Source: Halomonas piscis | GTDB taxonomy: Bacteria; Pseudomonadota; Gammaproteobacteria; Pseudomonadales; Halomonadaceae | Length of the DNA: 64,000 nt | NCBI RefSeq assembly: GCF_031886125.1 | Contig: NZ_CP119391.1 | Span: 496,001 to 560,000, forward strand | Direction: 5' to 3' | Shown here: positions 1 through 64,000 of the stretch, piece after piece | Layout: the number at the start of each line of letters is the position of its first letter | Numbering within the stretch: the first letter of the stretch is position 1 | Program-made: the position numbers and the translations under genes | Notes under the pieces: generated by a model | Told to the model about the DNA's origin: nothing | Databases searched by the model: none | What the model saw: the letters and a program-made list of their open reading frames with translations, nothing else

Positions 1-1
1 C

Positions 2-640
2 GACGGCCGGCGCATGGTCGGCATCGTCATGGGCGGCTTCAGCTCCCAGTCCCGGGATGCTCACATGACGGATCTGCTCGACCGCAGCTTTGCCCGGTCG
101 ACGCTGCGCGACCGCGGCACCTGGCTTGCCGATACGCGCTTTTCCCGGGAGTTCATGGCCTTTGGCGGGCTGATCTCCCCCGACGAGCCGACCCCGACCA
201 ACCCGAGGACGCAGCGGCCGATGCTCGCCGCCGTGGATACGGTAGAGGCCAGGGCGCCGGCCGCCGCGCCCCGCGCAGAAGAGAGCCGGCCCGCGTTTGA
301 GTCCGAGCCCGCGCCGGCCGCCGAGCCGGCGGCTGACAGAGAGGACCCGCTCGAGCCGTTGATGGCCGACGCCACCCCCGCCGTGGGCGACGCTGCCGGT
401 GGCTGGGGCATCCAGGTGGGCGCGTTCAGCGAACAGGCCAATGCCCGCCGGCTGGCCAACCAGGCCGCCAACCAGCTTTCCGGCGGCGTCAGCGGCGAGG
501 TTTCGATCGGCGCGCTCGACGGTCCCGAGCAGGTGTTTCGCGCGCGGCTGGTCGCGCTGGGCAAATCCCAGGCGCGTCAGGCCTGCCAGCGGCTGAAGGC
601 CAGCGGCATGGACTGCATGGTGGTCAACGCCAGCCTGTAA
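2..640 (+). CDS. D-alanyl-D-alanine carboxypeptidase with SPOR domain, C-terminal part
   Basis: The reading frame is already open at the window edge, so the N-terminal catalytic core is missing. The first residues (GRRMVGIVMGG, then SRDAHMTDLLDRSF) look like the end of the peptidase S11 (penicillin-binding protein 5/6 type) domain, where a conserved R-D-A-H-M-x-x-L-L-D stretch follows the active-site region. A proline/alanine/glutamate-rich linker follows, then a SPOR domain from about residue 130 to the end (WGIQVGAFSEQANARRLA... QACQRLKASGMDCMVV). SPOR domains bind denuded peptidoglycan at division septa, so a periplasmic cell-wall trimming enzyme is expected. The family call rests on the C-terminal fragment only. 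Confidence 0.8.
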   Translation, partial: DGRRMVGIVMGGFSSQSRDAHMTDLLDRSFARSTLRDRGTWLADTRFSREFMAFGGLISPDEPTPTNPRTQRPMLAAVDTVEARAPAAAPRAEESRPAFESEPAPAAEPAADREDPLEPLMADATPAVGDAAGGWGIQVGAFSEQANARRLANQAANQLSGGVSGEVSIGALDGPEQVFRARLVALGKSQARQACQRLKASGMDCMVVNASL

Positions 641-742
641 CGGCGCAGAATGGGTCAGCGGCGGCAGCCTTGTTCGACGGCATGGTTCAGCGACAGGGCT
701 CGGCAGCGTTAAGCGGCACGGTTCAACGGAAAGGAGGGCGTT

Positions 743-1615
743 ATGTCACCCTCGCTCAGAGGCATCGGCTATATGTGTACCGGCGTGTTGTTTCTGGCGC
801 TGGGCGATGCCGTCTCCAAATGGCTGGGCGAGGTGCATTCGCCGCTGGAGATTGTCTTCTTCCGTAACGTGGTCGCCGTGCCGCTGATTGCCATGCTGGC
901 GTATTTTGGCGGCGGGCTGCGTACCCTGGGTACGCGGCGGCCCGGCGTGCACCTGCTGCGCGGGCTGATCTATACCGGCACCATGGGCTTTTTCGTGCTG
1001 GGGCTGACGCTTCTGCCGCTGGCCGAGGCCACGGCCATTGCTTTTGTGGCGCCGCTGTTTGTCACCCTTTTGTCGGTGCCGCTTCTGGGCGAGCGGATTG
1101 CGCCGCCGGTGATGGCCGCCTCGCTGGTAGGCTTTGTGGGGGTGCTCATCGTGGTGCGCCCGGGGGGCGATGCGTTCAACGCCGGCGCGCTTTCCATGGT
1201 GGCCGCGGCGGTTTGCTATGCGCTGACCATGATCACCGCCCGCCGCTACGGCGGGCGGGAGCACTTCTGGGCGCTGGTGTTTTACATTGCGCTGGTCCCG
1301 GCGCTGCTTACCGCGGCCACGCTGCCCTGGGTCTGGGTCACGCCCCACCCCTGGCACTGGCTTGGCTTTCTGGCCTCCGGGGTATTCGGCGTGGGGGCCG
1401 CGGGCTTCATCACGCTGGCGTTTCGCTATGCGCCGGCGGCCATTGCCGCGCCGTTCGACTACACCGCGCTGCTCTGGGCGGTGCTGCTGGGCTGGTGGTT
1501 CTGGGGGGAGCTGCCGGATGTCTGGGTGCTGGTCGGCAGCGTACTGATCATCTCAAGCGGCCTGGCCATTGCCTACCACGACCGCCGCACCAGCCTGAGC
1601 CGTCGCCCCACCTAG
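743..1615 (+). CDS. EamA/DMT-family transporter
   Basis: 290 aa, almost entirely hydrophobic, with about ten predicted membrane helices arranged as two EamA repeats. The first begins GIGYMCTGVLFLALGDAVSKW, and the second starts near residue 150 (GALSMVAAAVCYALTMITARR). A strong Shine-Dalgarno (AAGGAGG) lies 5-6 nt before the ATG. The family exports metabolites or drugs across the inner membrane; the substrate cannot be read from sequence. The gene converges on thiE, and the two stop codons share the palindrome CTAG at 1612-1615. Confidence 0.85.
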   Translation: MSPSLRGIGYMCTGVLFLALGDAVSKWLGEVHSPLEIVFFRNVVAVPLIAMLAYFGGGLRTLGTRRPGVHLLRGLIYTGTMGFFVLGLTLLPLAEATAIAFVAPLFVTLLSVPLLGERIAPPVMAASLVGFVGVLIVVRPGGDAFNAGALSMVAAAVCYALTMITARRYGGREHFWALVFYIALVPALLTAATLPWVWVTPHPWHWLGFLASGVFGVGAAGFITLAFRYAPAAIAAPFDYTALLWAVLLGWWFWGELPDVWVLVGSVLIISSGLAIAYHDRRTSLSRRPT

Positions 1616-2268
1616 GGCGCTTTCGGCGCCGCCTGCCACCTTTGGGCAAGGGCCTGGGCTGCCTCCCGGGGCGAGGGCTGGCCGCAAATGGCCGAGACCA
1701 CCGCCATGCCCCGGGCGCCGCTCTGCTTGACTGCCTCGGCGTGTTCCGCCTTGACCCCGCCAATGGCAACCCCGGGCATGGGGCAGGCCTCGACCAGCGC
1801 CGCCAGGCCCTCAAAGCCGATGGGCGCCGAGTGGTCGGCCTTGCTCTGCGTGGCAAACACCGGGCCAAAGCCGACGTAGTCGAGCAGCTCAAGCGGCGCT
1901 TTTGTCAGCTGTTCGGCGTTGTGGATCGAAAGCCCGATGATGGCCTCTTCGCCCATGGCCTCTCGGGCATCGCGCACGGCGGTGTCGCTCTGGCCCACGT
2001 GCAGGCCGTCAGCGCCGCTTTCCAGGGCGACGTTAAGGCGATCATTGATGATCAGCGGCACGTACCGGCCGGTCAGCTCGGCGTGGTCGTCCAGCGCGTC
2101 TTTCAGGCGCCGGGCCAGCTCGATCATGGCCTCGTCGGAGGCGAGCTTGTCGCGCAGCTGGACGATAGTCGCCCCGCCGGCCACGGCCTCTTCCACGGTG
2201 TGTTCCACGCCGGCCTCGCTGCACAGGTCAGTATCGGTGACCAAATAAACGGACAAGTCAAATTCCAT
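1612..2268 (-). CDS. thiE: thiamine-phosphate synthase
   Basis: 218 aa TIM-barrel enzyme that joins HMP-pyrophosphate and thiazole phosphate into thiamine phosphate. Family motifs are in order: YLVTD at the N-terminus, QLRDK, INDRLNVALESGADGLHVGQ (phosphate and Mg binding), YVGFGPVFATQSK, and AIGGVKAEHAEAVKQSGARG near the C-terminus. The ATG at 2268 is preferred because GGAGAA lies just upstream and the homologous N-terminus begins MxFDLSVYLVTD; an in-frame ATG at 2298 would add ten unlikely residues. It overlaps the end of thiM by 11 bp, so the two are translationally coupled. Confidence 0.93.
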   Translation of the reverse strand: MEFDLSVYLVTDTDLCSEAGVEHTVEEAVAGGATIVQLRDKLASDEAMIELARRLKDALDDHAELTGRYVPLIINDRLNVALESGADGLHVGQSDTAVRDAREAMGEEAIIGLSIHNAEQLTKAPLELLDYVGFGPVFATQSKADHSAPIGFEGLAALVEACPMPGVAIGGVKAEHAEAVKQSGARGMAVVSAICGQPSPREAAQALAQRWQAAPKAP

Positions 2269-3076
2269 CGCGATTCTCCAGCGAAAGGTGGTGGTCAAGG
2301 TCGTCCGGGGTCAGCTGGTAAAGCGCATCCAGAAACGCCGGGGTAAAGCTGCCGGGCCCCGAGGCCTTGGCAGCGGCGCGCTCCCCGGCTACGGCGAAGC
2401 AGCCAAAGGCCGCGCTGGCGGCGGCGAAACGGCTGTCGGGCGTGGCGTCGGCCACGCCCAGAAACGCCGCCACCGTAGCGGAAAGCCCGCAGCCAAGCGT
2501 GGTAATGCGCGGCATCAGCGCGTGCCCGCCGTAGACGCGGGCGAGGCGTTCGCCGTCGGTGATCAGATCCACCTCGCCGCTGACGCCGACCAGGCAGCCC
2601 TGGCGGCGGGCCAGCTCGACGGCGGCATCGCGCGCCTCGGCGGTGCTGGCGGTGCTGTCGGCGCCGCGCCCGGGGGTGGCCATGCCGTTCAGGCATAAAA
2701 TTTCCGAGGCGTTGCCGCGAATCAGCGCGGGCGAGCGCTCCATCAGCTCGGCGCACAGGCGCTGGCGGTAGGCGGTGGCGCCCACGGCCACCGGGTCGAG
2801 TACCCAGGGCGTGGCGCTGTCGCAGGCGACGCGGGTGGTCGCGAGCATGCCGTCGGCGAAATCCGGGCTGACCGTGCCGATGTTGATCGACAGCGCATCG
2901 GCCAGGGCGGTGAACTCCCCGGCTTCTTCCCGGGCGTGGAGCATCGCCGGGGAGGCGCCCACGGCGAGCAAAATATTGGCGCTCGAGTTCATCGCCACAA
3001 AGTTGGTAATGCAGTGCACCAGCGGCGTGTGCGCCTGCAGGGCCTGCAGGTAGCCGCCGGGGGCGGGTAACGTCAT
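2258..3076 (-). CDS. thiM: hydroxyethylthiazole kinase
   Basis: 272 aa ribokinase-like enzyme that phosphorylates the thiazole alcohol for salvage of thiamine precursors. Typical stretches are HCITNFVAMNSSANILLAVGASPAM near the N-terminus, DPVAVGAT, IRGNASEI, and the catalytic/phosphate region TTLGCGLSATVAAFLG. The start at 3076 has GGGAGAG upstream; a longer frame to 3166 lacks a site. With thiE it forms a two-gene salvage operon. I saw no THI-box (TPP riboswitch) in the 60 bp upstream. Confidence 0.93.
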   Translation of the reverse strand: MTLPAPGGYLQALQAHTPLVHCITNFVAMNSSANILLAVGASPAMLHAREEAGEFTALADALSINIGTVSPDFADGMLATTRVACDSATPWVLDPVAVGATAYRQRLCAELMERSPALIRGNASEILCLNGMATPGRGADSTASTAEARDAAVELARRQGCLVGVSGEVDLITDGERLARVYGGHALMPRITTLGCGLSATVAAFLGVADATPDSRFAAASAAFGCFAVAGERAAAKASGPGSFTPAFLDALYQLTPDDLDHHLSLENRDGI

Positions 3077-3134
3077 CTGGCTCTCCCGTGGGGTGGCTGT
3101 CAGGGAAGGATACCTGAAGGGCGCGACAGTCATC

Positions 3135-3175
3135 GACAAAAAAGCATGCCGCGAGGGCCGCGGCATGCTTTTGTC
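3135..3175 (-). terminator. bidirectional hairpin terminator
   Basis: A near-perfect inverted repeat, with arms GCATGCCGCG and CGCGGCATGC around a 5-nt loop, flanked by A-runs on the left and T-runs on the right. Read leftward it ends the small gene at 3247-3522 in a U-tract (TTTTTTG) before thiM begins. Confidence 0.8.
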
Positions 3176-3246
3176 AGGCTTGTTTTTTCAGGGCAAAAAC
3201 GCCTTCCGGCGATGCGCTGGCGACCCCGGGGAGGCAGCTATCCTGC

Positions 3247-3522
3247 TCAGGTTTTCTTGTCGCCCGCCAGGTTCAGGCGCAGTGCAATCGCCGTGGTCTG
3301 GGAGAGATTGGCCACTTCCAGCGCGTGCATCGTCATTTCGGTTTCCAGATGCTGGAAGGCGGCCGGATCCTCCTGGCGCAGTTTTTGCAGCGTGTTCTCG
3401 GTATGCTCTTTCTCGCCCAGATGATCCTTTGCGGCCTTGCGCAGCGCAGTACCTTGCTCCCCGGCTGCCAGCTCATGGAAAGCATCGTCTTCCAGGCCGT
3501 TGTTCAGGATGGTGATTTCCAT
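3247..3522 (-). CDS. small conserved-looking hypothetical protein
   Basis: 91 aa, acidic, apparently all helical (long Glu/Lys/Ala-rich stretches such as LRKAAKDHLGEKEHTENTLQKLRQ), with no membrane segment or signal peptide. I do not recognise a family. It has a good Shine-Dalgarno (AAGGAG) before the ATG and its own downstream terminator at 3135-3175. It sits beside two other small unassigned genes (3580-3837 and 4024-4548). It may be a soluble stress-type or structural protein, but nothing in the sequence proves that. Confidence 0.6.
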   Translation of the reverse strand: MEITILNNGLEDDAFHELAAGEQGTALRKAAKDHLGEKEHTENTLQKLRQEDPAAFQHLETEMTMHALEVANLSQTTAIALRLNLAGDKKT

Positions 3523-3579
3523 GCCTTGTCTCCTTGGTTGTCGATACGGTTGCTGCGTAAACGGGCGGTCAATGCCCGA

Positions 3580-3837
3580 TCAGGACTCTGGCTCCACCTG
3601 GGCCTTGTAGTGCGCGGGCACGCTACCCACTTGCGGCTGATAGCCCGGGTCATGCACCACCAGGCGTATGTCGCTTTCATCGCTGAGGCGATGGATGAGT
3701 ACGTCGCCCTTGACGATTTCCTCGATGGCTTCGACGACGACGCTTGACCCTTCCACAGTGCCTTGCACCGGGCCGAGCACCTCGCCGGACTGCTTTTCAA
3801 CCAGCAGAGTATCGTTGTGCTGAGTATCGGTTGGCAT
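3580..3837 (-). CDS. small hypothetical protein, probably a beta-strand-rich domain
   Basis: 85 aa from the ATG at 3837, which has AGGAGG upstream; the open frame runs to 3960 but the extra part is basic and unlikely. The protein shows alternating hydrophobic strands (LLVEKQSGEVLGPVQGTVEGSSVVVEAI, VKGDVLIHRLSDESDIRLVVHDPGYQP). This suggests a small beta-barrel-like fold that might bind a small molecule or protein. No catalytic motif is visible. It is oriented away from the membrane protein gene at 4024, so the 186-bp gap should hold divergent promoters. Confidence 0.55.
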   Translation of the reverse strand: MPTDTQHNDTLLVEKQSGEVLGPVQGTVEGSSVVVEAIEEIVKGDVLIHRLSDESDIRLVVHDPGYQPQVGSVPAHYKAQVEPES

Positions 3838-4023
3838 CCTCTTCCTCCTGTTATTGGCACGATAAAGCAGAGCATCCTGAGCCGGGGGCGTCAACCTGCC
3901 TTGTTCGCATTGCATCATTTTTCGCTTTTGCGATCGAGAGGGGAAGTGGCCGGTCGGCAAACCCTTCTTTTTTGGCTATGTTAGGGCTACATCAGCGCAA
4001 ACTACATGATTGGAGGTGGCCGT

Positions 4024-4548
4024 ATGGCAAATCAAGACGCAGTGCTGGGCGAGGAGTATCCTCACAAGGTAACGGCGGAATACGACAACCAGTCAGAGGC
4101 CGACCGGGCGGTCAAGGCGCTGGCGGATCAGGCCGGGGTACCGCCCGCCCAGGTCAGGCTCGTCAAGCCCCACGGCAGCGACGAGATGGCGCGCCAGGTG
4201 GAGCCGGAGTCGCGAGGCGTAAGGCAGTCGCTGATCAAGTCGCACGTGAGGCTCGGGCTGGCGGGGCTGATCCTGGGGGTGGCGCTTGCCGGGGTGCTGG
4301 TTGTCTTCGGGCCGACGGCCACCCAGTCAAGCCCGCTGATGACGTTTATTGCCCTGGGGTTCTTGTGTACGGTGCTGGCGCTGCTGCTGGCCGGGGCGAT
4401 TTCGATGCGCCCGGACCATGACCGCGTGCTGAACAGGACGCGGGCGGCGACGGAGGCCGGCCAGTGGACGGTAGTGGTGCACTGCGCCGACGCCGAGCAG
4501 AGAGAGCGGGTAAAGGACACCATCGGCCATAGCGCGCAAACGCTTTAG
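4024..4548 (+). CDS. hypothetical protein with two membrane helices
   Basis: 174 aa. The N-terminal 70 residues form an acidic cytoplasmic-looking domain (YPHKVTAEYDNQSEADRAVKALADQAGVPPAQVRLVKP), similar in style to general-stress ferredoxin-like modules that pair a small alpha-beta domain with membrane anchoring. Two hydrophobic helices follow (GLAGLILGVALAGVLVVFG and MTFIALGFLCTVLALLLAGAI), then another soluble segment with WTVVVHCADAEQRERVKDTI. The ATG at 4024 is chosen over 4006 because GGAGGT lies 9 nt before it. No family assignment; the topology suggests an inner-membrane protein with both ends on the same side. Confidence 0.65.
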   Translation: MANQDAVLGEEYPHKVTAEYDNQSEADRAVKALADQAGVPPAQVRLVKPHGSDEMARQVEPESRGVRQSLIKSHVRLGLAGLILGVALAGVLVVFGPTATQSSPLMTFIALGFLCTVLALLLAGAISMRPDHDRVLNRTRAATEAGQWTVVVHCADAEQRERVKDTIGHSAQTL

Positions 4549-4600
4549 ACGCCGCCTCTCAACCAGCCTGTTTTTTCGATGACGCTAAAGGAGAAAACGC

Positions 4601-5134
4601 ATGTCGTTTCACGGTGAGTCGCAGCCGGGCGCAGTCCCCACGCCGCCCGAGACGGAAGGATTCCGCTTCAACCACAGCATGCTGCGCGTCAAGGATCCCG
4701 AGCGCGCGCTGGCGTTTTATTCCGGCGTGCTGGGCATGCAGGTGATGCGCCGGCTGGATTTCGCAGAGATGAATTTCTCGCTGTATTTCCTCGCCCACGT
4801 GGACGACGCGAGCCGCGTGCCCGAAGACGTGGAGGCGCGCACCGCCTGGACCTTCAGCCAGACCGGTATCCTTGAGCTGACCCACAACTGGGGTACCGAA
4901 AACGAGGAAGACTTTGCCTACCACGACGGCAACGCCGAACCCCAGGGTTTCGGCCACATCTGCATCAGCGTGCCCAACCTCGAGGCCGCCCAGGCGTGGT
5001 TCGACGCCCACGACGTCACCTTCGTCAAGCGCGCCGACCAGGGCAAGATGAAGGACGTTGTCTTCATCAAGGACCCCGATGGCTACTGGATCGAAATCGT
5101 CCAGGCCGACCGCATGGCCGCCAAGGGCGACTAA
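4601..5134 (+). CDS. gloA: lactoylglutathione lyase (glyoxalase I)
   Basis: 177 aa, longer than the 135-aa E. coli enzyme and closer to the eukaryote/Pseudomonas-type long form. It converts the methylglyoxal-glutathione hemithioacetal to S-lactoylglutathione. The four metal ligands are all visible: His25 (NHSMLRV), Glu92 (LELTHNWG), His119 (GFGHICI) and Glu165 (YWIEIV). LELTHNWGTE, with an insertion before GHICISV, is typical of the zinc-dependent class. The Shine-Dalgarno AAAGGAG precedes the ATG. It stands alone, between a hypothetical gene and the convergent znuA. Confidence 0.93.
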   Translation: MSFHGESQPGAVPTPPETEGFRFNHSMLRVKDPERALAFYSGVLGMQVMRRLDFAEMNFSLYFLAHVDDASRVPEDVEARTAWTFSQTGILELTHNWGTENEEDFAYHDGNAEPQGFGHICISVPNLEAAQAWFDAHDVTFVKRADQGKMKDVVFIKDPDGYWIEIVQADRMAAKGD

Positions 5135-5157
5135 CCCCGCGGTCGGCTGCTCGAGGC

Positions 5158-6066
5158 TCAGTTCGCCAGCGCCCGGTGCAGCACCCGGGCGTTGTGGCGC
5201 ATCATGCCAATATAGCTTGCCGCCTCGCCTTCGCTTGCCAGGGCATCGGCGTACAGCGTGCCGGCGATGGGAAGGCCGCTTTCTTCGGCGAGCTGGTCAA
5301 TGGTATTGGGGCTGGTCATGTTCTCGTAGAACAGCGCGCGCACGTTTTGCGTCTCGATCACCTCGATCAGTTCCGCCATGCGCGCGGCGCTGGGGGCGGC
5401 GCTGGTGGCAAGCCCCTGCGGCGCCAGAAAGCGCAGCCCGTAGCCCTGCGCAAAATAGCCAAAGGAGGCGTGGCCGGTGATCACCGCGGTATCGTCGGCG
5501 ATGGCTTCAAGCCTCTGGCGTATGTCGGCGTCGGCTTCGTCCAGCCGCGCCAGGTAGTCGTCGGCGTTGGCGCGGTAGGCGGCGGCGTTATCGCCGTCGG
5601 CCTTCACCAGGGCATCGCGGATATTGGCCACGTAGGTTTTTGCCCGCTCCATGTCCTGCCAGGCGTGGGGGTCGGCGCCGCCGTGGTCATGGCCGGCGTG
5701 CTTCAGCGGCTCGATACCCTCGGTAGCGACGACTTTCCTGCCCTGATAGTCGCTGGTTTTCAGCAGCCGCTCCATCCAGCCCTCAAAGTTCAGCCCGTTG
5801 AACACGACCAGATCCGCCCGGGAAAGCGTGCGCACATCGCCGGGGCTCGGCGAGTAGCTGTGAGCGTCGCTGTCCGTGCCGATCAGCGACGTTACCTCTA
5901 CGTGCTCGCCGCCCACCTGCCTGGCCATGTCGGCAAGGATGGAAAAGCTCGCCACGACCCTCACCTCCGCGGCCGCCGCGGCAGGCGGGAGAAGGGCAAG
6001 CGTAGCGAATAGCGTGGCCGATAGCGCCAGCGCAAGGGCGTGGCGAAAAGCAGACGTCAAACGCAT
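5158..6066 (-). CDS. znuA: zinc ABC transporter, periplasmic substrate-binding protein
   Basis: 302 aa with an N-terminal signal peptide (hydrophobic core LALSATLFATLALLPPAAAAA). The cluster A-I fold is shown by VASFSILADMARQVGGEHVEVTSLIG and DAHSYSPSPGDVRTLSRADLVVFNGLNFEGW. The histidine/acid-rich loop typical of zinc-binding members is short here (KHAGHDHGGADPHAWQD). Further ligand regions are ITGHASFGYFAQGYGL and FYENMTSPNTIDQLAEESG. It is the last gene of the leftward znu operon, 15 bp after znuB. Confidence 0.93.
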   Translation of the reverse strand: MRLTSAFRHALALALSATLFATLALLPPAAAAAEVRVVASFSILADMARQVGGEHVEVTSLIGTDSDAHSYSPSPGDVRTLSRADLVVFNGLNFEGWMERLLKTSDYQGRKVVATEGIEPLKHAGHDHGGADPHAWQDMERAKTYVANIRDALVKADGDNAAAYRANADDYLARLDEADADIRQRLEAIADDTAVITGHASFGYFAQGYGLRFLAPQGLATSAAPSAARMAELIEVIETQNVRALFYENMTSPNTIDQLAEESGLPIAGTLYADALASEGEAASYIGMMRHNARVLHRALAN

Positions 6067-6081
6067 GGGGGCTTCCTCCCG

Positions 6082-6963
6082 TCAGTCCCGCGCGAGCGGC
6101 TCGGCCCGGCGACGAAAGCGCGCCGCCAGGCTGTGGTAGCGGCCAAACAGCGCCGAGAAAAAATACCCCGCCCCGGCCAGCAGGATAATGCTCGGCCCGG
6201 ACGGCAGATCCAAATGGTAGGAGAGCAAAAGCCCCCCGGTGCTGGCCATCATCGCCAGCACCACGGCGATGCCCATCAGCCCCTCCAGCCGCTGGCTCCA
6301 GAAGCGTGCCGACGTGGCCGGGAGCATCATCAGGCCCACCGCCATCAGCGTGCCGAGCGTCTGAAAGCCCGCCGTGAGATTGAGCACCAAAAGGCCCAGG
6401 AACACGCTGTGCACCCAGCCGCTGCGCCGGCTCTGGCCGCGCAGAAACAGCGGATCCAGGCACTCCACCACCAACGCGCGGAAGATCACCGAAAGCGTTA
6501 GCACAATGGCGCTGCTGATCGCCGCGATCAGCAAAAGCGCGGTGGAGTTGATCGCCAGTACCGAGCCGAACAGCACGTGAGTCAGGTCCACGCTGCTGCC
6601 GCCGAGCGAAATCAGCATGACCCCGGCGGCCAGCGAAATAATGAAGAAGCTGGCCATGGCCGCGTCTTCGCGCTGGCCGCCCATTCGCGATACGGCCCCG
6701 GCCAAAAGTGCCATGGCCAGGCCGAACAATACCCCGCCCAGGCTCATCATCGGCAGCGAAAAGCCGGCCAGCAAAAAGCCCAGCGCCACCCCGGGCAGAA
6801 TCGCATGGGCCATGGCGTCGCCGATCAAACTCATGCCGCGCAGCACCAGAAACACCCCCAGCGGCGGAGCGGCCAGCGACAGCGCCAGCCCGCCGACCAC
6901 CGCCCGGCGCATGAAGCCATAGTCGAACGGCGCCACCAGCCAGGCGTGCAGTAGATCAATCAT
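6082..6963 (-). CDS. znuB: zinc ABC transporter, permease
   Basis: 293 aa inner-membrane protein of the ABC-3 family with about eight hydrophobic segments (RAVVGGLALSLAAPPLGVFLVLRGMSLIGDAMAH at the N-terminus). GDAMAHAILPGVALGFL is the usual motif facing the ATPase. The ATG at 6963 is chosen because the homologous N-terminus starts MIDLLHAWLVAPFDYGFM; the longer frame begins with an unlikely proline run. It overlaps the end of znuC by 8 bp. Confidence 0.92.
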   Translation of the reverse strand: MIDLLHAWLVAPFDYGFMRRAVVGGLALSLAAPPLGVFLVLRGMSLIGDAMAHAILPGVALGFLLAGFSLPMMSLGGVLFGLAMALLAGAVSRMGGQREDAAMASFFIISLAAGVMLISLGGSSVDLTHVLFGSVLAINSTALLLIAAISSAIVLTLSVIFRALVVECLDPLFLRGQSRRSGWVHSVFLGLLVLNLTAGFQTLGTLMAVGLMMLPATSARFWSQRLEGLMGIAVVLAMMASTGGLLLSYHLDLPSGPSIILLAGAGYFFSALFGRYHSLAARFRRRAEPLARD

Positions 6964-7666
6964 GGGACACCCCCGCGCTGAGGTGGGCGGAGGCGGTGGG
7001 CGCGGCAATGGCGTCAGGCGACAACCACTCGCCGCCGCCGTCGCGCAGCAGCAGCACGCTATCGGCCAGGCGCTTCAGGTGCTCCATGTCGTGAAGCACC
7101 ACGATCACCGTGGCGCCGTCATCGGCCATCCGGCGCACAATGGGAATCAGAATATCCACCGTCTCGCCGTCGACGTTGGCGAACGGCTCGTCGAGCAGCA
7201 AAAGCTTGGCCTCCTGCATCAGCGTCCGGCCGATCAGCGCGCGCTGGCGCTGGCCGCCGGAAAGCTCCCCCAGCGGCCGGTGCGCCACGCCGGAAATCCC
7301 CAGCCGCGCCATGATCTCCCGGCCCCGGCGGTAGTGCGCCGCGCAGTAGCCCTTAAGCGCCCCGTGGCTGGGCCAGGTGCCGGTCATCACCAGCTCCTCC
7401 ACGCTCATGGGAAACGACAGATCCAGCGCCAGCTGCTGGGGCAGCCAGGCCCGCCGCGCCCTGGGCACCGTGCAATGCACCTTGCCCGCAAAGGGTCGCA
7501 GCTCGCCCATCAGCGCCTTGATCAGAGTGCTTTTGCCTGCCCCGTTGGCGCCGATCAGCGCCGTCACCGCGCCGTCGGCGATGACGCCGCTGACCCCCTC
7601 CAGCACGCTGCGCTGCCCCTGGGCCAGATGCAGGTTGTCCAGCCGAAGCGCCGATTCTTGCGCCAT
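6956..7666 (-). CDS. znuC: zinc ABC transporter, ATP-binding protein
   Basis: 236 aa ABC ATPase: Walker A GANGAGKST, signature LSGGQRQRALIGRTL, Walker B LLLLDEPF and the H-loop histidine in VVLHDM. The ATG at 7666 overlaps the stop of the upstream 55-aa gene as TAATG. There is no good independent Shine-Dalgarno, so translation probably depends on that coupling. It provides the energy for the ZnuB permease and is co-transcribed with it. Confidence 0.92.
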   Translation of the reverse strand: MAQESALRLDNLHLAQGQRSVLEGVSGVIADGAVTALIGANGAGKSTLIKALMGELRPFAGKVHCTVPRARRAWLPQQLALDLSFPMSVEELVMTGTWPSHGALKGYCAAHYRRGREIMARLGISGVAHRPLGELSGGQRQRALIGRTLMQEAKLLLLDEPFANVDGETVDILIPIVRRMADDGATVIVVLHDMEHLKRLADSVLLLRDGGGEWLSPDAIAAPTASAHLSAGVSHD

Positions 7667-7833
7667 TACAGCCACCCCGTCGCCCAGGCCACCAGCGCCC
7701 ACAGCGCCAAAAGCGGCAGAGCGCACAGCAAAAGCCGCCGCCCCGCCGACAGCGACATCAGGGAAAAGTGGCAAGGCCCCTCGCGGTTATGCCGGTGGGT
7801 GTGCTGTTGAGGGCTTGAGCGGTGCGCAGGCAT
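7666..7833 (-). CDS. 55-aa histidine-rich single-pass membrane protein, first gene of the znu operon
   Basis: Starts at ATG 7833 after a clear GGGAGG site and ends in TAATG with znuC. The N-terminal half is histidine-rich (HRSSPQQHTHRHNREGPCHF, including a cysteine); the C-terminal half is one hydrophobic helix (LLLCALPLLALWALVAWATGWL). Placement between a Zur-like operator and znuC suggests a role in zinc handling, for example a small metal-sensing or transporter-assisting subunit. That is inference from context and composition. No family is recognised. Confidence 0.65.
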   Translation of the reverse strand: MPAHRSSPQQHTHRHNREGPCHFSLMSLSAGRRLLLCALPLLALWALVAWATGWL

Positions 7834-7880
7834 GGCGCCTCCCGACTGTGGCGCATGAAAACGGCGTGAAAAAGGAGAAG

Positions 7881-7895
7881 TGTTATAACATAACA
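7881..7895. promoter_or_regulatory. Zur operator upstream of the znu operon
   Basis: The sequence TGTTATAACATAACA is a 6-3-6 palindrome that matches the gammaproteobacterial Zur box core (TGTTATA-N-TATAACA type). It lies about 47 bp upstream of the first znu gene, in the shared gap with the divergent cas3. Zn-bound Zur would repress the operon when zinc is plentiful. Whether it also influences cas3 cannot be told. Confidence 0.82.
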
Positions 7896-8035
7896 AAACG
7901 CAGCGAGGGAATTGTCCAGCGGCTTTTCTCTCGCCCCGCAGCCGTACCCACGGCGAAAGCATGATACGCATCAATGGTCGGGGATGAAGGGAAGTGCTTA
8001 GATGGAGGGAACTACGCGACAGCAGGGATGCATCA

Positions 8036-10696
8036 ATGCCGTATTTTTTATATTGGGGTAAAGCTGCCTCTGACGATGGTAAAGCCGAGTGCCATTTGCT
8101 GCCTTATCACAGCCTGGACGTCGCCGCCGTAGGCTGGTGTTTGCTGGCACCGGACACAGAGCTAACTCGGCAGCTGGCGGCTCGGCTGGGGCTTGAGCCA
8201 GAAGCGTTGCGCCAACTGCTGGTTTTCTGGCTCGGGGTTCATGATCTGGGCAAGTTCTCTCGGGCGTTTCAGGGGCTTTTTCAGCCATCGCGTACTGGAC
8301 TGGTGCCGATAGTGAACGCACCCGCCTACACCGAACGGCATGACTGTTTGGGGGCTGTGCTTTGGCAGGAAAACTGGATCGAATGGCTCAGGGACGGCAC
8401 CTTGCAATGGCCATCCGGCCGGTTGGGGCGTGAACAACGCCATCAGCTCAGCGAGACACTGAGTATTTTATCCACGCCTTTCTTCGGCCATCACGGCAAG
8501 CCGGTAGAAAGCGGCCAGTGCCGAGGCGAGCAGTTTTTCATCAGTGATGACGTAGTCGATGATACCGAGGCCGCTCGGCAGTTTATTGCCGACTGGGCAG
8601 ATATTGTCTCGCCGGTTTGGGCCGTGGATAAGCTGACGTCTCCCGAATGGCGGGGCGCGCTACAAGCGTTAAGCTGGACCGTTGCCGGCTGGGCCACGCT
8701 CAGCGACTGGCTGGGCTCCAGCCGCGAGTATTTCCCGTATTGCCAGAAGCGCGTGCCGCTAGCGGAGTATTGGCCACTGGCGCTATCCCGCGCCAGGGCC
8801 GTGCTTGAAGGAACAGGCTTTGCATCACGGCCCCAGGCACTACCGTACCGGGGCATGGATAGCTGGTTTGGCGGTGCCACTATAACGCCAACTCCTTTGC
8901 AAAAAGCGGCAGAAGAGCTGGTGCTTTCCGACGGTCCCCAGCTGTGCATTCTTGAAGACGTGACTGGGGCAGGCAAGACTGAAGCTGCCGGTATTCTCAC
9001 TCAGCGGCTGTTAGTCGCCGGGCACGGTGACGGCCTGTATTTTGCGTTACCCACCATGGCGACATCCAACGCCATGTATTCCCGAATGGGCAAGCTGCAT
9101 CGCCACTTTTTTACCGCGGATTCTTCGCCCTCGCTGGTGCTGTCCCACGGTGCTCGGGATCTCAACGATGAATTCATGGGCTCGCTGGAAGGTGCCCAGC
9201 CCGAAGACGGCGAATACGCCGCCAACGACATGACCGCTTCCAGCCGGTGTAACCGCTGGCTTGCCGACTCGCGTAAAAAAGCGCTGCTGGCGGATGTGGG
9301 CGTGGGAACGATCGACCAGGTGCTGATGGCGCTGCTGCCTTTCAGGCATCAGTCGCTCCGACTTTACGGACTGGCGCGCAAGGTGCTGGTGGTCGATGAG
9401 GTACATGCGTACGACCATTACATGCAGGGACTGCTGGGGCAGCTATTGACCCACCACGCCCGTCAGGGCGGTAGCGCCATTTTGCTGACGGCCACTCTGC
9501 CATTGCGCATGCGTGATGAGCTGCTGAAAGCTTGGCAAGAAGGCCTGAACGCCGAGCCACAAGGCTCGCGCAAGCAAGAATTCCCGCTATTGACTCATGC
9601 CGGTATTCACGGCGTTACCGAAACGCCGCTGGCCACGCGGCCGGAAGTCGTTCGCTCCGTGAATATCGGCTGGCTAACCGATGAAGAACAGTGCGTGGAC
9701 TCAGTGCTGGCAGCGGTCGAGAGAGGAGAGTGCGTCGCCTGGGTGCGTAACACGGTCGATGATGCCATTCGGGCTTTTGAGGCTATCGAAAAACGCCACC
9801 CGGATGCTGCTCGTTGCCTGCTGTTTCACAGCCGGTTTGCCATGTGCGACCGCCAGCGTATTGAGGCTGATGTCATCCAGCGCCTGGGCAAGCACTCCAC
9901 GCCGGATACTCGCCGCGGCCAGGTGCTCATCAGTACCCAGGTATTTCAGGAATCCCTGGATTGCGACGTGGATCTGATGATCAGCGATATCGCGCCGATT
10001 GACCTGCTGATTCAGCGCGCCGGTCGTTTGCAGCGCCATGCGCGTGGCCCACGTAGAAAGCCGCTATTGCAGGTTCTGGCACCTGAATGGACCGAAGTAC
10101 CGGATGCCGAATGGCTACAGCGGGTGCTACCGGGGACTCAGGCGGTATATCGCGATACGTCGCTCATCTGGCTGACCCAGCGCGTGTTGCGTGAGACCGG
10201 CGTGTTGCGGATGCCGAATGACGCGCGCCATTTGCTGGAAAGCGTTTATGGAGCCGTTATTGATTTGGTGCCCGATGCGCTGCAGGACGCGCGCTTTGAG
10301 CAAAAGGGCATGCAGAAAATGGCGGCTTCCATGGCCAACTTCAACGCGCTCAGGCTTGAAGACGGCTATGTCAGCGGCCATCAGTGGCAGGAAGAGCAGG
10401 AAATCGGCACGCGCCTGATTGACGAGCCGACGGTCAACGTCGCGCTGCTGACGCGCACTGCGGAAGACGGACTGCAACTTTGGGCTGGCGGCGAGCGCCA
10501 CGCAGCTATGCTGAGCCAGGCCAAGCTGCGCCAGAGTCAGGCGGAAAAGTTAGCCATGCCTCCAGCGCGCTATCAGCCGCAGTGGGAAGCATTACAGGAG
10601 CAACACAAGGCGCTGCACTACACGCGCCCCTGGCTGGTTGAAGCGGATGAAAGCTGTACTTACGACCAGAAATGGGGGTTGCGCCTGGGAGTCTAG
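8036..10696 (+). CDS. cas3: type I-E CRISPR helicase-nuclease Cas3
   Basis: 886 aa from ATG 8036, whose N-terminus (PYFLYWGKA... HLLPYHSLDVAAV) matches the type I-E family start; a GTG at 7994 would add 14 residues. HD nuclease motifs are YHSLDVAAV and the diagnostic VHDLGK (around residue 64). SF2 helicase motifs are Walker A VTGAGKTEAA, the DEVH box (VVDEVHAYDHYM), motif III LLTATLP and motif VI IQRAGRLQRH. All key residues are present, so it should be active in degrading DNA after Cascade recruits it. It is separated from casA by 193 bp, so Cas3 and the Cascade genes are probably transcribed separately. Confidence 0.96.
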   Translation: MPYFLYWGKAASDDGKAECHLLPYHSLDVAAVGWCLLAPDTELTRQLAARLGLEPEALRQLLVFWLGVHDLGKFSRAFQGLFQPSRTGLVPIVNAPAYTERHDCLGAVLWQENWIEWLRDGTLQWPSGRLGREQRHQLSETLSILSTPFFGHHGKPVESGQCRGEQFFISDDVVDDTEAARQFIADWADIVSPVWAVDKLTSPEWRGALQALSWTVAGWATLSDWLGSSREYFPYCQKRVPLAEYWPLALSRARAVLEGTGFASRPQALPYRGMDSWFGGATITPTPLQKAAEELVLSDGPQLCILEDVTGAGKTEAAGILTQRLLVAGHGDGLYFALPTMATSNAMYSRMGKLHRHFFTADSSPSLVLSHGARDLNDEFMGSLEGAQPEDGEYAANDMTASSRCNRWLADSRKKALLADVGVGTIDQVLMALLPFRHQSLRLYGLARKVLVVDEVHAYDHYMQGLLGQLLTHHARQGGSAILLTATLPLRMRDELLKAWQEGLNAEPQGSRKQEFPLLTHAGIHGVTETPLATRPEVVRSVNIGWLTDEEQCVDSVLAAVERGECVAWVRNTVDDAIRAFEAIEKRHPDAARCLLFHSRFAMCDRQRIEADVIQRLGKHSTPDTRRGQVLISTQVFQESLDCDVDLMISDIAPIDLLIQRAGRLQRHARGPRRKPLLQVLAPEWTEVPDAEWLQRVLPGTQAVYRDTSLIWLTQRVLRETGVLRMPNDARHLLESVYGAVIDLVPDALQDARFEQKGMQKMAASMANFNALRLEDGYVSGHQWQEEQEIGTRLIDEPTVNVALLTRTAEDGLQLWAGGERHAAMLSQAKLRQSQAEKLAMPPARYQPQWEALQEQHKALHYTRPWLVEADESCTYDQKWGLRLGV

Positions 10697-10710
10697 GCGA
10701 CTGATTCAGC

Positions 10711-10788
10711 AGGGAAAGCCCCGCTGGCGCGGGGAGCGGATACAAGAACTGTTCTGAACAGGTCCAACGCCGCGGCTGCGGCGAACCG
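10711..10788 (-). ncRNA. candidate Cas-regulating RNA (CreR/CreA-like mini-CRISPR)
   Basis: Two degenerate copies of the local CRISPR repeat lie on the minus strand. Pseudo-repeat 1 (10788 to 10760) aligns to the array repeat at 21 of 28 positions with one inserted T. Pseudo-repeat 2 (10739 to 10711) aligns at 22 of 29. Both keep a 6-bp stem with a 4-nt loop (CGCCGC/GCGGCG with loop AGCC; CCCCGC/GCGGGG with loop GCCA) and 8 nt after the stem, the length of the I-E crRNA handle. Relative to the array stem, repeat 1 swaps one C-G pair for G-C, keeping the hairpin. Between them is a 20-nt pseudo-spacer, GTTCAGAACAGTTCTTGTAT. Processing by Cas6e would give a guide RNA loaded into Cascade. No toxin gene was recognised, so a regulator fits better than a CreTA antitoxin. 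Confidence 0.8.
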
Positions 10789-10794
10789 CGGCAG

Positions 10795-10823
10795 ATTATC
10801 CCCTCAGTTGACAGCCAGCGCAA
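10795..10823 (-). promoter_or_regulatory. promoter for the candidate Cas-regulating RNA
   Basis: Read on the minus strand: TTGCGC, 17 nt, GATAAT (5 of 6 to the -10 consensus). A start 7 nt downstream falls at about 10788, exactly the first base of pseudo-repeat 1. It is interleaved with the casA promoter on the other strand, so the two may compete for polymerase. Confidence 0.6.
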
Positions 10824-10837
10824 AATCCGAGCATACT
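10808..10837 (+). promoter_or_regulatory. casA operon promoter
   Basis: A perfect -35 (TTGACA, 10808-10813), 18 nt, then CATACT (10832-10837) as a -10. A start near 10844 would give a leader of about 46 nt before the casA ATG at 10890. The region downstream (10849-10871) carries the predicted guide target. Confidence 0.65.
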
Positions 10838-10848
10838 CGCTACATAAA

Positions 10849-10871
10849 TAAAAAGATCTGTTATGAACCTT
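10849..10871 (-). promoter_or_regulatory. predicted Cascade autoregulatory target (protospacer plus AAG PAM)
   Basis: On the minus strand, AAG (10871-10869) is followed by GTTCATAACAGATCTTTTTA (10868-10849). Against the pseudo-spacer, positions 1-5, 7-11 and 13-16 match; 6 and 12 mismatch, as do 17, 19 and 20. Type I crRNAs do not pair at every sixth base, so the functional match is complete over the first 16 positions. The site lies just after the casA promoter and overlaps an upstream in-frame ATG at 10863. Confidence 0.78.
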
Positions 10872-10889
10872 AATAAAAAAGGTGTGACT

Positions 10890-12584
10890 ATGAACCTGCT
10901 TAACGGTGCGCGCTGGCTGCCTTGCCTGATGCGCGATGGCTCGGTGGAGTACCGGCCGCCAGCGGATATGGCCCATCCGGACGTGATTAACCTGGCTTGC
11001 CCTCGGGCAGATTTTCAGGCGGGGGCCTATCAGTTCCTGCTGGGCCTTTTGCAAACAGCGCTGCCGCTTGCCGATCACGGCGAGTGGCTGGACTACCTGA
11101 TTGAGCCGCCCAGACCAGACACGCTACAGAAAGCGTTTGCGCCGCTGGAAAGCGCCTTTGAGCTGGACGGTGACGGCCCGCGCTTTATGCAGGATCTGGA
11201 CCCGCTGGATGACGTCAAGGACACCTCCGTCAGTGCCCTGCTGATTGACTCTCCCGGTGCAAGCACCATTACGAAAAATATAGACTTGTTCGTCAAGCGA
11301 GGGCGCGTGGATGCGATGTGCGAGGCCTGCGCGGCGCTGGCGCTGTTTACCATGCAGGTGAACGCCCCGGCCGGTGGGGCCGGCATTCGAGTAGGGTTAA
11401 GGGGCGGCGGGCCGCTGACCACGCTGGTGATGCCGGAGTCCGCCGATGCAACCTTGTGGCAGCGCCTGTGGCTCAACGTGCTTCCCTCGAGCAGGCTGGT
11501 CCAGCAAGGGCAGCGCTGGACCGAGCCGCGTTCTGACGATCCCGACCTATTTTTCTGGATAGCCGATACCCGCATCAGCGATAAAAAGGGCACCGAAGTA
11601 TTGCCCGAACATGTGCATCCCTTGCATGCCTACTGGTCAGTGCCTCGTCGTTTTCGGCTGCTGATTGAGCCGGATAAATGTTCGTGTGACCTGTGCGGGC
11701 GCGAAACCGATCGGATAGTGCGGCAGGTGCGCGGTAAAAAGCAGGGTGCCAATTACGATGGCCCTTGGCAGCACCCGCTGACGCCGTACCGGCGTGACCC
11801 CAAAAAGCCGGCAGAGCTTCCCCTGTCACAAAAAGGCCAGCCAAGCGGGCTGGGCTACCGCCACTGGCCGGGCCTTGTGCTGAATGATCCTGAAGGCAGC
11901 GGCACAATGCCCGCTGCCGTAGTGCTGGACTACATCAACCACAAACAAAAGCTGGTCGACGAAGAGCGCCGCTGGGGCGAAGACGTACAGGCGCTGCTAA
12001 AGCAGATGCGTCTATGGATCTCCGGTTATGACCTGGATAAGGGAAAGACGCGCGGCTGGTACAGCGTGGAGATGCCGCTGGTGGAGCTGCCTGAATCGAG
12101 CCAGGACATCCTGCGGGAATGGGTTCAGCAGTTGACCGGGCTTGCCCAGCAGGTGGCCAGCGCCACACGCAATCAGATCAAGGCTGCGTGGTTCAAGCGT
12201 CTTGCCGATGCCAAGGGCGACATGAGTCAGGTCGACAAGCAGTTTTTCTCGGCCACCCACGATGCCTTTTTCCATACGGTGTCACGCCTGACTGCCATCT
12301 TGCAGGAAAAAGCAGAGACGACTGTCATGCCGGCGGACATTGCCCAGAGTTGGTATTTGGTGCTGCGCCGCGAAGCGCTCGCGCTATTTGACGATCAGGC
12401 GCTGAGCGGTGCCCAGGAAAACATGAACTGGCAGCGTGCGACGGATGCCCGCCGCCAGCTGCAAGGCTTTTTAAGTGGGAGAAGCAAAGGCAGCAAGGCC
12501 GTCAAGGATTTCATCAGCCAGCACGGTTTTGCGCCAACGGCCCAAACAGAGAAGTCACCGTTAACCCAAGGAGGTGCGGCATGA
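10890..12584 (+). CDS. casA: Cascade large subunit Cas8e (Cse1/CasA)
   Basis: 564 aa. The N-terminus MNLLNGARWLPCLMRDGSVEYRPPADM is typical for Cse1. The ATG at 10890 follows AAGGTG and fits the family start; the frame extends to an ATG at 10863 that lies inside the predicted guide target. A zinc-finger-like set of cysteines occurs near residue 260 (CSCDLCGRE), as in part of the family. The protein reads the PAM and recruits Cas3. Its 3' end overlaps casB by 4 bp (ATGA), so the five Cascade genes are one transcription unit. Confidence 0.95.
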   Translation: MNLLNGARWLPCLMRDGSVEYRPPADMAHPDVINLACPRADFQAGAYQFLLGLLQTALPLADHGEWLDYLIEPPRPDTLQKAFAPLESAFELDGDGPRFMQDLDPLDDVKDTSVSALLIDSPGASTITKNIDLFVKRGRVDAMCEACAALALFTMQVNAPAGGAGIRVGLRGGGPLTTLVMPESADATLWQRLWLNVLPSSRLVQQGQRWTEPRSDDPDLFFWIADTRISDKKGTEVLPEHVHPLHAYWSVPRRFRLLIEPDKCSCDLCGRETDRIVRQVRGKKQGANYDGPWQHPLTPYRRDPKKPAELPLSQKGQPSGLGYRHWPGLVLNDPEGSGTMPAAVVLDYINHKQKLVDEERRWGEDVQALLKQMRLWISGYDLDKGKTRGWYSVEMPLVELPESSQDILREWVQQLTGLAQQVASATRNQIKAAWFKRLADAKGDMSQVDKQFFSATHDAFFHTVSRLTAILQEKAETTVMPADIAQSWYLVLRREALALFDDQALSGAQENMNWQRATDARRQLQGFLSGRSKGSKAVKDFISQHGFAPTAQTEKSPLTQGGAA

Positions 12585-13243
12585 GTGAAGCATCCGAAGC
12601 CGATAGCTCACAGGAATGGCTTGTTGTCGATGATCAGGAGCTCAAGTCGCTGGCGGCACTGTCGCTTGATGAAGCCGTTGCCGTGCGCCGCTGGTGGCAG
12701 CGGCTTGCGCTTTCACCGGTGGAGCTTAAACAGCTGACGCCCCAGCCAGGATTACCCCGAGGCGTGCGAGCCGCCCTGCGCCGCTGCGATACGCCCGATG
12801 CCGCGCTGCTGACTCAGGCCTTTCGCGAGCTGTGGCACCTACTGCCAGAGGCCACGGTTGAGTCGCCCTTTATTGAGGCTCAGCTGGAAAAATGGAGCTG
12901 TATCGCGCTGGTGCTAGCCGAGCTGCGCAACGAAACGCCGGGTAAAGCTCTGGCCGCGCGACTTGGGCAACAAGCATCTACCGGCAAGCCCATCATGAGC
13001 GAGCTGCGCTTCCAGCAAATCCTCACCTGCCGCACGCCGGAAGAGCTGGTGCAGCGGCTAAGGCGCGCGCTGGCGCTGGCCGGACGCAGCGAGATGAGCG
13101 CCGTTCGGCTGGCCGACGTTGTTGCTTTGTGGTGGCGGGAGTATAGCGGCGAGATTTCGGCGCGGCCGACTCATCGCTTCGGCTTCATGCTGGCCAACGA
13201 CTATTTCGGCGCTGCGGCGAGCTATCGCCATGAAGACACGTAA
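12581..13243 (+). CDS. casB: Cascade small subunit Cse2 (CasB, Cas11e)
   Basis: 220 aa and mostly helical, with the family motifs AVRRWWQRLALSP near the N-terminus, GVRAALRRCDTPDAALLTQAFRELW, and a C-terminal block RLADVVALWWREYS. It starts with an ATGA overlap with casA and has GGAGGT upstream. Two copies form the belly of Cascade and stabilise the R-loop. Confidence 0.93.
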   Translation: MSEASEADSSQEWLVVDDQELKSLAALSLDEAVAVRRWWQRLALSPVELKQLTPQPGLPRGVRAALRRCDTPDAALLTQAFRELWHLLPEATVESPFIEAQLEKWSCIALVLAELRNETPGKALAARLGQQASTGKPIMSELRFQQILTCRTPEELVQRLRRALALAGRSEMSAVRLADVVALWWREYSGEISARPTHRFGFMLANDYFGAAASYRHEDT

Positions 13244-13300
13244 TCCGCTGCCGCGGTGAAGCACCATGACGTTATTTTTTTATTTTACAGGAAGGGAATC

Positions 13301-14389
13301 ATGAGCCACTTCATCCAACTCCACCTGCTGACCTCCTACCCGCCGGCCAACCTGAACCGGGACGATCTGGGCCGCCCTAAAACCGCGCTGATGGGCGGAG
13401 CCAAGCGGCTACGGGTGTCTTCGCAGAGCCTCAAGCGCACCTGGCGCACCTCTAATCTGTTCGAAGAGGCGCTGGCCGGCCATGTGGGTACCCGTACCAA
13501 GCGGCTAGGCAAGGAAGTTTACGATCAGCTGACCAAGCAGGGCGTCAAGGAAAAAACCGCTATCGCCAGCGCAGAAAAAATTGCCGGCGTATTCGGCAAG
13601 CTGCGCAAGGTAGGCAAGGGCGAAGCCCACGAGTTTGAAATCGAGCAGCTGGTACACGTCGGGCCGGAAGAGCGGGAAGCGGTCAATCAGCTAATTACCA
13701 CCCTGGCGGCTGAAAATCGTGAGCCGGAAGACAGCGAGCTCAAGCTTTTGCGCCACAGGCCCGCCGCGGCAGACGTAGCGCTGTTTGGCCGCATGCTGGC
13801 CGCCGTGCCCGAATACAACGTGGATGCCGCGTGCCAAGTAGCTCATGCGATTACCGTGCATGCCGCCGAGGTGGAAGATGACTACTTCACCGCCGTGGAT
13901 GACTTGAACATGGGCGACGAAGACCGCGGCGCGGCCCACATCGGCGAAGCTGGCTTCGGTGCCGGGCTGTTTTATACCTATCTCTGCATTGATCGCCGCC
14001 AGCTGGTCGAAAACCTGAACAATAACCAAGAGCTGGCTGACAAGGCGATTGCCGCTCTGGTCGAAGCAGCGGTGAAAACCTCACCCAAGGGCAAGCAGAA
14101 CAGCTTTGGCTCGCGGGCGCATGCGAGCTACGTGCTGGCCGAGAAGGGTAATCAGCAGCCGCGCTCGCTTTCCATGGCGTATCTGCGCCCGGTCAACGGG
14201 CAGGATCAGTCCCTGGATGCCATCCAGCGGCTTGAGGTCCAGGCCCAGGCGTTTGATAACGCTTACGGTGACGGCGCTGACAGCCGGTTTGTTGTGTCCG
14301 CCGAGCCTGCCTATAGCGCTCCGCAACTGTCCGGTGACGTAACGCAGGGAAGCCTCGATGAGCTGCTCGCTTTTCTGCGTGACCAGTAA
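13301..14389 (+). CDS. cas7e: Cascade backbone subunit Cas7e (Cse4/CasC)
   Basis: 362 aa from the ATG at 13301, which has AGGAAGGG upstream. The N-terminal signature SHFIQLHLLTSYPPANLNRDDLGRPKTALMGGAKRLRVSSQSLKRTWR is that of type I-E Cas7. Six copies coat the crRNA, and their thumbs cause the one-in-six base flipping used to interpret the self-target at 10849. The frame could be extended to a GTG at 13256, but that start lacks support. Confidence 0.95.
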   Translation: MSHFIQLHLLTSYPPANLNRDDLGRPKTALMGGAKRLRVSSQSLKRTWRTSNLFEEALAGHVGTRTKRLGKEVYDQLTKQGVKEKTAIASAEKIAGVFGKLRKVGKGEAHEFEIEQLVHVGPEEREAVNQLITTLAAENREPEDSELKLLRHRPAAADVALFGRMLAAVPEYNVDAACQVAHAITVHAAEVEDDYFTAVDDLNMGDEDRGAAHIGEAGFGAGLFYTYLCIDRRQLVENLNNNQELADKAIAALVEAAVKTSPKGKQNSFGSRAHASYVLAEKGNQQPRSLSMAYLRPVNGQDQSLDAIQRLEVQAQAFDNAYGDGADSRFVVSAEPAYSAPQLSGDVTQGSLDELLAFLRDQ

Positions 14390-14401
14390 CGCGAGGCTGA
14401 T

Positions 14402-15154
14402 ATGACGGACTATCTGGTATTTCGGCTATACGCCCCCCTGGCAAGCTGGGGGGAGGCCGCCGTGGGAGAGACCCGACCCACGGCCTCCTATCCGGGCAAA
14501 AGCGCACTGCTGGGGCTGGTGGGCGCGGCGCTGGGCATTCGCCGTGATGACGATGCCGGGCAAAAAGCCCTGCGCGAAGGCCTGGCATTCGGGGTAAAGC
14601 AGCGCTCTTCGGGCACGTTGATGCGTGACTACCACACGGTGCAGGTGCCGCCGGCAAAAGCGAAGGTGCGCTACAGCACCCGCAAGGACGAGTTGAGCAT
14701 CCCGAAGGGGGATCTCAACACGATTCTTTCGGCGCGGGATTACCGTTGCGACGGGCTCTGGAACGTCGCGTGCTGGCTCAAGCCCGGTGCAGCCTGGACA
14801 CTGGCGGAGCTTCGCCAGGCGCTGGAAAGGCCGTATTTTTGTCTCTATCTCGGGCGCAAGGCTTGCCCGCCGGCAGTGCCGCTGTCGCCGATAGTTGTTG
14901 CCTGTGAAACGCTGAAAGATGCGCTGGACAGCGAGTTTCCCCCGCTGAACGGCCGCAGCGACGCCGGTGAAAAAGCGTTACGGCCCTCGAAGCGTGCCCT
15001 GTACGCTTGGGAAGGAGAGATCCATCGCCTTGACGGTAGCGCCGAGGGCGTAGAGCACAACGATATTTGGGACATGCCGCTTAACCGCCGCCGCTGGCAG
15101 TTTGGCCCCAGGCTCGAGTATCGGCGAGTCATGCAAGACAAGGAGGGCCGCTAA
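14402..15154 (+). CDS. cas5e: Cascade subunit Cas5e (CasD)
   Basis: 250 aa. The RAMP-type N-terminus DYLVFRLYAPLASWGEAAVGETRPTASYPGKSALLGLVGAALGI is diagnostic; TRPTASYPGKSALLGL is the conserved core. It caps the 5' handle of the crRNA. Its stop overlaps the cas6e start as TAATG, which couples their translation. Confidence 0.94.
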   Translation: MTDYLVFRLYAPLASWGEAAVGETRPTASYPGKSALLGLVGAALGIRRDDDAGQKALREGLAFGVKQRSSGTLMRDYHTVQVPPAKAKVRYSTRKDELSIPKGDLNTILSARDYRCDGLWNVACWLKPGAAWTLAELRQALERPYFCLYLGRKACPPAVPLSPIVVACETLKDALDSEFPPLNGRSDAGEKALRPSKRALYAWEGEIHRLDGSAEGVEHNDIWDMPLNRRRWQFGPRLEYRRVMQDKEGR

Positions 15155-15843
15155 TGTATCTTTCGCGCGTCAAGGTCGATTTGAACGCTCTCTCCCGCAC
15201 TATGCTGTTCAATGTCATGGCCGGGGAGGCTTATAGCGCTCACCAGCTTTTGTGGCAGCTGTTTCCCGAGCATGTTGGAGAACGCCCGTTTCTGTTTCGT
15301 CAGGAAATGGACGAAACCGAGCATGAGGCGATACCCAAGGGACTGCCGCTTTTTTATGTACTGTCATCGAGGGAGCCGGTGCCGGTTGAAGGGTTGTTAA
15401 GCGTAGACAGCAAGCCGTTTGCTCCCGCATTGCAGCCGGGTGACCGGCTAGCGTTTCGGCTGCGTGCCAATCCGACAATCGCCAAGGCGGAAAAAGGCAA
15501 GCGTGGGCATCGAGCCGATGTCTTGATGGCCGCCAAAAAGCCGTTTTCACGCGAACAGCGCAAAAGCGTGGAATGCCGGCAAGCCATGGACGATGCGGCC
15601 CGTGCCTGGCTCACGCAGCGTGCCGAAAGTGCCGGCTTTACCCTGCCCGTGGAGCCCGAGCTGGGAGCCTATCGTCAGCATGTGCTGAACAAGGGCAGCG
15701 GCCAGCGCGTGCAGTTTTCAACGGTAGACTATGAAGGCCTGCTGGAGGTGCAGGATCCTGTCGTTTTCAAGCATACGCTGGCCAACGGGCTGGGCCGGGC
15801 CAAGGCGTTTGGTTGCGGGCTTTTCTTACTTCGTCGCCCTTAG
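15154..15843 (+). CDS. cas6e: CRISPR RNA endoribonuclease Cas6e (Cse3/CasE)
   Basis: 229 aa. The N-terminus MYLSRVKVDLNA... GEAYSAHQLLWQLFP carries the catalytic-type histidine in YSAHQLLW (equivalent to His26 of the E. coli protein) with a tyrosine just before it. The glycine-rich C-terminus ANGLGRAKAFGCGLFLLRR is the usual RNA-binding loop. It cuts at the base of the repeat hairpin and leaves an 8-nt 5' handle; the two pseudo-repeats at 10711-10788 keep both features. Confidence 0.94.
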   Translation: MYLSRVKVDLNALSRTMLFNVMAGEAYSAHQLLWQLFPEHVGERPFLFRQEMDETEHEAIPKGLPLFYVLSSREPVPVEGLLSVDSKPFAPALQPGDRLAFRLRANPTIAKAEKGKRGHRADVLMAAKKPFSREQRKSVECRQAMDDAARAWLTQRAESAGFTLPVEPELGAYRQHVLNKGSGQRVQFSTVDYEGLLEVQDPVVFKHTLANGLGRAKAFGCGLFLLRRP

Positions 15844-15858
15844 CCAGGGGAGGGCAGT

Positions 15859-17074
<1,216 letters not shown>

Positions 17075-17184
17075 CTGTTTTAAATGGATCTTTAATAATT
17101 CAGCTTCTTGAAAAAGAGGGCAAAATAGCCGGTGGAATTTCCTTCGGTTGTTTTTCCCTTGCAAAACAAATGTCTATAATTAGT
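17075..17184 (+). promoter_or_regulatory. CRISPR leader
   Basis: 110 bp between the cas2 stop and the first repeat, clearly more AT-rich than its surroundings (TTTTAAATGG, TTTAATAATT). A -10-like TATAAT lies at 17175-17180, which would start transcription inside or just before the first repeat. The -35 is not clear. The order cas2, leader, array and the decay at the far end fix the direction of growth and transcription as rightward. Confidence 0.8.
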
Positions 17185-17945
17185 CCGGTCCCCGCACCCG
17201 CGGGGCTGATCCGATGCTGGCCGACATTGAGCGTAAGCACGGTCACCGGTCCCCGCACCCGCGGGGCTGATCCGGTGTGGTGCTGGTGTTTGCGGCGGCG
17301 GGCACCCCGGTCCCCGCACCCGCGGGGCTGATCCGATAGAAATAGGCGTTTGCAGGCTGACCAGTTCCCGGTCCCCGCACCCGCGGGGCTGATCCGGCGG
17401 GAAACACCACGCTCTGCCCCAACACCTCCCGGTCCCCGCACCCGCGGGGCTGATCCGCTGGATGGTGTCGGTGAAAACAGAATCACGGTCCGGTCCCCGC
17501 ACCCGCGGGGCTGATCCGGGCGCGGTGATCGTGCCAGAGCGCGACTATGCCCGGTCCCCGCACCCGCGGGGCTGATCCGGCGCTTTGCTCGTCGTTTGTA
17601 CGATTTCTCGCCCGGTCCCCGCACCCGCGGGGCTGATCCGAACGCGGCATGCTCGATCTCGGCGCGGGCCTGCCGGTCCCCGCACCCGCGGGGCTGATCC
17701 GAGATCCAGCGCCTTGGTCGCCGCCGTGAAAGCCCGGTCCCCGCACCCGCGGGGCTGATCCGATCATTTCCTCAAACACAAACGGGTTGATGTTCCGGTC
17801 CCCGCACCCGCGGGGCTGATCCGATCTACCAGGGCAAGGTGCGCCCGGTGGTTGACCGGTCCCCGCACCCGCGGGGCTGATCCGTACGAGACCGCCAAGC
17901 TGGACGAGGAGTAACCCCGGTCCCCGCACCCGCGGGGCTGATCCG

Positions 17946-18221
17946 AGAGGGTCCACAGGGAGAGGCCGGTTCTATGGCCGGTCCCCGCACCCGCGGGGCT
18001 GATCCGATCACCGGTCAGGTCACGTTCATGGGCACCGACCGGTCCCCGCACCCGCGGGGCTGATCCGCGCGCCATTGGCCACCGCAGCATCAATAAACGC
18101 CGGTCCCCGCACCCGCGGGGCTGATCCGTCGCTACCATGCTCGATGCGCGACACCCTGCACCGGTCCCCGCACCCGCGGGGCTGATCCGCAGGAGCCCAT
18201 CCATACCAGCACCGGCCTGAC
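17946..18221 (+). repeat. five-spacer block, copy 1
   Basis: Five successive spacers (starting at 17946, 18007, 18068, 18129, 18190) recur unchanged and in the same order at 18312-18587. The copies are offset by 366 bp, that is six repeat units, and are separated by one unique spacer (18251-18282). Confidence 0.95.
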
Positions 18222-18311
18222 CCGGTCCCCGCACCCGCGGGGCTGATCCAGGTATCCCCCGTGTGACCACCATTGGCGGTACCCGGTCCCCGCACCCGCG
18301 GGGCTGATCCG

Positions 18312-18587
18312 AGAGGGTCCACAGGGAGAGGCCGGTTCTATGGCCGGTCCCCGCACCCGCGGGGCTGATCCGATCACCGGTCAGGTCACGTTCATGGGCA
18401 CCGACCGGTCCCCGCACCCGCGGGGCTGATCCGCGCGCCATTGGCCACCGCAGCATCAATAAACGCCGGTCCCCGCACCCGCGGGGCTGATCCGTCGCTA
18501 CCATGCTCGATGCGCGACACCCTGCACCGGTCCCCGCACCCGCGGGGCTGATCCGCAGGAGCCCATCCATACCAGCACCGGCCTGAC
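18312..18587 (+). repeat. five-spacer block, copy 2
   Basis: Identical to 17946-18221. It is followed by a different spacer (18617-18648) which is itself repeated in tandem at 18678-18709, so the array has recombined between repeats more than once. Confidence 0.95.
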
Positions 18588-20214
18588 CCGGTCCCCGCAC
18601 CCGCGGGGCTGATCCGGGGTAGGCTCAGGCTGGCCTATAGCTGAAACCCCGGTCCCCGCACCCGCGGGGCTGATCCGGGGTAGGCTCAGGCTGGCCTATA
18701 GCTGAAACCCCGGTCCCCGCACCCGCGGGGCTGATCCGGCTTAACCGTCACGCTGAACGGGCTCCCAGCCCCGGTCCCCGCACCCGCGGGGCTGATCCGT
18801 TGACTCAGGCCGTCAAGGTGGGCTCGGCAACCCGGTCCCCGCACCCGCGGGGCTGATCCGTAGGTCTGGGAAGCGAAGTCGAGGAGCATGGACCGGTCCC
18901 CGCACCCGCGGGGCTGATCCGATCGCCCGCATGGAGGCCACCCAATGAGCATCCCGGTCCCCGCACCCGCGGGGCTGATCCGCATGATTCCATTGTGGAG
19001 ACGGGCGCTGCTGCCCGGTCCCCGCACCCGCGGGGCTGATCCGCACCGGCTCGACCATAGGCGGGCTGGCCGGCACCGGTCCCCGCACCCGCGGGGCTGA
19101 TCCGCGCCAGCCCTTGCCGTCCAGCGTCACCACGTCCCGGTCCCCGCACCCGCGGGGCTGATCCGCAGTGAGGTGAGGAGCGGGTCGGGGCGGGCGTTCC
19201 GGTCCCCGCACCCGCGGGGCTGATCCGCGAAGAGTGCTCAGTCGTGCCGATAAATAGCGCCGGTCCCCGCACCCGCGGGGCTGATCCGGCTGACACGGTA
19301 GAGAGCGAGACCGAGTATCACCGGTCCCCGCACCCGCGGGGCTGATCCGATGACGCCCCCGCTTGGGCGGCGGGGGATTACCCGGTCCCCGCACCCGCGG
19401 GGCTGATCCGCGACGCACCTGGTCGGAATGCGTGAGGCGTTCCCGGTCCCCGCACCCGCGGGGCTGATCCGCTGCTCGATCATGCTGCTGTCTCCTTTGC
19501 TGTCCGGTCCCCGCACCCGCGGGGCTGATCCGGGATTTTCCGTCAGCAAGTCGTTAACGGTGCTCCGGTCCCCGCACCCGCGGGGCTGATCCGTGATCGT
19601 CTCCGAGCACGCGGAGACTCGCCGCCCGGTCCCCGCACCCGCGGGGCTGATCCGCTATATTGCGCCGTGCTGGCGCGGGGACTGAACCGGTCCCCGCACC
19701 CGCGGGGCTGATCCGTGGCCGCTGCTTTTGCTGCCCATAAATATGCGCCGGTCCCCGCACCCGCGGGGCTGATCCGCTATATTGCGCCGTGCTGGCGCGG
19801 GGACTGAACCGGTCCCCGCACCCGCGGGGCTGATCCGCGCAGGAAACCGCTACAATCGGCTATACGGGCCTGGTCCCCGCACTCGTGGGGATGGACCGTT
19901 GTACGACAGCGGCGGCGCGGTATGCTTGTCTCGATCCTCGCGCTTGCGGGGGTAGCCCGTTTCTATCCACACGGCCAGGGCGGGTCGCGAAGAAGATCCC
20001 TGCATTTGCGGGGTAACAGTTAGTTAGTGCGATTTTGTTGCGTTAGCTCCCACGTGCAATTTTTTTGAGCACCTGAAACAATGTCTGCGTTTTTGCCGCC
20101 TGAACATGTATGGGGCGCTCGGTGGCGGTGTGCTGCAAAATAGTCATCGTCTGCCCGTGGCACCGCGCCCGGCGGCTCTTTTTCAAGCTAAGTGATGCTT
20201 ATCCGGAGACAATA

Positions 20215-21621
20215 ATGTCAGCCAAGACGCTCGCCCTGATCGAAGAGCACGATGTGATATGGATCGATCTGCGCTTTACCGACACCCTCGGCAAGGAGCA
20301 GCATGTGACCATTCCGGCGCGTGACGTGGACGAAGATTTTTTTGAAGACGGCCAGATGTTCGACGGCTCATCGATGGCCGGCTGGAAGGGCATCAACGAG
20401 TCCGACATGGTGCTGCGCCCGGAAGACGGCACGGCCTACCTGGACCCGTTCACCGAAGATACCACCCTGGTGCTGCGCTGCGACATTATCGAGCCGGCCA
20501 CCATGCAGGGGTACGACCGCGACCCGCGCTCCATCGCCAAGCGCGCCGAGGCATACCTTCAGTCCACCGGCCTTGGCGATACGGCGTTTTTCGGCCCGGA
20601 GCCGGAGTTTTTCATCTTTGACGAGGTGCACTGGAAAACCGACATCCAGGGCTCAATGTACAAGATCACCTCGGAAGAGGCGGCATGGTCGGCCGATCAC
20701 GCGATCGAAGGCGGTAACCTGGGCCATCGTCCGCGGGTGAAGGGCGGCTACTTTCCCGTACCGCCGGTGGACAGCTTCCACGATATCCGCGGCGCCATGT
20801 GCAACACTCTGGAGTCCATCGGCCAGGGCGTGGAAGTTCACCACCACGAGGTGGGCACTGCCGGGCAGAACGAGATCGGCGTCAAGTTCAACACCCTGGT
20901 GAAGAAGGCCGACGAAGTTCAGGAACTGAAGTATGTGATCCACAACGTGGCCCACGCCTACGGCCGGACCGCCACCTTCATGCCCAAGCCGCTGGTGGGC
21001 GATAACGGCTCGGGCATGCACGTGCACCAGTCGTTCTGGAAAGATGGCGACAACCAGTTTGCCGGGGACGAGTACGCCGGGCTTTCGGAGATGGCGCTTT
21101 ATTATATCGGCGGCATCATCAAGCACGCCCGGGCGCTGAACGCTTTCACCAACGCGGCGACCAACTCCTACAAGCGGCTGGTGCCGGGCTTTGAGGCGCC
21201 GGTGATGCTGGCCTACAGCGCGCGCAATCGTTCGGCCTCGATCCGCATCCCCTACACCGCCAACCCCAAGGGCAAGCGGGTGGAGCTGCGCTTCCCCGAC
21301 CCCACGGCCAACCCCTACCTGTGCTTTGCAGCGATGCTGATGGCGGGGATCGACGGCATCAAGAACCAGATCCACCCCGGCGATGCCATGGACAAGAACC
21401 TCTACGACCTGCCGCCGGAAGAAGGCAAGCAGGTGCCCACCGTGGCCACCAGCCTGGAGCAGGCGCTGGAAGCGCTGGATGAAGACCGGGCTTTTCTGAC
21501 CGAGGGCGGGGTGTTTAGCGACGGCATGATCGATGCCTATATCGCTCTCAAGAGTGAGGATGTGGACTACCTGCGCATGACTACCCATCCCGTGGAGTTC
21601 GAGCTGTACTATAGCTGTTAA
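20215..21621 (+). CDS. glnA: glutamine synthetase, type I
   Basis: 468 aa, the usual GSI-beta length. Visible motifs: [16 protein letters not shown] near residue 50, the metal-binding [21 protein letters not shown] sequence ([16 protein letters not shown]), [10 protein letters not shown], and the adenylylation loop with a tyrosine ([11 protein letters not shown]). It makes glutamine from glutamate, ammonia and ATP. The ATG at 20215 has CCGGAG upstream. The 193 bp before it follows the CRISPR trailer and no sigma-54 promoter with correct GG-N10-GC spacing was found. Confidence 0.97.
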
Positions 21622-21667
21622 GTGATTGACTGCAGCTGTTAAGGTTTGCCGACCGTCGGCTGATGAC

Positions 21668-21696
21668 GCGCCTGCCCGCTGGGCAGGCGCTTTTGT
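21668..21696 (+). terminator. glnA terminator
   Basis: Perfect stem GCGCCTGCCC / GGGCAGGCGC with a 3-nt loop followed by TTTTGTTT, 47 bp after the glnA stop. Confidence 0.85.
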
Positions 21697-21730
21697 TTGA
21701 GGTGAGACAATCATTTGAGGTAGGGACGCA

Positions 21731-22243
21731 ATGAGGCAGCAGCGAGTCGGGTGGCTTGTGGGCATGCTGATGGCGGCGCTTGCCTGGGGGCCGCTTCAGG
21801 CGCAAACGGTGTACCGAGTGGTGGACGAGGCGGGCAACGTGACGTTCACCGACGACGCCGACAGCGGCGGCCGCGAGGTAACGCTCAAGCCGCTGCAGGG
21901 CGTCAGCGCCTCGACGCCGGAAAAGCCCTCGGCCGAGCCATCGCCGGGCGCACCGTTCATGCCTTACGACCGCTTTGTGATCGCTCGGCCGGCCAGCACG
22001 GCGACCCTGCCCGCCGCGCCGTTTCCGGTAGAGGTGGAGGTGCGCCCGGCGCTGCGCGACGACCACCGGGTCCGCCTGCTGGTGGACGGCAGCCTGAGCC
22101 AGTCGGCGCTGCGCAGCGACGCGTTCTGGGTGCCGCGGCTGGCACCCGGCGAACACCGCCTGCAGGCCGAGCTGCTGGATGCCCGGCAGCGCGTTCGCCA
22201 CCGCACGCCGGAGCTCGAGGTGCGCGTGGCGCCGGGCGGCTAG
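21731..22243 (+). CDS. DUF4124-domain secreted protein
   Basis: 170 aa. It has a signal peptide (VGWLVGMLMAALAWGPLQA), then the DUF4124 hallmark TVYRVVDEAGNVTFTDDAD, which often occurs beside glnA in gammaproteobacteria. A proline-rich linker and a C-terminal beta-type segment follow (FPVEVEVRPALRDDHRVRLLVDGS), resembling an Ig-like module. It is probably periplasmic and its function is unknown. It converges on the ChaN-like gene, with both stops in CTAG at 22240-22243. Confidence 0.8.
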   Translation: MRQQRVGWLVGMLMAALAWGPLQAQTVYRVVDEAGNVTFTDDADSGGREVTLKPLQGVSASTPEKPSAEPSPGAPFMPYDRFVIARPASTATLPAAPFPVEVEVRPALRDDHRVRLLVDGSLSQSALRSDAFWVPRLAPGEHRLQAELLDARQRVRHRTPELEVRVAPGG

Positions 22244-23124
22244 CCGGTATCCAGCCGCTCCATGAAGCCGGCCTTCGGCGCGGGAGAGGCTTCGAGCATA
22301 TAGAGCGCATCGGCAAGCCCGGGGGTCTGCGGCCGGCAGCTATCGGCGGGTACCGGCAGCAGCGTCATCTGGTGATGCACGCCGCGTTTGTCGAGCTGGT
22401 GGGCCACGCCGTCGCGGTGCTGCATGTGCCCTCTGCCCATGATGCCCACGGCCAGCTTGCCACCGGCGCTGGCCCGGGCAAGGGCGTCAGCCATGGCGGT
22501 ATCCCAGGCAAGCTGGGCGCGCAGAAAGGTGGTAAACGGCCGCTCCAGCGGGTGGGCGTCGTAAACCGCGCGCAGGCGCTGGCGATAGGCCGGGCTGGGG
22601 GCCGCCGGCGGGGCAATGCCGTGGCGCTCGGCAGGAGGCACGGCGTCAAAGCCTTCGTCAGCGAGCCGGCGGCGAAGCTCGGGGGCAATATTCAGCGCCA
22701 CCAGCGGAATGCGGTTCATCCGCGCGAAGTGGAAGATCGGCAGGTACATGGCCGCCTCAAAGCCCCAGGTCTCGTCCCAGCGGCTTTGGCGCAGCAGTTC
22801 GTCCTCGCTCAGCTCGCCGTTGACCCAGGCATCGAGCGCCGGCTGGGCGCGGCGGGGCAGCATCTCAAGCCCGATCACTATGTCGTCGCGGTGGGCGGCA
22901 AGCCCGGCCAGGGTATGGAGTTCGAAGCGATGATCGGCCATCTGGTCATGACGCTCGCCGATCAGCACCACGTCCTGGGCGGCGGCTCGGGCCATGACCC
23001 GGGAGGCCTCGGTGACGCTACCGTGCTGCCACCAGTCGCCCGGTGCCAGGCAGCCCTCGGCAAGGGCGGGTGGGGTAAGGGCCGCGAGCATGAGCCCCAG
23101 CGTGAAAAGGCGTAGTCGGCGCAT
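22240..23124 (-). CDS. ChaN-family (DUF399) putative haem/iron-regulated protein
   Basis: 294 aa with a signal peptide (RLFTLGLMLAALTPPALA). Family signatures are VVLIGERHDQMADHRFELHTL near the N-terminus and IMGRGHMQHRDGVAHQL near the C-terminus. ChaN of Campylobacter binds haem at an outer-membrane site. No lipobox cysteine is visible after the signal, so this protein is probably soluble in the periplasm. The ATG at 23124 has AAGGA upstream. It is 32 bp after the YqiA-like gene on the same strand and likely co-transcribed. Confidence 0.78.
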   Translation of the reverse strand: MRRLRLFTLGLMLAALTPPALAEGCLAPGDWWQHGSVTEASRVMARAAAQDVVLIGERHDQMADHRFELHTLAGLAAHRDDIVIGLEMLPRRAQPALDAWVNGELSEDELLRQSRWDETWGFEAAMYLPIFHFARMNRIPLVALNIAPELRRRLADEGFDAVPPAERHGIAPPAAPSPAYRQRLRAVYDAHPLERPFTTFLRAQLAWDTAMADALARASAGGKLAVGIMGRGHMQHRDGVAHQLDKRGVHHQMTLLPVPADSCRPQTPGLADALYMLEASPAPKAGFMERLDTG

Positions 23125-23156
23125 GGCGCGTCCTTGGAATAAAAGGCGAAGCCGGG

Positions 23157-23684
23157 TCACTCGCAGCCGGCAAGCGCCTGGCAGTGATGCAGGAAGCGTT
23201 CGAAATCGTCGAGGATGATCGACAGGCTTGCGTGCAGGCGGTGGTCGTCGTCGAGCAGCCGCAGCGACAGGCGCTGCTCCCGGGCATAGTCGATCACCGG
23301 CCCGGGAGCCACGACGTCGTCCTGCCAGCCGTGGACAAGGTGGCAGACGCGGGCCTTGAGCACCGGTGAGGTTTCCGGGTAGGCGGCTATGCCCAGCGCC
23401 GGCGCCAGCAGGAAGCAGCCCAGCACGGCGTGTTCGGCCCCCAGCATGGCGCTGACCCAGCCGCCAAGGCTGGACCCGGCCATGACGCAGCGGGCGGGGT
23501 CGTCGCCGCGCTCGGCAAGGGTTTGGCGCAGGTGTTCCAGGCGATCGCGAGGATCGGGCTGCTGGCGGTAGTCCATGACCACCGTGTCGACGTTGTCGAG
23601 CCGCTCGGCAACGCCCTTGAGGGCCTGTACCTTGAGGGCGCCGGGCCCGCTTTCCAGGCCGTGGGAGAGATAAACGGTAATCAT
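23157..23684 (-). CDS. YqiA-like alpha/beta-hydrolase (esterase)
   Basis: 175 aa, the YqiA size. The fold is indicated by ITVYLSHGLESGP, the nucleophile elbow GSSLGGW, an acid strand HLVHGWQDDVVAP, and a late histidine in DDDHRLHASL. The ATG at 23684 has GGAG close upstream, and the longer frame adds a basic stretch with no support. The substrate is unknown; the family acts on short-chain esters. Confidence 0.75.
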   Translation of the reverse strand: MITVYLSHGLESGPGALKVQALKGVAERLDNVDTVVMDYRQQPDPRDRLEHLRQTLAERGDDPARCVMAGSSLGGWVSAMLGAEHAVLGCFLLAPALGIAAYPETSPVLKARVCHLVHGWQDDVVAPGPVIDYAREQRLSLRLLDDDHRLHASLSIILDDFERFLHHCQALAGCE

Positions 23685-23813
23685 GGTCGCTCCGCAGTGA
23701 AACCCGATGAGCCGAGTGCCGGCGACAAAGCCGCCGGCGCGTTGTTCAGCCTTGCCCAAACCCTAGCGGGTTCGTCGAGAGCTGCCAAGCAGTCCGGGCA
23801 AGGCCCGGCAGGC

Positions 23814-25157
23814 CTAGGCGTTGTCGGCTTCGGCGTTGTCGGCTTCGAAGTCGCGCAACAGCTGGTTGCCGCGGCTCACGGCGTCATCCGTGGCTTCTTC
23901 GCCGTTCTTGTCGCCGTCCATGACGGCTTTCATTTCTTCGATGATGACCTGGCGGATCTCCATGAAGTTGCCAAGGCGTGTGCCCCTGGCGTTGTCCGTG
24001 GGCGGCTTTTGTGTCAGCTGCTCGAAGGCCACCGAGGCACCGGGGTTGGCCTTGTAGAACCCCTGCTCTTCGCCCTGTTTTCGGGCGGCCTGGGTAATGG
24101 GCAGGTAGCCGGTTTTCTGATGCCACTTGGCCTGCACGCCAGGCTTTGACAAATAGTCGAAAAAGGCCGCGACGGCGTCGTATTCCGCGTCGCTGTGGCC
24201 GCGCATGACCCACAGCGACGAGCCGCCGAGGATGGCGTTTTGCGGGGCGCCTTCCACGTCGTCGTAATAGGGTTGCCGGGCGTAGCCAACGTCAAAGCTG
24301 GCGTTGTTTGCCACGTCGGCCCGGGCCGCCGAGGAGCCAAGCAGCATGGCGCAGGCCTGGGCGTAAAACATCGGCTCGGCGTTGGAACCTTCATCGGCGC
24401 CGCTCCAGCGGAAGACGTCGCTACCCTGCCAGATGTGGAGATTGTCCCAGTGGCGCGCCACCGTCTCGTTGTTGAACTCAAGCTTGGCGTCCAGCCCGCC
24501 AAAGCCGTTTTGCTGCGTGGCCAGCGCCAGGTTGTGCACGGCGGAGAGGTTTTCCAGCAGGGTCCAGCTGGGTTTGGCGGCGGTAAAGCCGCATTCGGCG
24601 GCGCCCGAGTTGGTAATGGCCGTCGCGGCCTGGGCCACCCCGTACCAGGTGGTGGGCGGCTCGTCCGGATCGAGCTCCGCTTCTTTGAACACGTCGCGGT
24701 TGTAATACATGATCGGCGTGGAGACGTTCAGCGGGAACGACGGCATGCGCCCCTGGGCGTCGCGGTAATAGGCCACAATCGCCGGGAGGAAGGCCTCTGT
24801 ATCGAGGGGCTCGCCGTGTTCCTCCATCAGCTCATGCAGCGGGTAAATGATGTTCTCGTCGTTTTGCATCATGGTGCCCGTGCCCGCATCGGGCACCTGA
24901 AGAATATGCGGCTGGCCGTCGCCACGAATGGCCTCAATGGCCTTGGTGACGGCCTTGTTGCCGGCGCCGCGAAAGCTGGTGATCACGCGGTAGTCTTCCT
25001 GGGAGCGGTTAAACTCCTGGGCCATTTCCTCAAGAATGGTGCCACGCTTGCCGTTCATGGCGTGCCACCACTGGATATCGGTCGCGGCCTGGGCCGGCAG
25101 GCTGACACAGGCGAAAACGAGCCCGGCGGTAGCGGCAGAAAGCAAGAAGCGGGGCAT
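23814..25157 (-). CDS. ugpB: sn-glycerol-3-phosphate-type ABC substrate-binding protein
   Basis: 447 aa with a signal peptide (RFLLSAATAGLVFACVSLPAQA). UgpB-like features are TDIQWWHAMNGKRGTILEEMAQEFN at the mature start, FRGAGNKAVTKAIEAIR, PSFPLNVSTPIMYYNRDVF, and a C-terminal QLTQKPPTDNARGTRLGNFMEIRQVIIEEM. No permease or ATPase genes lie nearby, so the partner components would be elsewhere. The C-terminus is acidic. It diverges from argE across a 185-bp gap. Confidence 0.85.
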   Translation of the reverse strand: MPRFLLSAATAGLVFACVSLPAQAATDIQWWHAMNGKRGTILEEMAQEFNRSQEDYRVITSFRGAGNKAVTKAIEAIRGDGQPHILQVPDAGTGTMMQNDENIIYPLHELMEEHGEPLDTEAFLPAIVAYYRDAQGRMPSFPLNVSTPIMYYNRDVFKEAELDPDEPPTTWYGVAQAATAITNSGAAECGFTAAKPSWTLLENLSAVHNLALATQQNGFGGLDAKLEFNNETVARHWDNLHIWQGSDVFRWSGADEGSNAEPMFYAQACAMLLGSSAARADVANNASFDVGYARQPYYDDVEGAPQNAILGGSSLWVMRGHSDAEYDAVAAFFDYLSKPGVQAKWHQKTGYLPITQAARKQGEEQGFYKANPGASVAFEQLTQKPPTDNARGTRLGNFMEIRQVIIEEMKAVMDGDKNGEEATDDAVSRGNQLLRDFEADNAEADNA

Positions 25158-25342
25158 GGGTAATCCTGTTGGTTTGTGTCGATCGCAATGGGTGCCAAGG
25201 CGTGCCGAAGCAGTAATTCCTGAGTAGTGTAGGCGATATTGTGCCGGGTGCGAAAAGAAAGCAGCCGGTAGCGGCCGGCGTAGGCGCACCGAGGCGCGAA
25301 TGGTAGGCTCTGGCGAAGACATTGGGCTAACCGGAGTGAGGC

Positions 25343-26530
25343 ATGCAGCAGGCAGTGGCGTTGCTTGAGGACCTGGTGGCGTTCGATACCACGTCGCACC
25401 GTTCCAACCTGGCGCTGATCGAGTACGTCGAGGCGTACCTGGCGCGCTACGGCGTGTCCGCCGAGCGGGTGACGAGCCCCTGCGGGGAAAAGGCCAACCT
25501 CATGGCGCGCATCGGCCCCGACGCGCCGGGCGGGGTGATGCTGTCCGGCCATACCGACGTGGTGCCCGTCGCAGGCCAGCCGTGGTCGAGCGACCCTTTC
25601 ACGCTGCGCGCAGGCGGCGGCGAGCGGCTTTACGGGCGCGGCACCTGCGATATGAAAGGCTTTATTGCCTGCGTGCTGTCCCGGGTGCCCGATTGGACAA
25701 GGGCCGAACTCGAGCGGCCGATTTATCTGGCGTTTTCCTACGATGAAGAAGTCGGCTGCGTGGGGGCGCCGGCGCTGATCGCAGGCTTCATGCAGCGCTA
25801 CCCCCAGGCGTCAGGCGTTCACGTCATTGTCGGCGAGCCGACGGCCATGCGGCCGGTAGTGGCGCAGAAGGGCGCCACCAACCTGCGCACCACGGTCACC
25901 GGGCAGGAGGCGCACAGCAGCCAGGTGGATCAGGGCGTGTCGGCGGTTCACGTGGCCGCCCGGCTGGTGACCTTTATCGAGGACACCATGGCCGAGCTGG
26001 TGGCGGAAGGCCGGGTGGATGACGCCTTCAACGTGGCGCATTCCAGCCTGCACGTGGGCAGGATACAGGGCGGCACCGCGATCAACATTACCGCCCGGGA
26101 GTGCACCTTCGAGTGGGAGATTCGCCATTTGCCAAGCGATACCTTCGAGGCGCTTTACCAACGCTTCGAGGCGCGCTGCGAGGCGTTGATCCGCGAGACA
26201 GAAGCGGCCGGCAAGCCGCTGGCGATCGACACGAAGGCGCTCAACGTGACCGTGCCCGGGCTTGCCGACCGCGACAACCGCCGGGTGCTGGCGCTGGTCG
26301 AGGCTCACCTGCCCGAGGCCTGCGGGCGCCACGCCGTGGCTTACGCCACCGAGGCGGGACAGTTTCAGGAAGCGGGGCTCGAGACGCTGATTCTGGGCCC
26401 GGGCAGCATCGCCCAGGCCCACCAGCCCGATGAGTACGTCCAAAAGGAGCAGCTCGCCGCCTGCCTGGACTTTCTGGGGCGCATGGGCCGGGCGCTGGAA
26501 CAGAAAGACGAAACCGGTGGCGAGACATGA
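25343..26530 (+). CDS. argE: acetylornithine deacetylase
   Basis: 395 aa M20-family metallopeptidase that releases ornithine from N-acetylornithine. Metal-site motifs: MLSGHTDVVPV, RGTCDMKGFIACVL, SYDEEVGCVGA, and EAHSSQVDQGVSAV in the dimerisation domain; the late histidine is in GSIAQAHQPDEYV. The family start and a GGAGTG site support 25343. It overlaps the next gene by 4 bp (ATGA). Confidence 0.9.
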   Translation: MQQAVALLEDLVAFDTTSHRSNLALIEYVEAYLARYGVSAERVTSPCGEKANLMARIGPDAPGGVMLSGHTDVVPVAGQPWSSDPFTLRAGGGERLYGRGTCDMKGFIACVLSRVPDWTRAELERPIYLAFSYDEEVGCVGAPALIAGFMQRYPQASGVHVIVGEPTAMRPVVAQKGATNLRTTVTGQEAHSSQVDQGVSAVHVAARLVTFIEDTMAELVAEGRVDDAFNVAHSSLHVGRIQGGTAINITARECTFEWEIRHLPSDTFEALYQRFEARCEALIRETEAAGKPLAIDTKALNVTVPGLADRDNRRVLALVEAHLPEACGRHAVAYATEAGQFQEAGLETLILGPGSIAQAHQPDEYVQKEQLAACLDFLGRMGRALEQKDETGGET

Positions 26531-26847
26531 GCCGGGGTGGCGTTCCCGCTGCGGCGACCTGGTATCTCTATCTGCTGGAGTGCCGGCGCGGCACCTACGT
26601 CGGCATTACCAACGATTTGTGCCGACGCTACCGCGCCCACTGCGCCGGCAAGGGTGCGCGCTATACCCGGGCCAATCCGCCGGTGGCGCTGCTGGGCGCC
26701 CAGCCCTTCGCCGGGCGCGCTGCGGCCAGCCGGGCCGAATACGCGCTCAAGCAGCAGAGCCCCGCCGCCAAGCGCCGCTGGGCGCAGCGCTGGCAGGCGC
26801 CGGCGCTGACGGCTACCGGCTGCGGAGTAGATGACAATAGCGCCTGA
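26527..26847 (+). CDS. GIY-YIG nuclease-domain protein
   Basis: 106 aa. The YhbQ/UPF0213-type GIY-YIG signature is YLYLLECRRGTYVGITNDLCRRYRAH, with ARYTRANPPVALLGAQPF following. The catalytic tyrosine and arginine are present. It may act in DNA repair or processing. It is coupled to argE by ATGA. Confidence 0.85.
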   Translation: MSRGGVPAAATWYLYLLECRRGTYVGITNDLCRRYRAHCAGKGARYTRANPPVALLGAQPFAGRAAASRAEYALKQQSPAAKRRWAQRWQAPALTATGCGVDDNSA

Positions 26848-26917
26848 ATCGGGCAGGCTAGGGTGCTTGCATGGCCTCATGTCCATGGCAGCGTTAATGG
26901 CAAAGGAGAGCAGGCAG

Positions 26918-27250
26918 GTGGCAGTTTACGGTGGGATACAGGCCCACGAGCTGGGCTATTGGCTGACCGCGTTGACCAACGCGGCCTACGACCCGCGCCG
27001 TCCGCTGGCCAACGTTCACGGCGGCTGTGCCCGGGCACGCACGGCGCGTCAGGACCTGCTGGATATTGCCGGCTGCTATCGCAGCAACCAGTACAGTGCC
27101 GAAGAGGCCGCGGCCGCGCTCTCCCGCTGGTGCTTGCACTATCTGGACAAGGCCGAGTGGTACCGTCTCACCGGCGAACGTCGCGACCCGTCCGCGGCCG
27201 ATTCCGGCGACGCCTCCCCCGCGCCGCCCGGACGTCACCGTGCAGGCTAG
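26918..27250 (+). CDS. small hypothetical protein
   Basis: 110 aa from a GTG at 26918, chosen because AGGAG lies 9 nt before it. Upstream ATGs at 26831 and 26897 have no site. The segment HELGYWLTALTNAAYDPRRPLANVHGGCARARTARQDLLDIAGCYRSNQYS looks globular. The C-terminus is proline- and alanine-rich. No family is recognised, and it could be specific to this lineage. Confidence 0.5.
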   Translation: MAVYGGIQAHELGYWLTALTNAAYDPRRPLANVHGGCARARTARQDLLDIAGCYRSNQYSAEEAAAALSRWCLHYLDKAEWYRLTGERRDPSAADSGDASPAPPGRHRAG

Positions 27251-27391
27251 CCACCGCGCTGCGCTACGCCATGTTTTAATCACACGCCATATTATGGTTA
27301 CTGCACGTCTATCATGACGGCAGCGAGTCCGAGTAGCGGCACCGTCACCGGCATCGTTACCGTCAACTGTCACTATCAGGGAGTCTCTCGC

Positions 27392-28594
27392 ATGGCGGCC
27401 ACCTACCGCGCGCCGGAACAGGTCATTACTTCGCTTCTGGATACCGACTGGTACAAGCTCACCATGATGCAGGGGGTGCATCACAAATATGCCAACGCCA
27501 ACGTCGTGTGGGAGTTTCGCTGCCGCAACGCCGAGGACTTGAGCCCCTACCTCAGCGAGATACGCGCCCAGGTGGAAAGCCTGCGCTCGCTGTCGCTGAC
27601 GCCGGCCGAGTCCGACTATCTGGGCAGCTTTGTCTATATGTCGCCGGATTTCATCCGTTTTCTCGAGCTGTATCGCTTTTGCCCCGAGTACGTTTCCATC
27701 TACATGGAAGGCAGCGATCTGTGCATCATCATCGATGGTCCCTGGACGCACAGCATCCTGTTCGAGATCGTGATCCTGGCGATTATCAGCGAAGTGCGTA
27801 ACCAGGTGCTCTATCCCCAGGCCTCCGTGGATCAGGCGGTAACCCGGCTGCGCGGCAAGTTTGCCGCTCTGCGCCGGGATTACACGCCGGCCCAGCTGGA
27901 AAACTTCCGCCTGGCGGACTTCGGCACTCGCCGGCGACTGTCCCAGCCGGTGCAGGAGGCCGTGGTCGAGGTGCTGGCCGAGGAGTTTCCCGGCCGGTTC
28001 GTGGGTACCAGCAATGTGGACCTCGCCCGGCGCTACGACCTTGCGCCCATGGGCACCATGGCCCACGAATGGGTCATGGCTCACCAGCAGCTGGGCAGCC
28101 GGCTGGTAGACAGCCAGCGCGCCGCCATGGAGTCCTGGGTGCAGGAGTATCGCGGGCATCTGGGCATTGCGCTGACCGACACCGTGACGCTGGATGCCTT
28201 CCTCGAGGATTTTGATCTCTACTTTGCCAAGCTGTTCGACGGCCTGCGCCACGACAGCGGTGACCCGTTCGAGTTTGCCGAGAAATGCATCCGCCACTAC
28301 GAAGCGCTGGGAATCGACCCCAAAACCAAAACGCTGATTTTCAGCGACGGGCTGACGTTCGATAGCGCCATGGCGATCAAGGAAAAGCTGGAGGGGCGTA
28401 TTTCTACCAGCTTCGGCATCGGCACCAATCTGACCTGCGATCTTCCCGGCGTTACGCCCATGAATATCGTCATCAAGATGGTCTCGTGCAACGGCCAGCC
28501 GGTGGCCAAGATCACCGACGAGCCGGGCAAGGCCGCCACTCATGATCCGGAATACGTTCACTACTTGAAAAGCGTGTTCAACGTAACGGAGTAG
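27392..28594 (+). CDS. pncB: nicotinate phosphoribosyltransferase
   Basis: 400 aa NAD-salvage enzyme. The N-terminus [34 protein letters not shown] is typical of the E. coli class. Further motifs are [13 protein letters not shown] (phosphoribosyl site), [22 protein letters not shown] and [20 protein letters not shown]. The ATG at 27392 follows CAGGGAG. The upstream 141 bp holds no recognised operator. The next gene (ddh) is 41 bp downstream. Confidence 0.93.
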
Positions 28595-28635
28595 TTCCCG
28601 CTCCCCCATTCATCGACAAAAAGGCAAAGTGTTAC

Positions 28636-29622
28636 ATGGCCGATCATATTCGAGTCGCCATCGCCGGCTACGGCAACCTCGGGCGCGGCGTTGAAGCCGC
28701 TCTTGCGCAAAACCCCGACATGCGGCTGGTAGGCGTATTCAGCCGCCGGGACTCGGCAAGCGTTACGCCGCTGGACAGCCAGGTGCCGGTGTACCCCATG
28801 AGCGAGATAGAAACCTTCGCAGACGACATCGATGTCATGGTGCTTTGCGGCGGCTCCAAGACCGATCTGCCCGAGCAGGGGCCGTACCTGGCGCAGTTTT
28901 TCACCACCGTGGACAGCTTCGACACCCACGCCACGGTGAACGACTACCACGCCGCGCTGGATACGCCGGCCAGAAAGGCCGGCACCGTTGCCTTGATGTC
29001 AGTGGGCTGGGACCCGGGCCTGTTCTCGCTCAACCGCGCCTTCGGCGAAGCCGTGCTGGCCGAGGGCGAAACCTATTCCTTCTGGGGCAAGGGACTGAGC
29101 CAGGGGCATTCCCAGGCGGTGCGCAGCGTGGACGGCGTGAAAAAGGGCGTGCAGTACACCCTGCCTTCCGAAGACGCCATCGCTCGGGTGCGCCGCGGCG
29201 AGCAGCCCGAGCTCAGCACCCGGGAAAAGCACGTGCGCGAGTGCTACGTGGTGCTGGAAGACGGCGCCGACGCCGACACCGTGCGCGACACCATCGTCAA
29301 TATGCCCCACTACTTCGCCGACTACGACACCGAAGTTCACTTCATCGACGACGAGACCTTCGCCCGGGATCACAGCGCCATGCCCCACGGCGGCTTTGTG
29401 ATTCGCAGCGGCGTGACCGGCGACGGCAACAAGCAGTCGATCGAATATTCGCTTGCGCTTGGCAGCAACCCCGAGTTCACCGCCAGCGCGCTGGTGGCCT
29501 ACGCCCGCGCGGCGTATCGCCTGGCCCAGCGCGGCGAGAGCGGCGCCCGCACGGTATTCGACGTGGCCCCGGGCCTGCTGTCGCCCAAAGACCCCGCCCA
29601 GCTGCGTAAAGAGCTGCTGTAG
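28636..29622 (+). CDS. ddh: meso-diaminopimelate D-dehydrogenase
   Basis: 328 aa, the normal length. It carries the NADP-binding RVAIAGYGNLGRGVEAAL and the Ddh-specific MSVGWDPGLFSLNRAF, FWGKGLSQGHSQAVRSVDGV and HGGFVIRSG blocks. It makes meso-diaminopimelate from tetrahydrodipicolinate in one step, bypassing the succinyl or acetyl route. This pathway is sporadic outside Corynebacterium and a few other bacteria. The gene follows pncB without a visible terminator. Confidence 0.9.
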   Translation: MADHIRVAIAGYGNLGRGVEAALAQNPDMRLVGVFSRRDSASVTPLDSQVPVYPMSEIETFADDIDVMVLCGGSKTDLPEQGPYLAQFFTTVDSFDTHATVNDYHAALDTPARKAGTVALMSVGWDPGLFSLNRAFGEAVLAEGETYSFWGKGLSQGHSQAVRSVDGVKKGVQYTLPSEDAIARVRRGEQPELSTREKHVRECYVVLEDGADADTVRDTIVNMPHYFADYDTEVHFIDDETFARDHSAMPHGGFVIRSGVTGDGNKQSIEYSLALGSNPEFTASALVAYARAAYRLAQRGESGARTVFDVAPGLLSPKDPAQLRKELL

Positions 29623-29714
29623 GAAAAATGGCCGCCAGCTAGCGAGCCGGCCGGCATCGTCAGGCGGTGCCGGCCGCAAGAGAACGGCGGATGCCGGGTG
29701 TAACAATCGGGCAC

Positions 29715-29745
29715 AAAAAAAGGCCTACGCCGTGGCGTAAGCCCT
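29715..29745 (-). terminator. terminator downstream of tRNA-Pro
   Basis: Read leftward: GGGCTTACGCC, loop ACGG, GGCGTAGGCC-type arm, then TTTTTTT. It lies just after the tRNA 3' end. Confidence 0.75.
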
Positions 29746-29756
29746 TTTTCAATGTT

Positions 29757-29833
29757 TGGTCGGAATAGCAGGATTCGAACCTACGACCTCTGCCTCCCGA
29801 AGGCAGCGCTCTACCAAGCTGAGCTATATTCCG
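29757..29833 (-). tRNA. tRNA-Pro (anticodon CGG)
   Basis: 77 nt including an encoded CCA. The acceptor stem CGGAATA pairs with TATTCCG, and the C1-G72 pair is typical of bacterial tRNA-Pro. The D arm is AGCTCAGCTTGGTAGAGC. The anticodon stem CTGCC/GGCAG holds a loop TTCGGGA, so the anticodon is CGG. The T arm GTAGGTTCGAATCCTGC is intact. Confidence 0.96.
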
Positions 29834-29926
29834 AGGCGTTGTCGGCCGTGGCCGTCAACTGGTGGCAGATCATACGCCGCCTGCGGCGGTGTTTCAAGCC
29901 TTTTTTGGCCGTGCGGCGCTGTGCGG

Positions 29927-30934
29927 TCAGGTCTGGCGTTCGATGGCGGCGCGGGCGAGCGTTTCCATGGTGTCGCGGAACTCGCTTTCCGGCAGGGCGG
30001 CCAGCTGGGCCAGGGCCTTTTCGGCCATCGTTTCGGCGCGCGCTCGGGTGTAGTCCAGCGCGCCGGTAGCGCGCACGATCTCGAGCACGGCGTCGAGCTG
30101 GTCGAGCCCGCCCTTGCGGATCGCCTGGCGGATCAGCTTGGCCTGCTCCGGAGTGCCCTTTTCCATGGCGCGCAACAGCGGCAGGGTAGGCTTGCCTTCG
30201 GCGAGATCGTCGCCGACGTTCTTGCCCATGGCGTCGGCGTCGCCCTGGTAGTCGAGCAGGTCGTCCACCAGCTGGAAGGCGAGCCCCAGGTAGCGACCGT
30301 AAAGCTTGAGCGCTTCCTCCTGCTCCGGGGTGGCGTCGGCGATGATGGCGCCGGTCTGCGAGGCGGCTTCGAACAGCTGGGCGGTCTTGCCCTGGATGGT
30401 GGCGAAGTAGTCGTCTTCGCTCACCGAGGGGTTGCCGATGTTGGTCAGCTGGCGAACTTCGCCCTCGGCGATGATGCAGGTGGCGGCGGAGAGAATTTCC
30501 ATGATCCGCATGGAGCCCACGTCGACCATCATCTGGAACGAGCGCGAGTAGAGAAAGTCCCCCACCAGCACCGAAGGCGCGTTGCCCCAGGCGTCGTTGG
30601 CGGTCTGCTTGCCCCGGCGCAGGTGCGACTCGTCCACCACGTCGTCGTGCAGAAGCGTCGAGGTGTGCATGAACTCGATCAGCGTGGCGAGCGTCACGTG
30701 CTTGTCGCCGGCATAGCCCAGGGAGCGCGCGGCCAGCAGTACCAGCAGCGGGCGCAGGCGCTTGCCGCCGCTGTCGATGATGTAGCCGCTGATGGCCTCG
30801 ACCAGCGGCACCCGGGAGCTCAGCTGCTGAACGATGGTGCGGTTGACCGCGGCAAAGTCATCGGCCACCGCGGCGTGCAGCGGCGATGAACTGGCAGGCG
30901 TGGAAGCTGGGGTGTCAGTGGTCATGGGGTCCAT
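29927..30934 (-). CDS. ispB: octaprenyl diphosphate synthase
   Basis: 335 aa trans-prenyltransferase making the ubiquinone side chain. The first aspartate-rich motif is LLHDDVVDESHLRRG, and the second is FQLVDDLLDYQGD. GGKRLRPLLVLLAARS binds the allylic substrate. The start is either 30934 or an ATG at 30925; no strong site distinguishes them. It diverges from rplU, which is the usual arrangement for ispB. Confidence 0.93.
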   Translation of the reverse strand: MDPMTTDTPASTPASSSPLHAAVADDFAAVNRTIVQQLSSRVPLVEAISGYIIDSGGKRLRPLLVLLAARSLGYAGDKHVTLATLIEFMHTSTLLHDDVVDESHLRRGKQTANDAWGNAPSVLVGDFLYSRSFQMMVDVGSMRIMEILSAATCIIAEGEVRQLTNIGNPSVSEDDYFATIQGKTAQLFEAASQTGAIIADATPEQEEALKLYGRYLGLAFQLVDDLLDYQGDADAMGKNVGDDLAEGKPTLPLLRAMEKGTPEQAKLIRQAIRKGGLDQLDAVLEIVRATGALDYTRARAETMAEKALAQLAALPESEFRDTMETLARAAIERQT

Positions 30935-31099
30935 TCATCGCGGCAGAGGTGAAGGCGGGCGCGCGGCTCATGCAGGTGGCAGCATGAAGGTAATGAACGG
31001 CACACGCCGGGGGTCGATGCTTGATAACGATGCTTATGCTATGGGGGTGCCGGGTGGTCGTCAAGGTAACGGCCCGCCGCGGTTGATCTTGATCGGCGG

Positions 31100-31128
31100 T
31101 TGTGCGCCCGCGCGGGGGTCGCTATAAT
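31100..31128 (+). promoter_or_regulatory. rplU-rpmA promoter
   Basis: TTGTGC (31100-31105), 17 nt, perfect TATAAT (31123-31128). It gives a leader of about 145 nt before rplU that is GC-rich with possible stems, long enough to hold an autogenous ribosomal-protein leader, though none could be assigned. The rest of the 343-bp gap (30935-31277) shows no gene. Confidence 0.75.
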
Positions 31129-31277
31129 ACGCGGCCGCTTGTCATGCTCCCTGTCAGATGGCTGCCAAAAGGGGCGCCACTCGCCGCAGGTCGATTGTGC
31201 GCGTATCGAACAAGAGCCAGGCGCGATGAGCGCGGCGGCGCCGGTCGTCGCCACTAGAATCCGTTCCGGAGAGAGAC

Positions 31278-31589
31278 ATGTACGCAGTAATCAAGAGCGG
31301 TGGCAAACAGTACCGCGTTCAGGAAGGCCAGACGCTCAAGCTCGAGAAGCTGGAAATTCCCACCGGCGAAACCATCGAATTTGACCAGGTGATGCTGGTG
31401 GCCGACGGTGATGACATCCAGGTTGGCGCGCCGCTGCTCAGCGGTGCCAAGGTGGCGGCGGAGATCGTCGATCACGGCCGCGGAGACAAGGTCAAGATCA
31501 TCAAGTTTCGCCGCCGCAAGCACAGCATGACCCGCCAGGGCCATCGCCAGTGGTACACTGAAGTCAAGATCACCGGAATTACCGCGTAA
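31278..31589 (+). CDS. rplU: 50S ribosomal protein L21
   Basis: 103 aa, the usual length. [25 protein letters not shown] at the start and [28 protein letters not shown] at the end are highly conserved. It has a GGAGAGAG site and is followed after 31 bp by rpmA. Confidence 0.98.
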
Positions 31590-31620
31590 GCGGTTGTTTC
31601 CCTGCTAGGAGGTATTAACC

Positions 31621-31878
31621 ATGGCACACAAAAAAGCCGCCGGTTCCACGCGTAACGGTCGCGACAGTGAATCCAAGCGCCTTGGCGTGAAGCTCTTTGG
31701 TGGCCAGGCGGCAACGCCGGGCAACATCATCGTGCGCCAGCGCGGCACCAAGTTTCATGCCGGCACCGGCGTGGGCATCGGCAAGGATCACACCCTGTTC
31801 GCACTGAACGAAGGCGTGATCAAGTTCGAGACCAAGGGTCCGAAGAACCGCAAGTTCGTGAGCGTCGTGTCCGCGTAA
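31621..31878 (+). CDS. rpmA: 50S ribosomal protein L27
   Basis: 85 aa. [24 protein letters not shown] and [15 protein letters not shown] are characteristic. AGGAGG lies just upstream. The short flexible N-terminus reaches the peptidyl-transferase centre. Confidence 0.98.
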
Positions 31879-31916
31879 GCAAAGCCGCTGCCACGAACGA
31901 CGGCAAAGAACGACAG

Positions 31917-31938
31917 GCCCCGCCACGGCGGGGCTTTT
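31917..31938 (+). terminator. rplU-rpmA terminator
   Basis: Stem GCCCCGCC / GGCGGGGC with a short loop, followed by TTTTTT. It lies 38 bp after rpmA and before obgE. Confidence 0.85.
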
Positions 31939-32066
31939 TTGTCTGCGCTCCCCGGGTTGAGCCGGGCAGCGGTTGCAGCACAGCGCAGGTCGCAACAAAA
32001 TGCACAGGGGTGCTCGAGGGCATCCAGCGATGTAAACGGCGGCGAGAGCGGCCAGGAGCAACAACC

Positions 32067-33260
32067 ATGCAATTTCTCGACGAAGCCTCGGTGATTGTCG
32101 AGGCGGGAAATGGCGGCAACGGCTGTCTGAGCTTTCGCCGCGAAAAATACGTGCCCAAGGGCGGGCCGGACGGCGGCGACGGCGGTCACGGCGGCAGCGT
32201 CCATCTGATCGGCGACGACTCGCTGAATACCCTGATCGATTTCAAGTACCAGCGCTTTTACAAGGCGGAAAACGGCCGCCCCGGCCAGGGCCGTCAGATG
32301 AGCGGCCGCGCCGGCAACGACCTGCACGTCAAGGTGCCGGTGGGCACCACGGTGATCGACGAAGACACCCTGGAGGTGATCGCCGACGTCACCGAGGGCG
32401 GCCAGGTGGTGCTGGTGGCCGCAGGCGGCCGCCGGGGGCTGGGCAATATCCACTTCAAGTCGTCCACCAACCGCGCGCCGCGCCGGACCACGCCGGGTAC
32501 CGACGGCGAGCGGCGCAACCTGCGCTTTGAAATGAAAGTGATGGCCGACGTGGGCCTTCTGGGCCTGCCCAACGCGGGCAAGTCCACGCTGATCCGCGCG
32601 GTGTCTGCAGCCAAGCCCAAGGTGGCCAACTATCCGTTCACGACGCTGGTGCCCAACCTCGGGGTGGTCAAGCTCGGCCCGCAGGAACACTTCGTCATGG
32701 CCGACATCCCCGGGCTGATCGAAGGCGCCTCGGAAGGGGCCGGGCTGGGGCTGCGCTTTCTCAAGCATCTCACGCGTACCCGCCTGCTGCTCCACGTGGT
32801 GGACGTCGCGCCCTTTGATGACACCGACCCGGTGGCGTCGGCCAAAGCCATCGCCCGGGAGCTTGCCGAGTTTTCTCCGGCGCTTGCCGAGCGTCCGCGC
32901 TGGCTGGTGCTCAACAAGTTCGACCTGCTGCCCGAGGACGAGCGCGAGGCCCGGGCTCGGGAAATCGTCGAGGCGCTCGGCTGGGAAGGACCGGTATATT
33001 CCCTCTCGGCCCTCAGCCAGGACGGAACCCTGCCGCTGGTTCAGGCGGTGTACCGCTGGCTCGAAGAGCAGCAGCGCCTGGAGCACGAGGACGAAGCCGC
33101 CTACGCCGAGGAGCAAGCCATGCGCCGGCGCATGGAGGAAGAAGCCGTGGCGCGCACCGAGGCTCGCCTGGGCCGCAAGCGCAAGCCCCGGGACGAAGAC
33201 GGTGACGACGACGACTTTGACGACGATGACTACGACGTGGAAGTGGAATACGCGCCCTGA
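32067..33260 (+). CDS. obgE: Obg-family GTPase
   Basis: 397 aa. It has the glycine-rich Obg domain ([28 protein letters not shown]), then the G domain with G1 [10 protein letters not shown]3 [10 protein letters not shown] and G4 NKFD. It ends in a very acidic tail ([20 protein letters not shown]), typical of Obg and accentuated in this genome. It acts in ribosome assembly and growth control. The ATG at 32067 follows AGGAG. Confidence 0.97.
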
Positions 33261-33302
33261 CGCGGCGCTTTCAACGCCGGGTGAGCGGCAAGGAGCTATG
33301 CT

Positions 33303-34451
33303 GTGAGCAATGAGCAGGAGCCGGGGCGCGAGGCGCTATCCCGAGGGCACCGGGTGGTGGTGAAAATCGGCAGTTCGCTTCTGACCAATGACGGCCGCGG
33401 GCTGGATGAAGCCGCCATCGGCGGCTGGGTGGATCAGATTGCCACGCTGCATCGGCGCGGCGTGGAAGTGGTGCTGGTATCGTCCGGCGCGGTGGCGGCG
33501 GGCATGCTGCGGCTGGGCTGGCAGGCGCGCCCCAACGAAGTGCACGAGCTTCAAGCCGCCGCTGCCGTGGGGCAGAACGGGCTGACCCAGAGCTACGAAC
33601 AGCACTTTGCCCGCCACGATATTCTCACCGCGCAGATCCTGCTTACCCACGACGACCTGTCCAACCGCAAGCGCTATCTGAACGCGCTGTCGGCCCTGCG
33701 CACCCTGGTGGCAATGCGCGTGGTGCCGGTGATCAACGAAAACGACACCGTGGTCACCGACGAAATCCGCTTTGGCGATAACGACACCCTGGGCGCGCTG
33801 GTGGCCAACCTGCTGGAAGCCGACGCGCTCTTGCTGCTCACCGATCAGGAGGGGCTGTTCGACGCCGACCCGCGGCATAATCCTGACGCTGCGCTGATTG
33901 CCGAAGGCCGCGCCGACGATCCGCGGCTGGCAGCGGTGGCCGGCGACGGCGGTGCGCTGGGGCGCGGCGGCATGAGCACCAAGGTGCGCGCGGCCAGGCT
34001 GGCCGCCCGCTCCGGCGCGGTGACGGTGATCGCCGGCGGCCGCCAGCCGAACGTGCTGACCCGGCTGATGGACGGCGAAACCCTGGGGACGCTGTTGCGC
34101 CCGGGGCAGGCGCCGCTGGCCGCGCGCAAGCGCTGGCTGGCCGGGCAGCTCCAGGTGCGCGGCACGCTGACGCTGGATGCCGGGGCGGTCAAGGTGCTGC
34201 TCGAGCGTGGGTCGAGCCTTCTGGCGGTGGGCGTGCGCCGGGTGCAGGGCTCCTTCCGCCGAGGCGACGTGGTGGCCTGCGTGGACGAGCAGGGCACGCT
34301 GGTCGCCAAGGGGCTTGCCAACTACGGCGCCGACGAGGCGCGCAAGCTCGCCGGCCAGCCCAGCCACCAGATCGAGGCGCTTTTGGGCTACGTCGAGGCG
34401 CGCTCGCTGATCCACCGGGATAACCTGGTGGTCATACGCCCGACGCAGTAG
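33303..34451 (+). CDS. proB: glutamate 5-kinase
   Basis: 382 aa: an amino-acid-kinase domain ([60 protein letters not shown]) followed by a PUA domain from about residue 285 ([25 protein letters not shown]). It catalyses the first step of proline synthesis, the osmolyte pathway. It starts with GTG at 33303, with AAGGAG upstream. It is the usual neighbour of obgE. Confidence 0.96.
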
Positions 34452-34460
34452 CTTTTCCGC

Positions 34461-35474
34461 TCAGCCGGCCGGCGGCAGCGGGATCTGCCGCGGCCAGTCG
34501 TCGGGGACGATGAATACCCGCCGGGTCTCGCCCCCGGGCGGCAGATAAAGCATCAGCTGCTGCGCCACCGGCGCTTTTTGCAGCCGGGCAAGCGCAGCGT
34601 CCGCGGCCTGGCGAAGCGGGACAAAGGAGGCAAACGGCGGCGGGGCCAGCCAGCAGGGCTTGGGCAGCCGGGTGCCCAGGGCAGAGGGCGGCAGAGTGGC
34701 GGCGAGCGCCGGCCAGTCCCGGGCGTAGCACCAGAGCCCGCGGTAGTGCTCGGGGGTGCTGCCGGCAGGCGCCGGCAGCGTCGCGTGAAAGGGGTAGAAC
34801 AATACGCCCGGCATGGCGAACTGCGCGCCGGGCGGGGTCAAGGCTTCGCCGGCGTCTCTGGGGGCGAGCCAGTGGCGCAGCGCTCGGCGCGCCGCCGGGG
34901 TGGCGGAAAACGCCAGCTGCCGGCGCGCCATGTGGCTGCTCTTGAGCGCCAGGCTGTCAAAGCCCCCGGGGCCGATCCATCGGCTCTGGCCTGCTGCCGC
35001 GCCCGGGCCTTCGGGCAGCCCCAGGTAGAACTTGATCGCCACTTCCAGGTGGATCGGCGTCGGGTCCCGGCGGGTGCGATAGATCATGTCCATTTCGCCC
35101 AGGGTGTGGCGCCGCTCCGCCACCCGCACGCCGTGGGCCAGCAGCCGCGTCTGCGGCGCGTGGTCGAGCAGGTAATGCCAGAGCCTTTCGTGGTAGTGCC
35201 CCAGGCGCGCCAGGCGTAGCCGCGACCACTGCGCCTCGCCGGCCCGGGGCGTCTGCTGCGCCAGCCAGCCGCTTAGCGCCGCGGAGGTGGCAAGCCCCAG
35301 CGCGTCGCCGTCCGGCCGCCCGGGATAGCCGGCCAGAGTCACCAGGTCCGGCGCCCGGCACAGCCAGGCCAGGTCGCGCAGCGCCGGGGCGGCAAGCGTC
35401 TCGGCGACGCCTTCAAGGCAGGCCGGCGCCGAGAGCGGGGCGCTGTCTGAACCTGTTGCGCTTTCTCCTGTCAA
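34461..35474 (-). CDS. DUF1853-family protein
   Basis: 337 aa. The DUF1853 pattern is visible in DLAWLCRAPDL, LGHYHERLWHYLLDH, GEMDMIYRTRRDPTPIHLEVAIKFYLG and FDSLALKSSHMARRQ. The conserved E-x-D and H-x-E-x-A-x-K layout recalls PD-(D/E)XK nuclease-like folds, but that is an inference. It converges on proB with a 9-bp gap. Confidence 0.8.
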   Translation of the reverse strand: MTGESATGSDSAPLSAPACLEGVAETLAAPALRDLAWLCRAPDLVTLAGYPGRPDGDALGLATSAALSGWLAQQTPRAGEAQWSRLRLARLGHYHERLWHYLLDHAPQTRLLAHGVRVAERRHTLGEMDMIYRTRRDPTPIHLEVAIKFYLGLPEGPGAAAGQSRWIGPGGFDSLALKSSHMARRQLAFSATPAARRALRHWLAPRDAGEALTPPGAQFAMPGVLFYPFHATLPAPAGSTPEHYRGLWCYARDWPALAATLPPSALGTRLPKPCWLAPPPFASFVPLRQAADAALARLQKAPVAQQLMLYLPPGGETRRVFIVPDDWPRQIPLPPAG

Positions 35475-35549
35475 CTGGGCTCCTTTCTTTTTAACCTCAG
35501 CTTTTCAACGTCAGCTTGTTAATACGGCTTTCAACACCGGGGATGTGCC

Positions 35550-37517
35550 ATGTCGTTTTCTCCAGCGGAAACTGCCCCGCCGCCGGGTGCGCCGGCCTTC
35601 GACCACGCCGACGAGAGCGCCTTGCCCGACGTGCTGGTCGGCCCGCTGCTGCGCCGGATATCCCCCCGCCGCTGGGTGATGTGGCTGGTCACCTGCCGGC
35701 CGCTTGATCTGATATTGACGCTCGCCCCGCGCGGTGGCAAATCTCGTCGTATTTCCCTGACGGACCAGCCGCGCCTGGCGATCGGCCGCCACGCCTTCCT
35801 ATACCTGGTGGACGTCGCTCTGGACGAGCCGCTGCCCCGGGACACGCTGATCGACTATGACGTCGGCATCTGCCATGGCGACGGCAGCCAAAGCGGCATT
35901 GCCCAGTGGGCCCCCTGGCTTTGCCATGCCGGGGCGGCGATGCCAAGCGTGGTGATCGCCTCGAGCCACCGCCGGCTGATGCACGGCTCGTGCCGCAAGC
36001 CCCACCACCCGGTGGCCGATGGCCTGGTGCGCGGGGACGACTGGCTGGCCGACGACGTGGACGATCCGGCTCGGCGCCCGGCCTGGCTGTTGATGACCGG
36101 CGATCAGATCTACGCCGACGACGTCGCCGGACCCATGCTGTGCCACATTCACGCGCTGATTGCGCGGCTGGGCCTGTGGGACGAAACCCTGAGCGGCGCG
36201 ACGCTGCCGGACAGCCCGGCGCTTTACGCCGCCGACAGCACCTACTACCACCGCGACCTTCTGCTGCCGGACGTGGAGAGCAGCGCGGCGCTGCGCAAGG
36301 GGTTTTTCGGCGGCGCCAGAAAGCCGGTGTTTACCACCGCCAACGCGCACAACCACCTGATGACGCTGGGCGAAATACTCGCCATGTACTGCCTGGCGTG
36401 GTCGCCGACGCCCTGGCAGCTGGCAGCGTGCGGGATGCCCGCGCTGGAGGAAGAGGACGCTGCGCGCTATCGCCGGGAGAGCGAGGCGGTCGACGGCTTT
36501 CGCGACGGCCTTGGCCAGTGCGCCCGGCTGATGGCCCACCTGCCGACGCTGATGATTTTCGACGACCACGACGTCACCGACGACTGGAACCTCCACGCCG
36601 ACTGGGAGCACAACGCCTACGGCCATGCGTTTTCCCGGCGGATCATCGGCAACGCCCTGGTGGCCTATCTATTGTGCCAGGGCTGGGGCAACGACCCCGA
36701 CGGCACGGCACCGCTGGTGAACCAGACCCGCGAGCTGCTGGGCAACGCCGCGGCGTCGGGCGGCTGGCTGGATCCCGGCCGCCAGGATGCGCTGATCGAC
36801 GCGCTGCTGGCGTTCGAGGGCTACGCCTATCAGGTGGACGAGGCCACGCCGCCGCTGATCGTGCTGGACACCCGCACGCGGCGCTGGCGCAGCGAGCGCC
36901 ACCCCAAGCGCCCCTCGGGGCTGATGGACTGGGAGGCGCTGACAGAGCTGCAGCAGATGCTGTTGGACGCCCCGGGGGCGGTGATCATCTCGCCGACGCC
37001 GATGTTCGGCGTCAAGCTGATCGAGACCGTGCAGCAGGTGTTCACCTGGCTTGGCAAGCCCCTGATGGTGGACGCCGAAAACTGGATGGCCCACCGCGGC
37101 GCGGCCAGCGTGCTGCTCAATATCTGGCGGCATTCGCGCACCCCGGGCAACTACGTGATCCTCTCCGGCGACGTCCACTATTCCTTCGCCTACGACATTG
37201 TGCTGCGCCACCGGCAGCGCTCGCCGCGGCTGTGGCAAATCACCTCCAGCGGCATCAAGAATACCTTCCCCGACACGCTGCTGGACGTGTTCGACCGGCT
37301 CAACCGCTGGCTGTATGCGCCCTGGTCGCCGCTGAATATCCTCACCAAGCGCCGCCGGCTGCGCATCTATCCCCGCGTTCCCGACCGCGGCAATGCCGGC
37401 GAGCGGCTGTGGAACGCAAGCGGCCTGGGGCTGGTCACGCTGGACGATCAGGGCCGCCCGGCGCGCATCACCCAGCTCGACACCCGCGGCGACGAAGTGC
37501 ATTTTCCGCCGCCTTAG
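35550..37517 (+). CDS. PhoD-like metallophosphatase
   Basis: 655 aa. The PhoD-type dinuclear metal motifs are WLLMTGDQIYADDV, MIFDDHDVTDDWNLH and ILSGDVHYSFAYD. There is no obvious signal peptide, so a cytoplasmic or unusually exported enzyme is possible. It may hydrolyse phosphodiesters or phosphomonoesters. The 3' end is intact and the IscB element starts about 90 bp downstream. Confidence 0.85.
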   Translation: MSFSPAETAPPPGAPAFDHADESALPDVLVGPLLRRISPRRWVMWLVTCRPLDLILTLAPRGGKSRRISLTDQPRLAIGRHAFLYLVDVALDEPLPRDTLIDYDVGICHGDGSQSGIAQWAPWLCHAGAAMPSVVIASSHRRLMHGSCRKPHHPVADGLVRGDDWLADDVDDPARRPAWLLMTGDQIYADDVAGPMLCHIHALIARLGLWDETLSGATLPDSPALYAADSTYYHRDLLLPDVESSAALRKGFFGGARKPVFTTANAHNHLMTLGEILAMYCLAWSPTPWQLAACGMPALEEEDAARYRRESEAVDGFRDGLGQCARLMAHLPTLMIFDDHDVTDDWNLHADWEHNAYGHAFSRRIIGNALVAYLLCQGWGNDPDGTAPLVNQTRELLGNAAASGGWLDPGRQDALIDALLAFEGYAYQVDEATPPLIVLDTRTRRWRSERHPKRPSGLMDWEALTELQQMLLDAPGAVIISPTPMFGVKLIETVQQVFTWLGKPLMVDAENWMAHRGAASVLLNIWRHSRTPGNYVILSGDVHYSFAYDIVLRHRQRSPRLWQITSSGIKNTFPDTLLDVFDRLNRWLYAPWSPLNILTKRRRLRIYPRVPDRGNAGERLWNASGLGLVTLDDQGRPARITQLDTRGDEVHFPPP

Positions 37518-37612
37518 CGCCAGGGCTGCTACGCTTGGCGTACGGCACGTCTTTTGCCGGCCACCTCTTGCTTCCCGCTCTGCCCGCGACATCGGAGACC
37601 CGCCGTCAGCTA

Positions 37613-37891
37613 CCTCTCCCTGAAGGGAGAGGCTTGTGAAAGCAAGCCCGGCTGACCAGGGAAAGCGGTAGTCAACCCGCTACGTTGGTAACAGGTCGCC
37701 AAGACCCACCCCGCCGTGCTTCCTCAGCGGCGGGCTCTGGAAGGTCAGGATCATGCTGGCGCAAGGTAAAACGCCGAAGGTCTTGATCGCTGCCGTCAGG
37801 CAGGAGCCGGTTATCGACATTCCCGAGGGGAGACGGATCGAACGATCCGCGACACCAGGCCCGTAAGGGCATTAACACAGGAGAAAATCGC
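37613..37891 (+). ncRNA. omega RNA of IscB (HEARO-type)
   Basis: 279 bp directly before iscB, with successive stems: CCTCTCCC/GGGAGAGG (37613-37632), GCTTG/CAAGC, AGCGG/CCGCT (37665-37683), CCCGCCG/CGGCGGG (37710-37734), CGGATCG/CGATCCG (37834-37849) and GCCC-GTAA-GGGC just before the start codon. IscB guides are known to lie at the 5' end of this RNA and to derive from DNA flanking the element, here the phosphatase side (before 37613). The scaffold extent is approximate. Confidence 0.75.
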
Positions 37892-39259
37892 ATGGCGGTT
37901 TTCGTATTGGACAAACAGAAACGGCCCCTGATGCCGTGCAGCGAGAAGCGCGCCCGGTTGTTGCGGGAACGCGGTCGCGCTGTGGTGCATAAGCGCTATC
38001 CGTTCACGATCCGGCTCAAGGATCGGGTGGAGGGTGACACCCAGCCGCTGCGACTCGGCATCGACCCCGGCAGCAAGACCACCGGGCTGGCGTTAGTGCG
38101 CGAGGATGCCGAGGATCGTCACGTGCTGTGCCTGTTCGAGCTTGTCCATCGTGGCTTTCAGATTCGCAAGGCGCTGGAGCAGCGCCGAGCCTTTCGTCGC
38201 CGTCGTCGCCGTCAGAACCTGCGCTACCGGGCGCCACGCTTCAACAACCGCACCCGACCCAAGGGCTGGCTGGCTCCCAGCCTGCGGCACCGTGTCGATA
38301 CCATCACGGCTTGGGTGAACCGGCTGACTCGTCTGGCGCCGGTCACTGCCATCAGTCAGGAGTTGGTGCGCTTCGATACGCAGAAGCTGGACAACCCGGA
38401 GATCAGCGGTGTCGAGTACCAGCAGGGCTCGCTGCTCGGCTACGAGGTGCGCGAATACCTGCTGGAAAAGTGGGGGCGCGAGTGCGCCTACTGTGGTGAT
38501 ACCGACACCCCACTGGACGTCGAGCATGTGGTACCTCGTGCTCACGGTGGCTCGCACCGCGTCAGTAACCTGACGCTGGCCTGCCACGCCTGCAACCAGG
38601 GCAAGGGCAACGGCACGCTGGACACTTTCTTCACCACCGACAAGGGGCTCAAGAAGCGACTCAAGGCTAACAACCTGTCGGCGGATGCTCGACAGGAGCG
38701 CGTGCAATGTGAGCTCAAGCGCCCGCTGCGGGATGCCAGCGCCGTCAACGCGACCCGTTGGGTGCTGTTCGGTGCTCTCAAGGCCACCGGTCTGCCGGTG
38801 ACAGCAGGTAGCGGCGGGCGCACCAAGTACAACCGCCAGCGCCTCGGCATTCCCAAGACCCACGCCCTGGACGCCGCCTGCGTCGGCCCAATGGACGCCC
38901 TGCACCATTGGCAGGTGCCGACGCTGACGATCAAGGCCACCGGACGCGGCAGCTATCAACGCACCCGATTGACCCGGCACGGTTTCCCGCGTGGCTATCT
39001 GATGCGGCAGAAGCAGGTGCACGGTTTTCAGACCGGCGACATGGTGAAAGCCATCGTGCCCACCGGCAAGAAGGCCGGCATCCATACGGGCCGTGTCGCT
39101 GTGCGTAAAACCGGCCGCTTCAACATTCAGACCGAGCAGGGGGCAGTGCAAGGTATCTCGCACAAGCACTGCTTGCTGATCCAACGCGGTGATGGCTACG
39201 GCTACCGCCTCACCTCATCCATTCAACCAAAGGGAGGAGCGGGGCAGACGGTGGCGTAA
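37892..39259 (+). CDS. iscB: RNA-guided endonuclease IscB
   Basis: 455 aa. The N-terminal PLMP domain starts AVFVLDKQKRPLMPC. RuvC-I is LRLGIDPGSKTTGLAL (Asp at about 54). An arginine-rich bridge helix follows (RRAFRRRRRRQNLRYRAPRF). RuvC-II is AISQELVRFD. The HNH domain is CAYCG, then DVEHVVPRAHGGSHRVSNLTLACHACN. RuvC-III is KTHALDAACVG. A C-terminal domain with GDMVKAIVPTGKKAGIHTGRVAVRKTG binds the target-adjacent motif. All nuclease residues appear intact. It is an ancestor-type relative of Cas9. GGAGAAAA precedes the ATG. Confidence 0.95.
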   Translation: MAVFVLDKQKRPLMPCSEKRARLLRERGRAVVHKRYPFTIRLKDRVEGDTQPLRLGIDPGSKTTGLALVREDAEDRHVLCLFELVHRGFQIRKALEQRRAFRRRRRRQNLRYRAPRFNNRTRPKGWLAPSLRHRVDTITAWVNRLTRLAPVTAISQELVRFDTQKLDNPEISGVEYQQGSLLGYEVREYLLEKWGRECAYCGDTDTPLDVEHVVPRAHGGSHRVSNLTLACHACNQGKGNGTLDTFFTTDKGLKKRLKANNLSADARQERVQCELKRPLRDASAVNATRWVLFGALKATGLPVTAGSGGRTKYNRQRLGIPKTHALDAACVGPMDALHHWQVPTLTIKATGRGSYQRTRLTRHGFPRGYLMRQKQVHGFQTGDMVKAIVPTGKKAGIHTGRVAVRKTGRFNIQTEQGAVQGISHKHCLLIQRGDGYGYRLTSSIQPKGGAGQTVA

Positions 39260-39329
39260 CAGGTCGCCCTGCGGGCGACGCGCTATCCCTTCCGGCACTG
39301 AAAGTACCGGGTATCCCGCGCAAAATCTG

Positions 39330-39995
39330 ATGATTCGCCTTCACCATCTGGAAAAGTCCCGCTCTCACCGCATCCTCTGGCTGCTGGAAGCCCTTGAGCT
39401 CGACTACGAACTGGTGGAATATCCGCGTAGCGCCGACGGGCTGGCGCCGGAGTCGCTCAGGCGCGTGCATCCGCTGGGCGCCTCGCCGGTGATCACCGAC
39501 GGCGAGCAGACCCTGGCCGAATCCGGCGCGATCATCGAGTCTCTGCTGGCGCGCTACGGTGAGGGCCGCTGCCAGCCCGCGGCGGACGACGCCGCCGGCT
39601 GGGTGAACTACCGCTACTGGCTGCACTACGCCGAGGGGTCGCTGATGCCGCTTCTGGTCATGCGGCTGGTTTTCGGCCAGCTGCCCGCGCAGTCGCCGTG
39701 GCCGGTTCGCCCCGTGGCCAAAGGCATCGACAAGGCCGTCAACCAGCGTTTTCTGGGACCCCGGCTCGAACGGCACCTGGCCCTGATCGAGGCGCACCTG
39801 GCCCGCCACGGCGAGTTTGCGCCGGGCTGGCCAAGCGGGGCGGATATCCAGATGAGCTTTCCGCTGCAAACGCTCGGTCTGACGCGTTCGCTGGACGGCT
39901 ACCCGGCAATTACCGCCTTTCTTCAGCGAGTCGAGGAGGACGCGGCCTGGCAGCGCGTGGTCGAGCGTGCCGGGCCGGTTAGCCTGCCCGGCTGA
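39330..39995 (+). CDS. glutathione S-transferase family protein
   Basis: 221 aa. The thioredoxin-like N-terminal domain has LEKSRSHRILWLLEALELDYELVEY with the catalytic-type serine (KSRSHRI), then GASPVITDGEQTLAESGAIIESLL binding glutathione. The C-terminal domain is helical. The start codon is at 39330, but no Shine-Dalgarno is visible; the IscB element ends within about 10-20 bp, so insertion may have replaced the native leader. Confidence 0.85.
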   Translation: MIRLHHLEKSRSHRILWLLEALELDYELVEYPRSADGLAPESLRRVHPLGASPVITDGEQTLAESGAIIESLLARYGEGRCQPAADDAAGWVNYRYWLHYAEGSLMPLLVMRLVFGQLPAQSPWPVRPVAKGIDKAVNQRFLGPRLERHLALIEAHLARHGEFAPGWPSGADIQMSFPLQTLGLTRSLDGYPAITAFLQRVEEDAAWQRVVERAGPVSLPG

Positions 39996-40023
39996 CGCCG
40001 GGCAGAGGAGGGTGGCGGGAAGC

Positions 40024-40222
40024 TTTCCGCCGCCGGGCTAGCCGGCGAAGCTGCCGGCGTTGATCCACAGGTGCAAGAGGATGCTGACGACATAGCCGAG
40101 GAAAATGGCCGGCATCCAGCGCAGGTGGCCCATGAAGGTGTAGGCGCCGCGCGCCTGCCCCATGACCGCCACGCCCGCCGCCGAGCCGATCGACAGAAGG
40201 CTGCCGCCGACGCCCGCGGTCA
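40024..40222. repeat. 199-bp tandem duplication, distal copy
   Basis: Identical to 40223-40421 and directly adjacent to it. It copies the last 61 codons of nhaD plus 14 bp beyond its stop. This copy lies outside the gene. The unit is not a multiple of three (199), so the fusion frame is broken and the intact gene ends in the proximal copy. Confidence 0.95.
40038..40222 (-). pseudogene. duplicated 3' fragment of nhaD
   Basis: The distal copy keeps the last 61 codons of nhaD (TAGVGGSLLSIGSAAGV through LHLWINAGSFAG and stop). It has no start codon or upstream part of its own. An open frame to 40292 exists only because it runs out of frame through the proximal copy. It is a by-product of the duplication. 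Confidence 0.85.
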
Positions 40223-40421
40223 TTTCCGCCGCCGGGCTAGCCGGCGAAGCTGCCGGCGTTGATCCACAGGTGCAAGAGGATGCTGACGACATAGCCGAGG
40301 AAAATGGCCGGCATCCAGCGCAGGTGGCCCATGAAGGTGTAGGCGCCGCGCGCCTGCCCCATGACCGCCACGCCCGCCGCCGAGCCGATCGACAGAAGGC
40401 TGCCGCCGACGCCCGCGGTCA
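40223..40421. repeat. 199-bp tandem duplication, proximal copy
   Basis: Contains the true 3' end of nhaD (stop at 40237-40239) and 14 bp beyond. It is a direct repeat of 40024-40222 with no mismatch seen. Confidence 0.95.
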
Positions 40422-41709
40422 GGGTGATCAGCAGCCAGTGACCCTGGGACATGTCCGGCTCCATGGTCAGCACCGCAAACATCACCGGGATGTTGTCCAC
40501 CAGAGCGGAGAGCGCGCCCAGGGTGACGTTGGCCGAGGTGGCGTCCCAGCCGCCGTACAGAGCCTCGGAAAGCAGGCTCAGGTAGCCCATGAAGCCAAGC
40601 CCGCCGACGCACATCACTACGCCGTAGAAGAACAGCAGCGTATCCCATTCGCTGCGCGCCACCCGGCTGAAGATATCGAACGGCACTACGCTGCCCAGCT
40701 GGGCGAGCTTTTTCTGGTCGCCCCGGCGGCTGTAGCGTTCGCGCTTGCGCTCAAGCGAGCGCGGCAGGCTCTGGCGCAGGAAGTAGCCGAAAAACTGCAG
40801 GTAGCCAAGCCCGGTCATCATGCCCAGCACCGGCGGCAGCCCCAGCAGCATGTGGCAGGTAACGGCGGTGGCGATGGTCAGCAGGAACAGCAGCACGATG
40901 CGCCGGGCGCCGCGCTTGAGCCAGACGTCTTCCTGGATGCTCGACGGTTTGTCGCTTTTGATGAACAGGCTCATGATGATCGCGGGAATCAGGAAGTTGG
41001 CCAGCGCCGGGAAGAAGAGGGCAAAAAACGTATGGAACTCCACGATGCCCGCCTGCCACACCATCAGCGTGGTGATATCGCCGAACGGGCTGAAAGCGCC
41101 GCCGGCGTTGGCGGCCACCACCACGTTGATGCAGGCCAGGTTGATGAAGCGCTTGTCGCCTTCGGCCACCTTGGTGATGACGGCGCACATCAAAAGCGCC
41201 GTGGTCAGGTTGTCGGCTACCGGCGAGAGCACGAAGGCAAGCCCTCCGGTCAGCCAGAACAGCGAGCGATAGCTGAAGCCCTTGAGCAGCATCCACGAGC
41301 GCAGCTTGTCGAACACCCGGCGCTCTTCCATGGCGTTGATGTAGGTCATCGCCACCAGCAAAAACAGCATCAGCTCGGTAAATTCCAGCAGCGTGGTGCG
41401 AAACGCCTGCTCGGAGGCCGCGGACATGCCGTTATTGACGTACACCCAGCCGATCAGCGCCCAGATGATCCCCGCGGCCACCAGCACCGGCTTGGACTTG
41501 CGCATGTGTAACTTTTCTTCGGCGATGACCAGCATGTACGCCAGGACAAACACGGCGATGGCCAGCATGCCCACGCGGGTCTCGGTCAGGTCGAGCGCGC
41601 CGTTCATGGCGTGGCCGGGCAGGCTGACAAGAAGCAGGGGGATAGTCAGCAAAAAAAGCCAGCGGCGAAAAAATCGCGGCTGGCCGGATGCTGCGTATAG
41701 CTTGGGCAT
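40237..41709 (-). CDS. nhaD: NhaD-family Na+/H+ antiporter
   Basis: 490 aa with about 12 hydrophobic segments and an N-terminal signal-like helix (RWLFLLTIPLLLVSLPGHA). NhaD features are FVLSPVADNLTTALLMCAVI and VVVAANAGGAFSPFGDITTLMVWQAG, typical of the ion-transporter superfamily core. It exchanges Na+ for H+, which suits a halophilic or alkaliphilic host. The ATG at 41709 has AAGGAA upstream, preferred to a TTG at 41739. Its 3' end is duplicated just downstream. Confidence 0.93.
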   Translation of the reverse strand: MPKLYAASGQPRFFRRWLFLLTIPLLLVSLPGHAMNGALDLTETRVGMLAIAVFVLAYMLVIAEEKLHMRKSKPVLVAAGIIWALIGWVYVNNGMSAASEQAFRTTLLEFTELMLFLLVAMTYINAMEERRVFDKLRSWMLLKGFSYRSLFWLTGGLAFVLSPVADNLTTALLMCAVITKVAEGDKRFINLACINVVVAANAGGAFSPFGDITTLMVWQAGIVEFHTFFALFFPALANFLIPAIIMSLFIKSDKPSSIQEDVWLKRGARRIVLLFLLTIATAVTCHMLLGLPPVLGMMTGLGYLQFFGYFLRQSLPRSLERKRERYSRRGDQKKLAQLGSVVPFDIFSRVARSEWDTLLFFYGVVMCVGGLGFMGYLSLLSEALYGGWDATSANVTLGALSALVDNIPVMFAVLTMEPDMSQGHWLLITLTAGVGGSLLSIGSAAGVAVMGQARGAYTFMGHLRWMPAIFLGYVVSILLHLWINAGSFAG

Positions 41710-41935
41710 GATGACGGTTTCCTTAGGCGTGGTCGTCAAAGAGGAGGGGTGAATAAGTAAATCGGCATTTTACCAGTTCGCGGAGGGGCGCTATATAGAA
41801 CAAAAGTGAGGCAGATCAGGGAAGCGTCAATTTTCCTGCCGTGCCAGTTTTTCCCGCCGAGCCCGTTCTTCCTGCTGAGAGGGATAGAAAAGCCCAGGCC
41901 GGGCGATGGAGGCTGGCGGCAATGAAGCTGAGGTT

Positions 41936-41963
41936 TTGTCGCGCATGCTAGCCAGCCTATAAA
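41936..41963 (+). promoter_or_regulatory. rpsT promoter
   Basis: TTGTCG (41936-41941), 16 nt, TATAAA (41958-41963). It gives a leader of about 195 nt before rpsT, a length consistent with translational self-regulation known for S20, though no motif could be assigned. The rest of the 456-bp gap (41710-42165) shows no convincing gene; a minus-strand frame at 41736-42107 has no supporting start site. Confidence 0.6.
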
Positions 41964-42165
41964 GCGCGTGATAGACTGCGCCATCCTCTCAGACATGCCC
42001 GTATCGACAGGTGGCCAAGCGGCCCTGTCGACCTTTTTGGCGAACGGCGGTCTGCAAGCCTCGCAGGCCGGCCGTGTCGCGGATGTCACGTCGCTACAAA
42101 GCGGCAACTATCGCGTTAAACCGTTGTCGTTGAACGGCAACCCTATTTCTCCAAGGAGATACCCA

Positions 42166-42432
42166 GTGGCGAACAGCAAGCAAGCCCGCAAGCGCGCCCT
42201 TCAGGCCGAGAAGCGTCGTGCCCTGAGATCCAGCCAGCGCACCATGGTCCGCACTTACGTCAAGCGCGTGCTCAAGGCCGTTGAAACCGGCGACCACGCC
42301 AGGTCCATGGAAGAGTTCCAGAAGGCGCAGCCGATCATCGACCGCATCGCCGACAAGGATGCGCTGTCCAAGAAAAAGGCCGCGCGCCTGAAAAGCCGCT
42401 TGAACAAGCGCGTCAAGGCACTGGCGGCGTAA
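42166..42432 (+). CDS. rpsT: 30S ribosomal protein S20
   Basis: 88 aa. ANSKQARKRALQAEKRRALRSSQRTMVRTYVKRVLKAVE is characteristic. It begins with GTG at 42166, with AAGGAG 8 nt upstream. Non-ATG starts are also known for S20 in enterics, where they take part in autogenous control. It is basic and helical. Confidence 0.96.
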   Translation: MANSKQARKRALQAEKRRALRSSQRTMVRTYVKRVLKAVETGDHARSMEEFQKAQPIIDRIADKDALSKKKAARLKSRLNKRVKALAA

Positions 42433-42447
42433 GCCGGCAGACGCCTG

Positions 42448-42475
42448 AAAAAAACCGGCTGCGGCCGGTTTTTTT
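42448..42475 (+). terminator. rpsT terminator
   Basis: ACCGGC-TGCG-GCCGGT stem flanked by A7 and T7, 16 bp after rpsT. Confidence 0.9.
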
Positions 42476-42535
42476 ATGTCTGACCCGCCGGCGGATGCGT
42501 TCGGCGGGCGGCGCAATCGGCGTGGAACAAAAGCC

Positions 42536-44116
42536 ATGAGCACGCAAACATCGGCAGACGACAAGACTTCACCGCCGGCGCGCAAGGGGCTGATGGGCTC
42601 GGGGCTGATGGTCAGCACCATGACCATGCTCTCCCGGGTCATGGGGCTTGTGCGCGACGTGGTCATCGCCACGCTGCTGGGCGCCGGCAGCGGGGCGGAT
42701 GCGTTTTTTGTCGCCTTCAAGATCCCCAACTTTCTGCGCCGGCTGTTCGCCGAAGGGGCGTTCAACCAGGCGTTTGTGCCGGTGCTGTCGGAATACTCCG
42801 CCCGGCGCGCCCGAGAGGAGGTGCGCGAGCTTTTGAACGCGACCGCCGGCAGCCTGGGGGCGGCGCTTGCGCTGCTCACCGCGGTCGCCGTCCTTGCCGC
42901 GCCCTGGCTTGCCTGGCTGTTTGCCCCGGGCTTTGGCCGCGACCCGGAAAAGCTGGCGCTGACGGTGGACATGCTGCGGCTGACGTTTCCCTATCTGCTG
43001 CTGATTTCGCTGACGGCGTTTGCCGGCAGCGTGCTCAACACCTGGGGGCGCTTTGCGGTGCCGGCGTTCACCCCGGTGCTGCTCAACCTCTCGCTGATCG
43101 GCGCGGCGCTGTTCTTGACCCCGCTGATGGAGGTGCCGGCCATGGCGCTGGCCTGGGGGGTGCTCATTGCCGGGGCCGTGCAGCTGACCTTTCAGGTGCC
43201 GTTTCTAGCGCGGCTGGGACTTTTGCCGGCCCCCTGGCCGAACTTTGCCCACGACGGCGTCAAGCGCATCCTGAAGCTGATGGCGCCGGCGCTTTTTGGC
43301 GTCTCGGTCGCCCAGATCAACCTGCTGCTGGATACGGTGCTCGCCTCCCTGTTGGCGGGGGGCAGCGTGTCCTGGCTTTATTATTCCGACCGCCTGGTGG
43401 AGCTGCCGCTGGGCGTGTTCGGCGTGGCCATCGGCACGGTGATTCTGCCGGCGCTCTCCCGCCGCCATGCCGAGCAGTCAACGGCGCATTTTTCCGCCAT
43501 GCTCGACTGGGCCGTGCGCATGGTGCTGCTGCTGGGGCTGCCGGCGGCGCTGGCGCTTGCCGTGCTTGCCGAGCCCTTGTTGATTACGCTGTTCCACTAT
43601 GGCGCCATGACCGAGCAGGACATTCACATGGCGGCCATGAGTCTGCGAGCCTATGCGCTGGGGCTGCCGGCGTTCATGCTGATCAAGGTGCTGGCGCCGG
43701 GTTTTTTTGCCCGGCAGGATACCAAGACGCCGGTCAAGGTGGGCATGGTCGCCATGGTGGCCAATATGGGCTTCAACCTGGCGTTGATCTGGCCGCTGGC
43801 CCACGCCGGGCTGGCGCTGGCCACGTCGCTGTCCGCGTTTCTGAACGCCGGGCTGCTGGCCTTTTTGCTGCGCCGTCAGAACGTGCTGGTGCTCCAGCCC
43901 GGCTGGGGGCGCTTTGCCGCTCAGCTGCTTGGCGGATGCGCGCTGATGGTGGCGGTGCTCGGGCTGCTGGTGCCCGGCGTGGCGGCCTGGTTTGACGCCG
44001 AGCTTGGCTGGCGAGCGGCCTGGGTGGCGCTGCTGGTGGCAGCCGGGGCCGGCGCCTACTTTGCCTGGCTGGGGCTTTTGGGGCTGCGGCCCGGGCATCT
44101 GCGCATGGGCGGCTAG
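42536..44116 (+). CDS. murJ: lipid II flippase
   Basis: 526 aa MviN/MurJ membrane protein with about 14 helices. The N-terminus has LMVSTMTMLSRVMGLVRDVVIATLLGAGSGADAFFVAFKIPNFLRRLFAEGAFNQAFVPVLSEY, the highly conserved family block with a functional arginine. It moves lipid II across the inner membrane for peptidoglycan synthesis. The ATG at 42536 is the family start. It is followed by ribF, as in many gammaproteobacteria. Confidence 0.95.
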   Translation: MSTQTSADDKTSPPARKGLMGSGLMVSTMTMLSRVMGLVRDVVIATLLGAGSGADAFFVAFKIPNFLRRLFAEGAFNQAFVPVLSEYSARRAREEVRELLNATAGSLGAALALLTAVAVLAAPWLAWLFAPGFGRDPEKLALTVDMLRLTFPYLLLISLTAFAGSVLNTWGRFAVPAFTPVLLNLSLIGAALFLTPLMEVPAMALAWGVLIAGAVQLTFQVPFLARLGLLPAPWPNFAHDGVKRILKLMAPALFGVSVAQINLLLDTVLASLLAGGSVSWLYYSDRLVELPLGVFGVAIGTVILPALSRRHAEQSTAHFSAMLDWAVRMVLLLGLPAALALAVLAEPLLITLFHYGAMTEQDIHMAAMSLRAYALGLPAFMLIKVLAPGFFARQDTKTPVKVGMVAMVANMGFNLALIWPLAHAGLALATSLSAFLNAGLLAFLLRRQNVLVLQPGWGRFAAQLLGGCALMVAVLGLLVPGVAAWFDAELGWRAAWVALLVAAGAGAYFAWLGLLGLRPGHLRMGG

Positions 44117-44208
44117 CCGCGGGGCCTACAAGGCGGCGCGCGGTGCGTTATAATCTCCGATTTGGGCGCCGGAAAGCGTATTCGGCAACGATCAAGGGCT
44201 TGAGTGGT

Positions 44209-45261
44209 ATGCGCGTCATACGAGGTTTGCACAATTTACAGGCGTCCCACCGGGGTTGCGTGGCAACCATCGGCAACTTCGACGGCGTGCACCGCGGCCA
44301 TCAGGCCATTTTGCAGCAGTGCCGCGAGCACGCCGCGCGCCTGGGCGTGCCCCTGGCCGTGGTGGTGTTCGAGCCCCAGCCGCGCGAGTACTTTGCCGGA
44401 GACCAGGCGCCGCCGCGGCTGACCCGGCTGCGCGAAAAGGTGCGCCTGCTGCGCCGCCACGGCGTCGACCAGGTGCTCTGCCTGCCGTTCAACGAGGCGC
44501 TGCGCAGCCTCACCGGGCGCGAGTTCATCGACCGGGTGCTGCTCGCCGGCCTCGGCGTGCGCCACCTGGTCGTGGGCGACGACTTTCGCTTTGGCTGCGA
44601 CCGCCAGGGCGACTTCGCCCTGCTGGAAACCGTGGGCCAGGCGTGCGGCTTTGGCGTCGAGCATACTCGCAGCTTCGAAATAGAGAACGAGCGCGTCTCC
44701 AGCACCCGGGTGCGCACCCTGCTTGCCAGCGGCAACTTCTGCGCCGCCGCTCGGCTGCTGGGTCGGCCCTATACCCTGGACGGGCGAATCGTGCGCGACC
44801 AGCAGCTGGGCCGCACCATCGGCGCGCCCACGGCCAATCTTCCGCTGCTGCCGCGCCCGCTTGCGCTGCGCGGCGTGTTTGCCGTGGTGGCCGAGCGGGA
44901 AAACGGCGAGCGCTACCGGGGCGTGGCCAACGTCGGCTTTCGCCCCACGGTGGGCAGCACCCGGCCGATGCTTGAAGTCCATCTGTTTGACTTCAGCGAC
45001 GATCTCTACGGCCAGCGGATGACGGTTTACCCCTGTGCGCGGCTGCGCGGCGAGGTCAAGTTCAACGACTTTGCCGCGCTCAAGGAGCAGATCGCTCGGG
45101 ATCAGGTGAGCGCCCGGCGCTACCTTGCCGCTGCCGCCATCGATGACGACAGCGCGCTACCCCTGGCCTCGGCCCCGCTCGGCGGCGAAGCGGCCGGCTC
45201 CCACTCTCCCCCTTTTGATTCTTCCTCGGCGGGTAGTGCCGCCGACGCTAACGACGGCTGA
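44209..45261 (+). CDS. ribF: bifunctional riboflavin kinase/FAD synthetase
   Basis: 350 aa. The FAD-synthetase (adenylyltransferase) domain has [17 protein letters not shown] and later [14 protein letters not shown] and [12 protein letters not shown]. The kinase domain contains [13 protein letters not shown] and [12 protein letters not shown]. The ATG at 44209 fits the family start. The C-terminal 30 residues are serine- and alanine-rich and not conserved. It is 7 bp before ileS. Confidence 0.95.
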
Positions 45262-45268
45262 CCGGACT

Positions 45269-48100
45269 ATGGATTACAAGCACACGCTAAACCTGCCTGA
45301 AACCGATTTTCCCATGCGCGGCATGCTGCCCAAGCGCGAGCCGGGGCGCGTGTCGCAGTGGCAGGACCTGGGCATTTACCAGCGCCTGCGCCAGGCGCGC
45401 GCGGGCAAGCCGCTGTTCGTGCTCCACGACGGCCCTCCCTACGCCAACGGCAGCATTCATATCGGTCACGCCGTCAACAAGATCCTCAAGGACATCGTCG
45501 TCAAGTCCAAGAACCTCGCCGGCTTCGACGCCCCCTACGTGCCGGGCTGGGACTGCCACGGCCTGCCCATCGAGCACAAGGTGGAAACCACCCACGGCAA
45601 GCATCTGGAACCGGCTCACGCCCGGGAGCTGTGCCGGGAGTACGCCAGCGCCCAGATCGAGACCCAGCTGACGGACTTTGTCCGCCTGGGCGTCGTCGGC
45701 GACTGGGACAACCCCTACCGCTCCATGGACTACGCCAACGAAGCCGGCGAGATCCGCGCGCTGGGCGCCATGGTCGAGGCCGGCTACGTGTTCAAGGGGC
45801 TCAAGCCGGTGAACTGGTGCTTCGACTGCGGCTCGGCGCTGGCCGAAGCCGAGGTCGAGTACGCCGACAAGCAGTCCGACGCCATCGACGTGGCCTTTCC
45901 CGTCGAGGACGACGCCGGGCTCGCCGCCGCCTTCGGCCTGAGCGAGCTTGGCAAGCCCGCGGCCGTGGCCATCTGGACCACCACGCCCTGGACCATTCCC
46001 GCCAACCAGGCGCTCAACGTCCACCCGGACTTCACCTACGCCCTGGTGGACGTGGGCGAACGCCTGCTGATGGTCGCCGAAGAGCTGGTGGAAAGCTGCC
46101 TCGAGCGCTTTGGCCTGGAGGGCAAGGCCATCGCCACCGCCCGGGGCGCCTCGCTTGAGCGGATCCGCTTTCGCCACCCGCTCTACGCGCGGTCATCGCC
46201 TCTGTATCTTGCCGACTACGTCGAGTGCGAAGAAGGCAGCACCGGCATCGTGCACTCCTCGCCGGCCTACGGGGTGGACGACTTCAACACCTGCCGGGAC
46301 TACGGCATGGACTTCGACGACATGCTCAACCCGGTGCAGGGCAACGGCGTCTACGCCGACGATCTCGAGTTTTTCGGCGGCGAGATGATCTGGAAGGCCA
46401 ACCCCCACATCGTCGACAAGCTGCGCGAAAAAGGCGCGCTGCTGGCCCACATCCCCATCACCCACAGCTACATGCACTGCTGGCGGCACAAGACGCCGGT
46501 GATCTACCGCGCCACCGCCCAGTGGTTTGTGGGCATGGACCTTGCCGGCCGTGACGGCAAGACCCTGCGCGAGAGGGCGCTCGAAGGCGTCGACGCCACG
46601 CGGTTCACCCCAAGCTGGGGCCAGGCGCGGCTGCACGCCATGATCGCCAACCGCCCGGACTGGTGCATCTCCCGCCAGCGCAACTGGGGCGTGCCGCTGC
46701 CGCTGTTTTTGCACCGCCAGACCGGCGAGCTGCACCCGCGCACCGTGGCGCTCATCGAAGAGGCCGCCAAGCGAGTGGAGCAGGGCGGCATCGACGCCTG
46801 GTTCAACCTCGAGCCTGCCGAGCTTCTGGGCGTTGAAGCCGACGACTACGAGAAGGTCACCGACACTCTCGACGTCTGGTTCGACTCCGGCACCACCCAC
46901 CGCCACGTGATGCGCGGCTCGCACCCCCACGGGCACGAGACCGGCCCCCGGGCGGATCTTTACCTGGAAGGCTCGGACCAGCACCGCGGCTGGTTTCACT
47001 CCTCGCTTCTGACCGGCTGCGCCATCGACGGCCAGCCGCCGTACCGCGAGCTTCTGACCCACGGCTTCACCGTGGACGCCAAGGGCCGCAAGATGTCCAA
47101 GTCCACCGGCAACGTGGTGGCCCCCCAGCAGGTCATGGACAAGCTGGGGGCGGACATTCTGCGCCTCTGGGTGGCCTCCACCGACTATTCCGGCGAAATG
47201 GCCGTGTCGGACGAAATCCTCAAGCGCACCGCCGACGTCTACCGCCGCATCCGCAACACCTCGCGCTTTCTGCTCGCCAACCTCACCGGGTTCGAGCCCG
47301 CCGCAGACGCCGTGCCCTTTGCTGACATGCTGGCGCTGGACCGCTGGGTGGTGGACCGCGCGGCGCAGCTGCAGGCGCGCATCGAGACGGCCTACGAGGA
47401 GTACCGTTTCCTCGACGTCTACCAGCAGGTGCACAACTTCTGCGCCGGCGAGCTGGGCGGTTTCTATCTCGACGTGATCAAGGATCGCCAGTACACCACC
47501 CAGGCGGACTCGCTCGCCCGGCGCAGCGCCCAGACGGCGCTTTACCGCGTGGTCGAGGCGCTGTGCCGCTGGGTCGCGCCGATCCTTTCGTTCACCGCCG
47601 AGGAAATCCATGAGCACATCCCCGGCGAGCGCGGCGACAGCGTGCTGCTGGAAGAGTACTATGCCGGCCTTTCCACGCTCGACGCCGACTCCGAGATGGG
47701 CCGGGCTTTCTGGGCCGAGCTCCTCGACGTCAAGAACGCGGTGAACAAGTGCCTGGAAGACGCGCGCAACGCCAAGATCATCAAGGGCAGCCTGGCCGCC
47801 GAGGTCACGCTCTACGTGGACGACGCGCTCCACGCCACCCTGGCTCGGCTGGGCGACGAGCTGCGCTTTGTCATGCTCACCAGCGAAGTGCATTTGCGCC
47901 CCCTGGCAAAGGCCGAGCAGGCCGAGGCCACCGACATGGACGGCCTGAAAGTCGCGGTCAGCGCCAGCCCTCACGCCAAGTGCGAGCGCTGCTGGCACCA
48001 CCGCCCAGACGTGGGCAGCCACCCCGGGCACACCGACCTCTGCGGGCGCTGCATCGCCAACCTGCCCGAGGGCGAAGGTGAGATTCGCCGCTATGCCTGA
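45269..48100 (+). CDS. ileS: isoleucyl-tRNA synthetase
   Basis: 943 aa class I synthetase. The HIGH motif is in [20 protein letters not shown] is in [12 protein letters not shown]. The editing domain has [18 protein letters not shown]. The C-terminal zinc site is CERCWHH with a later LCGRC. Start 45269 ([24 protein letters not shown]) is the family start. The 3' end overlaps lspA by 8 bp. Confidence 0.97.
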
Positions 48101-48638
48101 GGCCCACCGCAACCACGCTCAGGCAGCGCCCATGGGCCGCGCCATGCACAGACCCCTGCGCTGGCTGTGGCTGGCGCTGGCCGTGGTGGTGCTGGACCTG
48201 GCCACCAAGTATGCCGCCAGCCACCTGCTGGGCTACGCCGAGCCGGTGAAGGTGCTGCCGTTTTTCAACCTGACGCTGGTGCACAACACCGGGGCGGCGT
48301 TCAGCTTTCTGGCAAGCCACCCGGGCTGGCAGCGCTGGCTGTTCGCCGCCATCGCCGTGGCCGCCTGTATCGGGCTCGGCGTGTGGCTTGCGCGCCTGAA
48401 GGCCGACGAGAAACGCCTGGCCTGCGCGCTTGCGCTGATCATCGGCGGGGCGCTGGGCAACCTTTTTGACCGGGTGGTGCACGGCTACGTGGTGGACTTT
48501 CTCTCCTTCCACGCCGCCGGCTGGTACTATCCGGCGTTTAACGTCGCCGATATCGCCATTACGCTGGGGGCCATCGGCCTGATCTGGGAGTCGATCCTGG
48601 GCGATCGCCGACGCCGCATCCAACAAGCGAGGCACTAA
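48093..48638 (+). CDS. lspA: lipoprotein signal peptidase (SPase II)
   Basis: 181 aa with four helices. Catalytic aspartates are in [18 protein letters not shown] and NVADIAIT; the N-terminal DLATKYAA block is conserved. It cleaves prolipoproteins after lipid addition. The gene starts inside the ileS end and stops just before fkpB (TAAATG). Confidence 0.95.
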
Positions 48639-49124
48639 ATGAGTGACGACCGTAACCGGGCGGGCCACGACCCTGCCAGCCACGCCTATACCGTTGGCGA
48701 GGGCATGGAAGTAACCCTGCACTTCACGCTCAAGCTGGAAGACGAAACCGTGGTGGATTCCACCCGGGACAAGGACCCGGCCACCTTCGAGTTCGGCGAC
48801 GGCAATCTGCCGCCGGGGTTCGAGCACCCGCTCAAGGGCCTGGAAGCGGGGGCGCGCGAGCGTTTCACCATTCCTCCCGAGCACGCCTTCGGCCAGCACA
48901 ACGAGCAGAACATCCAGTTTCTCAAGCGCGACGACTTCGGCGACCAGGAGCCCGAAGAGGGGCTGATGTTTTCCTTTGCCGACAAGGCGGGAACCGAGCT
49001 GCCCGGCGTGGTCAAAGAGGTAGAGGGCGACCGCGTGGAGGTCGACTTCAACCACCCGCTGGCCGGGCGCACCTTGACCTTCGAGGTGGAAGTCATCAAC
49101 GTAAGGCCTGCAACGACCCATTGA
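48639..49124 (+). CDS. fkpB: FKBP-type peptidyl-prolyl isomerase
   Basis: 161 aa SlpA/FkpB type. FKBP half-domains surround a chaperone insert-in-flap: VTLHFTLKLEDETVVDSTRDKDPATFEFGDG, LPPGFEHPLKGLEAGARERFTIPPEHAFG. It starts directly after the lspA stop. The ileS-lspA-fkpB-ispH order is standard. Confidence 0.93.
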   Translation: MSDDRNRAGHDPASHAYTVGEGMEVTLHFTLKLEDETVVDSTRDKDPATFEFGDGNLPPGFEHPLKGLEAGARERFTIPPEHAFGQHNEQNIQFLKRDDFGDQEPEEGLMFSFADKAGTELPGVVKEVEGDRVEVDFNHPLAGRTLTFEVEVINVRPATTH

Positions 49125-49228
49125 GCCTCTCAAGGAGGCGCTCGGTTTGACCCCCGAAGCGGCGCTAATGCGCCGACGGCGTTATTGATACAGTTTTTTT
49201 ACCGATGAGTTTTCATCAAGGCGAGACC

Positions 49229-50242
49229 ATGCAAACTGATTCCGTGCAGAGTCATCCGGTACAGACCGGCGCGGCAGAGGCGCAGCCGGTGGCCATCAAG
49301 CTGGCCAATCCGCGCGGCTTTTGTGCCGGCGTGGATCGGGCCATCGACATCGTCAATCGGGCGCTGGACGTGTTCGGCCCGCCCATCTACGTGCGCCACG
49401 AGGTAGTGCACAACCGCTTCGTGGTGGAAACCCTGCGCGAGCGCGGCGCGGTGTTCGTCGAGGAGCTCGACGAGGTGCCCGACGACGTCATCGTCATCTT
49501 CTCCGCTCACGGCGTTTCCCGCGCCGTGCAGCAGGACGCCGAGCGCCGGGGGCTCAAGGTCTTCGACGCCACCTGCCCGCTGGTGACCAAGGTGCACATG
49601 GAAGTGCTGCGCTACGCCAAGCGCGGCCGCGAGTGCGTGCTCATCGGGCACCACGGCCACCCCGAGGTGGAAGGCACCATGGGGCGCTACGATACCTCCC
49701 ACGGCGGGCAGATCTACCTGGTGGAAAACGAGGAAGACGTGGCAAGCCTCAAGGTGAAGAACCCCGAACACCTGGCGTTTGTGACCCAAACCACGCTGTC
49801 CATGGACGATACCGCCCGGGTGATCGATGCCCTGCGCGAGCGCTTCCCCGACATTCAGGGCCCGCGCAAGAACGACATCTGCTACGCCACCCAGAACCGT
49901 CAGGACGCGGTGCGCGACCTGGCCGCCGAAAGCGGCCTGGTGCTGGTGGTGGGTAGCCCCAACAGCTCCAACTCCAACCGCCTGCGCGAGCTTTCCGAGC
50001 GCATGGGCACGCCGGCCCACTTGATCGACAACGCCGCGCAGATCGACCCCGACTGGCTCGGCGGCATCGAACGGATCGGCGTGACCGCCGGCGCCAGCGC
50101 CCCGGAAGTGCTGGTCAAGGGCGTGATCGAGCGTCTGCAGGAGCTCGGCGCCAGCCTGCCCGAGGAGCTCGCCGGCCGCGAGGAGGACATCACCTTCTCC
50201 ATGCCCCGGGAGCTGCGCGAAGAGGTCATTGCCAAGGGCTGA
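49229..50242 (+). CDS. ispH: 4-hydroxy-3-methylbut-2-enyl diphosphate reductase
   Basis: 337 aa iron-sulfur enzyme for the last step of the MEP pathway. Three cluster cysteines are seen in [23 protein letters not shown] and [12 protein letters not shown]; the catalytic HGH-type motifs are [10 protein letters not shown] and TQTTLSMDD. The ATG at 49229 has AAGGCGAG upstream; an earlier ATG at 49205 lacks a site. Confidence 0.94.
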
Positions 50243-50316
50243 AGCCGGGCAGATGCAATGCGCCGCGGCTTGGGACATACTGACAGCGTATAAGCCGACC
50301 GCAGGGAGCCGTTATC

Positions 50317-50751
50317 GTGCTTTATCGCTCCGCTTTTTCCCGCGCTGGCCGTCCGGATGACGGCCAGCGCGGCTTCACTCTGATCGAAGCGCTGGTGGCG
50401 CTGGCCATCGTCGGCATTCTGGCGGCGATCGCCTATCCCTCCTATACCTCCTACATTGAGCGCAGCCAGCGTGCTGAGGCCCAAACGGTGATGATGGATA
50501 TCGCTCGTCGGCTGGAGCGCTGCTATACCGACAGTTACAGCTATCAAAACTGCGACTCGGCCACAAAAAAGGCCAATGAAGCGACAAGCGCGCTATACAC
50601 CAAGTTTGAAACGTCACCCACAGCCAGTGAGTACAGGATTATCGCCACAGGCGGCACCCGCGCCAAAGACGGCTGTGCAATCCTGAAGCTTGAAAGCAGC
50701 GGCAAACGTCTTCCGGATGATGATCCCGAGCGTGATACAGAGTGCTGGTAA
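50317..50751 (+). CDS. type IV (minor) pilin, PilE-like
   Basis: 144 aa with a prepilin signal: QRG followed by FTLIEALVALAIVGILAAIAYPSYTSYIERSQRAEAQ. Cleavage by PilD would be after Gly. The cysteine pair (GCAIL... ECW) near the C-terminus would form the D-region loop. It starts with GTG at 50317 after AGGGAG. Its stop overlaps the next start (TAATG). Confidence 0.88.
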   Translation: MLYRSAFSRAGRPDDGQRGFTLIEALVALAIVGILAAIAYPSYTSYIERSQRAEAQTVMMDIARRLERCYTDSYSYQNCDSATKKANEATSALYTKFETSPTASEYRIIATGGTRAKDGCAILKLESSGKRLPDDDPERDTECW

Positions 50752-51218
50752 TGCGGCGAGCGCGCGGCTTTACCCTGATCGAGCTTTTGGTCGCCCTGGC
50801 CGTGGCGATACTGCTGATCACGGTGGCGGTGCCCGGCTTTACCGGCCTGCTCGCCCGCCAGCAGGTCGCGGCCGACGTAAACCAGATAGCATCGGCGTTT
50901 CAGCTCGCCCGCAGCGAGGCGATCAAGCAGCGTCGCGAAGTGCAGGTAAGCGTGGAAGTGCAGCCGAATGAGCGCGGCTGGACGATAGAGGTTCGGGAAG
51001 GCGACACGCTGGTCAGGCGCGTGACGGGGGGCGGCAAGAACGTTAGTTTTACCCCTGATGAGGTGGAGGTAACGTATGGCCCCCTGGGAATGGCGGAAGG
51101 CAAAGGCTGTCCGTGCGAGCTGGCTATTGAGCCTGTCGGTAGCGGGGCAGGAGAGCCACGCATCATCAAGATCAGCAAGGCCGGCGGGTTGACAATAGAG
51201 GACGACAAAGATGCCTAG
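50751..51218 (+). CDS. minor pilin, GspH/FimT-type
   Basis: 155 aa with prepilin motif ARGFTLIELLVALAVAILLITVAVPGF and the FimT-type QVAADVNQIASAFQLARSEAIKQRREVQV. It is coupled by TAATG to the gene before. In Pseudomonas and Acinetobacter, FimT/PilU-type pilins contribute to pilus assembly and DNA uptake. Confidence 0.88.
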   Translation: MRRARGFTLIELLVALAVAILLITVAVPGFTGLLARQQVAADVNQIASAFQLARSEAIKQRREVQVSVEVQPNERGWTIEVREGDTLVRRVTGGGKNVSFTPDEVEVTYGPLGMAEGKGCPCELAIEPVGSGAGEPRIIKISKAGGLTIEDDKDA

Positions 51219-51621
51219 GCAGGGTGGCTTTACATTGATCGAAGCGCTGGTGGCGCTGGCCATTCTCGCCTTCGGGCTGATGGGAGCTGCCGCCCTGCAG
51301 CTGAAGGCCCTGCACAGCGCCACCCGCAGCTACCAGCACTCGGTAGCCACCCTGGCCGCGGTGGATGCCCAGGAACGGCTGTGGGAAGGGCTCAGAAGCG
51401 CTGACGGCTGTACGGCCGACAAGCTGGGCTTCTCCGGCGTAAAAACGGATTGGAAAACGCGCTGGGAACGCGATACGCCGGCCAATCCCCTGCGCAACGC
51501 CAATTTGAATATCGCCTCAAATAGTTGCACCTACACGATTACCGTGACGCTGGACAACACCGAAGACGACGATGGCTACGGCAGCGTGACCTATACTGTG
51601 CGCCTGCCGAGCAAAACGTGA
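51211..51621 (+). CDS. pilV: minor pilin PilV
   Basis: 136 aa. Class-III signal RQGGFTLIEALVALAILAFGLMGAAALQLKALHSA is typical of PilV. It overlaps the FimT-like gene by 8 bp, which indicates coupled translation. Confidence 0.87.
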   Translation: MPRQGGFTLIEALVALAILAFGLMGAAALQLKALHSATRSYQHSVATLAAVDAQERLWEGLRSADGCTADKLGFSGVKTDWKTRWERDTPANPLRNANLNIASNSCTYTITVTLDNTEDDDGYGSVTYTVRLPSKT

Positions 51622-51629
51622 GGTGCCAG

Positions 51630-52154
51630 ATGCCCATATCCCGCCAGGCCGGTTTTACTCTCATCGAGCTGATGGTCGCCCTGCTGATCGGCAGCCTGAT
51701 CGTGCTGGGCGCGGGGGCGCTGTTCCTTATCACCCTGCAAACCTTCAACAAGGTAGATGAGCTGAGCCGCAAGCAGGAAGCGGTGATTTTTGCTGCCCAT
51801 ACGTTGAGTGCGAGGATACGGCAGAATAAAGAAGGTGGAGATTCGCGCTATGAGTTGAAGTGCGAGATTGGGTCGGAAGGTCAGTGCAAATGTACATTGA
51901 GCGATGAAGCCAGAAAAGGCCAGCCGCTGATCACGTTCGATCGCCCGCTGGAAAGCATCGAACCCTCGGAGGAAGACTGCGCGGTGGAGAATCCTGCCTG
52001 GTCGCAGAACGTCGTTGAAATTCCCCTACCGCTGGAAAAAAACGGTGAGTCGATCACGTTCCATGTTACCAAGCGAGAGTGGGTATTGACGGAGTATCTC
52101 TCCGGCGCTGGCGAAAATCCCGATACTTCTGACGACGACGACGACGACGATTGA
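51630..52154 (+). CDS. pilW: minor pilin PilW
   Basis: 174 aa, shorter than usual PilW proteins. The signal is RQAGFTLIELMVALLIGSLIVLGAGALFLITLQTF. It contains two cysteine pairs and ends in a run of aspartates encoded by six GAC codons plus GAT. PilV, PilW and PilX normally form the tip-priming complex. Confidence 0.83.
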   Translation: MPISRQAGFTLIELMVALLIGSLIVLGAGALFLITLQTFNKVDELSRKQEAVIFAAHTLSARIRQNKEGGDSRYELKCEIGSEGQCKCTLSDEARKGQPLITFDRPLESIEPSEEDCAVENPAWSQNVVEIPLPLEKNGESITFHVTKREWVLTEYLSGAGENPDTSDDDDDDD

Positions 52155-52200
52155 TCGGATGAATATGGAATAGCCAAGGTGCTATAAGGGCGGGTAGGCA

Positions 52201-53736
52201 ATGCATAAGCAAAAAGGTGCGGCGCTGGTGGTGGTGCTGGCGCTGCTGGCCGGCGCAATGATCGTCGGTGTTTCCGGGATGCAGGGATCGTTGATCAACG
52301 AACGCCTGGCGGGTAATTATCGTGCTTCCGTCTTGGCACAGATGGCCGCAGAGTCGGGAGCAGCAAAAGCATATTTTGCCGACATGAAAAAAGCTCCACG
52401 GGTTGGGCCGTGTGAAAAATTTCGAGAAAAAGTGATTGATAAAAAAGCCCGAAGTTCTAGCGACTATTTTTCTCTTCCTAAGAAAAACAAAATATCTTTA
52501 GGTTATTATGCTTTTAATTGCGTGGATAATGAAAAAGAAAGGAAGGTTGTTGTTGGTCAGGTAAAATCCCAGAGTATGGATAAAAATAACATTAACGAAT
52601 ATGTGGCCTCTTTTGCTTACACGGTTAGGGTGCCGTCTGATGATAATGCCGATATTACTGTGGTAAGCGGCGAAGAGGGTGTCGAGCTGGAAGGTAGTGC
52701 GAAAGTTGTAGGTAACATAAAAACTTTGGGTGAGGTGGAGCTTGATGGTAACTCCAGCGTAGAGGGCAATGTGGAGTCTGGTGACGAAGACGGTGTCGAG
52801 CTTGAGGGTAGCTCCAGCATTAGCGGTAATGTGAAAACCCCAGGCAATGTTGAAATTAGCGGCGGTTCAAAAGTGGGTGGTGAGATTGAAGCGGGTGGCG
52901 ATATTGAGGTGCCCGACCGGTGGAATGATGACGATATAAATAAAAAAGAAGGCGACGGCAATATTGACTATGATGGTTTCATTTCTTCATCTGGACTTCC
53001 CGATGTCAGAAGCCTATATAAACTGGTTGACAAGCATACAAGGAAATTAAAGAGCCCAATTTATGGGTATGATGAAATAGAGGTGGGGGATTATCCGCGC
53101 GTTGATGGCTACTTTGAAGACGAAGGGCTCAAGGTTTTTAATAAAAAAAGTAGTAAAAAAGAACTGTTAGTGGAGGGCGATAAACTAGATGTGTCTTATA
53201 TTCCTTGCCTAGATGGGGAGGCCACGGTGGTGCGTATCGAAGATTTTGATCAATATAACGGGATTCTTGAGGTTAAAACCAATACCGTGCTTGTAGTCGA
53301 CGATGATTTCACCTTGGGCGATGGTGGCGGAAAAAGCCTTGTGTTTTCTGGCGAGGAGGCCGCTTTAACGGTATTTGTGACCGGTGAGGTAGAGCTGCAT
53401 AGCGCGTTGGATATGCGCGGCGACAGTGTCATTAATGAAAACGGTCAGCCCCGCTTGGTAATTTACGCCTTGGGTGATGAAGATGACGATGATGGCGGAG
53501 ATGTTGAGATTAGCGGTAGTGCGCACGTCGTGGCTAAGATCTATGCACCACAATCTAAGATAGAAATTGAGGGTTCAAGCACTCTGACGGGGGCCATTTG
53601 GGGCAACGAAGTGGAGCTCAGTGGCTCTTCAAGCTTCACCGCAGCGGGGTCTTTGACGAGCTGCACTGGCGGCTCAGCATCAGCGGGCGGCGGTACAAGT
53701 GGTGGCGGGACAGGCGAAGGTTTTTGGTGGCATTAG
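52201..53736 (+). CDS. PilX-like pilus assembly protein with beta-helical repeats
   Basis: 511 aa. The N-terminus KQKGAALVVVLALLAGAMIVGVSGMQGSLINERLAGNYRASVLAQMAAESGA is that of PilX. After about residue 155 the protein is unlike PilX: repeated GS/GN turns such as VELEGSAKVVGNIKTLGEVELDGNSSVEGNV form a parallel beta-helix, then a second helix block at about 435-495. It ends in a glycine/serine tail GGGTSGGGTGEGFWWH. The DNA is distinctly AT-richer (many AAA/GAA/TAT codons) than the genes around it. Transfer or a tip-adhesin role is possible; neither is proven. Confidence 0.75.
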   Translation: MHKQKGAALVVVLALLAGAMIVGVSGMQGSLINERLAGNYRASVLAQMAAESGAAKAYFADMKKAPRVGPCEKFREKVIDKKARSSSDYFSLPKKNKISLGYYAFNCVDNEKERKVVVGQVKSQSMDKNNINEYVASFAYTVRVPSDDNADITVVSGEEGVELEGSAKVVGNIKTLGEVELDGNSSVEGNVESGDEDGVELEGSSSISGNVKTPGNVEISGGSKVGGEIEAGGDIEVPDRWNDDDINKKEGDGNIDYDGFISSSGLPDVRSLYKLVDKHTRKLKSPIYGYDEIEVGDYPRVDGYFEDEGLKVFNKKSSKKELLVEGDKLDVSYIPCLDGEATVVRIEDFDQYNGILEVKTNTVLVVDDDFTLGDGGGKSLVFSGEEAALTVFVTGEVELHSALDMRGDSVINENGQPRLVIYALGDEDDDDGGDVEISGSAHVVAKIYAPQSKIEIEGSSTLTGAIWGNEVELSGSSSFTAAGSLTSCTGGSASAGGGTSGGGTGEGFWWH

Positions 53737-53833
53737 ACTCAGCTGATGAGTCGTAGTGCAGGCCGTGCGCTTATAGCGGCGTGGCCAACTGTGTGATAAT
53801 AGCCGCCTGACCTTGCTGAAGAAGTGCGTAACC

Positions 53834-54856
53834 ATGACCGATTCACCCAAAACCCGCGTGCTGACCGGCATTACCACCACCGGCACGCCCCATCTTGGCA
53901 ACTACGTGGGCGCCATCAAGCCCGCGATTGAGGCAAGCCAGAATCCCGACGTGCAGACGTTCTACTTTCTGGCCGACTACCACGCCCTGATCAAATGCCA
54001 GGACCCCAGGCGCGTGCAGCAGTCGCGGTTGGAAATCGCCGCCACCTGGCTGGCCCTGGGGCTGGATACCGACAACGCCGTCTTTTATCGCCAGTCCGAC
54101 ATCCGCGAAATCCCCGAGCTCACCTGGATGCTCTCCTGCGTTTCGGCCAAGGGGCTGATGAACCGCGCCCACGCCTACAAGGCGGCGGTAGCCGAGAACC
54201 AGGAGGCCGGCAGCCAGGACGCCGACAAGGGCATCACCATGGGCCTTTTTGGCTACCCGGTGCTGATGGCGGCGGACATCCTGATGTTTAACGCCAACCG
54301 CGTGCCGGTGGGCCGCGATCAGATCCAGCACATCGAGATGGCACGGGATATCGCCGGGCGCTTCAACCACCTTTACAAGGGCGAGTATTTTGCCCTGCCC
54401 GAGGCGGCGGTGGACGAAAGCGTCGAGGTGCTGGGCGGGCTCGACGGACGCAAGATGTCCAAAAGCTATAACAACACCATTCCGCTGTTCGTCTCCGAGA
54501 AGAAGCTGCAGAAGCTGGTGCGCAAGATCAAGACCAACTCCCTCGAGCCCGGCGAACCCAAGGACCCCGCCAGCTGCACGCTGTTCCAGATCTACGCGGC
54601 CTTTGCCACGGCGGAGGAAGCCGCCGCCATGCGCAAGCGCTACGCCGAAGGCATCGGCTGGGGCGACGCCAAGAACGCGGTGTTCGAGCACCTCAACGCT
54701 CACCTGAGCGGCCCCCGGGAGCGCTATAATGCGCTGATGGAAGACCCCGGCCACATCGAGGCGGTGCTCGAGCAGGGCGCCGAGCGCGCCCGGGAAGAGG
54801 CCGCCGTGACCATGGACAGGCTGCGCCACGCCGTGGGGCTTGGCCGCTTTATCTGA
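53834..54856 (+). CDS. trpS: tryptophanyl-tRNA synthetase
   Basis: 340 aa class I synthetase. The HIGH-type motif is [20 protein letters not shown] is in [11 protein letters not shown]. The ATG at 53834 ([13 protein letters not shown]) fits the family; the longer frame to 53813 is weaker. Confidence 0.95.
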
Positions 54857-54932
54857 CGCTTGCTCGATTCATCACTGCTCAGTCAATCACTGTTCCATCC
54901 ACAATGGTGCAGTCAATAACGGGACGAACGCG

Positions 54933-56156
54933 ATGAGTGACGCTTTTGAGGGCGAAGCGCCGCCGCCGGTAGCGCGCTACCGCATTGCCGGGCTGGCAAC
55001 GGCCGCGGTGATGCTGGGCAGCGTGCTGCTCGGCGCGCTGTTTGCCGCCAATATCGGTCTTTTGCTGATTGTCGGCGGGCTCTTTGGCGCGGTGCTCTAC
55101 CACGCCGCCTTCGGCTTTACCTCGGCCTGGCGGGTGCTGATCACCCGGCGCCGGGGGCGCGGGCTGCGCGCACAAATGCTGATGCTGGCCGTCGCCGTGG
55201 TGCTGTTTTTCCCCGCGCTGGGGGCGGGCAGCCTGAACGGCATGGCGGTGGAGGGCTTTGTGGCCCCGCTGGGTATCTCGGTGCTGGTGGGCGCCTTTCT
55301 GTTCGGTCTGGGGATGCAGCTGGGCGGCGGCTGCGCCTCGGGCACGCTGTTCACCGCCGGCGGTGGCAACGCCCGCATGCTGATCACGTTGGTGTTTTTC
55401 ATCGTCGGCTCGGTGATCGGCACCGCGCACTTTAGCTTCTGGACGGAGCTGCCGGCGCTGCCGCCGGTGTCGCTTGTCAACGTCGGCGGCGCCTACGGCG
55501 GCATGGCGATCAGCCTTTTGCTGTTCGCCGCCATTGCCGCGGTCACGGTGGTGCTCGAAAAGCGCCGCTACGGCGAGCTGGAACGCGCCGCCCCGGCGCC
55601 GCGCCGCGGGTTTGGCCGGCTGCTGGCCGGCCCCTGGCCTTTGCTCGCGGGGGCGGTAGCGCTGGCGCTGTTGAACTTTGCCACCCTCGCCCTTGCCGGG
55701 CGGCCCTGGGGCATTACCTCGGCGTTGGCGCTGTGGGGGGCCAAGGGCTTTTCGCTGCTGGGGGGCGACGTTACCCAGTGGGGCTACTGGCAGTCGCCGG
55801 GCAACGCCGCTGCCCTGGAGGCAAGCGTCTGGGGCGATATCACCACGGTGATGAACGTCGGCATCATGCTCGGCGCGCTGGCGGCGGCGAACCTTGCCGG
55901 GCGCTTTGCGCCCAACTTTCGCATTCCGCTGCGCTCGTTGGCGGCGGCGGTGATCGGCGGCCTGCTGCTGGGTTACGGCGCGCGGCTGGCCTTTGGCTGC
56001 AACATCGGCGCCTATTTCAGCGGCATTGCCTCGGGCAGCCTGCACGGCTGGCTGTGGCTGTTAGCCGCCTTTGCCGGCAATATGCTGGGGGTTAGGCTGC
56101 GCCCGCTGTTCTTCACCGGCGAGGCGGCACGGCGACCCGTGGCCAAGACGTCTTAG
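54933..56156 (+). CDS. YeeE/YedE-family (thiosulfate-type) membrane transporter
   Basis: 407 aa with about 10 helices. Cysteine-bearing motifs GGGCASGTLFTAGGGN and AFGCNIGAYFSGIASGSLHGW are the duplicated signature that passes sulfur compounds in TsuA-like proteins. It would import a reduced sulfur species for cysteine synthesis. The ATG at 54933 is the last of several; a short 11-nt near-repeat (CAGTCAATCAC and CAGTCAATAAC) lies upstream. Confidence 0.85.
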   Translation: MSDAFEGEAPPPVARYRIAGLATAAVMLGSVLLGALFAANIGLLLIVGGLFGAVLYHAAFGFTSAWRVLITRRRGRGLRAQMLMLAVAVVLFFPALGAGSLNGMAVEGFVAPLGISVLVGAFLFGLGMQLGGGCASGTLFTAGGGNARMLITLVFFIVGSVIGTAHFSFWTELPALPPVSLVNVGGAYGGMAISLLLFAAIAAVTVVLEKRRYGELERAAPAPRRGFGRLLAGPWPLLAGAVALALLNFATLALAGRPWGITSALALWGAKGFSLLGGDVTQWGYWQSPGNAAALEASVWGDITTVMNVGIMLGALAAANLAGRFAPNFRIPLRSLAAAVIGGLLLGYGARLAFGCNIGAYFSGIASGSLHGWLWLLAAFAGNMLGVRLRPLFFTGEAARRPVAKTS

Positions 56157-56372
56157 CCTGGCACCATAGGCTATGCCAACTGAGGATGACGCCGGTTTTT
56201 GCGTCGCCGGCGTGTTACATTGAACAAGACTGTTTTCAAAAACGTTTTCCACAATCGGTTTCACAGCCGGTATTCAAGACTGGTGGGCCGCTCCGGCCAG
56301 GGGCGTGGCAACGCGCCCTGGCCGCCACTGCCGGCCGCAACGGTTAGTCGATTCATCTGGTAGAGAGTAGCC

Positions 56373-58049
56373 ATGACCACGAGCAAGCGCCCATTATATA
56401 TCCCCTACGCCGGCCCCGCCCTGCTGGAAATGCCGCTGCTGAACAAGGGCAGTGCGTTTACCGGGGAAGAACGCGTGGCCTTTAACCTCATCGGGCTTCT
56501 GCCCCAGGACCGGGAGACCATCGAGGATCAGGTGGAACGCGCCTATCGCCAGTATCAGCAGTGCAACAGCGATCTGGAGCGTCACATCTATCTGCGCGCC
56601 ATCCAGGACGACAACGAGACGCTGTATTTCCGCCTGGTCTCGGAGCATCTGGAAGAAATGCTGCCGATCATCTACACCCCCACGGTGGGCAAGGCGTGCC
56701 AGGAGTTTTCCAACATCTACCGCAACCACCGGGGGCTGTTCATCAACTACCCCGACCGCGACTACATGGACGACATCCTGCGCAGCGCGACCAAGGAAAA
56801 GATCAAGGTCATCGTGGTGACCGACGGCGAGCGTATCCTGGGGCTTGGCGACCAGGGCATCGGCGGCATGGGCATTCCCATCGGCAAGCTGGCCCTTTAT
56901 ACCGCCTGCGGCGGCATCAGCCCGGCCTATACAATGCCGATCACCCTGGACGTGGGCACCAACAACCAGGCGCTGCTCGACGACCCCATGTACATGGGCT
57001 GGCGCCACAAGCGCGTGAGCCAGGAAGAGTACGACGCCTTCATGGACCAGTTCGTCGCCGCGGTGAAGCGTCGCTGGCCCAACGCCCTGGTCCAGTTCGA
57101 GGACTTCGCCCAGGCCAATGCCGTGCCGCTTCTGGAGCGCTACCGCGACGAGCTGTGCTGCTTCAACGACGACGTTCAGGGCACCGCCTCGGTCGTGGTC
57201 GGCACGCTGATGGCCGCCTGTCAGGCGCGCCAGCAGACGCTTGCCGACCAGCGCATCGTGTTTGTCGGCGGCGGCTCCGCCGGCTGCGGCATCGCCGAGC
57301 AGGTCATCGTCGCCATGCAGGCCCAGGGGATGAGCGAAGAAAAGGCCCGGGAGCGGGTCTACATGGTCGACCGCGACGGTCTGATGACCACCGACCAGGA
57401 CTGGCACCGGGACTTCCAGCGCCGGCTGGCCCACGACCCCTCGGTAGCCGCCGAATGGCAGGGCCAGGGGCTCGACGAAACCGTCGCCCAGGTCAAGCCG
57501 ACCGTACTGATCGGCGTCTGCGGGCAGAAGGGCATCTTCACCGAGCGTGTGGTGCGCACCATGCACGAACACTGCGAAAACCCGGTGATCTTTCCGCTGT
57601 CCAACCCCACCTCCCAGGCGGAAGCAGTGCCCGAAGACCTTCTGGAGTGGACCAACGGCGCCGCCCTGGTGGCGACCGGCAGCCCCTTCGAGCCGGTGGT
57701 GCACAACGGCCGCAGCATTCCCATTGCCCAGTGCAACAACGCCTATATTTTCCCCGGCATCGGCCTTGGCGTGGTCTCGGCCAACGCCTCCAAGGTCACC
57801 GACGAGATGCTGATGAGCGCCTCAAGGGCGCTGGCCCGGGAAGCGCCGCTGGTCAAGGAGGGCAAGGGCGCGCTGCTGCCGGCGCTGTCGCGCATCCGCG
57901 AGATCAGCATGGCGATCGCCTTCGAGGTCGCCGCCCAGGCCCAGCACGACGGCGTGGCGCTGAAAACCGACGGCAACCGGCTGCGCGAGGCCATTGCGCG
58001 CAACTGCTGGGAACCCGAGTACCGCACGTACCGGCGTAGCGCCATCTAG
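56373..58049 (+). CDS. maeA: NAD-dependent malic enzyme
   Basis: 558 aa. [48 protein letters not shown], and the NAD fold [15 protein letters not shown] are diagnostic. It decarboxylates malate to pyruvate. The 216-bp upstream gap holds no recognised gene. Confidence 0.95.
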
Positions 58050-58070
58050 GCGCTTTGCCGCTCAAGGACA

Positions 58071-58104
58071 AAAAAAGCCCCGCAGGCCAGGCCTGCGGGG
58101 CTTT
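58071..58104. terminator. bidirectional terminator between maeA and acnA
   Basis: AGCCCCGCAGGC-CAG-GCCTGCGGGGCT with A-run before and T-run after, serving both convergent genes. Confidence 0.92.
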
Positions 58105-58124
58105 TGCGTGACGGCGTTGGCGGT

Positions 58125-60890
<2,766 letters not shown>

Positions 60891-60953
60891 GCCTTTCTCC
60901 TCTGCTGACTAGACCACGGATAGCCCGGCGCGACGGCCGTTGTTCTTCTTTAG

Positions 60954-62135
<1,182 letters not shown>

Positions 62136-62151
62136 GCCACTGCCTGCCCGC

Positions 62152-62673
62152 TCAGGAGGCGGCGCAGCCATCGGGGGTATGAGTCACTCGGATGCGCCCC
62201 AGCTGGCTGAGCACCAGGGTGTTATTGCCGCCGGAGGTCACGTTGCCCGCCGGGCACACGGTAAAGGTGCCGTTGTGCCCGCTGCTGTGGCCCAGCGGAC
62301 TGAAGCGCACGCGCCGCCAGCCGCGGTTGTAGGTAATGCGGGCATCGCTATCCGGCAGCGCGCGCACGATGCGCTCCGCGGGCAGCGGCGCGCGGGTGTC
62401 GCCGGTGACGACCAGCAGGGTGCGGCTCCAGTCGAGGCCGCAGGCGTTGGCGCTGCCGGCCCGGGGGCAGACGAAGACGCGCTCGCTGCGGGTGATGGCC
62501 GTATGTCGGGCCAGGGTCAGCGCGCTTTGCAGCTGGCTTAGCGCCGCCCGCTGGGCGCTGCGCTCCGTCAGGCCGCGCATGTGCGGATAGCCCACGCTTG
62601 CCAGCAGCGCGACCAGCGCGAGCGCCACCAGCAGTTCGAGTAGTGTTGTGCCCCGCTGCGCGCTCGCTGCCAT
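62152..62673 (-). CDS. lone GspH/FimT-family pseudopilin
   Basis: 173 aa with N-terminal prepilin helix QRGTTLLELLVALALVALLASVGYP (Thr replaces the usual Phe after Gly). A FimT-like body follows (LQSALTLARHTAITRSERVFVCP, then SPLGHSSGHNGTFTVCPAG). It is apart from the pilin cluster at 50317-53736. GAGGAGAC precedes the ATG. In Acinetobacter-like bacteria FimT binds DNA during uptake. Confidence 0.82.
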   Translation of the reverse strand: MAASAQRGTTLLELLVALALVALLASVGYPHMRGLTERSAQRAALSQLQSALTLARHTAITRSERVFVCPRAGSANACGLDWSRTLLVVTGDTRAPLPAERIVRALPDSDARITYNRGWRRVRFSPLGHSSGHNGTFTVCPAGNVTSGGNNTLVLSQLGRIRVTHTPDGCAAS

Positions 62674-62914
62674 GGCGCGTCTCCTCTATGGCTACGGTGC
62701 CTGTGTCCACGATGCCTGTGTTCACGATGGCAGGGTTCCCGACGCCGGGCGCTTTGCCGCCGGCGCGTGCCGAACGTGGGACTATGGCCATCAAGCTAGA
62801 AGCGTGAAGACGGGCGGGCGTAAGACAAAGCGGACAGGGGCGGTAGGATATTGCCAGGTGCCCGCAGGCGGCGGAGGCGGGTCGGGAGGTTCAGGACGGA
62901 AGCGCAGCGGCGGT

Positions 62915-63178
62915 TCAGGAGGTCTTGTCCTGCTCGGCGAGGAAACGATCGCGGTGGGCGGGGCAGCAGAACCATTCGGCGCGTTCGCGCAGGGCTTCAC
63001 TTTCCGGCACGTGGACGTCGCACCAGCGGCAGCGCACCATCTGCCCGCCTTCGTGGCGACGCTCGCGCTCAAGGCGCGCCTCGCGTTCGAGCTTCCATTC
63101 GCGGTAGATGCCGTAAAGCTTCAGGCCGGCGAAAAATATGACGCCAAAAAGAATCAGCCGAATGATCAAGAGGTTCAT
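62915..63178 (-). CDS. PP0621-family small zinc-ribbon membrane protein
   Basis: 87 aa. One N-terminal helix (LLIIRLILFGVIFFAGLKLYGIY), then a charged linker (KLEREARLERERRHEGG), then MVRCRWCDVHVPESEA and WFCCPAHRDRFL: a C-x2-C plus C-x2-H-like zinc site. It starts at ATG 63178 with GGGAG upstream. Function unknown. Confidence 0.72.
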   Translation of the reverse strand: MNLLIIRLILFGVIFFAGLKLYGIYREWKLEREARLERERRHEGGQMVRCRWCDVHVPESEALRERAEWFCCPAHRDRFLAEQDKTS

Positions 63179-63349
63179 CCTTAGTGTCTCCCGAGAATCG
63201 TGCGCGGCTGGCCTTTGCCAGCCGGCAGTGCTTGCGGGACAATGCCACAAGACGCCGTATAAAAACAGCGGTATACACCTGAGCCGGGGCCGCATTCGGC
63301 GCTGTTTGCGCTCGGCTTTCCGGTTCACACGACTTCGGATTTTCAAGAG

Positions 63350-64000
63350 ATGTCAACGCCCATGCAAGATTTGACGCTGGTGATGGCGCAGTTCGACCCC
63401 CTGGTGGGAGATATTCCGGGTAACGCCGCCCGGGCCGTCGAGGCCGTGCGCGAGGCGCGCATCGAGCACGGGGCGGATATCGTCGTTTTCCCCGAGCTGT
63501 TTCTGTCCGGCTATCCGCCCGAGGATCTGCTGCTGCGCCCCTCGCTGGAGGCCCGCCTGCGCGAGGCTCGGGCCGTCATGGCGGAGAAGGTGTCCCCGGA
63601 CGTCATGGTGATCATGGGCTATCCCGGCGTGCGCGAAGGCAAGCGCTACAACCTGGCCGGCGTGCTTTACAACGGCCAGTGGGAAGCCGAGTACGCCAAG
63701 CAGGTACTGCCCAACTACCAGGTGTTCGACGAGCAGCGCTACTTCACGCCCGGGGAGACACCCCTGGTTTACGAGCACCGGGGCGTGTCGCTTGGTCTTT
63801 TAATCGGGGAGGATGTGTGGGACGAAGCGCCGCTGGAGGCCGCGCGTGACGCCGGCGCCGAGGTGATCGTCACCCTCAACGCCTCGCCCTACCATCGGCA
63901 AAAGCCCGCCGAGCGCCTGCGCCTGATGGAGGCCCGCGCCGCCCGGGCGCAGTGCCCGCTGGTGTACGTCAACGCCATTGGCGGCCAGGACGAGCTGGTG
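63350..64000 (+). CDS. nadE: glutamine-dependent NAD+ synthetase, N-terminal part
   Basis: 217 codons to the window edge, still open. The glutaminase (nitrilase-fold) domain shows VMAQFDPLVGDIPGN, VVFPELFLSGYPPEDLL with the catalytic glutamate, and LGLLIGEDVWDEAP, LNASPYHRQKPAERL. The expected catalytic cysteine (usually in a C-P-L-x-Y-V-N-x-x-G-G-Q-D-E-L-V block) falls at QCPLVYVNAIGGQDELV right at the end. The synthetase domain lies outside. The start is 63350 or 63362. Confidence 0.9.
   Translation, partial: MSTPMQDLTLVMAQFDPLVGDIPGNAARAVEAVREARIEHGADIVVFPELFLSGYPPEDLLLRPSLEARLREARAVMAEKVSPDVMVIMGYPGVREGKRYNLAGVLYNGQWEAEYAKQVLPNYQVFDEQRYFTPGETPLVYEHRGVSLGLLIGEDVWDEAPLEAARDAGAEVIVTLNASPYHRQKPAERLRLMEARAARAQCPLVYVNAIGGQDELV

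Follow-up and report, generated by a model that had tools for sequence, protein, structure and literature searches.

A probable type I-E CreR in Halomonas piscis: a mini-CRISPR in the cas3-casA gap with a predicted target in the casA leader

What is encoded in the gap between cas3 and casA of Halomonas piscis, and what might it do to the Cascade operon that follows? The window, by which we mean the whole stretch of 64,000 nucleotides analysed here (bases 496,001-560,000 of the single-contig, 3,227,066-base genome, NZ_CP119391.1), contains a complete type I-E locus made up of cas3, casA, cse2, cas7, cas5, cas6e, cas1 and cas2 together with a CRISPR array (Table 1). Among named relatives, the closest that we found is Vreelandella jeotgali Hwa, with a CasA that is 82% identical in alignment. 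The array spacers are 32 nt long, except for one of 33 nt. A five-spacer block of the array is duplicated 366 bases downstream (17946-18190 and 18312-18556), two further spacers are present twice (18617/18678 and 19655/19777), and at the far end (19870-20020) the array runs out into degenerate repeats, such as CTGGTCCCCGCACTCGTGGGGATGGACCG at 19870, that fade into unrecognisable copies. We propose that the cas3-casA gap encodes a mini-CRISPR RNA that is likely a type I-E CreR, predicted from the sequence to bring the organism's own Cascade to the casA leader, where it would repress the Cascade operon.

Table 1. Features of the type I-E locus and of its cas3-casA gap, in positions of the window.
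Feature	Position	Strand	Remarks
cas3	7994..10696	+	ORF; TIGR01587 and TIGR01596 above cut-off; PRK09694 under its cut-off
psi-repeat 2 (psiR2), 3' repeat	10739..10711	-	22/29 identical to array repeat; 6-bp stem intact
pseudo-spacer, 20-nt guide	10759..10740	-	GTTCAGAACAGTTCTTGTAT; interval between the psi-repeats
psi-repeat 1 (psiR1), source of 5' handle	10788..10760	-	20/29 identical to array repeat
predicted guide-RNA promoter	10795..10823	-	GATAAT 10800..10795; weak TTGCGC 10823..10818; 17-nt spacing
predicted casA promoter	10808..10837	+	TTGACA - 18 - CATACT; scan, 10/12
target (protospacer)	10868..10849	-	GTTCATAACAGATCTTTTTA; casA leader, about +5 to +24 of the predicted transcript
AAG, type I-E PAM	10871..10869	-	5' of the protospacer; read from the sequence
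casA / cse1 / cas8e, first Cascade gene	10890..12584	+	TIGR02547, 321 bits; frame checked
casB / cse2	12581..13243	+	TIGR02548
casC / cas7e	13295..14389	+	TIGR01869
casD / cas5e	14402..15154	+	TIGR01868
casE / cas6e	15154..15843	+	TIGR01907
cas1e	15859..16776	+	TIGR03638
cas2e	16757..17074	+	TIGR01873
canonical CRISPR array	17185..19898	+	29-nt repeat CCGGTCCCCGCACCCGCGGGGCTGATCCG; 45 repeats, 43 exact; 44 spacers

On the minus strand of the 193-bp gap, two repeat-like 29-mers flank exactly 20 nt. psiR2 is the best match to the array repeat anywhere in the window outside the array itself. In the stem of psiR1, which reads CGCCGC/GCGGCG against CCCCGC/GCGGGG, one pair has been exchanged and 6/6 pairs are kept. 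By our own count the 5' handle, TTGGACCT, shares 4/8 letters with CTGATCCG of the array repeat, and it is more degenerate than the handles of most relatives in the looser list of 22 loci described below. An earlier note on this DNA had argued that the guide register is set by the repeat boundary and is independent of the target, and the two psi-repeat boundaries do enclose exactly the 20 nt claimed. A plus-strand reading of the mini-CRISPR was tried and rejected: the best repeat match on that strand, 15/29, falls short of the 22/29 and 20/29 of the minus strand, and an AAG- or AAA-flanked target for a plus-strand guide occurs in 0/54 family loci. A plasmid search with the casA leader returned no match.

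Which transcripts would this gap produce? A promoter scan of 10600-10920 for casA found one candidate against a shuffle mean of 0.1, and the target begins at about +5 of the predicted transcript, just downstream of the promoter, where the earlier note had put it. The predicted guide RNA would start at about psiR1; its promoter is absent from the calls of the stricter scan. Read from the sequence, casA most likely starts at 10890, after the ribosome site AAGGTG, and the PAM ends 18 bp ahead of it. The ATG at 10863, in frame with casA, lies inside the target. We note that in the interval 10849-10905 this upstream ATG (ATGAACCTTAAT), which the target overlaps, looks like the true start of casA (ATGAACCTGCTTAAC), much as a duplicated start region would.

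How well does the guide fit the leader? Guide and target match at positions 1-5, 7-11, 13-16 and 18 and mismatch at positions 6, 12, 17, 19 and 20, such that 14 of the 15 read positions within 1-17 are matched, and the protospacer is preceded by AAG, the PAM of canonical type I-E. The earlier note had placed this target at 10849-10871, beside an AAG PAM and with mismatches at 6 and 12, and we see the same in the window. The matched positions that it gives, 1-5, 7-11 and 13-16, are confirmed, and position 18 is matched in addition. Its further claim, that such a match is very unlikely to arise by chance, agrees with our controls. As controls, 127,362 further 20-mers from both strands of the window outside the leader were compared with the six AAG-flanked sites of the leader: none reached 14/15, and 47 reached 13/15, of which 46 lie in the CRISPR array, in repeats that resemble the pseudo-repeats, and one elsewhere. 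Similarly, the genome of 3,227,066 bases has a single exact copy of PAM plus seed, AAGGTTCANAACAG, at the casA-leader site, and allowing one mismatch adds only two sites. Beside the guide's own copy the 5' triplet is CCT instead of AAG, so that Cascade should not bind there.

Is the arrangement peculiar to this strain? CasA was found at E <= 1e-20 in 57/275 Halomonas-family genomes; after three with fragmentary casA (G150, G154, G265) were dropped, the family set consisted of 53 fetched loci and the window, 54 in all. The strict scan required two pseudo-repeats, a guide start fixed by psiR1, at least 9/10 seed letters and AAG. Guide candidates with two pseudo-repeats were present on the minus strand in 24/54 loci and on the plus strand in 14/54. 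A minus-strand guide with its own casA-side target was found in 19/54 loci with AAG and in 21/54, the window included, with AAG or AAA; with either PAM setting, the counts for a cas3-side target and for the plus strand were 0/54 each. When all 64 trinucleotides were tried as PAM, AAG gave 19 loci, AAA two, and CCA, CCC and TAG one each. In a crossed control, guides were matched to AAG-flanked sites in the leaders of other genomes in 17/1,272 comparisons, a figure that counts in guide-sharing relatives; a version of the scan requiring one pseudo-repeat gave 17/54 own against 19/2,862 crossed. A looser list (at least 8/10 seed letters, five PAMs allowed) holds 22/54 loci, 20 with AAG and two with AAA, that carry 17 different seeds; in the remaining 32/54 family loci no pair was found even by this list. 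G226 shows the same arrangement by eye and stands outside that count. Guide lengths in the looser list, for which 18-36 nt was allowed, are 20-22 nt in 15/22 loci and 32-33 nt in 7/22, which by our own reasoning suggests a step of two Cas7 units. Promoter scores in these 22 loci exceed those of shuffles modestly (minus strand 8.6 vs 7.3; plus strand 8.4 vs 8.0), and promoters near the target in the relatives show no clear excess over shuffles.

Beyond the family, we sampled the class and found CasA in 23/369 genomes, two of the 23 lying within the family. These 23 loci, 14 from Photorhabdus and Proteus, and L005 and L006 were scanned, 39 in total, and the arrangement was present in 4/39 (L109, L115, L123, L128), in each case on the minus strand, with AAG and with a casA-side target. 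Position 6 is mismatched in 4/4 of these and position 12 in 3/4. None of the 14 Photorhabdus and Proteus CasA loci has a guide-target pair.

With which letters do guide and target keep pace? For a non-circular test, targets were chosen by positions 1-17 weighted equally, with no PAM required and a pass mark of 11/17. The 23/54 loci that pass have AAG in 18 cases, AAA in two and another trinucleotide in three (CGC, CTG, CGA), which may be chance. Among these 23, position 6 is matched in 7/23 and position 12 in 7/23, close to chance, as against 19-23/23 for every other position within 1-11; the count then falls to 12-18/23 for positions 13-17 and down to 4-9/23 for positions 18-24. Read in this way from evolution, the profile is the footprint of type I pairing between guide and target. 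Across 61 pairs of related guides, 221/236 differences in the seed are shared by guide and target, a result for which seed matching was itself a condition of selection, as compared with 7/109 differences at positions 6, 12 and 18, which lie outside the selection. At positions 13-17 only 88/199 guide differences are matched on both sides, and in 28 seed cells the target has changed under the same guide letter. Named examples of the guide-target pairs are those of Halomonas sp. A11-A (L010, G087), TTTGTgTATTC vs TTTGTaTATTC, and of Franzmannia pantelleriensis (L009, G079), TGAGTcGATCC vs TGAGTaGATCC. Likewise, the psiR1 stems are paired in 122/132 cells while their letters change, against a maximum of 108 in 5,000 shuffles. 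The earlier note had proposed that independent divergence of guide and target in related strains would speak against its reading; what we find is co-divergence at the read positions and not at 6, 12 and 18. By a criterion of our own, not taken from the CreR paper, the pairing is under selection (co-variation, with 6 and 12 free), and these natural pairs show, from evolution alone, which positions Cascade reads.

To which known system does the element belong? With a canonical type I-E array it shares the repeat stem, the repeat-spacer-repeat order and the AAG PAM. It differs from such an array, with its near-identical repeats and spacers of about 32 nt, in having degenerate repeats (20/29 and 22/29) around one 20-nt spacer, in lying on the opposite strand, in its chromosomal self-target and in its limited pairing. 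The autorepression of SpyCas9 uses a long-form tracrRNA, an RNA of another kind, and a single-protein class 2 effector, not Cascade. What it has in common with our proposal, as one review presents it, is a Cas effector that represses its own expression and is relieved by anti-CRISPR proteins (PMC13131331). In reviews, CreR is an RNA resembling a crRNA by which Cascade or Cas12a is directed to the promoter of its own cas genes; CreRs are reported for types I-B, I-E and V-A (PMC13131331). The logic proposed for them is autorepression, from which crRNA load or anti-CRISPR proteins would give release (PMC12737573, PMC13131331, PMC12948488). The features that these three reviews give for CreR, a crRNA-like RNA, a partial match to the cas promoter region and generally no toxin, have their counterparts here: psi-repeats and a psi-spacer lie within the cas locus, the target follows closely on the predicted promoter, 21/54 family loci have a casA-side target of their own, and at ORF level there is no coupled toxin gene. 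By these sequence-level features the window element is filed as a further member of the published CreR kind, a comparison made with reviews. Its particulars are a target within the leader, which is transcribed, and a guide of 20 nt against the 32-nt spacers of the array. A search of the non-subscription literature found no CreR case from the Halomonas family.

Could the mini-CRISPR instead be the creA antitoxin of a CreTA-type module, with the leader RNA as toxin and repression of casA as a side effect? Two divergent pseudo-repeats are shared with CreTA, and in the published account of archaeal CreA guide nucleotides 1-5 and 7-11 are needed while 6 and 12 are free (PMC8501985). The Acinetobacter I-F creTA has the same layout, with a 20-nt psiS in divergent orientation in the cas3-csy1 gap, a target downstream of its promoter and, further downstream, a mini-ORF of 33 bp (PMC10097628). 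Moreover, ten relatives have a 32-45-aa ORF with a W-(D/N)-W core that lies between target and casA and often runs into the start of casA (genomes G109, G058, G095, G211, G063, G180, G072, G079, G084 and G024; loci L078, which is that of G058, L073, L093, L103, L088, L087, L091, L058, L097 and L055). G205, G090 and G292 have a basic 39-40-aa ORF (MIFRRYR.TK.GKVLDA... in L074, L080 and L063), and G248 and G245 a 38-aa ORF (M.FR.Y.H.G.GR.IDIKSFRV... in L082 and L094). By analogy with CreTA, these small ORFs may act as guards or toxins. Pfam gave no match for any of the three kinds, each tested by one representative; a protein search with one 43-aa W-(D/N)-W ORF gave no candidate, and one with a 39-aa ORF gave a single hypothetical protein of a Halomonadaceae bacterium. 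The ORFs of L074, L080, L063, L082 and L094 are preceded by a GGCGACGAATCACCGAAC-like stretch that resembles a structured leader; Rfam gave nothing at gathering score for L074, L080 and L094, three of these five loci, or for L078.

In CreTA, however, CreA represses a toxin gene downstream of its target, and a scan of the window leader for ORFs of at least 18 aa, extended to every start codon from the predicted promoter to casA, found no separate toxin ORF: the only starts that give more than two residues in that interval are ATG 10863 and GTG 10884, and both are in the frame of casA. G087, G097, G110 and G111 also have no ORF of at least 18 aa between target and casA. We therefore judge a CreTA-type module to be unlikely here, although its toxin might be a non-coding RNA.

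A second alternative treats the guide as a relic: a self-targeting spacer that was taken up from the casA leader in the past and is now decaying without function. The repeats are degenerate, AAG is what acquisition would select, and V. jeotgali (L008 = G260 = L065) provides an example of natural loss. Its cas3-casA gap is 84 bp as compared with 193 in the window, 109 bp shorter; AAG and the first target letters join the last guide letters and psiR2 in a fused stretch of 20 nt, psiR1 and both promoters are lost, and the psiR2 stem keeps 4/6 pairs. The 109-bp deletion is explained by recombination between the direct repeats of target and guide, whose starts sit 109 bp apart in the window, and casA of V. 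jeotgali would have to be expressed by read-through from cas3. A decaying spacer is nevertheless hard to reconcile with seed letters that co-vary across 17 seed types while 6 and 12 drift, and with psiR1 stems that stay paired, and we consider this explanation quite improbable.

Two further readings can be dealt with briefly. The similar 17-mers 109 bp apart could be two operator sites of a protein regulator, given that the guide is partly palindromic (CTGTTCAGAACAG) with an internal inverted repeat that folds as a small hairpin. This is very improbable, since a protein operator predicts nothing of what the relatives show: unrelated letters at both sites, AAG or AAA next to one of them and a repeat end next to the other, and mismatches with a period of six. 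Only 14 read positions are matched in this one genome, but the probability of a chance match is negligible in view of the control 20-mers, the single exact PAM-seed site and the 21/54 family loci against 0/54 on the other strand.

How would the type I-E CreR that we favour work? The minus strand would be transcribed from the divergent promoter, whose GATAAT lies just upstream of psiR1. Judging by the pairing of their stems, both pseudo-repeats could be cut by Cas6e, and the mature RNA would then load into Cascade. Seated on the first 25 or so transcribed bases of casA, Cascade would block RNA polymerase, and pairing that reaches to about position 16 in a guide of 20 nt, where array spacers have 32 nt, would permit binding without cutting by Cas3. 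This fits the needs of archaeal CreA and the 20-nt psiS of Acinetobacter given above, and also the type I-B system of H. hispanica, in which 24-bp spacers are reported to repress without interference (PMC10989794). Once crRNAs, phage inhibitors or loss of Cascade use up the complex, repression of the operon would end, and Cascade would have a thermostat that adjusts itself. The earlier note had predicted such repression and release without connecting them with CreR. Both repression and release are predicted by analogy with published work on CreA and CreR, as far as these sources describe it (PMC8501985, PMC10097628, PMC12737573, PMC13131331). The pairing needs of a 20-nt guide in I-E Cascade are uncertain, because the Acinetobacter I-F CreA is reported to depart from the archaeal seed rule, with 13-17 also needed and 10 not (PMC10097628), and the window pair is mismatched at 17.

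Finally, we tentatively suggest a possible RNA thermostat that extends through the family. Natural 20-nt guides, two 6-nt Cas7 steps short of array spacers, may build a smaller, binding-only Cascade that is unable to fire Cas3, and in many relatives the same switch may also restrain a small protein of 32-45 aa whose gene immediately precedes casA and which belongs to one of three unnamed kinds, all of them candidate toxins or guards. Short pairing and a short guide would suggest how a permanent self-targeting guide can be carried safely. Because the natural guide-target pairs are diverse in sequence and fixed in layout, in a genome-rich family with named strains, they make the RNA-guided self-control of type I-E Cascade directly testable. 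In relatives, the small proteins are possibly under the same control, and if the thermostat reading is true, a phage inhibitor of Cascade would free both fresh Cascade and the small protein.
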